Shown here: in pieces, positions 1-40,935 of the stretch | Layout: each line of letters begins with the position of its first letter | Position numbering within the stretch: the first letter of the stretch is position 1 | From: Desulfobulbaceae bacterium | Lineage (GTDB): Bacteria; Desulfobacterota; Desulfobulbia; Desulfobulbales; Desulfobulbaceae | Direction of reading: 5' to 3' | Assembly: GCA_015493715.1 (NCBI GenBank) | Contig: WGCP01000217.1 | Span: 1 to 40,935, forward strand | DNA: 40,935 nt | Notes under the pieces: model-generated | Told to the model about the DNA's origin: nothing | What the model saw: only the letters and a program-made list of their open reading frames with translations | Database searches by the model: none | Made by a program: the position numbers and the translations under genes

Positions 1-100
1 CCTCAAGGCTCGTTGTAGACTACAACGTTGATAGGTCGGGTGTGGAAGCGTGGCAACACGTGGAGCTAACCGATACTAATAAGCCGTGCGGCTTAACCAT
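1..100 (+). rRNA. rrl: 23S ribosomal RNA, 3' end (partial)
   Basis: Only the last ~100 bases lie in the window. The stretch GAGCTAACCGATACTAAT (63-80) followed by a short hairpin and GGCTTAACC is the conserved 3' terminal part of bacterial 23S rRNA. The exact 3' end, around 100, is estimated by analogy with E. coli. A 134-base spacer follows with no tRNA recognised in it, then the 5S gene in the same direction. Confidence 0.95.
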
Positions 101-234
101 ATCCTTTTTAAATAAAGTTATAGATTACCCTGCTATTCAATTCTCAAAGGTTTTTTTTCCCTTTGTTTGTCCACAAGAAATCTATTGGACAAATCGACAT
201 GGGAAAAGATACAAAGAGAAAAGAGTATAAAAAT

Positions 235-350
<116 letters not shown>

Positions 351-359
351 CCTTTCTAC

Positions 360-402
360 AATCCTCTTAGGATGCTTCGCATCTTAAGAGGATTTTTTTT
401 GT
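360..402 (+). terminator. Rho-independent terminator of the rRNA operon
   Basis: A 15-base-pair stem (360-374 with 380-394, one G-T pair) closes a CTTCG loop and runs straight into eight T residues. It lies ten bases after the 5S gene and clearly ends the rRNA transcript. Confidence 0.93.
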
Positions 403-442
403 GTTGTGCTCCCCTGCAAGTTCTCTTTGTTTGTTAAACACC

Positions 443-655
443 TCACTCAAAAGAGTACTTTCCTCGTATTCTTCGAGGCAGCTTGTTGGTGTACTTCCCT
501 GCAAGAAACTGCTTAAATTCACAAAGAGTATCCAGCCTGCCCTGCTGAAATTCCACGTCGGAATTTTCTTCGGCCAGGATATTCATCTCCTCTGTCGTCT
601 CTTCCATACGCTTTTGAATAAGAGCGTAAAGATCTATTAAATACGTATGAGACAT
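443..655 (-). CDS. Small charged protein, paralogue of its upstream neighbour
   Basis: Function not recognised. The 70-residue product from the ATG at 655 (MSHTYLIDLYALIQKRMEE...) is highly charged and predicted mostly helical, with no signal peptide or membrane segment. It shares a layout with the gene just upstream: an N-terminal helix, an acidic middle and a GRL..L...K/RQ.L..K stretch (GRLDTLCEFKQFLAGK here). The ATG is five bases after the stop of the upstream gene, so the two are probably translated together. A GGAG lies 15 bases before the ATG, farther than usual. A TTG at 676 is an alternative start. Confidence 0.6.
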   Translation of the reverse strand: MSHTYLIDLYALIQKRMEETTEEMNILAEENSDVEFQQGRLDTLCEFKQFLAGKYTNKLPRRIRGKYSFE

Positions 656-660
656 GGCAG

Positions 661-858
661 CTAATAATATCTCCAATTTTTCAAATCTATCTTTTCATTG
701 AGGTACTGTCGCATCGTATTGAGCTCGAAGAGCCGCCCCTCAAAATAACGACGAGTTTTTTCATCGTCCCCCTTCACTGCTCTATTTTTTCCTTCCTCGG
801 CCAGCCTTATTTTGTGACCGAGGAACTTATGGATTTCTACAGAAAAGATGTGGGCCAC
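661..858 (-). CDS. Small charged protein, first of a paralogous pair
   Basis: Function not recognised. The product has 65 residues, is helical and charged, and has no membrane segment. The start is a GTG at 858, preceded five bases away by a strong GGAGGAG ribosome site, which fixes the start. The C-terminal half (EGRLFELNTMRQYLNEK) matches the same region of the following gene, suggesting an old tandem duplication. The pair lies between the rRNA operon (opposite strand) and the DUF1566/anti-sigma/sigma genes on the same strand. Confidence 0.65.
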   Translation of the reverse strand: MAHIFSVEIHKFLGHKIRLAEEGKNRAVKGDDEKTRRYFEGRLFELNTMRQYLNEKIDLKNWRYY

Positions 859-923
859 GATTCTCCTCCGACTTGATTATTCCACTAAAACCTCTCCTTT
901 ATTATGAGCCTTTCAATCAATTA

Positions 924-1868
924 TCAAACCAAGCGTCTACACAATCGGGCAAATCCTCCCGGGACAGAGCCTGAAGACCAGTAAACCTTGCCCTGCCTGT
1001 AATCCACGAACCAGTAACCGGTTGGTATGCGACGGGCATCAACGAAAACAAATGGCTGTTCTGTGGAAAAACAGGAATGAAGATACATACCCTTCTCGTT
1101 TGGACACGGTTCCATAAGCGACATCGCCTCGGCAAGAGTCGGTACCCGCCAATCATGAGCCCCAGCAAAACCCTCCATATTCAACTGTTCAATAGTTTTT
1201 TTCATGGTCCGCTTTGAACAGAGATCCAGACCGCACCTCTGCCATACAAGCCCTGTCCGCTCATCAATAACAGTCAGGCCATCACCACCATCGGCTAAAA
1301 AATTATCAAACTTTCCCTGGGGATTTATTGCCGCATCAAAAAAATTCCAACCAAGAATCAACTGATGCATCTGATCATCATCAAGGCTGAGACGCTCAAC
1401 CGAGAAATTAACCATTTCTCCTTGGAAGCCTGTTGCGCCACAGGCAGGAAGAGCAGCTCCCGGTGACTCATCTTTGGGTTGCTCCGATTCGACAGGGACT
1501 ATAAAAGGACTCTCTTCCAGGTCTATAACATTGGTGCGCAACCAATCTTTGAGGGTGGAATCAATCGGAAAATTATCTCTTGCTGACGGGGTAGCACCCT
1601 GATGAACTATACAGTCGACAAGCAGGTCCACAGGGGCTGTTATCTCGGCCAGAATATGCACAAATCCGGTACCGCGTTCCATGAGATAAAGTATGGGCGT
1701 ATCTCCCCAATTATCAATAAAAAAATAACAAATCCTTTCATCGCCTGTTCTCAACTCTTCCCGTAACCCCTTGGCGTTGAATGTACAAAACGCCAAGTCC
1801 GGGGTCATATCCCACTCAATTGTTGCAGCAGTCGAATCACTTATTTGCAACCTGTCAAATATTCCCAT
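924..1868 (-). CDS. DUF1566 (Lcl-type C-terminal domain) protein
   Basis: A 314-residue protein whose C-terminal third (about residues 195-314) carries DUF1566 hallmarks: TVIDERTGLVWQRCG, then DWRVPTLAEAMSLM, and finally GYWFVDYRQGKVYW with ARLCRR at the end. DUF1566 has a C-type-lectin-like fold found in surface and ligand-binding proteins. The N-terminal ~120 residues are not recognised, and there is no signal peptide, so the protein looks cytoplasmic as read. AGGTG five bases before the ATG supports the start. It follows the sigma and anti-sigma genes on the same strand, 68 bases after the anti-sigma stop, so it is plausibly part of that operon or a target of the sigma factor. Confidence 0.75.
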   Translation of the reverse strand: MGIFDRLQISDSTAATIEWDMTPDLAFCTFNAKGLREELRTGDERICYFFIDNWGDTPILYLMERGTGFVHILAEITAPVDLLVDCIVHQGATPSARDNFPIDSTLKDWLRTNVIDLEESPFIVPVESEQPKDESPGAALPACGATGFQGEMVNFSVERLSLDDDQMHQLILGWNFFDAAINPQGKFDNFLADGGDGLTVIDERTGLVWQRCGLDLCSKRTMKKTIEQLNMEGFAGAHDWRVPTLAEAMSLMEPCPNEKGMYLHSCFSTEQPFVFVDARRIPTGYWFVDYRQGKVYWSSGSVPGGFARLCRRLV

Positions 1869-1936
1869 GGTAGCACCTGGTTAAATTCCCTGAGAAAAAG
1901 TCGGCCATCGCTTGGCAAGGCGATACCAACAATAAT

Positions 1937-2863
1937 TCACTTCGACGGGATGGCCTTAAAACGTTTAAGGATCCGTCCACATACATCTTGCCCTTCTCCC
2001 CCCCCTTGCTGCAAGTCATCAACCAGGGGCAACAACTCTTGAATAAGTTGTTTTTCCACAGGGTCCAGAGAAGCAATAAACCGTCTTCCCTCTCGATATT
2101 GTTTTACCCAGAATTGCCGGCTGGTTTCATGGTGAAGACACCCCTGCTTAACCCTGTCCAACCATAACCGACTTGGTAACCGGCTTTTCTTGATGGCGGT
2201 TGCCTGGGAGCGACGAATGTTTACAGCATGACTTTCACCCGATGTCCGCAGTTTGTTCTTTGTTGCAGTTGATTGCGGCTGTATATAATCTTCAGCATCA
2301 TGATCAGTCATCTTCATCGAAGATGCGGAGGAAGACACAGTATCCGGAAGGCGAACTCCATATACGGTCGAATCCCGCCTCTTACCGTTACCCGCCTCTA
2401 CGGGCATGGATTTTTTTGCGGTTGAGTCTTTCTGCAGTTCCGGAGCAAGAGTACTCTTGCGCGTGACCATGGTTTTCATTGGTCGTAATTCAATCGGCGA
2501 TGGAGCGTCGCTGGTAATATTTAAAAACAGAACCACCGAGGCGGCTGCGGCAAGAAAAGAACCGGCCCATACAATAAATCTCGGCCGAAACACCTTATGA
2601 GTGGTATCTTTATTCCTTTTCTTGTCAAAACGAACTATTTTCGAGAGTTCTACCCAATGTTGATAACAGCCTGAACAATTCGCCAAATGGAGAAGATACT
2701 GTTCTCCCTCCTCCGTTGAGCAGGCGCCATCAACCAGGGCCGCCATTTCCTCATCCGAAAGACAGGAACCTTCCTCATCATTGCTACCGGAAAGGGCCAG
2801 ACCCAGCAGGGCCGTCCTCTTGTCCGCATCATTTGATCGATGTATTGAATATCGTTTTGCCAT
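1937..2863 (-). CDS. Transmembrane anti-sigma factor with zinc finger
   Basis: Likely inner-membrane anti-sigma factor that holds the sigma factor encoded just upstream. Near the N-terminus H59-x3-C63-x2-C66 (HLANCSGC) within LSDEEMAALVDG...EQYLLHL is the zinc-binding anti-sigma signature. One membrane helix follows at about residues 97-116 (FIVWAGSFLAAAASVVLFL). The ~190-residue part beyond the membrane is basic, Ser/Thr-rich and low in complexity, presumably a periplasmic sensor region. The ATG at 2863 has AGG about eight bases upstream, and a GTG three codons earlier is possible. Its start is 73 bases after the sigma stop. The length of 308 residues is long for the family because of the periplasmic part. 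Confidence 0.82.
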   Translation of the reverse strand: MAKRYSIHRSNDADKRTALLGLALSGSNDEEGSCLSDEEMAALVDGACSTEEGEQYLLHLANCSGCYQHWVELSKIVRFDKKRNKDTTHKVFRPRFIVWAGSFLAAAASVVLFLNITSDAPSPIELRPMKTMVTRKSTLAPELQKDSTAKKSMPVEAGNGKRRDSTVYGVRLPDTVSSSASSMKMTDHDAEDYIQPQSTATKNKLRTSGESHAVNIRRSQATAIKKSRLPSRLWLDRVKQGCLHHETSRQFWVKQYREGRRFIASLDPVEKQLIQELLPLVDDLQQGGGEGQDVCGRILKRFKAIPSK

Positions 2864-2936
2864 TTTCAGCACCTATCCATATATTCAGACGGACAAAACA
2901 ACTTTATTTGTCGTCCCGTACCGGTCAGCGCTTCCT

Positions 2937-3764
2937 TTACTCTTCATGCAACAGTTGCCGCAGTTCATCACTGATCCCCACTCGATCAAATTCGCACCGC
3001 AATCGAGAAAGTAGACGCCGCAGTTTCCCGTGAACCTGATTTGCATTAAGCCCAAGCATTTCCCCTGCCCAGGTAACGGAAAGATCCTCCTGAAAACAGA
3101 GCTTAAGTAAAAGACGTTCTTGAGCATCAAGATCAAGGGAAAAGTTATCGGTGAAAAGCGACACAGCCTGGACTTCGGAAATGCTCTGACCACTTTTGCT
3201 GAAAAGCAGTTCAAAAAAGGTCTCGCGTTCTTTTGCCAATATCTGTTGTTCAGGAGTCGGAATTGCCGAATGCATCCTTTCCTGATCCTGCACCGTCTTC
3301 TCATTGATCTCATCCAGAGAGATTTCACTTCCCTGATGACGGCCGCAATGAATAATGCGCTCCAGAATTTTCCATGCCGCATTCTCCACCTCTGCCCGCA
3401 AATATTTTCCGCTTCGGGTAATAACCGTTTCGACGGCATCAGCAACAGCAAAACGCTGCAGGCAGAGAAGTTGAAAGAGAACGAGCCAGATACCGCCCAG
3501 ATCCATCACCCATGTCGGAGGTCGCAGGCGCCCGTATTTTTTTCGGGAAAAATCTTCAAGAAGGCGAATACAGAGAGAGGAGAGATAGGTGGAAAACTTT
3601 GCCCGTCCACTGAAGGCGCGCAGCCGGTGATAATCATCCTCTTCAAGACGATTCAGCAGGTAAAGCGCAGCCTCCTCGGCAAGGGTGTCGTCCGTAAATC
3701 TACGCCCGGCAATTGAATTGATCAACGGCCAAGCCGCTGTCAGCTCCTGTTTGTAATCAATCAA
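2937..3764 (-). CDS. RNA polymerase sigma factor, sigma-70 family (ECF-like)
   Basis: A 275-residue sigma factor with region 2 at about residues 25-85 (AFSGRAKFSTYLSSLCIRLL, then a basic RKKYGR stretch and RPPTW) and region 4 at about 210-260 (DAQERLLLKLCFQ...WAGEMLGLNANQVHGKLRRLLSRLR, a helix-turn-helix). Regions 1 and 3 are absent, as in extracytoplasmic-function sigmas, but the ~110-residue linker is longer than usual. The only start in this frame is TTG at 3764 with a weak ribosome site. A dispersed repeat begins 24 bases upstream, so the start region may have been altered by it. The anti-sigma gene follows on the same strand. Confidence 0.85.
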   Translation of the reverse strand: MIDYKQELTAAWPLINSIAGRRFTDDTLAEEAALYLLNRLEEDDYHRLRAFSGRAKFSTYLSSLCIRLLEDFSRKKYGRLRPPTWVMDLGGIWLVLFQLLCLQRFAVADAVETVITRSGKYLRAEVENAAWKILERIIHCGRHQGSEISLDEINEKTVQDQERMHSAIPTPEQQILAKERETFFELLFSKSGQSISEVQAVSLFTDNFSLDLDAQERLLLKLCFQEDLSVTWAGEMLGLNANQVHGKLRRLLSRLRCEFDRVGISDELRQLLHEE

Positions 3765-3788
3765 TATTTCAATTCCATAGAAGCCGGC

Positions 3789-3895
3789 ATGGCTGGACCA
3801 GATTTTTAAACGTCACAGCCACAACCAGATAAGCGTAGACTTCGACAATGAAAATAGCCCGGAGCGGAAACAGTTCGTGGGCTATTTTCAGACAA
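3789..3895 (+). repeat. Dispersed repeat, family C, copy 1, with hairpin
   Basis: Blocks in order: ATGGCTGGACCAGAT (3789-3803), CGTCACAGCCACAA (3811-3824), GATAAGCGTAGACTTCGA (3828-3845) and TGAAAATAGCCC (3849-3860). The last pairs perfectly over 12 bases with GGGCTATTTTCA (3879-3890), leaving an 18-base loop. The same blocks occur on the other strand at 18727-18929. No T-run follows the hairpin, so it is not a typical terminator. Confidence 0.75.
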
Positions 3896-3960
3896 GAGAA
3901 AAACTATTTCATAGTTCTACAACACCACATTTTCAGCTTCCTGCAACCTCTTTCATCACT

Positions 3961-4129
3961 CTAAATACGTAACCGTTCAGCGGGAACGACAAGTTTATGA
4001 AAATCTCCGGCCTGTAATCGTTTTCCAGTGCCTTAGATTTGTTCATTTTTGACTTTGAAGCATACTCGTGCTATTCGAGAAGACAAAAATGGACGAAGAT
4101 GAGGTGCTGGTGAACGATTACCTAAATAC
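3961..4129. mobile_element. MITE-like element with 8-bp target duplication (IS66-like ends)
   Basis: A 153-base element (3969-4121) has ends GTAACCGTTCAGCGG and, on the complementary strand, GTAATCGTTCACCAG. It is flanked on both sides by the direct repeat CTAAATAC (3961-3968 and 4122-4129). Inside, 4015-4051 and 4084-4120 form a 37-base imperfect inverted repeat. Ends starting GTAA and 8-bp duplications are typical of the IS66 family, so a non-autonomous IS66 derivative is my inference. There is no room for a transposase. Confidence 0.75.
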
Positions 4130-4247
4130 GATGGTATCTCCTTCTAAATAAAAAAACAGCAGAAAAAAGCGACAAATTTTCTCTTTATGGCCGTCACTAT
4201 AGGCAAGAATAAAAAAACCATTTCATTAAAGCTCAAGGAGGATTGCC

Positions 4248-5951
4248 ATGGCTCGCTGTCAACAATTTATCATCGCGGTTTGTATACTCGCCCTCTTCGG
4301 TTGTTCAACCCCCGGCGAACAACCAACAAAAAACACTCCCAATAAACCCCGGTCGGTTAATGTGTCCGTCCATAAACAAAATCCATCCGTTGCCGATAAG
4401 GCAGCGCTCTCGATCAAAAATACCAGGCAACGTAATGTCGCAGAACTTCAATTAAAAAGCATGCAGGGTACATATCAGCCCATATTGGGTAGAACAATGC
4501 CTGCCCCGGAAGAAGGCATGTGGCTTCCGCCGGTCCGGAACAGGGAATCCTACAATGCAATGACGGAAAACGGATTTATTACAACCAACAATGATCCTCT
4601 CTCCACCTTTTCCATTGATGTGGATACGGCTTCTTACAGCAATATCAGGCGTTTTATCAACCAGGGAACCCTGCCGCCTGTCGGGGCGGTCCGTATTGAG
4701 GAAATGATCAATTATTTTTCCTATTCCTATCCACAGCCCACAGGAAAACATCCTGTTTCCATCACGAGCGAGCTTGGCCCCTGCCCCTGGAAGAAAGGTC
4801 ACAAACTAGTACGTATCGGCCTGAAGGCCCATGATATCAATAGAAAAGACTTGCCGCCATCGAATCTAATTTTCCTGATTGATGTCTCCGGATCCATGGC
4901 GGCAACCAATAAATTACCGCTATTGAAACAGGCCATGAAAATGCTTGTTCGACAGCTGGATAAAGATGATCGAATCTCAATGGTCGTCTATGCCGGAATG
5001 GACAGCATCGCTCTTGAGCCGACGGCCGGATCCGACCGGGAAAAAATCATGGCCGCCATCGACTCCCTTGGCGCCGGCGGGTCCACCCACGCATCAAGCG
5101 GTATAATTACCGCTTACAAGCTGGCAAAACAGGTCTATATGCCGGAAGGCAATAATCGGATCATCCTGGCCTCCGATGGGGACTTTAACGTCGGCGTTAC
5201 CAGTAGAGGCGAATTGCAACGACTCATCGAAGAAAAGAGAAAATCCGGAATCTATCTCACCGTACTCGGCTTCGGCATGGGTAACTATCACGACGATACC
5301 ATGGAAATTCTGGCGGATAAGGGGAATGGCAATTATGCCTACATCGACAACCTGCTGGAGGCCAAAAAGGTCATGGTTAAGGAGATGAGCGGTACCATGT
5401 TTACCCTGGCCAGGGACGTTAAACTGCAGATTGAATTCAATCCGGCAAAGGTTGCCGCCTATAGGCTCATCGGCTATGAAAACAGGGCATTGGCCGATGA
5501 GGATTTTAACAACGACAGCAAAGATGCCGGAGAAATAGGGGTCGGCCACACGATCACCGCCCTGTATGAACTCATTCCAGCCGGCAGCACGGATGTGCCG
5601 TCGGTTGATCCACTTAAATACCGAAAAATTGCAGGGGCGACGCAAGCAAAATATCAAGATGAAATTATGACCATCAAACTTCGTTACAAGCCTCTCAAAA
5701 GTGACACATCCCTTCTCATGAGTAAACCCGTCAAAGACGAGACGACATCGCTCTCACAGACAAGTAATGATTTCCGTTTTACCGCCGCCGTCGCTGCCTT
5801 CGGTATGATTCTCGAACATTCACAATTCCAGGGCGATTTCAATTTTGAAAAAATACTCACCCTGGCAAAAAAGGCGCGAGGCAAGGATGAAGAGGGCTAT
5901 CGGGCGGAATTCATCCGGCTGGTGGAAACCAGTCAGTTACTTGAAAAGTAG
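4248..5951 (+). CDS. YfbK-like von Willebrand factor A lipoprotein
   Basis: A 567-residue lipoprotein. The signal peptide (MARCQQFIIAVCILALFGC) ends in an LFGC lipobox, so the mature protein should be anchored by Cys19. The conserved YfbK N-terminal domain follows (around NDPLSTFSIDVDTASYSNIRR). The vWA domain from about residue 200 has a complete metal-ion site, FLIDVSGSM, and a later GGSTHASSG. A C-terminal YfbK domain comes last (TSNDFRFTAAVAAFGMIL). Such proteins bind divalent metal and mediate protein contacts. An AAGGAGG ribosome site six bases before the ATG fixes the start. The gene is divergent from the sigma/anti-sigma genes, a pairing that suggests a cell-envelope response, but its partner is unknown. 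Confidence 0.9.
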   Translation: MARCQQFIIAVCILALFGCSTPGEQPTKNTPNKPRSVNVSVHKQNPSVADKAALSIKNTRQRNVAELQLKSMQGTYQPILGRTMPAPEEGMWLPPVRNRESYNAMTENGFITTNNDPLSTFSIDVDTASYSNIRRFINQGTLPPVGAVRIEEMINYFSYSYPQPTGKHPVSITSELGPCPWKKGHKLVRIGLKAHDINRKDLPPSNLIFLIDVSGSMAATNKLPLLKQAMKMLVRQLDKDDRISMVVYAGMDSIALEPTAGSDREKIMAAIDSLGAGGSTHASSGIITAYKLAKQVYMPEGNNRIILASDGDFNVGVTSRGELQRLIEEKRKSGIYLTVLGFGMGNYHDDTMEILADKGNGNYAYIDNLLEAKKVMVKEMSGTMFTLARDVKLQIEFNPAKVAAYRLIGYENRALADEDFNNDSKDAGEIGVGHTITALYELIPAGSTDVPSVDPLKYRKIAGATQAKYQDEIMTIKLRYKPLKSDTSLLMSKPVKDETTSLSQTSNDFRFTAAVAAFGMILEHSQFQGDFNFEKILTLAKKARGKDEEGYRAEFIRLVETSQLLEK

Positions 5952-5997
5952 CGAATGATTCCACTCGCCGTATCATATCATGCGAGATAGAGGATGG

Positions 5998-6027
5998 TTA
6001 ACCCGGGCAGTTTTCTACCCGGGTTTT
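5998..6027 (+). terminator. Rho-independent terminator after the vWA gene
   Basis: AACCCGGG (6000-6007) pairs with CCCGGGTT (6018-6025) around a ten-base loop and is followed by a short T-run. It ends the vWA lipoprotein transcript. The convergent gene on the other strand stops at 6028, directly against it. The stem contains two CCCGGG sites. Confidence 0.75.
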
Positions 6028-6387
6028 CTATGAACAGCAGGTCTCTGCCGAACAGAGTCGCAAATCCGGTGTCGGGATGGGGACTCCTTCCGTGGAAACC
6101 CTATCTCCTTCCCACAGCCAGATGGGAAGATTTTTTTGATCGGGCAGGTAACCGAAAAATCCAGCCGCTTTTGTGACAAAACGAAACTGTTCGCCGGTCA
6201 ATCGGGCAACAGGCGTTTTACCGCTGATAAAATATTCCATCCGGCCATCACTGCTGACAAAAAGTCGGTTGCCTTTCTTTTTCATGATACTTTCACGTAA
6301 AAACCTAACGGAACAAAGCTTCAATTTACCGTTTTTGCGGAAAGAAAAAGCGAACATTGTCTGTCGTACTATCATTTTGTATTTCAT
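6028..6387 (-). CDS. Small protein of unknown function
   Basis: Function not recognised. A 119-residue basic protein with no clear membrane segment. The start is well supported: AAAGGAGG lies five bases before the ATG at 6387. The N-terminal part is basic (MKYKMIVRQT...). The centre contains RLFVSSDGRMEYFISGK, and the C-terminus is Cys-containing (LCSAETCCS). It stands alone, convergent with the vWA gene and divergent from the WYL regulator. Its stop codon abuts the vWA terminator. The ribosome site makes a real gene likely despite the lack of any recognised family. Confidence 0.6.
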   Translation of the reverse strand: MKYKMIVRQTMFAFSFRKNGKLKLCSVRFLRESIMKKKGNRLFVSSDGRMEYFISGKTPVARLTGEQFRFVTKAAGFFGYLPDQKNLPIWLWEGDRVSTEGVPIPTPDLRLCSAETCCS

Positions 6388-6492
6388 ACAAACCTCCTTT
6401 AGAGTGAGGAATCAGGATCGATTCTCGTACGTCACGATCCCCTACTGAGTTTGACACGTTTCATTATTTTCCTTGACTCTACCAGAGGTGGT

Positions 6493-6509
6493 CTGTCATA
6501 TAGTGACAG
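6493..6509. promoter_or_regulatory. Dyad-symmetric possible operator upstream of the WYL gene
   Basis: CTGTCA-TATAG-TGACAG is an interrupted palindrome lying where a -10 region could sit, 15 bases after TTGACT (6473-6478). WYL regulators often control their own promoter through such dyads. Assignment to this gene is inference. The element at 6560-6753 now separates it from the gene start. Confidence 0.35.
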
Positions 6510-6559
6510 GCGGTGTTATTTTTTTCATTTTTTTCATTTTTTTCGGATACCACATAAAA

Positions 6560-6753
6560 GATGGTCTCGTAAAAAGTCCAGACAATGCCTAAAGATGGCT
6601 ATGTGAAAATACAGATATACAAAGCGAGACTCCGGGTAAGCGTAGACTCCAAGGAGTAGTGTTCTGTGGCGGGTCTTAATTATTACATGTAGTTTACCCA
6701 CGAATCGCCACAGGACACACGACACCGTAGATCGAAGTTTTTACGACGCTATC
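6560..6753. mobile_element. MITE-like element, family A/B, copy A
   Basis: A 194-base element. The left end GATGGTCTCGTAAAAAGT and the right end, on the other strand, GATAGCGTCGTAAAAACT are imperfect terminal inverted repeats. ATAAAA flanks both sides (6554-6559 and 6754-6759) as an apparent 6-bp target duplication. Inside, 6659-6671 and 6706-6718 form a 13-base-pair stem. A second copy lies at 9746-9930. The short open frames across it are not genes. Confidence 0.8.
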
Positions 6754-6808
6754 ATAAAAAAAACCTGCGTGGCGCACTCTCCCGGCAGGACCAATTCGGT
6801 GCACAACG

Positions 6809-7741
6809 ATGTCCGTCCTTGAGCGAATCTATTTTTTCCATGGAAAAATTCAGTCCGGCGGCTATCCCAATACCAGCCACCTGATCGATGAATTTGAAAT
6901 TTCGCAGTCCACCGCGCACCGGGATATTGCCTACCTGCGGGAACGATTGCTGGCACCGCTGGCATTCGACACCAAAAAAAACGGCTTTTACTATACAAAA
7001 ACGTTCCGACTTCCCTTTGAAAACAGTCCCGCCATGACCATGATTCTTGGTCTGCTCGGTAATATGGCCGAAGAAACCGGGCTGACCGAACTCCCCGAAC
7101 TTGCGGCAATCAAACAACGGTTGCAGGAGGTTCTTTTCCCAGGACAGCGCAACATGGGCGATCTTGTCTACTGTGAATGGGTGGAGAAGGAACTGATCAA
7201 CAAGCACATATTTTCCACCGTGCTGAACGGCCTGAGAGAACAACAGCAACTCCGTGTAACCTATCGCGCCGGAAGCGGCCATATAAGCACTCGCACAATC
7301 GAGCCGTTGAAGCTGATTAACTACCAGGGACGCTGGTATCTGCTGGCCTGGTGCAGAACCAAAAAAAACCGCCGAATGTTCCACCTGGCTCGGATACAAG
7401 AGGCCCGGATACTGCAGGAACCGGTCAATCGGAGTCTGGACGGTGATGATAGCTGGCTGCAGGCAAGTTTCGGCATTTTCAAGGGACCCGCCACATCAAA
7501 GGTATCCATCAGATTTACCGGTACAGCGGCCGAGATTGTTCGCCATCAGATATGGCACCATCAGCAGAAAATCGAGGATGAAAAAGACTCCATCCGGTTG
7601 ACCCTGCCTATTGCCGATGATCGGGAATTGATAATGAAGGTGCTGCAATTCGGCGCCCGGGCGGAAATTCTTTGTCCGAAGAAACTACGGCGGCGACTTG
7701 CTGAAGAAATAAAAAAAATGGCGAAAAACTATAAGCCCTGA
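6809..7741 (+). CDS. WYL-domain transcriptional regulator
   Basis: A 310-residue DNA-binding regulator. The N-terminal helix-turn-helix (about residues 3-50; LIDEFEISQSTAHRDIAYLRERL) is of the DeoR/HTH-11 type. A WYL domain follows, with the eponymous motif in INYQGRWYLLAWC (about residue 172-184) and the basic patch RTIEPLKL. A WCX-type C-terminal region ends the protein (VLQFGARAEILCPKKLRRRLAEEI). WYL domains bind nucleic acid or nucleotide ligands and often control DNA-damage or defence genes. The target here is unknown. The ATG at 6809 has only a weak ribosome site. No defence genes lie next to it, and the following gene starts 83 bases later. Confidence 0.9.
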   Translation: MSVLERIYFFHGKIQSGGYPNTSHLIDEFEISQSTAHRDIAYLRERLLAPLAFDTKKNGFYYTKTFRLPFENSPAMTMILGLLGNMAEETGLTELPELAAIKQRLQEVLFPGQRNMGDLVYCEWVEKELINKHIFSTVLNGLREQQQLRVTYRAGSGHISTRTIEPLKLINYQGRWYLLAWCRTKKNRRMFHLARIQEARILQEPVNRSLDGDDSWLQASFGIFKGPATSKVSIRFTGTAAEIVRHQIWHHQQKIEDEKDSIRLTLPIADDRELIMKVLQFGARAEILCPKKLRRRLAEEIKKMAKNYKP

Positions 7742-7824
7742 CCGCACTGCCCGCTCTTTCCAGAACCACCATGCTTTCTCCATGAAAAAATCAAAGAAGA
7801 AAGTAGTTACATAAGGAAACTATC

Positions 7825-8835
7825 ATGCACGACAAAACTATCGCCGTTGTCCTGGCCGCCGGCAAGGGAACCCGTATGAAATCAGATCGCGCCAAGGTCC
7901 TGCATGAGGTCTTTTTCAAGCCCATGCTCCATCATGTGCTTGATGCAGTCATCGGGGCAGGCATTGAGCACATGGCCGTCATTGTCGGCCATCAGAGGAA
8001 AAAAGTCCTGGCCGCCATTGACCAATACGCCCACCTGCCCGTCATCCAGAGGGAACAACTGGGCACAGGTCATGCCGTACTCTGTACGAAAAAGGCCTGT
8101 GAAAAGAGCGGACAGGTCATGATTCTGTGCGGAGATACTCCACTTATCAGGTCGCAAACCCTTCAAAAAATGCTCAAGGATCATCAACAGAACAATGCTA
8201 TCATTACTCTGATGACCACCGTGCTTGAAGATCCCTTCGGCTACGGCCGGGTTATCACTGATGAGAATGGAAATATCATCAGAATCGTTGAGCAGAAAGA
8301 CGCCGATGATAAACAACGAGAGATACGGGAAATCAATACCGGCATCTACCTTGTCGAGAAAGAATTTCTCTTTCAGGCCCTGCAAGAGGTGGGCACCGAC
8401 AACAGCCAAGGAGAGGTCTACCTGACCGACATTATTGCAATAGCCCGCAGAAATGGCCATGCGGTCCATAAATTTTTCCATCCCCATGCCATTGATGTTC
8501 TGGGGGTTAATTCGAGGGTTGAGCTGGCCCAGGCCCACGGGGAACTGCGGATGCGCCATAACCGCAAGGTCATGCGCAGCGGGGTGACCATGTACGCACC
8601 GGAAACGATCCTGCTTGATCCGGAAAGCAGGATCAGTCGGGATACCATCATCCATGGGGGAGTGCAGATAACCGGTCGGTCCGAGGTGGGGCAAAATGCA
8701 CGGCTGGAAACAGGCGTGGTCCTGCAGAAAGCTACATTGGGCGCACACGCCGTTATCGGCGCCCACAGTGTTTTACACAACTGTACCGTGGAGGCGGAAG
8801 AACATATTCCGCCCCTGACCTACAAAGTCGGCTGA
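7825..8835 (+). CDS. GlmU-like sugar-1-phosphate nucleotidyltransferase, C-terminally short
   Basis: The N-terminal domain carries the nucleotidyltransferase signature LAAGKGTRMKSD (about residues 11-22), LGTGHAV and CGDTPL, matching the GlmU uridyltransferase that makes UDP-GlcNAc from GlcNAc-1-phosphate and UTP. From about residue 250 only about 85 residues of left-handed beta-helix remain (GVTMYAPETILLDPESRIS, then LGAHAVIGAHSVLHN). Full GlmU is about 450-460 residues, so the acetyltransferase active site is missing. The protein probably performs only uridyl transfer, with GlcN-1-phosphate acetylation done elsewhere. AAGGAA six bases before the ATG supports the start. thiF starts four bases after the stop. 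Confidence 0.88.
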   Translation: MHDKTIAVVLAAGKGTRMKSDRAKVLHEVFFKPMLHHVLDAVIGAGIEHMAVIVGHQRKKVLAAIDQYAHLPVIQREQLGTGHAVLCTKKACEKSGQVMILCGDTPLIRSQTLQKMLKDHQQNNAIITLMTTVLEDPFGYGRVITDENGNIIRIVEQKDADDKQREIREINTGIYLVEKEFLFQALQEVGTDNSQGEVYLTDIIAIARRNGHAVHKFFHPHAIDVLGVNSRVELAQAHGELRMRHNRKVMRSGVTMYAPETILLDPESRISRDTIIHGGVQITGRSEVGQNARLETGVVLQKATLGAHAVIGAHSVLHNCTVEAEEHIPPLTYKVG

Positions 8836-8839
8836 TGCC

Positions 8840-9646
8840 ATGCTGAGAGTCAACGAGCGACCCTATCCATTTCATGAGGGAATGCGCCTGGGAGAACTTG
8901 CCGACCGGCTGAAGCCGGGCGCTGATATCCTGGTACTCAACGGCACGCCTGCTTCCAGAGATTCCCTGCTCCAGGACGAAGACGTCTGCGCCCTCATCAA
9001 AATCGGCGAAATTCCCTCGGCCATTGACATGCAGCACACCCTTGAAGCCAGACATGGCCGGGATGTGCAACGATTGTTCAAAAAGGCTAGCGTAGGTATC
9101 ATGGGGATCGGCGGACTGGGTTCGGCCGTGGCGCTCAGTCTTGCAAAAATCGGCATTGGAAAATTAATCCTTGCCGACCATGACGTGGTAGTTCTCAGCA
9201 ATATTCACCGCCAGCACTATTTCATCGACCAGATCGGCATGAAAAAAACTGCGGCCCTGAAAAAAACAATGGTCAGGGTTAATCCATTTGTCAGCATCAC
9301 TGCCCTGGACGTCAAGCTTACTGAACAAAACATTCCCGAGCTGTTTGGGGGCGTTGATGTACTTGTCGAATGTTTCGATGATCCGACAATGAAAGCCGAA
9401 GCCCTGCGGGCGGCACTGCAGCACCTGCCGGAAATGGGCTATGTCGGCGCTTCCGGTGTAGCGGGATACGGAGACGGCAATACCATTACCTGCAAAAAAA
9501 TAAAGGCCGGTGTTTTTATTGTCGGTGACGGCACCTCGGAGGCCGGAGACAGCTCAGGTCTCTTTGCGCCGAGAGTTGGAATAGCCGCCCATCACCAGGC
9601 CAACTTGGTCGTTCGCCTGCTTCTTGGTCTTGAAAAAAACAAGTAA
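8840..9646 (+). CDS. thiF: ThiS adenylyltransferase ThiF with ThiS-like N-terminal domain
   Basis: A 268-residue E1-like enzyme that adenylates the C-terminus of the sulfur carrier ThiS in thiazole synthesis. The first ~65 residues form a ThiS/ubiquitin-like domain (MLRVNERPYPFHEGMRLGEL) without a terminal GG, as seen in family-2 ThiF proteins. The Rossmann ATP-binding motif GIMGIGGLGSAVALSLAKIG follows at about residues 89-108, then LADHDVV and NIHRQ. It is closely coupled to the GlmU-like gene. A transposon-like element separates it from thiS downstream. Confidence 0.9.
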   Translation: MLRVNERPYPFHEGMRLGELADRLKPGADILVLNGTPASRDSLLQDEDVCALIKIGEIPSAIDMQHTLEARHGRDVQRLFKKASVGIMGIGGLGSAVALSLAKIGIGKLILADHDVVVLSNIHRQHYFIDQIGMKKTAALKKTMVRVNPFVSITALDVKLTEQNIPELFGGVDVLVECFDDPTMKAEALRAALQHLPEMGYVGASGVAGYGDGNTITCKKIKAGVFIVGDGTSEAGDSSGLFAPRVGIAAHHQANLVVRLLLGLEKNK

Positions 9647-9739
9647 TTGTGTGCCCTATTTCCCTTTTTCAGTGTTGGCAACCAGCCCTGTTCCGATTAT
9701 GATTGATTTGTTTTCCGCTGAAACATTAGAGATAATCTT

Positions 9740-9936
9740 CTGAATGATGAACTCGTAAAAAGTCTAAATAATACTGAAAAAAGGCTAAGTAAAAACACAG
9801 ATATACAGGTAAGCGGAGCGGAGACTCCGAGGAGTAGTGCTCCAGGGCGGGTCTTAACTACACATGTAGTATGCCCACGAATCGCCCCGGGACACACGAC
9901 GTAGTAGATCGAAGTTTTTACGACGCCATCCTGAAT
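9740..9936. mobile_element. MITE-like element, family A/B, copy B, inserted at the thiS start
   Basis: A 185-base element (9746-9930) with left end GATGAACTCGTAAAAAGT and right end, on the other strand, GATGGCGTCGTAAAAACT. CTGAAT is directly repeated at both sides (9740-9745 and 9931-9936), a clean 6-bp target duplication. The interior matches the copy at 6560-6753, including GGCGGGTCTTAA and GTAGATCGAAGTTTTTACGAC. The right-hand duplication overlaps the ATG of thiS. Confidence 0.88.
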
Positions 9937-10144
9937 GAAAAGAGTGAAAATACAATGTAACGGTCGACAACAGACCCTTGCCGAGGACACTACCCTTGCC
10001 GAACTGCTGGATGATTTAGGGCTGCCTGCAGACTCCGTTGTCGCTGAAATCAATAAAAAAATAATTGATCGTGATCAGTATGCAACCTTCAAGCTTTCTT
10101 CAGGCGACCAGGTAGAGCTGATTCGTTTTGTTGGAGGAGGGTGA
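9935..10144 (+). CDS. thiS: Sulfur carrier protein ThiS
   Basis: A 69-residue ubiquitin-like carrier ending in RFVGGG. The C-terminal Gly-Gly is adenylated by ThiF and then carries sulfur as a thiocarboxylate to ThiG. The body has the normal pattern ([26 protein letters not shown]). The start could be the ATG at 9935 or the GTG at 9944, which would give the usual short N-terminus (M-KIQCNG). Neither has a strong ribosome site. The ATG lies inside the target duplication of the element just upstream. thiG follows on the same strand seven bases after the stop. Confidence 0.9.
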
Positions 10145-10151
10145 GAGTAGA

Positions 10152-10937
10152 ATGCTGACCATCGCAGAAACGAAATTTTCATCACGTCTGTTTGTCGGTA
10201 CCGGAAAGTTTTCTTCGGCAACAGTCATGGAACAGGCCATTAAAGCCTCGGAAGCGCAAATGGTGACCGTCGCGCTCAGGCGTGTTGACCTGGAAAATCC
10301 GGATGATGACATAATGACGCACCTGGACCGGGAGCGGGTCCACTTTCTTCCCAATACCTCCGGCGCCAGAAACGCGGAGGAGGCCGTTCGGCTTGCCCGC
10401 CTGTCCCGGGCCGCTTCCGGAACACGCTGGCTGAAACTTGAGGTTACCCCGGATCCCCGAACCCTGCTGCCCGACCCGGTGGATACGCTGAAGGCCACTG
10501 AGCTGCTTGCCAAGGAGGACTTCATCGTTCTGCCCTATATAAACGCCGATCCCATTCTTGCCCTGCGGTTGCAGGACGTGGGAGCCGCCGCCGTTATGCC
10601 CCTTGGCGCTCCGATCGGCACCAACCTGGGGATCCAGACCGCGCTGCAAGTGGCCATCATTATTGAACAGGCCCGGGTACCGGTGGTGGTTGACGCCGGA
10701 ATCGGCGCCCCATCCCATGCGGCGCGGGCTATGGAAATGGGCGCGGATGCGGTGCTGGTCAATACGGCCATTGCCGTGGCCGGTGATCCCGTCCGTATGG
10801 CCACGGCCTTCAAACAGGCGGTACTGGCCGGACGACTAGCCTTTGAGGCCGGGCTGGGCGCAAGTTCAACCTCGGCGCGGGCATCCTCTCCACAGCGGGG
10901 AATGGTCGGTGAATCCTTACACTTCATCGAAGAATAA
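10152..10937 (+). CDS. thiG: Thiazole synthase ThiG
   Basis: Condenses deoxyxylulose-5-phosphate, dehydroglycine and ThiS-thiocarboxylate into the thiazole phosphate moiety of thiamine. The sequence shows [12 protein letters not shown] at the N-terminus, [26 protein letters not shown] (with the expected active-site lysine region), [13 protein letters not shown] and [19 protein letters not shown], all typical of the TIM-barrel enzyme. At 261 residues it is of normal length. The ATG at 10152 is chosen by homology ([14 protein letters not shown]), and an upstream in-frame start at 10128 would overlap thiS. thiH begins four bases after the stop. Confidence 0.97.
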
Positions 10938-10941
10938 TCCC

Positions 10942-12051
10942 ATGCTAGCATCTTTTCATATTGAAAATTTTTCAGCGCTCACCGATCAAATTCTTGCGGC
11001 CACAACTGCAGAGGTTGAAACCGCCCTGAACAGTCGGGTTTGCACTCTCGACGACCTGGCCGCCCTGCTCTCTCCGGCGGCGGAAAAATTTCTGCCCATG
11101 ATGGCTGCCCGCTCCCGCGAGTTGACGGCCCTGCGTTTCGGCAAAACCACGCAGATATTCGCCCCGCTTTATCTGTCCAACTTTTGCATCAACAGATGCG
11201 CTTATTGCGGATTTGCCGCCGACAATGCCATCCCCAGAAAAAAGTTGACGATCAATGAAGTCGAACGGGAAGCAAACATCCTCAAACAGCGTGGCTTCAA
11301 CCATGTTCTTCTGGTCACGGGAGAAGCGCCGGCCAAGGCAGGCGTGGACTATCTGGAAGAAGTGGTTCTGCGTCTAAAAAACAAATTTGCCGCCCTTTCC
11401 ATTGAAGTGCAGCCCATGGAACAGGAGGAATATGCCCGACTGTTCCGAGCCGGGGTTACGGCGGTTGCCGTCTACCAGGAGACCTATGATCGCAGGGTCT
11501 ACAATCAGGTGCATCTGGCCGGAAAAAAATGTGACTATGAGTATCGTATAGCAACCCCGGCCCGTGCCGCCGCCGCCGGAATGCGTGAAATCGGTATCGG
11601 TTCTCTGCTCGGCCTTGCCGACTGGCGCGCCGAGGGACTGGCCCTGGGCAGTCATCTTGCCTGGCTGAGGAAACGGTTCTGGCAGACGAACTTTACCGTC
11701 AGTTTTCCCCGGCTCAGACCGGCCGCAGGCGCATTCAAGCCGCTGATCAACGTTACGGAGAAAAATTTAAGCCAACTCATGTTTGCCCTGCGCATCTTTG
11801 ATCCGGACGTGGGCCTGATCCTCTCCACCCGCGAGGAGGCCAGATACCGTGACGGCATGTTAGGCCTTGCACCCACCAGGTATTCCGCCGGTTCCTGTAC
11901 GGACCCGGGAGGTTATTCATCGAACGATCACACGGGTGAACAGTTCTCGGTCGGCGATCATCGGACAATTGATGAGGTATGCCGGGTTATAGTCAACAAA
12001 GGCCTTGATCCGGTCTGCAAGGATTGGGACAGAGAATTTCAGCTGAACTAA
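10942..12051 (+). CDS. thiH: 2-iminoacetate (dehydroglycine) synthase ThiH
   Basis: A radical SAM enzyme that cleaves tyrosine to dehydroglycine, the glycine-derived part of the thiazole in anaerobes. The cluster-binding motif CINRCAYCGF (CxxxCxxC) lies at about residues 83-92, after the typical IFAPLYLSNF lead-in. The later VTGEAPAKAGVDYL, VAVYQETYDR and the C-terminal ILSTREEARYRDG regions also match ThiH. At 369 residues it has normal length. Use of ThiH rather than the oxygen-dependent ThiO fits an anaerobe. It ends the thi operon, and 116 bases without recognisable features follow. Confidence 0.97.
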   Translation: MLASFHIENFSALTDQILAATTAEVETALNSRVCTLDDLAALLSPAAEKFLPMMAARSRELTALRFGKTTQIFAPLYLSNFCINRCAYCGFAADNAIPRKKLTINEVEREANILKQRGFNHVLLVTGEAPAKAGVDYLEEVVLRLKNKFAALSIEVQPMEQEEYARLFRAGVTAVAVYQETYDRRVYNQVHLAGKKCDYEYRIATPARAAAAGMREIGIGSLLGLADWRAEGLALGSHLAWLRKRFWQTNFTVSFPRLRPAAGAFKPLINVTEKNLSQLMFALRIFDPDVGLILSTREEARYRDGMLGLAPTRYSAGSCTDPGGYSSNDHTGEQFSVGDHRTIDEVCRVIVNKGLDPVCKDWDREFQLN

Positions 12052-12167
12052 TCGTCACTGTTTACCAGCTGTGACCAGTTACGAATAATGTCGACCCCGG
12101 CTGGATCGACAACCAAAAGTCAAAAAACACAAGATGGCCTGAACAACTCTACCAACGGAGCAAATTT

Positions 12168-13457
12168 ATGAGCGACATTAAAAAGATGTACACAACTATT
12201 TTAGGTGATTCTTTTCCTCTGGAAATGACCATCTCCTTTGGTGACCAGACCCTGGTGTACCGTAAACGGACCTGGGCCATTGCCACAGGAGACGGAACCG
12301 TGGAGGAACGCGGCCTGCGTTACGGTGAAAATCCCGATCAGGAGGCCGCCCTCTATGAGCTGGTCAACGGCAACCTGGTCCTGGGTGACTGCAAGTTTAT
12401 TGATCCGGGCAATTCACTGGTTTCCGGTATCACGGTCGATGACATGCTGCAGGTGGGGAAACATCCCGGTAAAATCAATCTGACCGATGTGGATAATGGC
12501 CTCAATATCATCAAATACCTGGTCGACAAACCGGCCGCCGTCATCCTCAAGCACAATAACCCCTGCGGCGCAGCCGTAAGCGATACCCTGGCCGACGCCT
12601 ACAACAAGGCCAACCGTACTGATCGGATCGCCGCCTTTGGCGGGGCCGTCATCATGAGCAGGCCGGTGGACAAGGACGCCGCCGAACTTATGAGCCAAAA
12701 CTATCTCGAAGTCGTCTGCGCCCCAGAATTTGAAGAGGGCACGCTGGACATCCTCTCCAAGGCCAAGAATCTGCGGGTTATCCGCATGGACGGCATCAAC
12801 CGGCTTGCCGATTTTGAAAAATTTCGCTTTGTCGATTTTAAATCACTTATAGATGGCGGGCTAATTGTTCAGCAATCCGCCGTCAACTCCATTCGCTCTC
12901 CGGCTGATCTGAGACCGGCAACCGCCACCTGGAAAGGGAAAGAATATGCCTGTAAGCGGCAACCGACCCAGCAAGAGCTTGATGATATGATTTTCGGGTG
13001 GGCGGTTGAACATGGCGTCACCTCGAATTCCGTGCTCTATGTCAAGGATGGCTGCACCACCGGTGTCGGTACCGGTGAACAGGACAGAGTGGGTGTGGCG
13101 GAAATCGCCATCCACAAGGCCTATATAAAATATGCCGACATTACCTGCTTTGACAAATTCGGTATCCCCTACGCCGATCTGGCCCTGGAAGTGGAACAGG
13201 GCAAAAGGGATGCGGCCGATAAGGAGGCTATCGATGCTAAGGTGAAAAAGGATAAGGCCGGACTACCGGGATCGGTCATGATCTCCGACGCCTTCTTCCC
13301 GTTCAGAGATGCCGCCGACGTAGCCATCCGCGAGGGTATCACCGCCATTCTCCAGGCCGGTGGCTCCATGCGCGACTACGCCTCCATCGAGGCCTGCAAC
13401 GAGGCTGATCCGCAGGTTGCCATGATGTTTACCGGACAGCGCTCATTTAAGCATTGA
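12168..13457 (+). CDS. Stand-alone AICAR formyltransferase (PurH C-terminal domain only)
   Basis: Transfers a formyl group from 10-formyl-THF to AICAR, the penultimate step of purine synthesis. The protein has the transformylase signature KHNNPCGAA (about residues 127-135), LRYGENPDQEAALY near the N-terminus, GDAFFPF-like SDAFFPFRDAADVA and the terminal TGQRSFKH. At 429 residues it lacks the ~190-residue IMP-cyclohydrolase domain of bifunctional PurH, so that step must come from another gene. GGAG eight bases before the ATG supports the start. No purine genes are adjacent. Confidence 0.92.
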   Translation: MSDIKKMYTTILGDSFPLEMTISFGDQTLVYRKRTWAIATGDGTVEERGLRYGENPDQEAALYELVNGNLVLGDCKFIDPGNSLVSGITVDDMLQVGKHPGKINLTDVDNGLNIIKYLVDKPAAVILKHNNPCGAAVSDTLADAYNKANRTDRIAAFGGAVIMSRPVDKDAAELMSQNYLEVVCAPEFEEGTLDILSKAKNLRVIRMDGINRLADFEKFRFVDFKSLIDGGLIVQQSAVNSIRSPADLRPATATWKGKEYACKRQPTQQELDDMIFGWAVEHGVTSNSVLYVKDGCTTGVGTGEQDRVGVAEIAIHKAYIKYADITCFDKFGIPYADLALEVEQGKRDAADKEAIDAKVKKDKAGLPGSVMISDAFFPFRDAADVAIREGITAILQAGGSMRDYASIEACNEADPQVAMMFTGQRSFKH

Positions 13458-13472
13458 GCCTCCCGTCACCTC

Positions 13473-13507
13473 CTTTCTCCCGGCTTGGACCACCGGCCGG
13501 GAGAAAG
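13473..13507 (+). terminator. Hairpin after the AICAR formyltransferase gene, possible terminator
   Basis: CTTTCTCCCGG (13473-13483) pairs perfectly with CCGGGAGAAAG (13497-13507). The nearest T-run is about 14 bases later, so it is not a textbook intrinsic terminator. It lies between two convergent genes, where a terminator is expected. Confidence 0.5.
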
Positions 13508-13546
13508 ACCCTGTTCCCCCCTTTTTTCCATTGAGCAGTATTCGTA

Positions 13547-14512
13547 TCATGGCAAGGTCGCAACCTTTTCCCAGGCGCCATGCCTGGCAGAACGGAGGCA
13601 GGCCTCACAAACCGCGACCGCCTGCAACCCATCCGCACCGGTTATCGGATTGGGTCCGTGTCCAGCCAGGTAATCACGCCAATCGGCAAGGAGCGGCACA
13701 ATAGTCCCTACTGCAGGTCCCGGCTCAAGATCCGTGCGCGTGGTATGATGGATCATTTCACAGGTCGTGTCAATCTGGTCTCCTGTCAATTGCCCATGTT
13801 TGCAGACAAAATCAAACCTTCCTGAGCGGGCCTGACCGATTTTGGAACAGTCCACCACGCCCTGGACACCTTGTTCCATTTCTATCAGGGCCAGCAGGCT
13901 GTCTTCCAGGACCCGGTTATGACGGCTGGTTGTCACGGCCATGACACGGACAATCTCAAGACCGGTGATAAAACGAAGGGCATCAAAGACATGGACGGCA
14001 GTATGGTAACTGACTCCGGCCCCGGCCAGGTCCGGATCCTCATGCCAGGAAAGGGTGGAAGGCTCGATGCGCTGGTTGACCGAAACCGTATACAGAGGGC
14101 CGAGCTCCGAAAGATGGCGTCGAAAACACCTGATGACCGAATTATACCGCAGGGTCTGACCGACGCTCAGGCGCAAACCTCCTTTCCCGGCAAGCGCGGC
14201 AATTGCCTGCGCATCGGCAAGGCTTGCGGCAAGAGGTTTTTCCAGGAGCAGTGGTTTGCCGACCTCGGCGCAGGCACGGGCTATATCCAGATTCAGAGCC
14301 GGCGGCACAACACTGATGACCGCCTCAACCCGGTCATCAGTGACAAGCCTGCGCCAGTCCTCATGAAGCCGACAGTTCCACTCTTTAGCCTGCTCAAGTC
14401 CCGTGTCGGAACGTCTACTTATCACTGAAAGTTCAAGCCCTTCAACGTCGTTGATGATATGGCCGGCATAGCGGCTCCCGTGTTTACCGGTGCCGATGAT
14501 TCCTATGCGCAT
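13547..14512 (-). CDS. Gfo/Idh/MocA family NAD(P)-dependent oxidoreductase
   Basis: A 321-residue dehydrogenase acting on an unidentified, probably sugar-like substrate. The N-terminal nucleotide-binding motif is MRIGIIGTGKHGSRYAGH. The family signature LLEKPLAASLADA follows at about residue 90, with the catalytic-type lysine in EKP. A C-terminal domain includes SWHEDPDLAGAGVSYHTAVHVFDALR, where the second histidine is in the usual substrate position. The ATG at 14512 is chosen because the Rossmann strand begins there, and GAG lies about six bases upstream. It is last in the minus-strand run that begins with the siroheme gene, though a 99-base gap separates it from the preceding gene. Confidence 0.87.
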   Translation of the reverse strand: MRIGIIGTGKHGSRYAGHIINDVEGLELSVISRRSDTGLEQAKEWNCRLHEDWRRLVTDDRVEAVISVVPPALNLDIARACAEVGKPLLLEKPLAASLADAQAIAALAGKGGLRLSVGQTLRYNSVIRCFRRHLSELGPLYTVSVNQRIEPSTLSWHEDPDLAGAGVSYHTAVHVFDALRFITGLEIVRVMAVTTSRHNRVLEDSLLALIEMEQGVQGVVDCSKIGQARSGRFDFVCKHGQLTGDQIDTTCEMIHHTTRTDLEPGPAVGTIVPLLADWRDYLAGHGPNPITGADGLQAVAVCEACLRSARHGAWEKVATLP

Positions 14513-14611
14513 ACAATTCTCATACACATAATATTTATGATACTTCAACTCACCAGAATTTTACAGCACACAAAAAGATAAGTGTCCTCTCGAAATTATT
14601 TATTATATATT

Positions 14612-15109
14612 TCATTTTATATGGTTAAAAATCATTTTTATTTCAACCCGGTAACGAATGCACATTAGAAGACAGCCAACAATCCAGCTTAGAGGTTTTA
14701 ATTGGGACACAACAGAGACATACTTCTGGAGAACAGATTGATATTTTACTATTACATTGCCAATCTCATCAACTAATGGCCCTCCATCCAAATATTTAAT
14801 ATCCTCTTTTGGTATTGACCAACCATTCACTAGTTGGTACTTGCGAGGAAAACCTTTAATTGAGATGTCATCCTGTTTAATTGCGTCTGGAAAAGTTATC
14901 ATTTCTTCTCCACCCCATTTCCTTACAGCCCACCAATACAAGTCAAAAACTTTGTATTTCTTTCTCCAAAAAAGTTCTATAATCTTTTGAAATAAATTTG
15001 ATTCACGATGCCTAATCTCAAAAGTTAATGGATTGATAAACCAGCTTTTCCCAAATCTTTCTATACGTTTTTCCCTTTTTCTTGCCTCTGATGGTGTTAA
15101 TTCACTCAT
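14612..15109 (-). CDS. AT-rich gene of unknown function coupled to the heme operon
   Basis: Function not recognised. A 165-residue basic protein (MSELTPSEARKREKRIERFG...) with one weakly hydrophobic stretch near the C-terminus (SWIVGCLLMCIRY) and aromatic-rich segments (FDLYWWAVRKWGG). The coding sequence is markedly richer in A and T than its neighbours, suggesting recent acquisition. Its ATG lies one base after the stop of the preceding gene (TAA-G-ATG), so translation is probably coupled to the hemA operon despite the foreign composition. Confidence 0.6.
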   Translation of the reverse strand: MSELTPSEARKREKRIERFGKSWFINPLTFEIRHRESNLFQKIIELFWRKKYKVFDLYWWAVRKWGGEEMITFPDAIKQDDISIKGFPRKYQLVNGWSIPKEDIKYLDGGPLVDEIGNVIVKYQSVLQKYVSVVSQLKPLSWIVGCLLMCIRYRVEIKMIFNHIK

Positions 15110-15110
15110 C

Positions 15111-15629
15111 TTATCTCACAGACAATTCCCCGTCCGGACAAAGCTCCTGCCAGCCCAAGGGAAAACAGTGCGGATCGCAACCAAGTTCACGGCTGAACTC
15201 GATCAGCTCCCCGGCGGAACAGTTGACGCAGGAGCTACGTCCGCCGGCAGCCACGTCATTGGCCTCACGATGGAGAAAGGTAACCAACGCCTCCCGGACA
15301 ACCGTTCTGAATGCGTCCTGCCTGTGTCCGATACGTCCACAAAAATCCTGCATCCGCTTCCAGTTATAGAGTGTTCGCTTGATTCCCCGGTAGATGGTAC
15401 GATCTCGATTTTCCGGGTCAAGATCACGTAGAACAATCTCCCGGCAACGTTCAAGGGCTGCGTCCTGCAGGGAGCGCAATTCCTCATCAGAAAGGGTTAG
15501 ATGCGGCCCTTCCGCATCTTCCTGCAGATAATGGAGGGTAGCATGGAGGGCAATCTCGGGAATTTCTCCGGAATGGCGCACGATAAGCAACTCATCCTCT
15601 AAAATCTGCACACGCGTCTGCCCGGTCAC
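15111..15629 (-). CDS. Conserved-looking cysteine-containing protein downstream of hemA
   Basis: Function not recognised. A 172-residue, mostly helical acidic protein. A Cys-rich C-terminus (CVNCSAGELIEFSRELGCDPHC, written here as CVNC then GCDPHC) could bind a metal. It starts with GTG overlapping the hemA stop by three bases (GTGA), so it is translationally coupled to hemA. This position suggests a role connected with tetrapyrrole synthesis, but no family was recognised. Confidence 0.65.
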   Translation of the reverse strand: MTGQTRVQILEDELLIVRHSGEIPEIALHATLHYLQEDAEGPHLTLSDEELRSLQDAALERCREIVLRDLDPENRDRTIYRGIKRTLYNWKRMQDFCGRIGHRQDAFRTVVREALVTFLHREANDVAAGGRSSCVNCSAGELIEFSRELGCDPHCFPLGWQELCPDGELSVR

Positions 15630-16912
15630 GACCCGTCACTCCCGTCCCGGTCAAGATTAAACAGGGTGCGGACCACTTCCACTCTTTTTTGCTGGTCAAC
15701 GCAGGGGTGGTCCGTTTTCAGATAGCGAATTGGATGATGGAGCATTTTCGAACAGATCGAGGAAGCCATTTTCTCCAGAGTCTTTTTTTCCTTGTCCGTC
15801 AGGGAACCGAGCCGTCCCAGGGTACGGCCAAGCTCATCCCGACAAATCTGATCGGCCATGGACCGCATCTCAATAATGGTCGGCGTCACCTCCATATTCT
15901 CCAGCCAACCACAGAATTTCAGCGTCTCTTCTTCAACAATACGGCTAGCCTTGACGGCCTCTTTGTCCCGCTCCGATTTGTTCATCTCCACAACATTATT
16001 GAGATCATCAATGTCATAAAGATAGACATTATCAATCTCGTTAATGGCGGGATCAAGATCGCGGGGCACGGCAATATCAATGAAAAATAATGGCTGATAA
16101 CGCCGCTTCGGCATCACGGGAGCAACATCCTCCCGGGTCAGAATCAGGTCAGGGGCTCCGGTGGAGCTGACGATGATATCAACATCCTGTAACTGTTCGA
16201 CCAACTCTTCAAGGCCGATGGCCCGGCCATGATAACAACCGGCAAGTTTCACCGCCCGCTCAAAGGTACGGTTGGCGACAATAACCTCGGCCACGCCCTG
16301 CCCGACCAGATGCTCGGCAGCCAGCTCAGCCATCTCACCGGCGCCGACAAGCATGACTCTTTTTTCTTTGAGATCACCGAAAATCTTTTTCCCCAACTCA
16401 ACGGCGGCGTAAGAGATAGAAACCGCGCTGGCCCCGATTTTGGTCTCCGTTCGCACCCTTTTAGCCACGGAAAATGATTTATGCAGCAATTTGTTCAAGA
16501 CCATGCCGCTGGTCTTCTTTTCCGAGGCAAAACGATAGGCTTCTTTAAGCTGACCGAGGATCTGAGATTCACCGACAATCATGGAATCAAGACTTGAGGC
16601 AACAAGAAACAAATGCCGGACAGCCTCTTCATCCCGATGTTGATAAATACAACCGGCAACTTCTTCCCGACTCACGCTGCCGGCAAAGAGCATGTCAAGA
16701 ACCTGACGACGGGCCGAGTCCGGATCATTACAGGTAAACAGAACCTCAACCCGATTGCAGGTGGAGAGGAGAAAGCATTCATCCAGGCAGTCCAACCGGC
16801 GCAGATCGGCGAGCGGCTGGTCATACCCGCTTGCCAGGGCCATTTTTTCCCGCACGGCAAGGGGCGTTGTCTTGTGATTGACCCCTAACAGGACAATGGT
16901 ATCACGCGCCAT
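15626..16912 (-). CDS. hemA: Glutamyl-tRNA reductase
   Basis: Reduces glutamyl-tRNA to glutamate-1-semialdehyde with NADPH, the first committed step of heme and siroheme synthesis by the C5 route. The catalytic cysteine is in LLSTCNRVE (Cys52). GESQILGQLKEAY, the NADPH-binding VMLVGAGEMAELA and FIDIAVPRDLDP are all present. Length (428 residues) is normal. AAGGAG lies nine bases before the ATG at 16912; an ATG two codons earlier (16918) is only three bases from that site and less likely. It overlaps the end of the upstream ccsA-like gene by 11 bases. Confidence 0.96.
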   Translation of the reverse strand: MARDTIVLLGVNHKTTPLAVREKMALASGYDQPLADLRRLDCLDECFLLSTCNRVEVLFTCNDPDSARRQVLDMLFAGSVSREEVAGCIYQHRDEEAVRHLFLVASSLDSMIVGESQILGQLKEAYRFASEKKTSGMVLNKLLHKSFSVAKRVRTETKIGASAVSISYAAVELGKKIFGDLKEKRVMLVGAGEMAELAAEHLVGQGVAEVIVANRTFERAVKLAGCYHGRAIGLEELVEQLQDVDIIVSSTGAPDLILTREDVAPVMPKRRYQPLFFIDIAVPRDLDPAINEIDNVYLYDIDDLNNVVEMNKSERDKEAVKASRIVEEETLKFCGWLENMEVTPTIIEMRSMADQICRDELGRTLGRLGSLTDKEKKTLEKMASSICSKMLHHPIRYLKTDHPCVDQQKRVEVVRTLFNLDRDGSDGS

Positions 16913-17714
16913 GACCATGCACTCCTTTGAACAAAAAGACCAGCGTCAACAGCACAGCCACGAAGGCAACGATGGTGACGATGGCGGCGCGGCGGCCCCG
17001 CCAGCCCATGGTGAAACGCTGATGCATCAGCGCGGCATAAAGAAACCAGGTAATCATGGCCCAGACGATTTTCGGATCCCAGTGCCAGTTTCTCCCTCCC
17101 CAGATCTGCCGAGCCCAGATATAGCCGGTAAACATGCCAAGGGTCATCAAGGTAAAACCGATACTCAGACAGTGTTGATTAAGCTTATCCAGGGACTCCA
17201 GCGAAGGAAGGCGTGAATAAAAAAAACCAAATCTTTTCTGCTTGAGTTCCCTCTCCTGCAGCAGATACATCAACCCGCCGATACAGGCCAGGGCAAGAAA
17301 GGCATCGGCAACAATGGCAAGTGAGGCATGAACGGGAAAGAGCCAGGAATGCTGTGTCTGGCTCAGGGGCAGTATTGCATGGGGAGCCAGTGCGGAAACC
17401 AGCATAAGAAGAACAACCAGTATGGACGAGAAGGTGCCGAAATTTTTCACCGTATAACGCCACCGAAAAGAGAGGTAGCACCAGGCAATGGACCAGGCGA
17501 AAAAGGAAATAACCTCATGAACACTGGTGATCGGCGTGTGTCCTGCTGCAACAAGCCGGGAAATGATATTGGCGGTGTGCAGAAGGGCGGCGGCAAAAAA
17601 CAACTTTCTTGCCAGACCGCGCACATATTTTTTCTGGGTAAAGAAAAAAACCAGATAAACCGTCATGGCCAGGATATAGGCCACAAAACTCACTTGAAAA
17701 AGCAGGTAGCTCAT
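16902..17714 (-). CDS. CcsA/HemX-like cytochrome c assembly membrane protein
   Basis: An integral membrane protein of 270 residues with about eight predicted helices. The tryptophan-rich WWD motif GGRNWHWDPKIVWAMITW lies at about residues 205-222 and is flanked by conserved histidines (HTPITSVHE, HASLAI, MHQRFT). Proteins of this CcsA/ResC/HemX family handle heme for cytochrome c maturation or affect HemA level. Its position directly before hemA, with overlap, matches the usual hemX-hemA arrangement. The ATG at 17714 has a weak GGGA ribosome site. Confidence 0.88.
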   Translation of the reverse strand: MSYLLFQVSFVAYILAMTVYLVFFFTQKKYVRGLARKLFFAAALLHTANIISRLVAAGHTPITSVHEVISFFAWSIAWCYLSFRWRYTVKNFGTFSSILVVLLMLVSALAPHAILPLSQTQHSWLFPVHASLAIVADAFLALACIGGLMYLLQERELKQKRFGFFYSRLPSLESLDKLNQHCLSIGFTLMTLGMFTGYIWARQIWGGRNWHWDPKIVWAMITWFLYAALMHQRFTMGWRGRRAAIVTIVAFVAVLLTLVFLFKGVHGHGA

Positions 17715-18059
17715 GCGATTTCCCAGTTAGAGATTGTGAAAAAATAAAAGTTGGAAAACGTGTTCATCCATCGATCATTCTCTTTTTTGCTTGTTTTCGA
17801 CTGCGGCCCGATTCCCTTTGAAGAAAAAATCGTGATGGACATTAACCCGCATATTTCACAAAGGTCGTCGCGAAAGGCCTGAAAATTCCATGAATGCAGA
17901 TAGCGAACGAAGTGAGACCTTCGAGGAACAGCGTAAAAATGTTCGCAAACATATTGAAATATTTCGAGGAATCCTTTTTTGCGCTGTAACGCCGCAGGTA
18001 TGATGTTTTCGGGCCTTGCAGCAGATCGCTTGTGAAATATGCAGGTTAAATCCGTATCG
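17715..18059. other. Intergenic region between siroheme and ccsA-like genes (345 bases)
   Basis: Mostly taken up by the 208-base transposon-like element at 17842-18049. The ~125 bases nearest the ccsA-like gene contain no promoter I can assign with confidence. Confidence 0.6.
17842..18049. mobile_element. MITE-like element bounded by TTAA (IS1380-like ends)
   Basis: TTAACCCGCATATTTCACAA at the left and its near-complement at the right (TTAACCTGCATATTTCACAA on the other strand) are terminal inverted repeats with one mismatch in 20. TTAA at both ends may be a 4-bp target duplication with CC(C/T) as the transposon tip, which would resemble IS1380/piggyBac-type ends; that family link is inference. 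An open frame crosses it on the minus strand but has no gene-like context. The core GCAGATAGCGAACGAAGTG resembles the module in other repeats here. Confidence 0.78.
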
Positions 18060-18719
18060 CTAATCCCGATTGAGAATATCATTTACCTCCGGACCCAAGA
18101 CCGTCTGCAGATGGTGCCGCACTTTATCCCAATGACCGGATTTGATCCAATGAATCATATCCTCATGAAGAATTTTTTGAAATAGGGATTTCCGCTCATC
18201 GCTGGTGCGGGCGGCATTGATAACCAGTGGCCGAAGCTTCCCCATCAGGGAGAGAAGCTGTGCATGTTCCTCTCCGTACTGCTTTGCAAGCATCTGCCGA
18301 ACCATGGCGGCAAGGGCCGGGCTCTTGCCGGCGGTTGAAACCGCAAGCGTCAAATCACCACGCCTCAAAACAGCAGGCACGTGAAAGGTGCAGCGTTCGG
18401 GCTGGTCGGCCACATTAACGGGCAGGCCCAATGCCTCGGCATCGGACGCGACCCGATCTTGTACTGTCGGGGAATCGGTGACGGCAAAAACAAGAAAGGC
18501 GCCATGCAGGTCATCAGCCGTATATTTTTTTTTGAGCCAACAGCATTGCGCCCGTGCAGCAAGGCGGGCAATCCCCCCCGTCACTGCAGGACTTACAATA
18601 ACGACATCCGCCTTTTCCCGAAGCAATCCTCGTACTTTTCGTTCAGCGACCATTCCGCCGCCTACTACCAGGCAACGCTTTGCACGAATATCAAAAAAAA
18701 CAGGGTACACCGCATTCAC
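18060..18719 (-). CDS. Precorrin-2 dehydrogenase / sirohydrochlorin ferrochelatase (CysG N-terminal type)
   Basis: Oxidises precorrin-2 with NAD and inserts iron to give siroheme, the cofactor of dissimilatory and assimilatory sulfite reductases. The protein shows YPVFFDI then the NAD motif CLVVGGGMVAERKVRGLL, followed by FAVTDSPTVQDRVA, LPVNVADQPERCTFHVPAVLRRGDL and AVSTAGKSPALA. The methyltransferase domain of full CysG is absent. The GTG at 18719 gives MNAVYPVFFDI, the usual N-terminus. A longer start at GTG 18749 would encode residues from the dispersed repeat that ends there, so I consider it unlikely. No start has a good ribosome site. Confidence 0.9.
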   Translation of the reverse strand: MNAVYPVFFDIRAKRCLVVGGGMVAERKVRGLLREKADVVIVSPAVTGGIARLAARAQCCWLKKKYTADDLHGAFLVFAVTDSPTVQDRVASDAEALGLPVNVADQPERCTFHVPAVLRRGDLTLAVSTAGKSPALAAMVRQMLAKQYGEEHAQLLSLMGKLRPLVINAARTSDERKSLFQKILHEDMIHWIKSGHWDKVRHHLQTVLGPEVNDILNRD

Positions 18720-18726
18720 CTGAATA

Positions 18727-18929
18727 GCATTTAAACAAAAATCACCCACGAAGTGATGTCGTTTCGGGCAAAGTTCATACTTCGAAGTCTACGCTTCTCC
18801 GTTGTGGCTGAGACCTGAAAATGTAGAGGTCTGATGCAGGTTTATCCAAAAATAGTCCACAATATGTTGTTGGCTCGGGCTATTTTCATCGTTCATTGTG
18901 GCTGTGACGGTATAATTTGGTCCAGCCAT
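18727..18929 (-). repeat. Dispersed repeat, family C, copy 2
   Basis: Read on the minus strand it contains ATGGCTGGACCAAATT, CGTCACAGCCACAA, GATGAAAATAGCCC, then CAGCCACAAC..AAGCGTAGACTTCGA and finally ACTTCGTGGGTGATTTTTG. These blocks match 3789-3895. It fills the gap between the methyltransferase stop (18954) and the siroheme gene start. Its right-hand end contains the GTG (18749) that could be mistaken for the gene start. Confidence 0.75.
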
Positions 18930-18953
18930 ATTGGTTTATCAAAAAACAGATGA

Positions 18954-19640
18954 TTAGCGGGCAACCAGCCTGGTCAGCAACACCTCTTTGTCATCTTCAA
19001 AACTTTTCAACTTTTTCTTCTGGGCCGAGATAATATACTGATCTTCCGCCATCTGCAAAAACGGAGCAAGGCTCTTACGACGAATATCATGGGCCAGATA
19101 GATGGCGCCCCCTGGGCGCAGGGTCTTGCCAAGAAGGGAGAGAAGAGGCTTAAAAAATTCCTTCCGAAAAAGAATTTCAGCACCGAGAATGACATCATAC
19201 TGTTTCATGGCGGGGGGATCAAGCCAGTCCAGAAGCATACAGTCAACATCAAGGCCGCTGGCGGCAGCGCTGACCCGCTCAAAGTCGAGAATCAACTCTT
19301 CATAATCGGTCAAGGTCACCGTACATCCTTTGGCCGCAGCCACCAGACCCGGAGCGCCAAGACCAGCGCCGAGTTCGAGCACACTGGTACCGGGAGCGAA
19401 ATTCCGGCCGCCGACAAACTCCGACAGGACAAGGGCCGCCTCCCAGAGACGTATCCAGAAGGGAAAATCGGATACATCTTTCAAGGGGTCCTTGCCGCCG
19501 AGGATCTGTTCAAGATCGGTAATTCTTAACAAATACAGCCGAATATCATTAATTGTTAACGGCTCAAAAGCGACTTTATATTTTTGGGCAATCGTCTCGT
19601 ACAGGGCTTTTTGCGGAGCAGGAAGAGTCTGGGGATCCAT
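18954..19640 (-). CDS. Class I SAM-dependent methyltransferase (METTL21-like fold)
   Basis: A 228-residue methyltransferase. The SAM-binding motif I is VLELGAGLGAPGLVAAAKG (about residues 85-103), followed by TLTDYEELI as the acidic motif and DVILGAEILF as motif IV. The order FWIRLWEAALVLSEF before motif I resembles the nicotinamide/lysine methyltransferase-like family (Methyltransf_16). The substrate is unknown but probably a protein side chain. The start at 19640 has a weak ribosome site. It lies between a small exported-protein gene and the siroheme gene, all on the minus strand. Confidence 0.82.
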   Translation of the reverse strand: MDPQTLPAPQKALYETIAQKYKVAFEPLTINDIRLYLLRITDLEQILGGKDPLKDVSDFPFWIRLWEAALVLSEFVGGRNFAPGTSVLELGAGLGAPGLVAAAKGCTVTLTDYEELILDFERVSAAASGLDVDCMLLDWLDPPAMKQYDVILGAEILFRKEFFKPLLSLLGKTLRPGGAIYLAHDIRRKSLAPFLQMAEDQYIISAQKKKLKSFEDDKEVLLTRLVAR

Positions 19641-19663
19641 AATATAACGTAGGCGTGAAAATC

Positions 19664-19701
19664 AAAAAAAAACGGGTTGATGGCAAAGCATCAACCCGTT
19701 C
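19664..19701 (-). terminator. Strong rho-independent terminator (minus strand)
   Basis: Read on the minus strand, AACGGGTTGATG pairs with CATCAACCCGTT over 12 bases around a six-base loop, followed by about nine T residues. It ends transcription of the small exported-protein gene just upstream and separates it from the methyltransferase. Confidence 0.92.
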
Positions 19702-19731
19702 TCAACATCTTCAATAAAGAAGAAATCTATA

Positions 19732-19932
19732 TTAGCAACCTTCGATGGCTTTTTTCTTATGGGCCTTGACCGTAACAGCTTCACCGGCTTTCAGTTTATC
19801 AGCTTTTTTACAGGTCATGGTCACTGTGCTGCCGTCAACCTTATCAACCGTACATTTTACTTTACCTGCCAATGCGCTGCCGGCGCTGAAGGCAAAAGCA
19901 ACAACCATAACAACAGTGAGCATCTTTTTCAT
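19732..19932 (-). CDS. Small exported protein, possibly ExtJ-like
   Basis: A 66-residue protein with a cleavable signal peptide (MKKMLTVVMVVAFAFSAGSALA) leaving a mature ~44-residue basic peptide, GKVKCTVDKVDGSTVTMTC and KKKAIEGC at the end. Three cysteines in the mature part suggest a disulfide or metal site. The pattern resembles small periplasmic proteins named ExtJ in selenite/tellurite reduction clusters, but this is from memory and the rest of such a cluster is not here. AAGGAG seven bases before the ATG at 19932 fixes the start. The gene has its own promoter-like sequence with a perfect palindrome and its own terminator, so it appears to be a single-gene unit. Confidence 0.78.
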   Translation of the reverse strand: MKKMLTVVMVVAFAFSAGSALAGKVKCTVDKVDGSTVTMTCKKADKLKAGEAVTVKAHKKKAIEGC

Positions 19933-19997
19933 AACATTCTCCTTAGTAAGAATTGAATTAGTAAACCTGCTCATTATTAAATGAATATTTTCTATGA

Positions 19998-20040
19998 TTA
20001 TATCTTATATAAGATATAAGAAATACTAAGGCGTTGTCAA
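19998..20040 (-). promoter_or_regulatory. Promoter with a perfect palindrome over the -10 region
   Basis: On the minus strand TTGACA (complement of 20035-20040) is followed after 16 bases by TATATC (complement of 20013-20018). A perfect 22-base palindrome covers 19998-20019, core ATATCTTATATAAGATAT, so it overlaps the -10 box. It lies about 65 bases upstream of the small exported-protein gene. A repressor binding there would block the promoter; the regulator is not identified. Confidence 0.65.
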
Positions 20041-20088
20041 TAAAAAAACTTACTTAAGGCTGACATGCCTGCCCACTCTGCTGAAAAA

Positions 20089-20589
20089 TTATTGTAACAC
20101 GGCCTCAATATCGCGGACCAGCAGGGAATGGGGAACAAAGCCGGGATATTTTTTTACCACATGCCCCTTCCTGTTGACCAGAAAAGATGTCGGAATTCCG
20201 GCAATACCGCCAAAGGAACGGGCCGTTGCCCGATCGGCCATCAGAACGGGATAGGTGATTTTTTCATGCTGAACGAGTTTGGCAACCACCGACGCACCGC
20301 CCTCGTCAACGGAAAGGCCGATAACGGTAAAGCCCTTGGTTTTGTATTCATTATATAGCTCAACCAGATTGGGAATCTCCTGACGACAGGGTGGACACCA
20401 GGTAGCAAAAAAGGTTACCAGGATAACCTCCCCCTTGAAATCTCCACTATTAACGACCTTGCCGTTGGTCACGGACGGCAGAGAAAACTGCGGCATGGCG
20501 ACAGCCGCCGATGCACTTGAAAATCCAGTAAAAAACAGCAAACCAACGGACAAGAGAATAATCGTATATGAACGAAATGCAGCAAACAT
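20089..20589 (-). CDS. TlpA-like periplasmic thiol-disulfide oxidoreductase
   Basis: A 166-residue thioredoxin-fold protein exported by a signal peptide (about residues 1-28, ending SSASA). The active site is WCPPC (Cys65 and Cys68) in VTFFATWCPPCRQEIP. GLSVDEGG and the cis-proline region GIPTSFLVNRKG are as in the TlpA/ResA family, which reduces periplasmic disulfides, for example in cytochrome c maturation. AGGGAG five bases before the ATG supports the start. It is upstream of the small exported protein on the same strand but separated by that gene's own promoter. Confidence 0.92.
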   Translation of the reverse strand: MFAAFRSYTIILLSVGLLFFTGFSSASAAVAMPQFSLPSVTNGKVVNSGDFKGEVILVTFFATWCPPCRQEIPNLVELYNEYKTKGFTVIGLSVDEGGASVVAKLVQHEKITYPVLMADRATARSFGGIAGIPTSFLVNRKGHVVKKYPGFVPHSLLVRDIEAVLQ

Positions 20590-20775
20590 ATAATCTCCCT
20601 GTGAAATAGAGGACGGATTTTAGGATCCAGACGAGCAACAATTATAAAGACGCAGTTAAACCGAGACGCATCTTTCTGTCAACAGGGAACCGTCCGTAGA
20701 TCAGATTACCATTCAGTACTGAAGGCTTGAATTACAAATTCGCAACACGAGGTGGTGAAAAATTCCCCTGCACGC

Positions 20776-21132
20776 TCAGGCCTTCAGATCAAGGACACTC
20801 TTTTCCATTTCGTCCACGGCCTGCAAAGATCGAATATTTGCCAGCAAAGCGTGCTGATTAAGCATCATTTCCGGAAGCTCCTCGGTAAGATCAACATTAG
20901 ATTGCTCAACCATTCGCCTTCCCTGCCCGGTTTCCTCCATGATCCGTGGGCCCGGCGTTTCGACTTCTTCAACATGCGTAGCAACGCCCTGCGGCTTTTC
21001 TTCACTGAGAAGAACCCGGCCCTTCTTAAAACCGGATGTATTCATATTGGCGATATTATTTGCATTATTTTGCAAGCGCATGCCGTATGCCTGTAGCCCG
21101 GAAAGTGAAGTATATCGTCCTGAAACCATCAT
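20776..21132 (-). CDS. Minimal flagellar rod-like protein
   Basis: The N-terminus matches the flagellar rod signature (SLSGLQAYGMRLQNNANNIANMNTSGFKK), here given as GMRLQNNANNIANMNTSGFK. The C-terminus matches the rod C-terminal domain (SNVDLTEELPEMM, then ANIRSLQAVDEMEKSVLDLK). Only about 55 residues lie between, so at 118 residues it is near the shortest possible rod-type protein. FlgC is usually 130-150. It stands alone with no other flagellar gene in the window. AGGG five bases before the ATG at 21132 supports this start; a GTG at 21159 is the alternative. Confidence 0.75.
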   Translation of the reverse strand: MMVSGRYTSLSGLQAYGMRLQNNANNIANMNTSGFKKGRVLLSEEKPQGVATHVEEVETPGPRIMEETGQGRRMVEQSNVDLTEELPEMMLNQHALLANIRSLQAVDEMEKSVLDLKA

Positions 21133-21172
21133 GTTTACCCTAAAGCTATTAGAATTCACCTACTCCATCATT

Positions 21173-21305
21173 AGGCCACCTTGAAAAATTGTATTTTCGT
21201 CCAATCTCTGTGTCATACTCACAATTTTATCCTGGGAATATTCGGCCTGTGGTAAAATTTTTCGTATCCCTTGATCTTGAACGAAAATCCTAATTTTTCA
21301 AGGCA
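21173..21305. repeat. Dispersed repeat, family D, copy 1
   Basis: CCTTGAAAAATT (21179-21190) and its complement near the right end (21292-21303) frame about 125 bases, with ATTTTCGT following at both ends. GGCCACCTTGAAAAATTG and CCAATCTCTGTGTCA also occur at 29333-29458 and in part near 25037. It lies between two divergent genes. No target duplication was identified. Confidence 0.65.
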
Positions 21306-21728
21306 CCAATTAATTTATGCAAAAAACGATCCTCTTACGGCGATCCTGCTTGCATATCAAAAAATAAATCTTATAAATACTTCGGACGGGACACCGTTCG
21401 CTGTTTCTTTGACTATCACCATGACTCAGAAAAAAACATTGCCAAACGTAAGAGTTCGCCCGGGTAACGAAGTTCAACAGGTCTTGTACCATGGAAATTA
21501 ACCAGGAAAAATGGACTTTAACGTACAAGACCCTCTCAAATCAAATGTCGGCAGATTTTCGTCACAAGAGGCGCAGCCTTTTCCTCCTTCAATCAAATGG
21601 AGCATTAGACGACAATCAGGAAATAATTTGCCTCTTTCCCCTGTTCCGTGTAGATAAAGGTGGCGGATCGAGTTATCTTTTCTCGATTCATCGACAAATA
21701 TCCCAACATCAACAAAACAATCTCGACA
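21306..21728. other. Intergenic region upstream of the SurA-like gene (423 bases)
   Basis: The only clear structure is an inverted repeat, GGTCTTGTAC (21480-21489) with GTACAAGACC (21523-21532), separated by 33 bases. Short open frames on both strands lack ribosome sites and resemble no family. The promoter of the SurA-like gene presumably lies here but I cannot place it. Confidence 0.5.
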
Positions 21729-22724
21729 ATGAAACATATCTATATATTCTGTACATTGGTCCTTCTTCTTATCTATTCAGCAGCGCCCCTGTCCGCAGAG
21801 GTGGTTGACTGCTGCGTGGCTGCCGTCAACGATGATGTCATCACTCTCTCCGAAGTCAACGAAGTGGGCAAACCTCTTTTTACCCGGATAGCGGAACAGA
21901 CGCCCCCCGGCAAACTGAGCGAACGGCTCCTGCAGGCCAGAAAAACCATCATTGAAAAACTCATAGACAAAAAACTGCTCCTTCAGGAGGCCAATAAATA
22001 CAAAATGACTGTTTCTGACGAGGAGGTCAACAAGGCCCTGCAGCGAATTCTGAGCCGAAACCACACGACCACTCAACAGTTCCGCAAACAGATTGCCGCC
22101 ATGGGACTGAGTGAGAAACAGTACAGAGAAGACCTGAAGGATCAGATACTCAGCGCAAAACTCGTCAATGTCGCAGTACGTTCCAAGGTGATCATTCCTG
22201 AAAAAAAAATTATCGATTACTACGACATGCACTATACGGAACAGGTCGGTGACGGCGGCTATTATATTTTGCAGATAGGCTGTTCATGGGACAAGGACAA
22301 AACCGGAGCAGACCTGAAAAAGGCAAAGAAAGCCGCTTTGAAAAAGGCACAACGGGTCCATAGTCTTGCCGTTGCCGGCAAGGATTTTAAAAAACTTGCA
22401 GAAGAGTATTCAGATCTACCTTCGGCATCCGATGGCGGCGACATCGGCGTATTTCGTGCTGAAGAGATGGCCGATTCCATGCGCAAAGCGGTAACCGCAC
22501 TGAAACCAGGCCAGATAAGCGGAATTGTTGAAACGCCGGCAGGATACCAGATTTTCGAGCTGCTTTCCAGTCAGGAGGGTCAGATTATCACTAAGGTACC
22601 CTATGAATCCGTCAAGGATGAAATCCGTGAAATACTCTACCGACAAGAGATGCAGAAGCTCTATAAAAACTGGATGAAAGAACTGCGTGCACAATCTTAC
22701 ATCAGAGTTTTCCAAGGAAAATAG
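21729..22724 (+). CDS. SurA-like parvulin-type peptidyl-prolyl isomerase
   Basis: A 331-residue periplasmic chaperone for outer-membrane proteins. After a signal peptide (IFCTLVLLLIYSAAPLSAEV) the SurA N-terminal chaperone domain follows (CVAAVNDDVITLSEVNE). A single parvulin domain lies at about residues 185-295 (FKKLAEEYSDLPSASDGGDIGVF, then KPGQISGIVETPAGYQIFEL). SurA of E. coli has two such domains. The ATG at 21729 precedes the signal peptide directly but has a poor ribosome site. The RodZ-like gene follows after 47 bases. Confidence 0.88.
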   Translation: MKHIYIFCTLVLLLIYSAAPLSAEVVDCCVAAVNDDVITLSEVNEVGKPLFTRIAEQTPPGKLSERLLQARKTIIEKLIDKKLLLQEANKYKMTVSDEEVNKALQRILSRNHTTTQQFRKQIAAMGLSEKQYREDLKDQILSAKLVNVAVRSKVIIPEKKIIDYYDMHYTEQVGDGGYYILQIGCSWDKDKTGADLKKAKKAALKKAQRVHSLAVAGKDFKKLAEEYSDLPSASDGGDIGVFRAEEMADSMRKAVTALKPGQISGIVETPAGYQIFELLSSQEGQIITKVPYESVKDEIREILYRQEMQKLYKNWMKELRAQSYIRVFQGK

Positions 22725-22771
22725 CAAACAACATGCAATGAAAAACGGAAAAATTCTCTTGAGGTCCAGGC

Positions 22772-23674
22772 ATGAGTGACAAGCATCCTTCTCCGGGACG
22801 CGACACGGAGATTACCCCGGGCCGTTACCTGCAAAAATTACGAGAGGACAAGGATATCAGCGTCGAGGAGGTATCCGAGTCGACCAAAATTTCCATCAAA
22901 AATATCCGAGCCATTGAGCAGGCATCCTTTGACCAGCTTCCCGCAGACACCTTTGTCCGTGGCCTGGTTACCCTGTATGGCAATTATCTCGGCATCAACG
23001 GCGGAAAAATCGCCACTGAACTTCTTGCTGAACGCAAAAAACATTCTACCGGATCCAGGCCGCAGAGCCTGGCAATAAAAATAATTCCGCCATCCACATT
23101 GGCTCCGAAAAAATTTGCCGAGCCTTCTCATATCTCGTCGGCGACGGTGGCCCTGTTACTCTTTGCCGCTATTGTCCTTTCTTTTACCGGTTTCTGTCTC
23201 TATACATCATGGAACCCCTTTGCTTTTCTGTCCAAACAGACCAGCAGCATGCAGGTTTCCATTCAAAAGATGTTTGGAGGAGATGAATCGCAGGCAACTG
23301 ACGAAAAGGGCCAGCCGACAAAAAACGATGCCCCCGAGGAGAACAATACGTTACCTGGGCAGGGATCGGGAGCAATGACGGGAAGAGACGCATCCGCATC
23401 AGCGGAGCAGGCTGAATTTCCATACAGACTTACGGCCCACTTTATTGAAGACTGTAAGGTTACGGTATCGGTTGACGGCGAAGAACCTATCAAAAAGAGA
23501 TATACAAGCGGCCAGGCCGCGCACTGGCAGGCAAGACAACAGCTTAAAATAATTTTTGATACACCGAAATCCGCAACCCTCTCCCTCAATGACACCCCGC
23601 TGTCCTTCCCAGTATCGGAAAAAGGCCGACCACCCACGCTGTTGCTTCCCGACGACGTTTTCGACCAGCAATGA
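22772..23674 (+). CDS. RodZ-like membrane protein with N-terminal helix-turn-helix
   Basis: A 300-residue bitopic membrane protein. An HTH_25-type helix-turn-helix occupies about residues 16-85 (GRYLQKLREDKDISVEEVSESTKIS, with IRAIEQASFDQLPADTFVRG). One membrane helix is at about 125-147, then a low-complexity linker and a C-terminal DUF4115 domain (HFIEDCKVTVSVDGEE, GQAAHWQA). RodZ links MreB to the cell-elongation machinery. GAGGT six bases before the ATG supports the start. No shape genes are adjacent. Confidence 0.87.
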   Translation: MSDKHPSPGRDTEITPGRYLQKLREDKDISVEEVSESTKISIKNIRAIEQASFDQLPADTFVRGLVTLYGNYLGINGGKIATELLAERKKHSTGSRPQSLAIKIIPPSTLAPKKFAEPSHISSATVALLLFAAIVLSFTGFCLYTSWNPFAFLSKQTSSMQVSIQKMFGGDESQATDEKGQPTKNDAPEENNTLPGQGSGAMTGRDASASAEQAEFPYRLTAHFIEDCKVTVSVDGEEPIKKRYTSGQAAHWQARQQLKIIFDTPKSATLSLNDTPLSFPVSEKGRPPTLLLPDDVFDQQ

Positions 23675-23699
23675 GTCTGTCTATTTAATAGTTAATAGA

Positions 23700-23860
23700 T
23701 TTTTTGTTCGAGGTTAGATAAGCGTAGACTTCAAGGCATACGGAAAAATTTCATCATGGCTATACGGTTGATATCACAAAATATTTTTTTGGTATAATGA
23801 GGTAAGCAAGCTCGAAGTCTTCACTACGTTCCGCTTATCTGCGAGACTCCGGGAGATCGG
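23700..23860. repeat. Inverted pair of core modules between the RodZ-like gene and recO
   Basis: AGATAAGCGTAGACTTCAAGG (here split: AGATAAGCG at 23716-23724, TAGACTTC at 23725-23732) is followed about 80 bases later by its inverted and extended form (CGAAGTCTTCACTACG then CGCTTATCTG, 23813-23841). GAGACTCCGGGAG follows directly. The same module is in the other repeats of the window. Confidence 0.6.
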
Positions 23861-23891
23861 GGAAAAATGCATTAAATCAACGGGTTCATCA

Positions 23892-24683
23892 ATGACCAAC
23901 CGGCAATCCCCTGCCATTGTCCTCCAAGTAACCGCTCATGCTGAAGCTGATAAAATTGTTACCCTGTTCTGTCGAGATCTCGGCAAAATAACCGCCATAG
24001 CGAAAGGGGCCAAACGCAGCAAAAAACGCTTCGTCAACAAGCTTGAACCCTTTACCTCCCTTGTCATCACCTGTCGTCCTCCCAAAAAAGGCTCCCTCTT
24101 CTTTTTAAACGAAGCGGAACTGGTCGATGCCCACCTTTTCCTGCGCAGTCATTATGCAGGCTATGTGACCGCCGCCTTTATCAGCGAACTTGTCCGCCGC
24201 TTCAGTGGCGACCAGGACGGCGACCCCGCTGTTTTCACTCTCCTGTCCTGGGCCCTGGAAGCGCTGGAACAGCCAAAAAATCATGCCGTCATTGCGGTTT
24301 TTTTTCTTCTACGCCTGTTGGATGCCTGTGGCTATCAACCACAGTTTTCCGGATGTGCAGCCTGCGGCTGTTCCATTGAGCAACAACCGGATTTTACCCT
24401 ATATCCGGGTAACGGCACCCTGCTCTGTCTTCGCTGCCGGCAACATAGCAGGGGATCATCTCTGCACCTTACGCGACAGACACTAAAATTTCTCTCCAGC
24501 GGCCAACAGATGCAGCTCTCCAGGCTGACAAGCCTGCACATGTCCACAAACAACGCATATCAGGCCCTGCGGGTACTGTGCAGTTACAGCCGTCACATCC
24601 TTCAACAGGACATTCATTCATGGAAATCCCTGGAAATGATAATCAGAGATCCCGGCAGAAACAATACAATCGACTGGGGGTGA
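23892..24683 (+). CDS. recO: DNA repair protein RecO
   Basis: A 263-residue recombination mediator that helps load RecA with RecR. The N-terminal OB-fold is typical (PAIVLQVTAHAEADKIVTLFCRDLGKITAIAKGAKRSKKR). The central helical part includes AYVTAAFISEL-like GYVTAAFISELVRR. A zinc-binding cysteine set, CAACGC then CLRC, lies at about residues 155-190. Length is normal. The ATG at 23892 has no strong ribosome site. It follows a repeat-filled gap of about 217 bases after the RodZ-like gene, so joint transcription is uncertain. Confidence 0.92.
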   Translation: MTNRQSPAIVLQVTAHAEADKIVTLFCRDLGKITAIAKGAKRSKKRFVNKLEPFTSLVITCRPPKKGSLFFLNEAELVDAHLFLRSHYAGYVTAAFISELVRRFSGDQDGDPAVFTLLSWALEALEQPKNHAVIAVFFLLRLLDACGYQPQFSGCAACGCSIEQQPDFTLYPGNGTLLCLRCRQHSRGSSLHLTRQTLKFLSSGQQMQLSRLTSLHMSTNNAYQALRVLCSYSRHILQQDIHSWKSLEMIIRDPGRNNTIDWG

Positions 24684-25054
24684 TGGAAAAAATGCAACTA
24701 TTCAGGAGTGCTCCATATCTGTGTAGGCACGCCTGTGAACTATAGTGATTCCTCTATGGATCAGACCTGACCGTGCAGATAGCGAAGTACGAGACTTCGG
24801 AGATGGGGGTGCTCCTGAAGTTACGAAAAAATAATTATCCCGTACCCGTATAATGCGCCGTTTTTTGCTCCTGATTCAAGACGTACAAAGGGGCGCATAT
24901 TGTGAACATGTACTTATTTCGTAATAAGTAAAATTTACACAATGATGGCTAAGTAAAAACGCAGATATACTGGTAAGCTGGGCGCAGCGGAGACTCCGGG
25001 AGATTAGACAAAAAGACAATTTTTTAAGGTGGCCTAGAAATTTTCCGGCAACAA
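24684..25054. other. Intergenic region with mosaic repeats (371 bases)
   Basis: It contains GCAGATAGCGAAGTACGAGA (24775-24794), resembling the core of the 17842-18049 element. Further on, GGCTAAGTAAAAACGCAGAT (24946-24965) and a core module (24972-25000) match the family A/B interior. AATTTTTTAAGGTGGCC (about 25019-25035) matches the end of family D. No gene or RNA is recognised. Confidence 0.6.
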
Positions 25055-28000
25055 TCAAGCCCCGCGAATAAGCTCCAGGAGTTCCTCCGCACTGATCCTG
25101 GCCCCAACATCGGAACCCTCGAGCAGGGAGCTGGCAAGGTCCCGCTTTTCCTGATGCAACCGGACAATTTTTTCCTCAATGGTATTGGAGGTTATCAACC
25201 GATAGACCGTAACCGGTCTTTTTTGACCAATACGATGAGCACGGTCGGCCGCCTGGTCTTCCACCGCTGGGTTCCACCAGGGATCCATATGAAGAACATA
25301 ATCTGCCGCCGTCAAGTTCAGTCCCAGTCCGCCGGCCTTCAGGCTGATAAGAAAAAGATCCCCTTCACCGGCCTGGAAACTCTCCACCTGCCGTTGCCGC
25401 TCCCGGGCGGGCGTGGTACCGTCTAAATATTTATAGGCAATTCCCTTTTCATCAAGCAGCTCACGAATAAGCGCTAAATGGCCCGTAAACTGGCTGAAGA
25501 CCAGGGCCTTGTGCCGGCTGGCAATGAGTTCTTCCAGTACCTCGGCAAATACTCGCAGTTTGGTCGAAGGTATTTCTATATCTTCGGAGATGAGGCGTGG
25601 GTTGCAGCAGGCACGACGCAGACGCATAATTTCCGCCAAAATACGAAGATGTCTGCCCGTCTTTTCCGCATTCCCCTCGATATTTTCCATGGCCTGCTGC
25701 CTTAGGGCCTCGTAAAAGGCAACCTCTTCCGGACTCATCTCCACCCGCAAAGTTATTTCCGTGCGCGGCGGCAGCTCCTCAAGGACCTGGGATTTTATGC
25801 GGCGCAGCATAAACGGCCGGATTAATTTTTTCAGTTTTCGACGGGCATCCTGATCATGATGCTTTTCTATGGGAATACCGAAACGAGCATTGAACCTTTT
25901 ATACGTCCCCAACAGACCTGAATTAATAAAAGAAAAAAGATTCCACAATTCCCCGAGATGATTTTCTATCGGTGTACCGGTGGTGATGAGCTTGAATCTG
26001 GCCTTGAGCCGTTTTGCCGCCTTAGACCGCTTGGTAGCTGCATTTTTAATGGCCTGGGCCTCATCAAGGGCGATACATTGCCAGTCCACCTGTTCAAGCA
26101 ACTCAACCTCCTGCTGAAGCAGGGTATAACTGGTGATCAGCAGGTCATATTTACCAAGGCCCTGTATCACCTCTTCCCGGTCAAGGCTGCCGAGCATGTG
26201 CATCTTCAGTGTCGGCGCAAAACGATTCACCTCCTGTTCCCAGTTCATGCACACCGAGGTCGGCGCAACGACCAGGGTCGGGCCTTTACCGGCGAAATAG
26301 AGAATAACGGCCAACGACTGCAGTGTTTTGCCCAATCCCATGTCATCGGCAAGACAAGCCCCAATGCCAAGCCGGGCCAGACGAACCATCCAGACGAATC
26401 CTTCTACTTGGTAATCACGCAAATCCGCCTGCAGGGTCGAGGGCACTTCGGGCACAAAATCCTGGGCCTCGTTGATTGCCTGCAAACGCTCACGCCAACC
26501 GTCATCAACGGTCGTTTTTGCCTGCCGGGTCAGCTCTTCCAGGGCCGGGGCCGCCAGGGGATGCACATAAATTTCATTCTCAGCTCGCCCCTCTTCGCCA
26601 AAGAGGATAAGCTCTTCCAGGCGATTACGAAACTCCTGTGTCAGGGCGATAAATTGACCGTCCCCCATGGGAATAAAACGACTGTGGGATTTTTTTACCT
26701 GCTCGAGCAGAGATTTAAGTTCAATGACCTCATCCTGATCGACCTGCAAATGTCCGCTCAGAGAAAACCAGTCCTGCTGACTGGTCCGGATATTGAGATT
26801 CAATTGATTGACGCCGGTCTGCCTACGCACGGCGATCTTTTCACCTTCCGGCCATTCCAGAACAACCCGGTCACGAATCTCTTCAATCTCCAACAGGGCC
26901 TGCAGACATTCCTCCGGATCCAACAGATGCCATTCCCGCTCATTCTCCTGTTCAAGATCGATGGCCAGATCCAACATGGGACAACTTTCCTCGACCTCGC
27001 GCGCTTTTTCCTCTTCAAGCAGCAAATTCCTCTTTGTCTGCAGACGCCGCCCCTTGACCTCAGCCATGATATTGGTCTCACCGACGCCGGGTTTCAGGTA
27101 GGGACCGGCATGGGAAAAGGGCTGCACAAACATCTCCAGACGAAAACCACTGCCATAGGGGATGATATGGATATGCGGAGTCGCATCTGCACTCACTAGG
27201 GTAATATTCTGCCCCTCCCCGCCGACATCTATAGAGGAATGCACCGTCATAAACGAGGCGATATTACCGATTGCGTCCAGTACTTGTCCACTGGCTTCGA
27301 TTGGAACCCGCAGGCCTTCCCGGCCCGTTATCTCGGCAACCCGCCTGTGCTCGTCCGTGATACGGACAATGCGAAACCTAGTCGGTGTTTCCTGCCAGAC
27401 CACGACTTCTCCCTCGCCGATATCCTGTATAAAATGAATAAACAGTGTCTCCCCATGCGACTCGACCACCAGCTCGGGTTCTCCGGCAACCAACTCCACC
27501 GGAGTTTGCTGTGAATGTTCAAGAAAAACATAGGGATGCCCGATAATTACAGGAAGGGCCTTTTCCATATTGAAGATATAGCCGCTAATCTTCCCGCTTC
27601 CTTCAAGGATCGGCTCAAGGGCGGCGCAAATCTCCCTGTCCTGGTCGGAAAGGTAGGAAAACTCATCAGTCTCCGCCAGTCTGTTTAAACCGATGATCCG
27701 TCCCTTGCTCCACTGACCGGAGGCCTTTCTCTTCTGCTCTTTGGGTGTGAGAACCAACGAATTATCGGCAAAACAGACGAACCAGGAAAGCCTGGTGGTC
27801 TGCTCCTGCCCTCTGGCCGCCCGCGTCACCTTGATAAGTTCCTGCAGGCTCTGCTTCCATGACTCATCCGGTGAAACAATATGAACAATCGTCCCGCAAC
27901 CGAGCTCTCCCCGCATCTTTTCCGCCCAGGCCCTGTCCTCCTCCCGTAGCGGATCTATTGTGGCCAGCAGTTCCGCCGCCTCCATAGCAAGCCAGAGGAA

Positions 28001-29188
28001 ACCGTTCTCCCTTGCCTGAACATAGATCGCATTCAGGGCCTTCTGCAGTTCCGAAGGGATCTCAACTCCCATCCAGTGCAGACAGAGGATGGAAATGAGC
28101 GTGGAAAGACTGCGCTCCTCCGCCTTTAACTGCTCGGAAAGGGCGAGCATATCGGGAATATCATCCTCAACGGAACGGGCATAGGCATCCAGAAAGAGAA
28201 AAGGCAGTTCTTCAGGGCACCCCTTACAGGAGGCCAGGACAATGGTTGTGGCCCCGATAACCGCCCGTAGGTCGCCCTCCTGTCCCCGCGAGAGGAGGGC
28301 CAGAATACAGAAGATACCGGTCAGGCCGAAAAAAAAGGTTCCACCTTGGCCGGCGTATTGATTCAAACGTTCAAGATCTTCCTCAAAAGAGGCTAGTCCG
28401 GCCTCGGTTTCACCCAACAGGAAAGTGGTCGTTCCGGAAAATCCCGACCCTAAAAAAGAATCGCCATGCCGGCCGATAAGGGCCTGCAGCGCATCAAACC
28501 GGCCCTGAAACAGGTAGTATCCGGCCAGCATGCGATGAAAGGGAACTTGCTCAATCGTAGAAATTGTTAGCGCCGTGTCATCTTCAAGATAGTTAAGCAC
28601 CTCGGGAAAATGAACAAGCCGCTCCATGGAATAACGAAAAATCTGATCGAGCAGAAAAAACTGCATTGAGCCGGGCAACCCTCCAAACCACTTGGCATCA
28701 AAAGGGTTGGTAACTATTTGAACAGCCGGAGATTCCATTTCCAGACGACTGCCGCAGTGCTGGGCGAGAAATTGTCCACTCTCATCAATTTTATCAAAAT
28801 CACAGGTATAGACGCCGATGCGAAACTGGCGCATGGCCCGCCAGCATCGGGTCGCCCATTTTCCATACATATAGGAAACAGGCGCTTCCTTTTCAACCAG
28901 TCCCGCAAACGCAGCAAACCAACCCTCCCGCTCACTCCGCCGGAGAAGGGATTCAGATAATTCAGGCACACACTGATTGTGCAGATTCAAGAAACCCGCT
29001 TCACGCAGATGATCAATACTCTCCTTTATCTCGGTCCGGCTGACCTGATACTTCCCGGCAAGGCTGATACATTTGGTTAGAAATGCAACCGAAACCGGTT
29101 CATAGATAATGGAGACACATTGCAGCAGGTAGTGATCGAACGGTTCGAGTTCAGAAAAATCGTGTTTCAGGTCAGAAGATGCATTCAT
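25055..29188 (-). CDS. Large SNF2-family helicase/ATPase
   Basis: A 1377-residue protein. The C-terminal third is a complete SNF2 motor: Walker A in DDMGLGKTLQSL (about residue 946-957), APTSVCMNWEQE, Walker B box DEAQ (about 1042), TGTPIENHLGELW, then the second RecA-like lobe with VFSQFTGHL (about 1230), ISLKAGGLGLNLTAADYVLH and the arginine-finger motif DRAHRIGQ (about 1316). Such enzymes translocate on DNA and remodel protein-DNA complexes. The N-terminal ~850 residues are not recognised. An acidic, Leu-rich helical part is followed by a beta-rich part from about residue 530. AGGA nine bases before the ATG supports the start. No defence or restriction gene is adjacent, so the role is unclear. 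Confidence 0.88.
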   Translation of the reverse strand: MNASSDLKHDFSELEPFDHYLLQCVSIIYEPVSVAFLTKCISLAGKYQVSRTEIKESIDHLREAGFLNLHNQCVPELSESLLRRSEREGWFAAFAGLVEKEAPVSYMYGKWATRCWRAMRQFRIGVYTCDFDKIDESGQFLAQHCGSRLEMESPAVQIVTNPFDAKWFGGLPGSMQFFLLDQIFRYSMERLVHFPEVLNYLEDDTALTISTIEQVPFHRMLAGYYLFQGRFDALQALIGRHGDSFLGSGFSGTTTFLLGETEAGLASFEEDLERLNQYAGQGGTFFFGLTGIFCILALLSRGQEGDLRAVIGATTIVLASCKGCPEELPFLFLDAYARSVEDDIPDMLALSEQLKAEERSLSTLISILCLHWMGVEIPSELQKALNAIYVQARENGFLWLAMEAAELLATIDPLREEDRAWAEKMRGELGCGTIVHIVSPDESWKQSLQELIKVTRAARGQEQTTRLSWFVCFADNSLVLTPKEQKRKASGQWSKGRIIGLNRLAETDEFSYLSDQDREICAALEPILEGSGKISGYIFNMEKALPVIIGHPYVFLEHSQQTPVELVAGEPELVVESHGETLFIHFIQDIGEGEVVVWQETPTRFRIVRITDEHRRVAEITGREGLRVPIEASGQVLDAIGNIASFMTVHSSIDVGGEGQNITLVSADATPHIHIIPYGSGFRLEMFVQPFSHAGPYLKPGVGETNIMAEVKGRRLQTKRNLLLEEEKAREVEESCPMLDLAIDLEQENEREWHLLDPEECLQALLEIEEIRDRVVLEWPEGEKIAVRRQTGVNQLNLNIRTSQQDWFSLSGHLQVDQDEVIELKSLLEQVKKSHSRFIPMGDGQFIALTQEFRNRLEELILFGEEGRAENEIYVHPLAAPALEELTRQAKTTVDDGWRERLQAINEAQDFVPEVPSTLQADLRDYQVEGFVWMVRLARLGIGACLADDMGLGKTLQSLAVILYFAGKGPTLVVAPTSVCMNWEQEVNRFAPTLKMHMLGSLDREEVIQGLGKYDLLITSYTLLQQEVELLEQVDWQCIALDEAQAIKNAATKRSKAAKRLKARFKLITTGTPIENHLGELWNLFSFINSGLLGTYKRFNARFGIPIEKHHDQDARRKLKKLIRPFMLRRIKSQVLEELPPRTEITLRVEMSPEEVAFYEALRQQAMENIEGNAEKTGRHLRILAEIMRLRRACCNPRLISEDIEIPSTKLRVFAEVLEELIASRHKALVFSQFTGHLALIRELLDEKGIAYKYLDGTTPARERQRQVESFQAGEGDLFLISLKAGGLGLNLTAADYVLHMDPWWNPAVEDQAADRAHRIGQKRPVTVYRLITSNTIEEKIVRLHQEKRDLASSLLEGSDVGARISAEELLELIRGA

Positions 29189-29255
29189 AAAAAATCGTCC
29201 TGAATAGACAGTAGAAAAAAATAAAAATAATGCCTCGTTGAGGTATGGGTCGCCA

Positions 29256-29286
29256 ATAAAAAAGCCCCCTGCGCTGCAAGGGGCCT
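29256..29286 (-). terminator. Rho-independent terminator (minus strand)
   Basis: On the minus strand GGCCCCTTGCAGCGCAGGGG pairs GCCCC with GGGGC around an 11-base loop and is followed by CTTTTTTATT. It lies downstream of ppiD, beyond the repeat at 29333-29458, and shields the SNF2 gene from read-through. Confidence 0.85.
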
Positions 29287-29332
29287 GTCCATATCATAAA
29301 ACCGACAATCCGGCCATGGACTATCTCTTACG

Positions 29333-29458
29333 GGTACCTTGAAAAATTAGATATTTTATTCAAGTTCAGGTAAGCGCAGCATATTATCCGGATGTGAGTA
29401 GTTTTTTTTGCTGTGACACAGAAATTGGGCAAAATAGCATTTTTTCAAAGTGGCCTTA
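29333..29458. repeat. Dispersed repeat, family D, copy at the ppiD stop codon
   Basis: Left end TACCTTGAAAAATTAG (29334-29349). The right end, on the minus strand, is TAAGGCCACTTTGAAAAAAT, followed by CTATTTTGCCCAATTTCTG and TGTCA. It matches 21173-21305. It contains GGTAAGCG (29369-29376), part of the core module. The TAA of its right end is the stop codon of ppiD. Confidence 0.7.
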
Positions 29459-31330
29459 CTTGAGAATTGCATCATTAGTCCATATTTCCGCCTTTTTCTG
29501 TAAATCAGCCAGCCAATCCATAAGCAACCGGGTTCGCTGGTCGGCAAGTAACTGTTTGCGGAGCTGTTCCTTTATTTTTGCATTCACGGTTTTACTGTCT
29601 TGCCGACGCTCCGCGATCTGATAAAGATAATAGTTATCGCCTACTTTGAGCGGATGCTCGCAAAACATGGTTTTCGGAGACAGGGAAAAGGCATCCTTGA
29701 TAATCTCACCGGGTACATTTTCCGTCCGTGGCGTACCACGTTTGATAAAATCCGTCTGATGAACATCCTTTCCGGTAAGTCTTCCCTCTTTTTTTGCCTG
29801 CGCAAGCAGCTTATCCGCTGTTTTTTGCGCGAAAACAACCGCTTTTTCCATCCGGTAATCGCTGACAACCCGTTTTCGTACATCGGCAAGAGGCGGCACA
29901 ACAGGAGGTTTGACATCTTCAACAAACAGGATCGCATATCCTTTTTTGACATCAACCAGGGAGCTGAGCTCTCCTTTGCCCAAGGAAAAGGCCTCCTTAA
30001 CAAAGGCGGGATCCGACACAATGCCGCCGGCAAGACTGGAACGGGAGAAAAAATTCGTTTGAACGACTTGCACTCCCTTCTGTTTGCCATATTTCTCCAG
30101 ACTGCCCGCTCTCATGATGCCCTCATAGGCAGAGGAGGCATTTTTAAAGGCCAGGGTCTTTGCCTCTTCCTCTTTCACTTTCTCAGCCAGTTCATTCTTG
30201 ACATCGGCAAAAGAACGGGTCATCGCCGGACGAATTTCCTCCAGCTTTATGATATGAAAACCAAAGGGAGAGCGTACCAGACCGCTGATTTCACCAGGAT
30301 GAAGAGAAAAGACAGCATCGTCAAAAGGTTTAACCATCCTGCCACGAGGAAAGAACCCAAGATCTCCGCCGTTTTTGCCGGTCGGCCCCTCAGAATATTT
30401 TTTGGCAAGGGCCGAAAAATCTTTGCCTGCCTTGGCAAGGGCCAGAATCTTCCGGGCCTCTTTTTTCTTTGCGGCCACTGTCTGCTCGTCCGCCTGCTGG
30501 TCTACTTTAATCAGAATATGACGGGCATGGCGTTGTTCAGGGGTTCGATAGGCATCCTTTTCCTTCTCATATCGGGCTTTCAGCTCGTCATCACTCACCT
30601 GTACCTGTTTCATGGCCTTGTCGGCATCAAAGAGGAGATACTGCACCCGTATTTTCGGTTCGGTGGTATATGTTTGCTTATGCTGCTCATACCAGGCGGC
30701 AAGTTCGGCATCCTTGACCTCCACCTTGTCTTCAAAATCAGCGCTTTTCACTTCTTTGACCGCAAGCTTGATCTCTTCATCGGCAAAAGCAATCCATGTA
30801 TTCAATTCGCTTTCAGGCAATACCGCAAAAGAACCGACTGCCTGGACAACACGTTTTGTCAATGCATCATTGAGCAGGCTGCCTTCAAAGGAAGTGGGTG
30901 TCAACCGATTGCGGGCAAGAATTTTTTTATATCGATCAAGATCAAAATGACCATCCTTCTGAAAGGCAGCCATTTTTTCAATTTGGTGCTGTATGGTTTC
31001 CTTGCTGACTTTCAGACCCATGGCGGCAGCTCCCTGCCGCAGCAGTTCTTCCTGAACCAACTGGCCGACAACACGGCCTTTTAAATTAATTTTATCGAAA
31101 AATCCCGGGGGAACCTGGCCGTTAAATTGGCGGCGATATTTCTCAACGGCCTGATCATAGGCCCGCTGATACGCCTGAATGGAAATCTCCTGTCCATTGA
31201 CAACGGCAATGGAGTTACGATTTCCCCTCATGCTGCTGCCGACACCCCAGAAAACAAAGACCACCGCAATTAAAAGAACCAGCCCCTGAATCAACGTTGA
31301 TTGGGCTCTATTTCGTAAAAATCTCAACAT
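29456..31330 (-). CDS. PpiD-like periplasmic folding chaperone
   Basis: A 624-residue inner-membrane-anchored chaperone for newly exported proteins. One N-terminal membrane helix (about residues 12-32, LIQGLVLLIAVVFVFWGVG) is followed by a SurA-like N-terminal domain (SIAVVNGQEISIQAYQRAYDQ). A parvulin domain lies at about residues 262-365 (RHARHILIKVDQQ, GGDLGFFPRGRMVKPFDDAVF, FGFHIIKLEEI). A second, weaker parvulin-like region follows. Length matches PpiD. The ATG at 31330 is chosen because GGAG lies ten bases upstream; a TTG at 31339 overlaps that site. The stop codon is shared with a dispersed repeat. Confidence 0.9.
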   Translation of the reverse strand: MLRFLRNRAQSTLIQGLVLLIAVVFVFWGVGSSMRGNRNSIAVVNGQEISIQAYQRAYDQAVEKYRRQFNGQVPPGFFDKINLKGRVVGQLVQEELLRQGAAAMGLKVSKETIQHQIEKMAAFQKDGHFDLDRYKKILARNRLTPTSFEGSLLNDALTKRVVQAVGSFAVLPESELNTWIAFADEEIKLAVKEVKSADFEDKVEVKDAELAAWYEQHKQTYTTEPKIRVQYLLFDADKAMKQVQVSDDELKARYEKEKDAYRTPEQRHARHILIKVDQQADEQTVAAKKKEARKILALAKAGKDFSALAKKYSEGPTGKNGGDLGFFPRGRMVKPFDDAVFSLHPGEISGLVRSPFGFHIIKLEEIRPAMTRSFADVKNELAEKVKEEEAKTLAFKNASSAYEGIMRAGSLEKYGKQKGVQVVQTNFFSRSSLAGGIVSDPAFVKEAFSLGKGELSSLVDVKKGYAILFVEDVKPPVVPPLADVRKRVVSDYRMEKAVVFAQKTADKLLAQAKKEGRLTGKDVHQTDFIKRGTPRTENVPGEIIKDAFSLSPKTMFCEHPLKVGDNYYLYQIAERRQDSKTVNAKIKEQLRKQLLADQRTRLLMDWLADLQKKAEIWTNDAILK

Positions 31331-31671
31331 AATATACAAACTCCATGGAGGAACGATAATACGGCGCGAAACGGCCTGCGCACGAAAAATGCATTATGTT
31401 CAATTTTCAGGCAAGTTACCAGTGAAAAATGCACATCAGAGATCTCGACATGAAAGCGGGGCTGGAATGAATTCTCCGGTCCCTCTTTAAACAACAGATT
31501 ATTATCGTTGAAAATGGAATAATTCCACCGACGATATGCAGGAAAACACCTGTTTCATCCCGGAAAAAATAAATGGCCATACTTGACAAAAAATATTAGT
31601 TAGAGTAAGAAATTCATGTTTTTTACTCGAAAAATTTTTTAAATCCATATAATTGTCTAAGGAGGAACAAA
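31331..31671. other. Divergent intergenic region between ppiD and dsrC (341 bases)
   Basis: It contains the promoter-like sequence of dsrC (31583-31611) and a small dyad, TGGAAT-A-ATTCCA (31515-31527), within weak outer arms TCGT/ACGA. Two GAAAAATGCA copies (31385 and 31424 regions) may be incidental. No gene is seen. Confidence 0.55.
31583..31611 (+). promoter_or_regulatory. Probable dsrC promoter
   Basis: TTGACA (31583-31588), a 17-base A/T-rich spacer and TAAGAA (31606-31611) form a sigma-70-type promoter. The -35 box is perfect and the -10 box is moderate. Transcripts would start about 55 bases before the DsrC ATG. Confidence 0.5.
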
Positions 31672-31992
31672 ATGGCAACAATTGAGCACAATGGCACGAG
31701 TTATGAGGTTGATGAAGACGGATTCTTACTCAACGGCGCTGAGGAATGGAACGAAAACTGGGTTGATTACGTAAAGAGCGTTGAAGGAATCAGTGAGATC
31801 ACCGATGAGCATCAGAAGGTTATTGATTCCCTGCAGGAATACTACAAGAAGAACGGTATTGCTCCCATGGTGCGTATCCTCTCCAAGACAACGGGTTTTC
31901 CGCTGAAACGTATCTATGAGCTGTTCCCCTCCGGACCTGGTAAAGGCGCCTGTAAAATGGCCGGCCTGCCGAAACCAACCGGTTGCGTCTAA
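31672..31992 (+). CDS. dsrC: Dissimilatory sulfite reductase trisulfide carrier DsrC
   Basis: A 106-residue cytoplasmic sulfur carrier. It forms a trisulfide with sulfite-derived sulfur on the DsrAB sulfite reductase, which membrane DsrMKJOP then reduces. The C-terminal arm carries both redox cysteines, Cys94 and penultimate Cys105 (CKMAGLPKPTGCV), separated by ten residues. This distinguishes true DsrC from TusE-type relatives with only the last cysteine. The body (NWVDYVKSVEGISEITDEH, GIAPMVRILSKTTGFPLKRIYELFP) is typical. AAGGAGG six bases before the ATG gives strong translation. It is a single-gene unit with its own terminator, apart from dsrAB, as is usual in Desulfobacterota. Confidence 0.97.
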   Translation: MATIEHNGTSYEVDEDGFLLNGAEEWNENWVDYVKSVEGISEITDEHQKVIDSLQEYYKKNGIAPMVRILSKTTGFPLKRIYELFPSGPGKGACKMAGLPKPTGCV

Positions 31993-32019
31993 TACGACTA
32001 CACCTCACTTTGTGAAAAA

Positions 32020-32055
32020 AAGGAAGGCTGCTTAGGGCAGTCTTCCTTTTTTTTT
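32020..32055 (+). terminator. Bidirectional rho-independent terminator after dsrC
   Basis: AAGGAAGGCTGC (32020-32031) pairs with GCAGTCTTCCTT (32037-32048), one G-T pair, with T residues to 32055. A run of A residues precedes the stem, so it could also stop minus-strand transcripts from the ATP-grasp operon about 100 bases away. Confidence 0.92.
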
Positions 32056-32155
32056 GTAAGGTTTTTATATCTATCTGAAGAGTTACCTTTTTTTACCCCT
32101 GAAGCCCTTCTTCATTTCCCCATTTCAGTTCCCCGTCCGGCCCATTGTAAGTTGG

Positions 32156-32917
32156 TCAAATACGGCCCGTTAGCTCCGCCACAAGTTGCTTGTGCACTTT
32201 TTCCACCTGCTGCAGATAATCCTGCTGGGTCAAAACAGCCCCTTTTAACCCGCCTCGCAGGTTGATCTCAGTCAACCAAACCTCCCCCGTCGGTGGAACC
32301 AACAGATCAATATGCGCATAGGGAAAATCAGCCCGTGCCATAATCCGGCGGCAAATCGCCGTCTGCATCTCCGATAGCGGCCAGGGACTGCTCACGCCTC
32401 CGAAATGGAGATTATGCCGAAAATTATTCGGATTATGCCTTTCATAGGCCTCCACCTTTTCTCCGAGTACAACCACCCGCACATCCCTGCAATCCGAATA
32501 AAATGGCTGGACAACAAAGGGAAAACGCAGACTCCCCAGAACCGTCTGGGTATAGACATCTTCAATGGAAGAAAAATGGAGGATGCCGGTGCCGGCATTG
32601 GCCCGATCAAGTTTACAGATAACAGGAGTTGCCTCGTCATATTCACCGACAAGACGCAGCATATCATGCAGATCATAGGCGACGCCGGTACCAGGCCCCA
32701 TGTAGCAGCCCAGCAGCCTGGCCTGCAATGCCTTGGAACGGCTGCATAACTGAGAGGTCGCAGATGGAATCAATTGGATGCCCCGACTGACAAGATCAAG
32801 CAGCAGGGATTCTTCGCCGGGACGAAGACGAATACGGCCGACAACGATATCACCGGCCTGCAGGGAGTGGAAATCGGCAAACAGTGTCCGATTATCGGTG
32901 ATAATACGACCGGCCAT
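32156..32917 (-). CDS. ATP-grasp family protein (RimK-like)
   Basis: A 253-residue ATP-dependent ligase-type protein. FPFVVQPFYSDCRDVRVVVLGEKVEAYER and IDLLVPPTGEVWLTEINLRGGLKG (each a known ATP-grasp element) give the nucleotide- and metal-binding residues of the C-terminal lobe, with E-x-N near residue 223. RimK-type enzymes join amino acids or peptides; the substrate here is unknown. It starts five bases after the stop of the zinc-ribbon gene, so the two are probably co-translated. No start-site ribosome motif is seen, consistent with coupling. Confidence 0.78.
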   Translation of the reverse strand: MAGRIITDNRTLFADFHSLQAGDIVVGRIRLRPGEESLLLDLVSRGIQLIPSATSQLCSRSKALQARLLGCYMGPGTGVAYDLHDMLRLVGEYDEATPVICKLDRANAGTGILHFSSIEDVYTQTVLGSLRFPFVVQPFYSDCRDVRVVVLGEKVEAYERHNPNNFRHNLHFGGVSSPWPLSEMQTAICRRIMARADFPYAHIDLLVPPTGEVWLTEINLRGGLKGAVLTQQDYLQQVEKVHKQLVAELTGRI

Positions 32918-32922
32918 GTCGA

Positions 32923-33177
32923 TTAGAAAATCATATCCAGAAAATGGCTATGAAAACCGGTCATGTCGGCGTTGCACTTGCCGCACAACAACACGACCTC
33001 GCCATGGATATCAGTCTCATTCTCCTCAGGCGTAAAGCTACCGTCATCATTTTGCCGGTAGCGGGTGGTCACGGTGACATTCTGCGCCAGTTCGAGAAAA
33101 TCTTCATTGTTGCCGCAAACGGGACAGGTTAGACGGCCACGGGGTCGACCAGTGGGAATTTGGACTTTTTTCTTCAT
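32923..33177 (-). CDS. Zinc-ribbon protein of unknown function
   Basis: An 84-residue protein with two CxxC knuckles, CPVC (about residue 18) and CGKC (about 66), forming a likely zinc ribbon. Between them is a beta-rich segment (TVTTRYRQNDDGSFTPEENE). The ATG at 33177 is chosen (MKKKVQIPTGRPRGRLTCPVC). A TTG further upstream at 33231 would add 18 residues with no ribosome site. It is coupled to the ATP-grasp gene downstream. Confidence 0.65.
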   Translation of the reverse strand: MKKKVQIPTGRPRGRLTCPVCGNNEDFLELAQNVTVTTRYRQNDDGSFTPEENETDIHGEVVLLCGKCNADMTGFHSHFLDMIF

Positions 33178-33269
33178 CAAATCAAAGAGGATACGGTTTA
33201 GCTGAGCTTTGGTGGCAACCAGGAAAGCCAATGCACAGAAGAGCCAACAGTCCCAACCGATAGCACATA

Positions 33270-34244
33270 TTATCTACCGGAAATACCAGTCAAAGCAAGA
33301 ATCCTTGCTTTGAAATCTAAATACTCCGAGCTGGTTTCAGAAATAAGATTGCCAAGCAAATAAAAACGATTTGTTGATGGCGATTCTCTGTGCGCCATTG
33401 TTTCGTTAAAATTTTCAACATTCACAACAGTCCAGCATTCCACATAACCAGCAGCTTTCGCTTTCTGATGGCTTTTTTCTGCTTCACCGACACGATTGTG
33501 AATATTAGAAAAGTCAGTGCCTGCTTTGACTTCTATGGCGATTTTATTTTGAAAATTTCCTGGGGCTATTTCTTCCTGGATGACAATATCCGGGTCAGGA
33601 GCAAATTTAATGACAACTATTCTCCGAGAGGCGTTCAATATTTTAATATTACTTTCGGATGATTTGATCGTCGCATGTTCAACTATATTCTGAATAGCTT
33701 CAAAAACCCTGACAATACCCTTTATTCCCTTTTTAACATTTGCTCCGCCACGCAATTGAGGGCCAACGGTAAGAAGAGTTAGATCGTCAACTACTTTTTT
33801 ACTGATCCGTTTGACGCCTACGCCTTCAACAAGTTGGCACAAACTTTTCACTAATGCCCCACACAGTTTCGGCAACGAATCCTGCTGTTTTTTAGTAATT
33901 ACCCCTCGTTCTTCCATTGTTTTGTAACCGGTAAGCCCAAACTTTAAAGTATAAAAAGATTTTTGGCTAAAACCCAATAAAAGACGGTAATATCCTAAAA
34001 GATGAGGATTCGTTTGTAATAAATACGGGGTTGGGAATACCAATTCACCCCGCAAACCATGTTGTGCAACGGCTTTTAAACTTCCAGAAGGGACATATTC
34101 CGATAATTCTCTATCGAGCTGCGCGATGTCTAGCCCGGCTACCGTTTTTTGCAAAGCCTCTTGTAAGCATATCTGCCGTATTTGTCCAAGAGCAAAGGAA
34201 AAATCTATTTGCAATTGCGGCAAAGGTATATTGATTTCTGCCAT
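33270..34244 (-). CDS. XcyI-like type II restriction endonuclease
   Basis: A 324-residue protein resembling the XcyI/Cfr9I family, which cuts CCCGGG. The conserved N-terminal block (PLPQLQIDFSFALGQIRQI, LRGELVFPTPYLLQTNPHLL, GYYRLLLGFSQK) fits this family as I remember it. A PD-(D/E)xK type active site is visible as PDPDIVIQEE followed by IAIEVKAG. The coding sequence is AT-rich relative to neighbours. It overlaps the methyltransferase stop by one base (TAATG), so the pair is co-translated. The recognition site CCCGGG is inferred from the family only. Confidence 0.82.
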   Translation of the reverse strand: MAEINIPLPQLQIDFSFALGQIRQICLQEALQKTVAGLDIAQLDRELSEYVPSGSLKAVAQHGLRGELVFPTPYLLQTNPHLLGYYRLLLGFSQKSFYTLKFGLTGYKTMEERGVITKKQQDSLPKLCGALVKSLCQLVEGVGVKRISKKVVDDLTLLTVGPQLRGGANVKKGIKGIVRVFEAIQNIVEHATIKSSESNIKILNASRRIVVIKFAPDPDIVIQEEIAPGNFQNKIAIEVKAGTDFSNIHNRVGEAEKSHQKAKAAGYVECWTVVNVENFNETMAHRESPSTNRFYLLGNLISETSSEYLDFKARILALTGISGR

Positions 34245-35116
34245 TATACAGCGACCCTAATAATATTATTTTCCAATAGTGCCAGCCTTTCCATGGCAAG
34301 AGATACATATTCCGAGTGCAGTTCTATGCCGATATATTTTCTTTGGTGAACCTGGCAAGCAACACCAACAGTGCCAGTGCCAAAAAAAGGATCGAGCACA
34401 TAATCGTCTCTATGGGTAGTGGCAAGAATACAAGGTTCAATTAAATTCGTTGGGAAAGTAGCAAAGTGGGCGCCAGGAAAAGGTTGAGTATTAATACTCC
34501 ATACACTGCGCCGATTTCGGAGCTTACCATTTACACCAGGTTCTTTAATGGCATTGCGATTATAATAATACTTTTGAGACTTACTGAACATAAACAAATA
34601 TTCATGTGATCTAGATGGCCTATCTTTAACACTTTCGGGCATTGCATTTGGTTTCTGCCAGATAATGTCACTTCGTAAATACCAGCCATCATCTTGCAGG
34701 GCAAACGCGAGACGCCATGGAATACCCAGCAGGTCCTTAGGCTTCAGGCCTGATGGAGTATCGGGGCGGACAGACATAGCCCTGGCTGGATTTTTTTTAT
34801 CAGGAGCACGATATCCCCTATTACCGCTTGTATAACCATCGCCAATATTTAGCCACAAAACTCCATCAGATTTAATCACCCGTTTTATTTCAGAAAAAAT
34901 TGTTACCAATTTATGAATAAACTGCGTCAGTGATTTCTCTAGGCCAATCTGACCTTCAACCCCATAATCTCGAAGGCCCCAATAAGGCGGGGAGGTGACA
35001 ACACATTGGATTGATTCAGAAGGAAGGCGATTTAGGGCATGCAGAGCATCACCTTCAAGAATAACGGAACCCGTTAATGACAATATTTCCGGTTTTGATA
35101 TTTTTTCTCTCTTCAT
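34244..35116 (-). CDS. DNA methyltransferase of the XcyI-like R-M system (beta class)
   Basis: A 290-residue DNA methyltransferase that protects host DNA from the adjacent endonuclease. The catalytic motif IV TSPPYWGL is near residue 40 and the SAM-binding motif I DPFFGTGTVGVA near residue 245. That order is the beta class. SPPYW is usual for N4-cytosine methylation, as in M.XcyI and M.Cfr9I. AT-rich like the endonuclease gene, it indicates joint acquisition. It lies 70 bases after acylphosphatase, between genes that are otherwise housekeeping. Confidence 0.9.
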   Translation of the reverse strand: MKREKISKPEILSLTGSVILEGDALHALNRLPSESIQCVVTSPPYWGLRDYGVEGQIGLEKSLTQFIHKLVTIFSEIKRVIKSDGVLWLNIGDGYTSGNRGYRAPDKKNPARAMSVRPDTPSGLKPKDLLGIPWRLAFALQDDGWYLRSDIIWQKPNAMPESVKDRPSRSHEYLFMFSKSQKYYYNRNAIKEPGVNGKLRNRRSVWSINTQPFPGAHFATFPTNLIEPCILATTHRDDYVLDPFFGTGTVGVACQVHQRKYIGIELHSEYVSLAMERLALLENNIIRVAV

Positions 35117-35186
35117 AACAATCTTATAACCGAAACGAGTAAATGATTCAATTTTAGACAGTTAATTTTGGGCGTCATCATTACCA

Positions 35187-35468
35187 TCAGCCATAACGGA
35201 CGACAAAAGAGGAATAGTTATTACATTGGGTTTCTTCACTGAAATCAACCGCCGTCACTTTTGACATGGGTGAGCCCTCATGCAGCCAGGCAAGAAACCG
35301 ATCCACGTCTTCGGGTGCCCCCTCGGCGACCACTTCCACCGTCCCGTCAATCAGATTGCGCACCCAGCCACAAACGCCGAGGTGCCGGGCCTCTCTCCTG
35401 GTATAATCACGGAAATAAACGCCCTGCACCCGGCCATGCACAACAGCATGTATACATCTTTTTTTCAT
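35187..35468 (-). CDS. acyP: Acylphosphatase
   Basis: A 93-residue enzyme hydrolysing acyl phosphates. The active-site loop VHGRVQGVYFRDYTRREA contains the phosphate-binding arginine, and GWVRNLIDGTVEVVAEG holds the catalytic asparagine. The ATG at 35468 is favoured because GGAG is six bases upstream; the frame is open to another ATG at 35486. It starts 29 bases after the ligA stop, so is probably in the same transcript. Confidence 0.93.
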   Translation of the reverse strand: MKKRCIHAVVHGRVQGVYFRDYTRREARHLGVCGWVRNLIDGTVEVVAEGAPEDVDRFLAWLHEGSPMSKVTAVDFSEETQCNNYSSFVVRYG

Positions 35469-35497
35469 ATTTCGCTCCAGCGGCATCGGTAGACAAG

Positions 35498-37695
<2,198 letters not shown>

Positions 37696-37838
37696 TTTAT
37701 CTTCCTCTATGTGGTTCACATTGGCTGCTTTATCAATTATTCATGAAAACTTATCATATCAGAATTTCCATTTGAAGTCGAACAGGTTATAGTAGAGGGC
37801 GCCTGGAAAAAATCGTGACGAATAACAGGGAGAAAAGA

Positions 37839-38876
37839 ATGCAACACATCATTGTTACCGGCGGCGCCGGCTATATCGGCAGCCATACCTGCCTGGAACT
37901 GCTCAATGGCGGCTATCAGGTCACCGTTATTGATAATCTCTCCAATGCAAGCCGGGAAGGATTACGACGGGTAGAAAAACTGACGGGAAAGTCGGTGGAA
38001 TTTTTCCAGGCCGATCTTCTTGATCCCGATGCCTTGGACCGGTTTTTTCGTACCCACAAGGACGCATTTGGCGTTATCCATTTTGCCGGGCTCAAGGCCG
38101 TGGGTGAATCGGTGGAAAAGCCCCTGCTCTACTACCAGAACAATATTACCGGCACCCTCAATCTCTGCCGGGCAATGGAAAAATATGGTATTAAAAACAT
38201 AGTGTTCAGTTCGTCGGCAACAGTCTACGGCGACCCGGCAAGCGTGCCTATCACTGAGGAATTTCCTCTGCTCTCCTGCACCAATCCCTATGGCCGCACC
38301 AAGGCCATGATCGAGGACATCCTGCGCGACATTCATGTTGCCGACAACAGTTGGAACATCGGATTGCTCCGTTATTTTAATCCGGTCGGCGCCCATAAAT
38401 CCGGCCGCATAGGTGAGGATCCCAATGGGATCCCTAACAATCTGATGCCCTACATCTCCCAGGTGGCTGTGGGTAAATTATCCGAGCTTTCGGTCTTCGG
38501 CAATGACTACCCTACCCATGACGGCACCGGTGTACGGGATTTTATCCATGTGGTCGACCTGGCCGTTGGTCATCTCAACGCCCTGGAAAAACTAACGGAA
38601 AAGCCCGGCGTCGTTACCTATAATCTGGGAACGGGGCAGGGATATTCGGTTCTGGATATGGTCAAGGCCTTTGAAGAGGCCAGCGGCAGAAAAATCCCCT
38701 ATATAATTGCCCCCCGAAGGGCCGGAGATATTGCTCAGTGCTATGCCGATCCTTCGCTCGCGCGGCGCGAATTAGGCTGGCAGGCCGAACGAGGCTTGAA
38801 AGAAATGTGCGAAGACAGTTGGCGCTGGCAGTCAATGAACCCAAACGGATACGCTGCAGTCACGGACAAGGAGTAG
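37839..38876 (+). CDS. galE: UDP-glucose 4-epimerase
   Basis: A 345-residue short-chain dehydrogenase-type enzyme interconverting UDP-glucose and UDP-galactose (or the GlcNAc forms) for polysaccharide synthesis. NAD-binding motif [10 protein letters not shown] is at residues 7-16, followed by DNLSNA, then FSSSATVYG and catalytic Tyr-x3-Lys in [22 protein letters not shown] and [14 protein letters not shown] are typical of GalE. AGGGAG seven bases before the ATG at 37839 supports the start; an upstream GTG is less likely. It is divergent from the tautomerase-ligA operon. Confidence 0.96.
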
Positions 38877-38926
38877 GGAAATCCAGGCATGGATAGTCAC
38901 CCCTTAATGCCGTCGGCGGGAGGCAA

Positions 38927-39829
38927 TCACTGCCACTCCCGGGCAAGTTCCTTGGCCTCCTGTAGCAGACAAAAACCGTTTTTACGTGTGACGACCTGGA
39001 TATCCACTGAAAATCTGCCGACCAGAACGGCCAGCCTCTGCCAGAGATCCCGGTTGCCGACCTCCTTTCCCTGGCTGGTCATCCAGCCCCTTTGCTGCCA
39101 GCCGGCAAGCCAGCAGTGTACGCCGTCCCGAAGATAACCGGAGGTGGTGTAGACGGTGACGGGTACATCCTTTTTCAGAGCCGACAGGGCCGCAATCAGT
39201 GCTTGAAGATGAAATTGGTTGGCGGAATCTCCCTCGCCCGATCCTCCCAGAACTTTCACATACTGCTTATACGAGAGAATGACGGCCCAGGACCCTACCC
39301 CACGGCTGGGCGCATAGGTGATGCCGCAAAAAACGGCGATTGTGTCATTGCCGGGTCTTGTGAGTTCAACCTCGCCGGTCTGTTCCTGGATTCGCACGCT
39401 CCTGGCGGCAACCGCCAGCGCATCGGCACGCTCGTTCCAGGGGTCCTCGGAATGGCCGCGCACCCATTGCCAGTCAACCCGGTGCTCCCTGATGACCTGA
39501 TCCAGCTGTTCCCAGAGATCACGATTCTTAACCGGCTGCCGGGTTGACGTCAGCCAGCCGCGCCTTTTCCAGGCGCTCATCCAGGAGCAGATGCCGTTTT
39601 TCACATAGGTGGAATCGGTAATGACGATCACCCGGTGCGGCTCCTTAAGGCTCAGCAATCCATGCAGGGCGGCTGCCAACTCCATCCTGTTGTTGGTTGT
39701 TTCTTCTTCCCGACCGCTCAATTCCTGAAATAACCCACCATTTTTGAGCAAAACAGCGGCCCAGCCGCCAACCCCGGGATTCGGGCTGCAGGCGCCATCG
39801 GTGTAAATTGTAACTTCAGGAAGAGCCAT
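38927..39829 (-). CDS. RNase HI fused to a second, degenerate RNase H domain
   Basis: A 300-residue protein. Residues 1-145 form a complete RNase HI with catalytic Asp11 (YTDGACSPNPG), Glu50 (NNRMELAA), Asp72 (ITDSTYV) and Asp136 (HSEDPWNERAD). It cuts RNA in RNA-DNA hybrids. Residues 160-300 repeat the fold (GVGSWAVIL like GVGGWAAVL; CWLAGWQQRGWMTSQGKEVG like SWMSAWKRRGWLTSTRQPVK). However, the positions matching Asp11, Glu50 and Asp72 are Gly169, His207 and Thr229, so the second copy should be inactive. The substrate-handle region is the best-kept part. The gene starts two bases after the biotin ligase stop codon. Confidence 0.88.
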   Translation of the reverse strand: MALPEVTIYTDGACSPNPGVGGWAAVLLKNGGLFQELSGREEETTNNRMELAAALHGLLSLKEPHRVIVITDSTYVKNGICSWMSAWKRRGWLTSTRQPVKNRDLWEQLDQVIREHRVDWQWVRGHSEDPWNERADALAVAARSVRIQEQTGEVELTRPGNDTIAVFCGITYAPSRGVGSWAVILSYKQYVKVLGGSGEGDSANQFHLQALIAALSALKKDVPVTVYTTSGYLRDGVHCWLAGWQQRGWMTSQGKEVGNRDLWQRLAVLVGRFSVDIQVVTRKNGFCLLQEAKELAREWQ

Positions 39830-39831
39830 GA

Positions 39832-40731
39832 TTATATATCCATATCATAGGATATCTCGCCGGAATATTCGATAATCCTCGAGCCATCAGACAACTGCAT
39901 AACCAGTCCTCCGGCTGCATCAATATCGACTGTCCTGGCCCGGTACAGCGGTTTGGTCTGCACATCATACCCATAGGTAACCGTCCTGCCCAAGGTGTCA
40001 CTCAACTCTTGCCAGCGCCGGAGAAGTAAACTTTTCCCTTCACCACTACTGGCCCGGCCATCAGCAAGAAACCGTTCTTCCGAATAATATAACAAACCAA
40101 AATTCCATTGCAGCCGGGCCAGCAGCAGAGTACAGAGCCTGTCAAGGTCAACCTCCGCCCCGGTTTCCAGACAAAGGGAGGTGGCAGTCGCCTCTAATTC
40201 TTGTGGAAATTGCTGGGTATTTGCATTGATACCGATGCCGATCAGATGAAATTGTTCGCCATCTGTTGTCGGCACCGTTTCGCTGAGAATGCCGCAGATC
40301 TTTTTCCCCCTGATCCGGACATCATTGACCCATTGCAGACGGGCGGCAGAGAGAAACTCCTGCACGGTTTCACAACAGGCAATACCGGCGGCAAAGGGAA
40401 GTTGACGGCTGAAATCCGGCAGGAGGGTGTCCGCCCACAGCAAGGCAAGATAAAGGCCGCCGACCGGGGCATGCCAGGAACGGCTGAACCGACCGCTGGA
40501 ACCGGTCAGCCGATCAGCCCACACAACGCAACCGGTGGCCGGTGACGGCGCGGTGTTATCCCGGACCCGACGACGAAGCAGATCCATGCAGCGGGGTAAT
40601 TGATGATAATGGGCAAGAGAAGAACCAACGGGAGCGCCGTAGCGAAGAATCCGCTTTTTCACATCAGGGCTGTAGTCCGCATCTCTCGCCTTCTCTGCGG
40701 CGAGACGACAAAGGGCGGCATGAGAAAGCAC
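39832..40731 (-). CDS. birA: Biotin--[acetyl-CoA-carboxylase] ligase
   Basis: A 299-residue enzyme attaching biotin to a carboxyl-carrier lysine. Signature pieces are SGRFSRSWHAPVGGLYLALLW (a variant of the GRGRRGR biotinyl-AMP loop) and QWVNDVRIRGKKICGILSE, followed by IGIGINAN and a C-terminal SH3-like domain. No DNA-binding domain is present, so it is not a repressor. The start is a GTG at 40731 with AGGA five bases upstream. The gene follows a biotin-carrier gene after six bases. Confidence 0.85.
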   Translation of the reverse strand: MLSHAALCRLAAEKARDADYSPDVKKRILRYGAPVGSSLAHYHQLPRCMDLLRRRVRDNTAPSPATGCVVWADRLTGSSGRFSRSWHAPVGGLYLALLWADTLLPDFSRQLPFAAGIACCETVQEFLSAARLQWVNDVRIRGKKICGILSETVPTTDGEQFHLIGIGINANTQQFPQELEATATSLCLETGAEVDLDRLCTLLLARLQWNFGLLYYSEERFLADGRASSGEGKSLLLRRWQELSDTLGRTVTYGYDVQTKPLYRARTVDIDAAGGLVMQLSDGSRIIEYSGEISYDMDI

Positions 40732-40737
40732 GAATTC

Positions 40738-40935
40738 CTATTCCCACTCTGCTTTAACTCTGGTGATAATTTTCTGAACAATGGCCAGCTTTTCTTCAGG
40801 ACAGACGCCGATAAGAGGAACTCCCTGGTCAATACTGTCACCCGGTGAGAAGTAGAGTGAGTGGAGGATTCCCGCCTCGCCGTCATAGTACACCGGCGTA
40901 TCCCGTTTCATCAGCGACATGGTGATAATCTCATC
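40738..40935 (-). CDS. Biotin carboxyl carrier domain protein, C-terminal end (partial)
   Basis: The open frame runs off the right edge of the window, so only the last ~65 residues are seen. EIITMSLMKRDTPVYYDGEAG resembles the second half of a biotinyl domain, where the biotin lysine is in the MK of an EAMKM-like motif (here SLMKR). GDSIDQGVPLIGV is the typical exit strand. The gene is therefore probably a biotin carrier protein or carboxylase subunit, and the biotin ligase gene just downstream supports this. ATG codons inside the frame (40920, 40911) would cut the domain and are unlikely starts. Confidence 0.7.
   Translation of the reverse strand, partial: DEIITMSLMKRDTPVYYDGEAGILHSLYFSPGDSIDQGVPLIGVCPEEKLAIVQKIITRVKAEWE

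Follow-up and report, generated by a model that had tools for sequence, protein, structure and literature searches.

The non-coding 185-bp element at positions 9746–9930 (forward strand) of the window, by which we mean the whole 40,935-nt stretch of Desulfobulbaceae DNA, from an uncultured sulfur bacterium, analyzed here, is a bacterial MITE inserted in front of the vitamin B1 gene thiS; this is an ordinary kind of event, involving a common type of element. We consider it very likely that this is an IS1182-type MITE lying in the 5′ leader of thiS, where it would be transcribed as a long hairpin with an effect that is neutral to modest.

The element is bounded by two forward-strand copies of the target-site duplication CTGAAT, one on the left (9740–9745) and one on the right (9931–9936), and the right copy closes with the A and T that open the ATG at 9935. 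A reading made earlier from the sequence alone had described a transposon-like element of 185 bases with CTGAAT on both sides, the right one reaching into the thiS ATG, and direct reading together with a repeat search bears this out. The overlap of duplication and start codon is neat and unsurprising, and the location is ordinary. The extreme ends, GATGAACTCGTAAAAA and TTTTTACGACGCCATC, are imperfect terminal inverted repeats in the repeat search (16 nt, 81% complementary), and the ends are conserved across copies. The outer left terminal inverted repeat is GATGAACTCGTAAAAAGTC (9746–9764, forward strand), and the right one, delimited by comparison of copy ends, reads GATGGCGTCGTAAAAACTT on the minus strand (9912–9930). 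An inner left arm (9780–9806, forward strand; family consensus GATGGCTAAGTAAAAACACAGATATAC), recognized from the consensus fold and the repeat search, pairs with 9904–9930 and thereby closes a long hairpin. All the usual marks of a MITE are present, namely a length below ∼500 bp with no transposase gene, terminal inverted repeats, a duplication of fixed size and a high copy number. The element has no ORF of its own except a minus-strand frame that runs on into thiS. A literature search with the MITE end sequence returned no relevant paper.

The family is abundant. By BLAST, the element's own genome has at least 40 matching places, at 78–92% identity; the other copies, whose absence would have spoken against the sequence-only reading, are there. 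The 19-nt left end occurs at 52 sites in this genome with two mismatches or fewer (none for the reversed control); about 24 of the end sites lie beyond the BLAST copies, and several of these are complete elements. Altogether, this Desulfobulbaceae MAG holds about 60 or more related copies. The own and related genomes together yielded 121 distinct full-length copies, 160–202 bp in length, and 80 of them are flanked by an exact duplication of at least 6 bp, compared with 1.1 when the flanks are shuffled. The duplication is 6 bp in 67 copies, 7 bp in 12 and 8 bp in one, and the target consensus over the copies is TC[ANNNNT]GA; the insertion at thiS went into a target resembling this one, with the 6-bp duplication described above. 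Of the 89 copies whose flanks are long enough to be judged, 11 overlap ORFs of 90 aa or more and the others lie between ORFs, according to rough ORF calling. A survey of 57 genomes, the element's own and related ones, shows many close copies in some members of the same genus and a few elsewhere in the family; related ends extend to other families of the order. In a scan of named genomes for the exact pattern, the matches listed came from Desulfobulbaceae and Desulfobulbus MAGs only.

The window itself contains a second copy, at 6560–6753, which is 79% identical to the one at thiS and has the duplication ATAAAA. It lies ∼55 nt upstream of an ORF (6809–7741) that reads from its sequence as a WYL-type regulator (one weak NCBIfam match). 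There is also a partial copy at 24919–25002, which matches query positions 14–95 (77%) and lacks the right end.

The MITE is probably derived from an IS1182-type family, and its mobilizer is likely to be an IS1182-family transposase, which would have moved this non-autonomous element in trans. Intact and decayed transposase copies occur in related genomes. In G006, of the same genus, a 1,878-bp element with the ends GATAACCTCGCGAAAA and TTTTTGCGATATCATC encodes an intact 587-aa transposase, for which IS1182 is the best fit (NF033551, 164.7 bits, below the model cut-off of 270); its matches to PF13751 and DUF772 exceed their cut-offs. G045, of the same family, has four identical intact IS1182-type elements of 1,893 bp and two copies of a diverged form, and its transposase is 53% identical to that of G006. 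The G045 elements have GATGGC..CAAAA ends and A..T duplications of 6–7 bp (ATGCTT, AGAACTT, AAGGTT, AAGTGAT). In G005, of the same genus, transposase remnants adjoin GATGGACTCGTAAAAAGT ends. The MITE thus resembles IS1182 elements in its GATG...CGNAAAA ends and in its 6–7 bp A..T duplications; it differs from them in having no transposase, in its small size and in its internal hairpin. The likeness of the ends is itself partial (GATGGC/CGCAAAA for IS1182, GATGAAC/CGTAAAA for the MITE), and the G005 remnants are closer. An IS1634 origin, guessed from the 6-bp duplication, was dropped as the transposase matched IS1182.

The element's own genome (G000, a fragmented MAG, 97.5% complete) gave no match to PF13751, and no IS1182 transposase was detected in it. 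None of its end pairs encloses an autonomous element, and the few widely spaced pairs have degenerate ends. We therefore infer the mobilizer of the thiS copy only from its ends and duplications. MITEs can outlive their source, and so the absence of a transposase from G000 lowers the case for derivation from IS1182 without excluding it; either the source has been lost, or the MAG lacks it, or it belongs to another branch. As a separate observation, at L227:1190–3281 in G006 an IS1182-type element has inverted copies of a 101-bp MITE at a distance of 6 bp on either side, which looks as though MITEs had entered the duplications that flank the IS itself.

The genes around the insertion, all on the forward strand, are thiF (8840–9646; NF006395, TIGR02354), thiS (9935–10144; TIGR01683, 71.3 bits), thiG (10152–10937; PF05690, E 4.5e-106) and thiH (10942–12051; TIGR02351, 472.7 bits). 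The last three are intact, and thiS retains its C-terminal GGG. The element had been thought to separate thiF from thiS, but the gap between these genes is already 148 nt (G006), 152 nt (G022) and 154 nt (G012) in relatives that have no element there, and with the element and one duplication removed it would have been ∼97 nt here, so the separation was not created by the insertion. The comparison with relatives that the earlier reading called for shows the element to be absent from this position in G006, G001, G022 and G012. No very near relative with the exact empty site was found among the eight genomes of the genus, where the leader is too diverged for base-by-base alignment. G005 carries another copy of the same family elsewhere in the gap, upstream of the promoter and with its own duplication, TGTTTT.

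A scan for sigma-70-like sites before thiS gives only one good site, a putative promoter TTGGCA-17-TATGAT at 9675–9703 (forward strand), which precedes the MITE and has been conserved in three species of the genus (L064, L065, L068). The surrounding block (9665–9712) is identical to G005, G006 and G001 at 36–39 of its 48 positions, while the leader downstream of it is not conserved. From the consensus match and the conservation, we take this block to contain the native thiS promoter, left intact by the insertion. The block (TTTTTCAGTRTTGGCAA...CCGATTATGATT) is kept in four species of the genus, and its conservation goes beyond what a bare promoter would need.

Since the target lies between the thiS promoter and the coding region, the element would now be transcribed within the thiSGH 5′ leader, and with promoter-like sequence intact upstream it need not provide expression signals, as had been suggested. 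If the MITE had brought in an outward-facing promoter or a translation signal that now drives thiSGH, there would be precedent in Correia-type MITEs, whose ends can give rise to promoters (PMC2649163), and this one does abut the thiS start codon. However, no good sigma-70-like site is found inside the element, the only one being at 9675–9703, and its right end provides no Shine-Dalgarno sequence (anti-Shine-Dalgarno pairing before ATG 9935 of −0.6 kcal/mol, against a background median of −3.5 kcal/mol), so that we regard such a takeover as very improbable. The MITE has no terminator-like site either. At the gathering score, Rfam matches in the whole window are limited to 5S and LSU rRNA, with no TPP riboswitch or other curated RNA family, and a search near the thi genes at E values up to 10 gave nothing relevant.

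Two in-frame starts are present for thiS, the ATG at 9935 and the GTG at 9944 downstream of it, and either is possible. The GTG is plausible, as the sequence-only reading proposed, because the ATG of most relatives falls at this position in the alignment; in G005 the position is occupied by CTG, and an ATG corresponds to the one at 9935. With the ATG kept by the duplication and the GTG still available, ThiS remains encoded from one candidate start or the other. The same reading held that the insertion had removed any original ribosome site or leader, and neither part is supported. The leader is displaced, not deleted. Pairing before ATG 9935 was −3.4 kcal/mol prior to the insertion, and the corresponding values in relatives are −0.5 (G005), +0.1 (G022), −0.3 (G011), −0.3 (G012), −3.1 (G006) and −6.5 kcal/mol (G001). 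Only G001 has a plausible Shine-Dalgarno sequence among the six nearest relatives, and because most close relatives thus have none before thiS, no clear ribosome site was lost.

These observations bear on a further reading, in which the insertion lowers thiS expression: the native leader is disconnected, initiation there yields only a four-codon mini-ORF, and the mRNA carries a stable hairpin. The left duplication does create, within the native leader context, a putative mini-ORF of this kind at its junction with the MITE (ATG ATG AAC TCG TAA, 9744–9758, forward strand, from reading of the sequence), and the family consensus hairpin has an energy of about −57 kcal/mol. Against this, thiS initiation without a Shine-Dalgarno sequence is also the situation in most close relatives, thiS, thiG and thiH show no sign of decay, and start accessibility is predicted to be unchanged, the opening energy of the start region being 7.1 kcal/mol with the MITE and 7.5 kcal/mol without it. 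A strong effect on start-codon accessibility is accordingly not predicted, and we consider a knock-down unlikely. For the leader MITE as we interpret it, the most likely effect on thiSGH expression is neutral to modest.

The hairpin itself is formed by the inner left arm and the right end, and the 121-copy consensus fold gives it −57.5 kcal/mol. The structural case rests on this alignment and not on the folding of single sequences, which compares with shuffled sequences at a z of −1.16 for the plus strand (not clearly better) and −2.29 for the minus strand. Over the 121 copies, 93.5% of the consensus-stem cells are paired, against 91.9% in shuffles and 31–50% in slid versions. Both partners are changed in 11 pairs and 111 cells, where the shuffles give 6.3 pairs and 46.9 cells; in slid versions this is so for up to 13 pairs, but for only 29 cells. 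Most of the cells with both-side changes stem from two subfamilies. Kinship of the copies or correction of one arm by the other could produce the same covariation signal, and for this reason the evidence for selection on the RNA is weak. We give almost no credence to the idea that the family consists of portable leader regulators with a selected RNA hairpin, marked by compensatory changes in the inner stem, and that insertion ahead of thiS, repeated in separate lineages, reflects recruitment for thiamine regulation. A transcribed MITE could nonetheless fold into the long hairpin, which might, like Correia elements, alter how the mRNA is processed or how stable it is.

Elements with related ends recur near thiS in other lineages. 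G024 and G034, of other families, have dissimilar elements with related ends there, that of G034 lying ∼250 nt upstream of the gene. With the copies at differing positions of the gap in the window and in G005, these could be taken to mean that insertion before thiS is preferred or selected for, with MITE hairpins recruited there several times as thiS regulators. The elements lie on differing sides of the promoter, however, and their interiors and positions differ; copies are numerous and mostly intergenic, so that finding a few such cases by coincidence among 30 loci is unremarkable, and the pattern was noticed after the fact. We find repeated recruitment highly unlikely, and treat the recurrence in other families as a lead only.

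The arrangement at thiS has close counterparts in the Correia elements (CREE/NEMIS) of Neisseria, a short MITE present in ∼120–250 copies and often located 5′ of genes (PMC2649163). At mtrCDE, one such element separates the genes from their native promoter; it is transcribed there and cleaved by RNase III, and another has its end at the A of an ATG (PMC2649163). No sequence relation is claimed. The ERIC sequences of enterobacteria, which are interspersed MITE-like repeats that can affect the transcripts containing them (PMC10969869), are alike in form only, and further cases of MITEs acting on transcripts have been reviewed (PMC10969869). Abundant multicopy intergenic sequences, some with inverted-repeat ends, are described for Geobacter metallireducens (PMC2700814), likewise an anaerobic former deltaproteobacterium; here the likeness is one of description. 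As an example of a bacterial MITE in the leader of a biosynthetic operon, the thiS insertion is well resolved, and it leaves the general view unchanged. It also brings to light an abundant repeat family of the Desulfobulbaceae, of which we found no description, with a likely tie to an IS1182-type mobilizer; this should help in annotating these genomes.

Two neighboring genes of the window deserve brief mention. Upstream of thiF, positions 7825–8835 encode a GlmU-like protein of 336 aa that matches approximately the first 330 positions of the GlmU profile, with scores below the cut-offs. At 12168–13457 is a 429-aa protein whose match to the PurH profile starts near position 203 of 511 and covers its second part alone, leaving the cyclohydrolase part unmatched.
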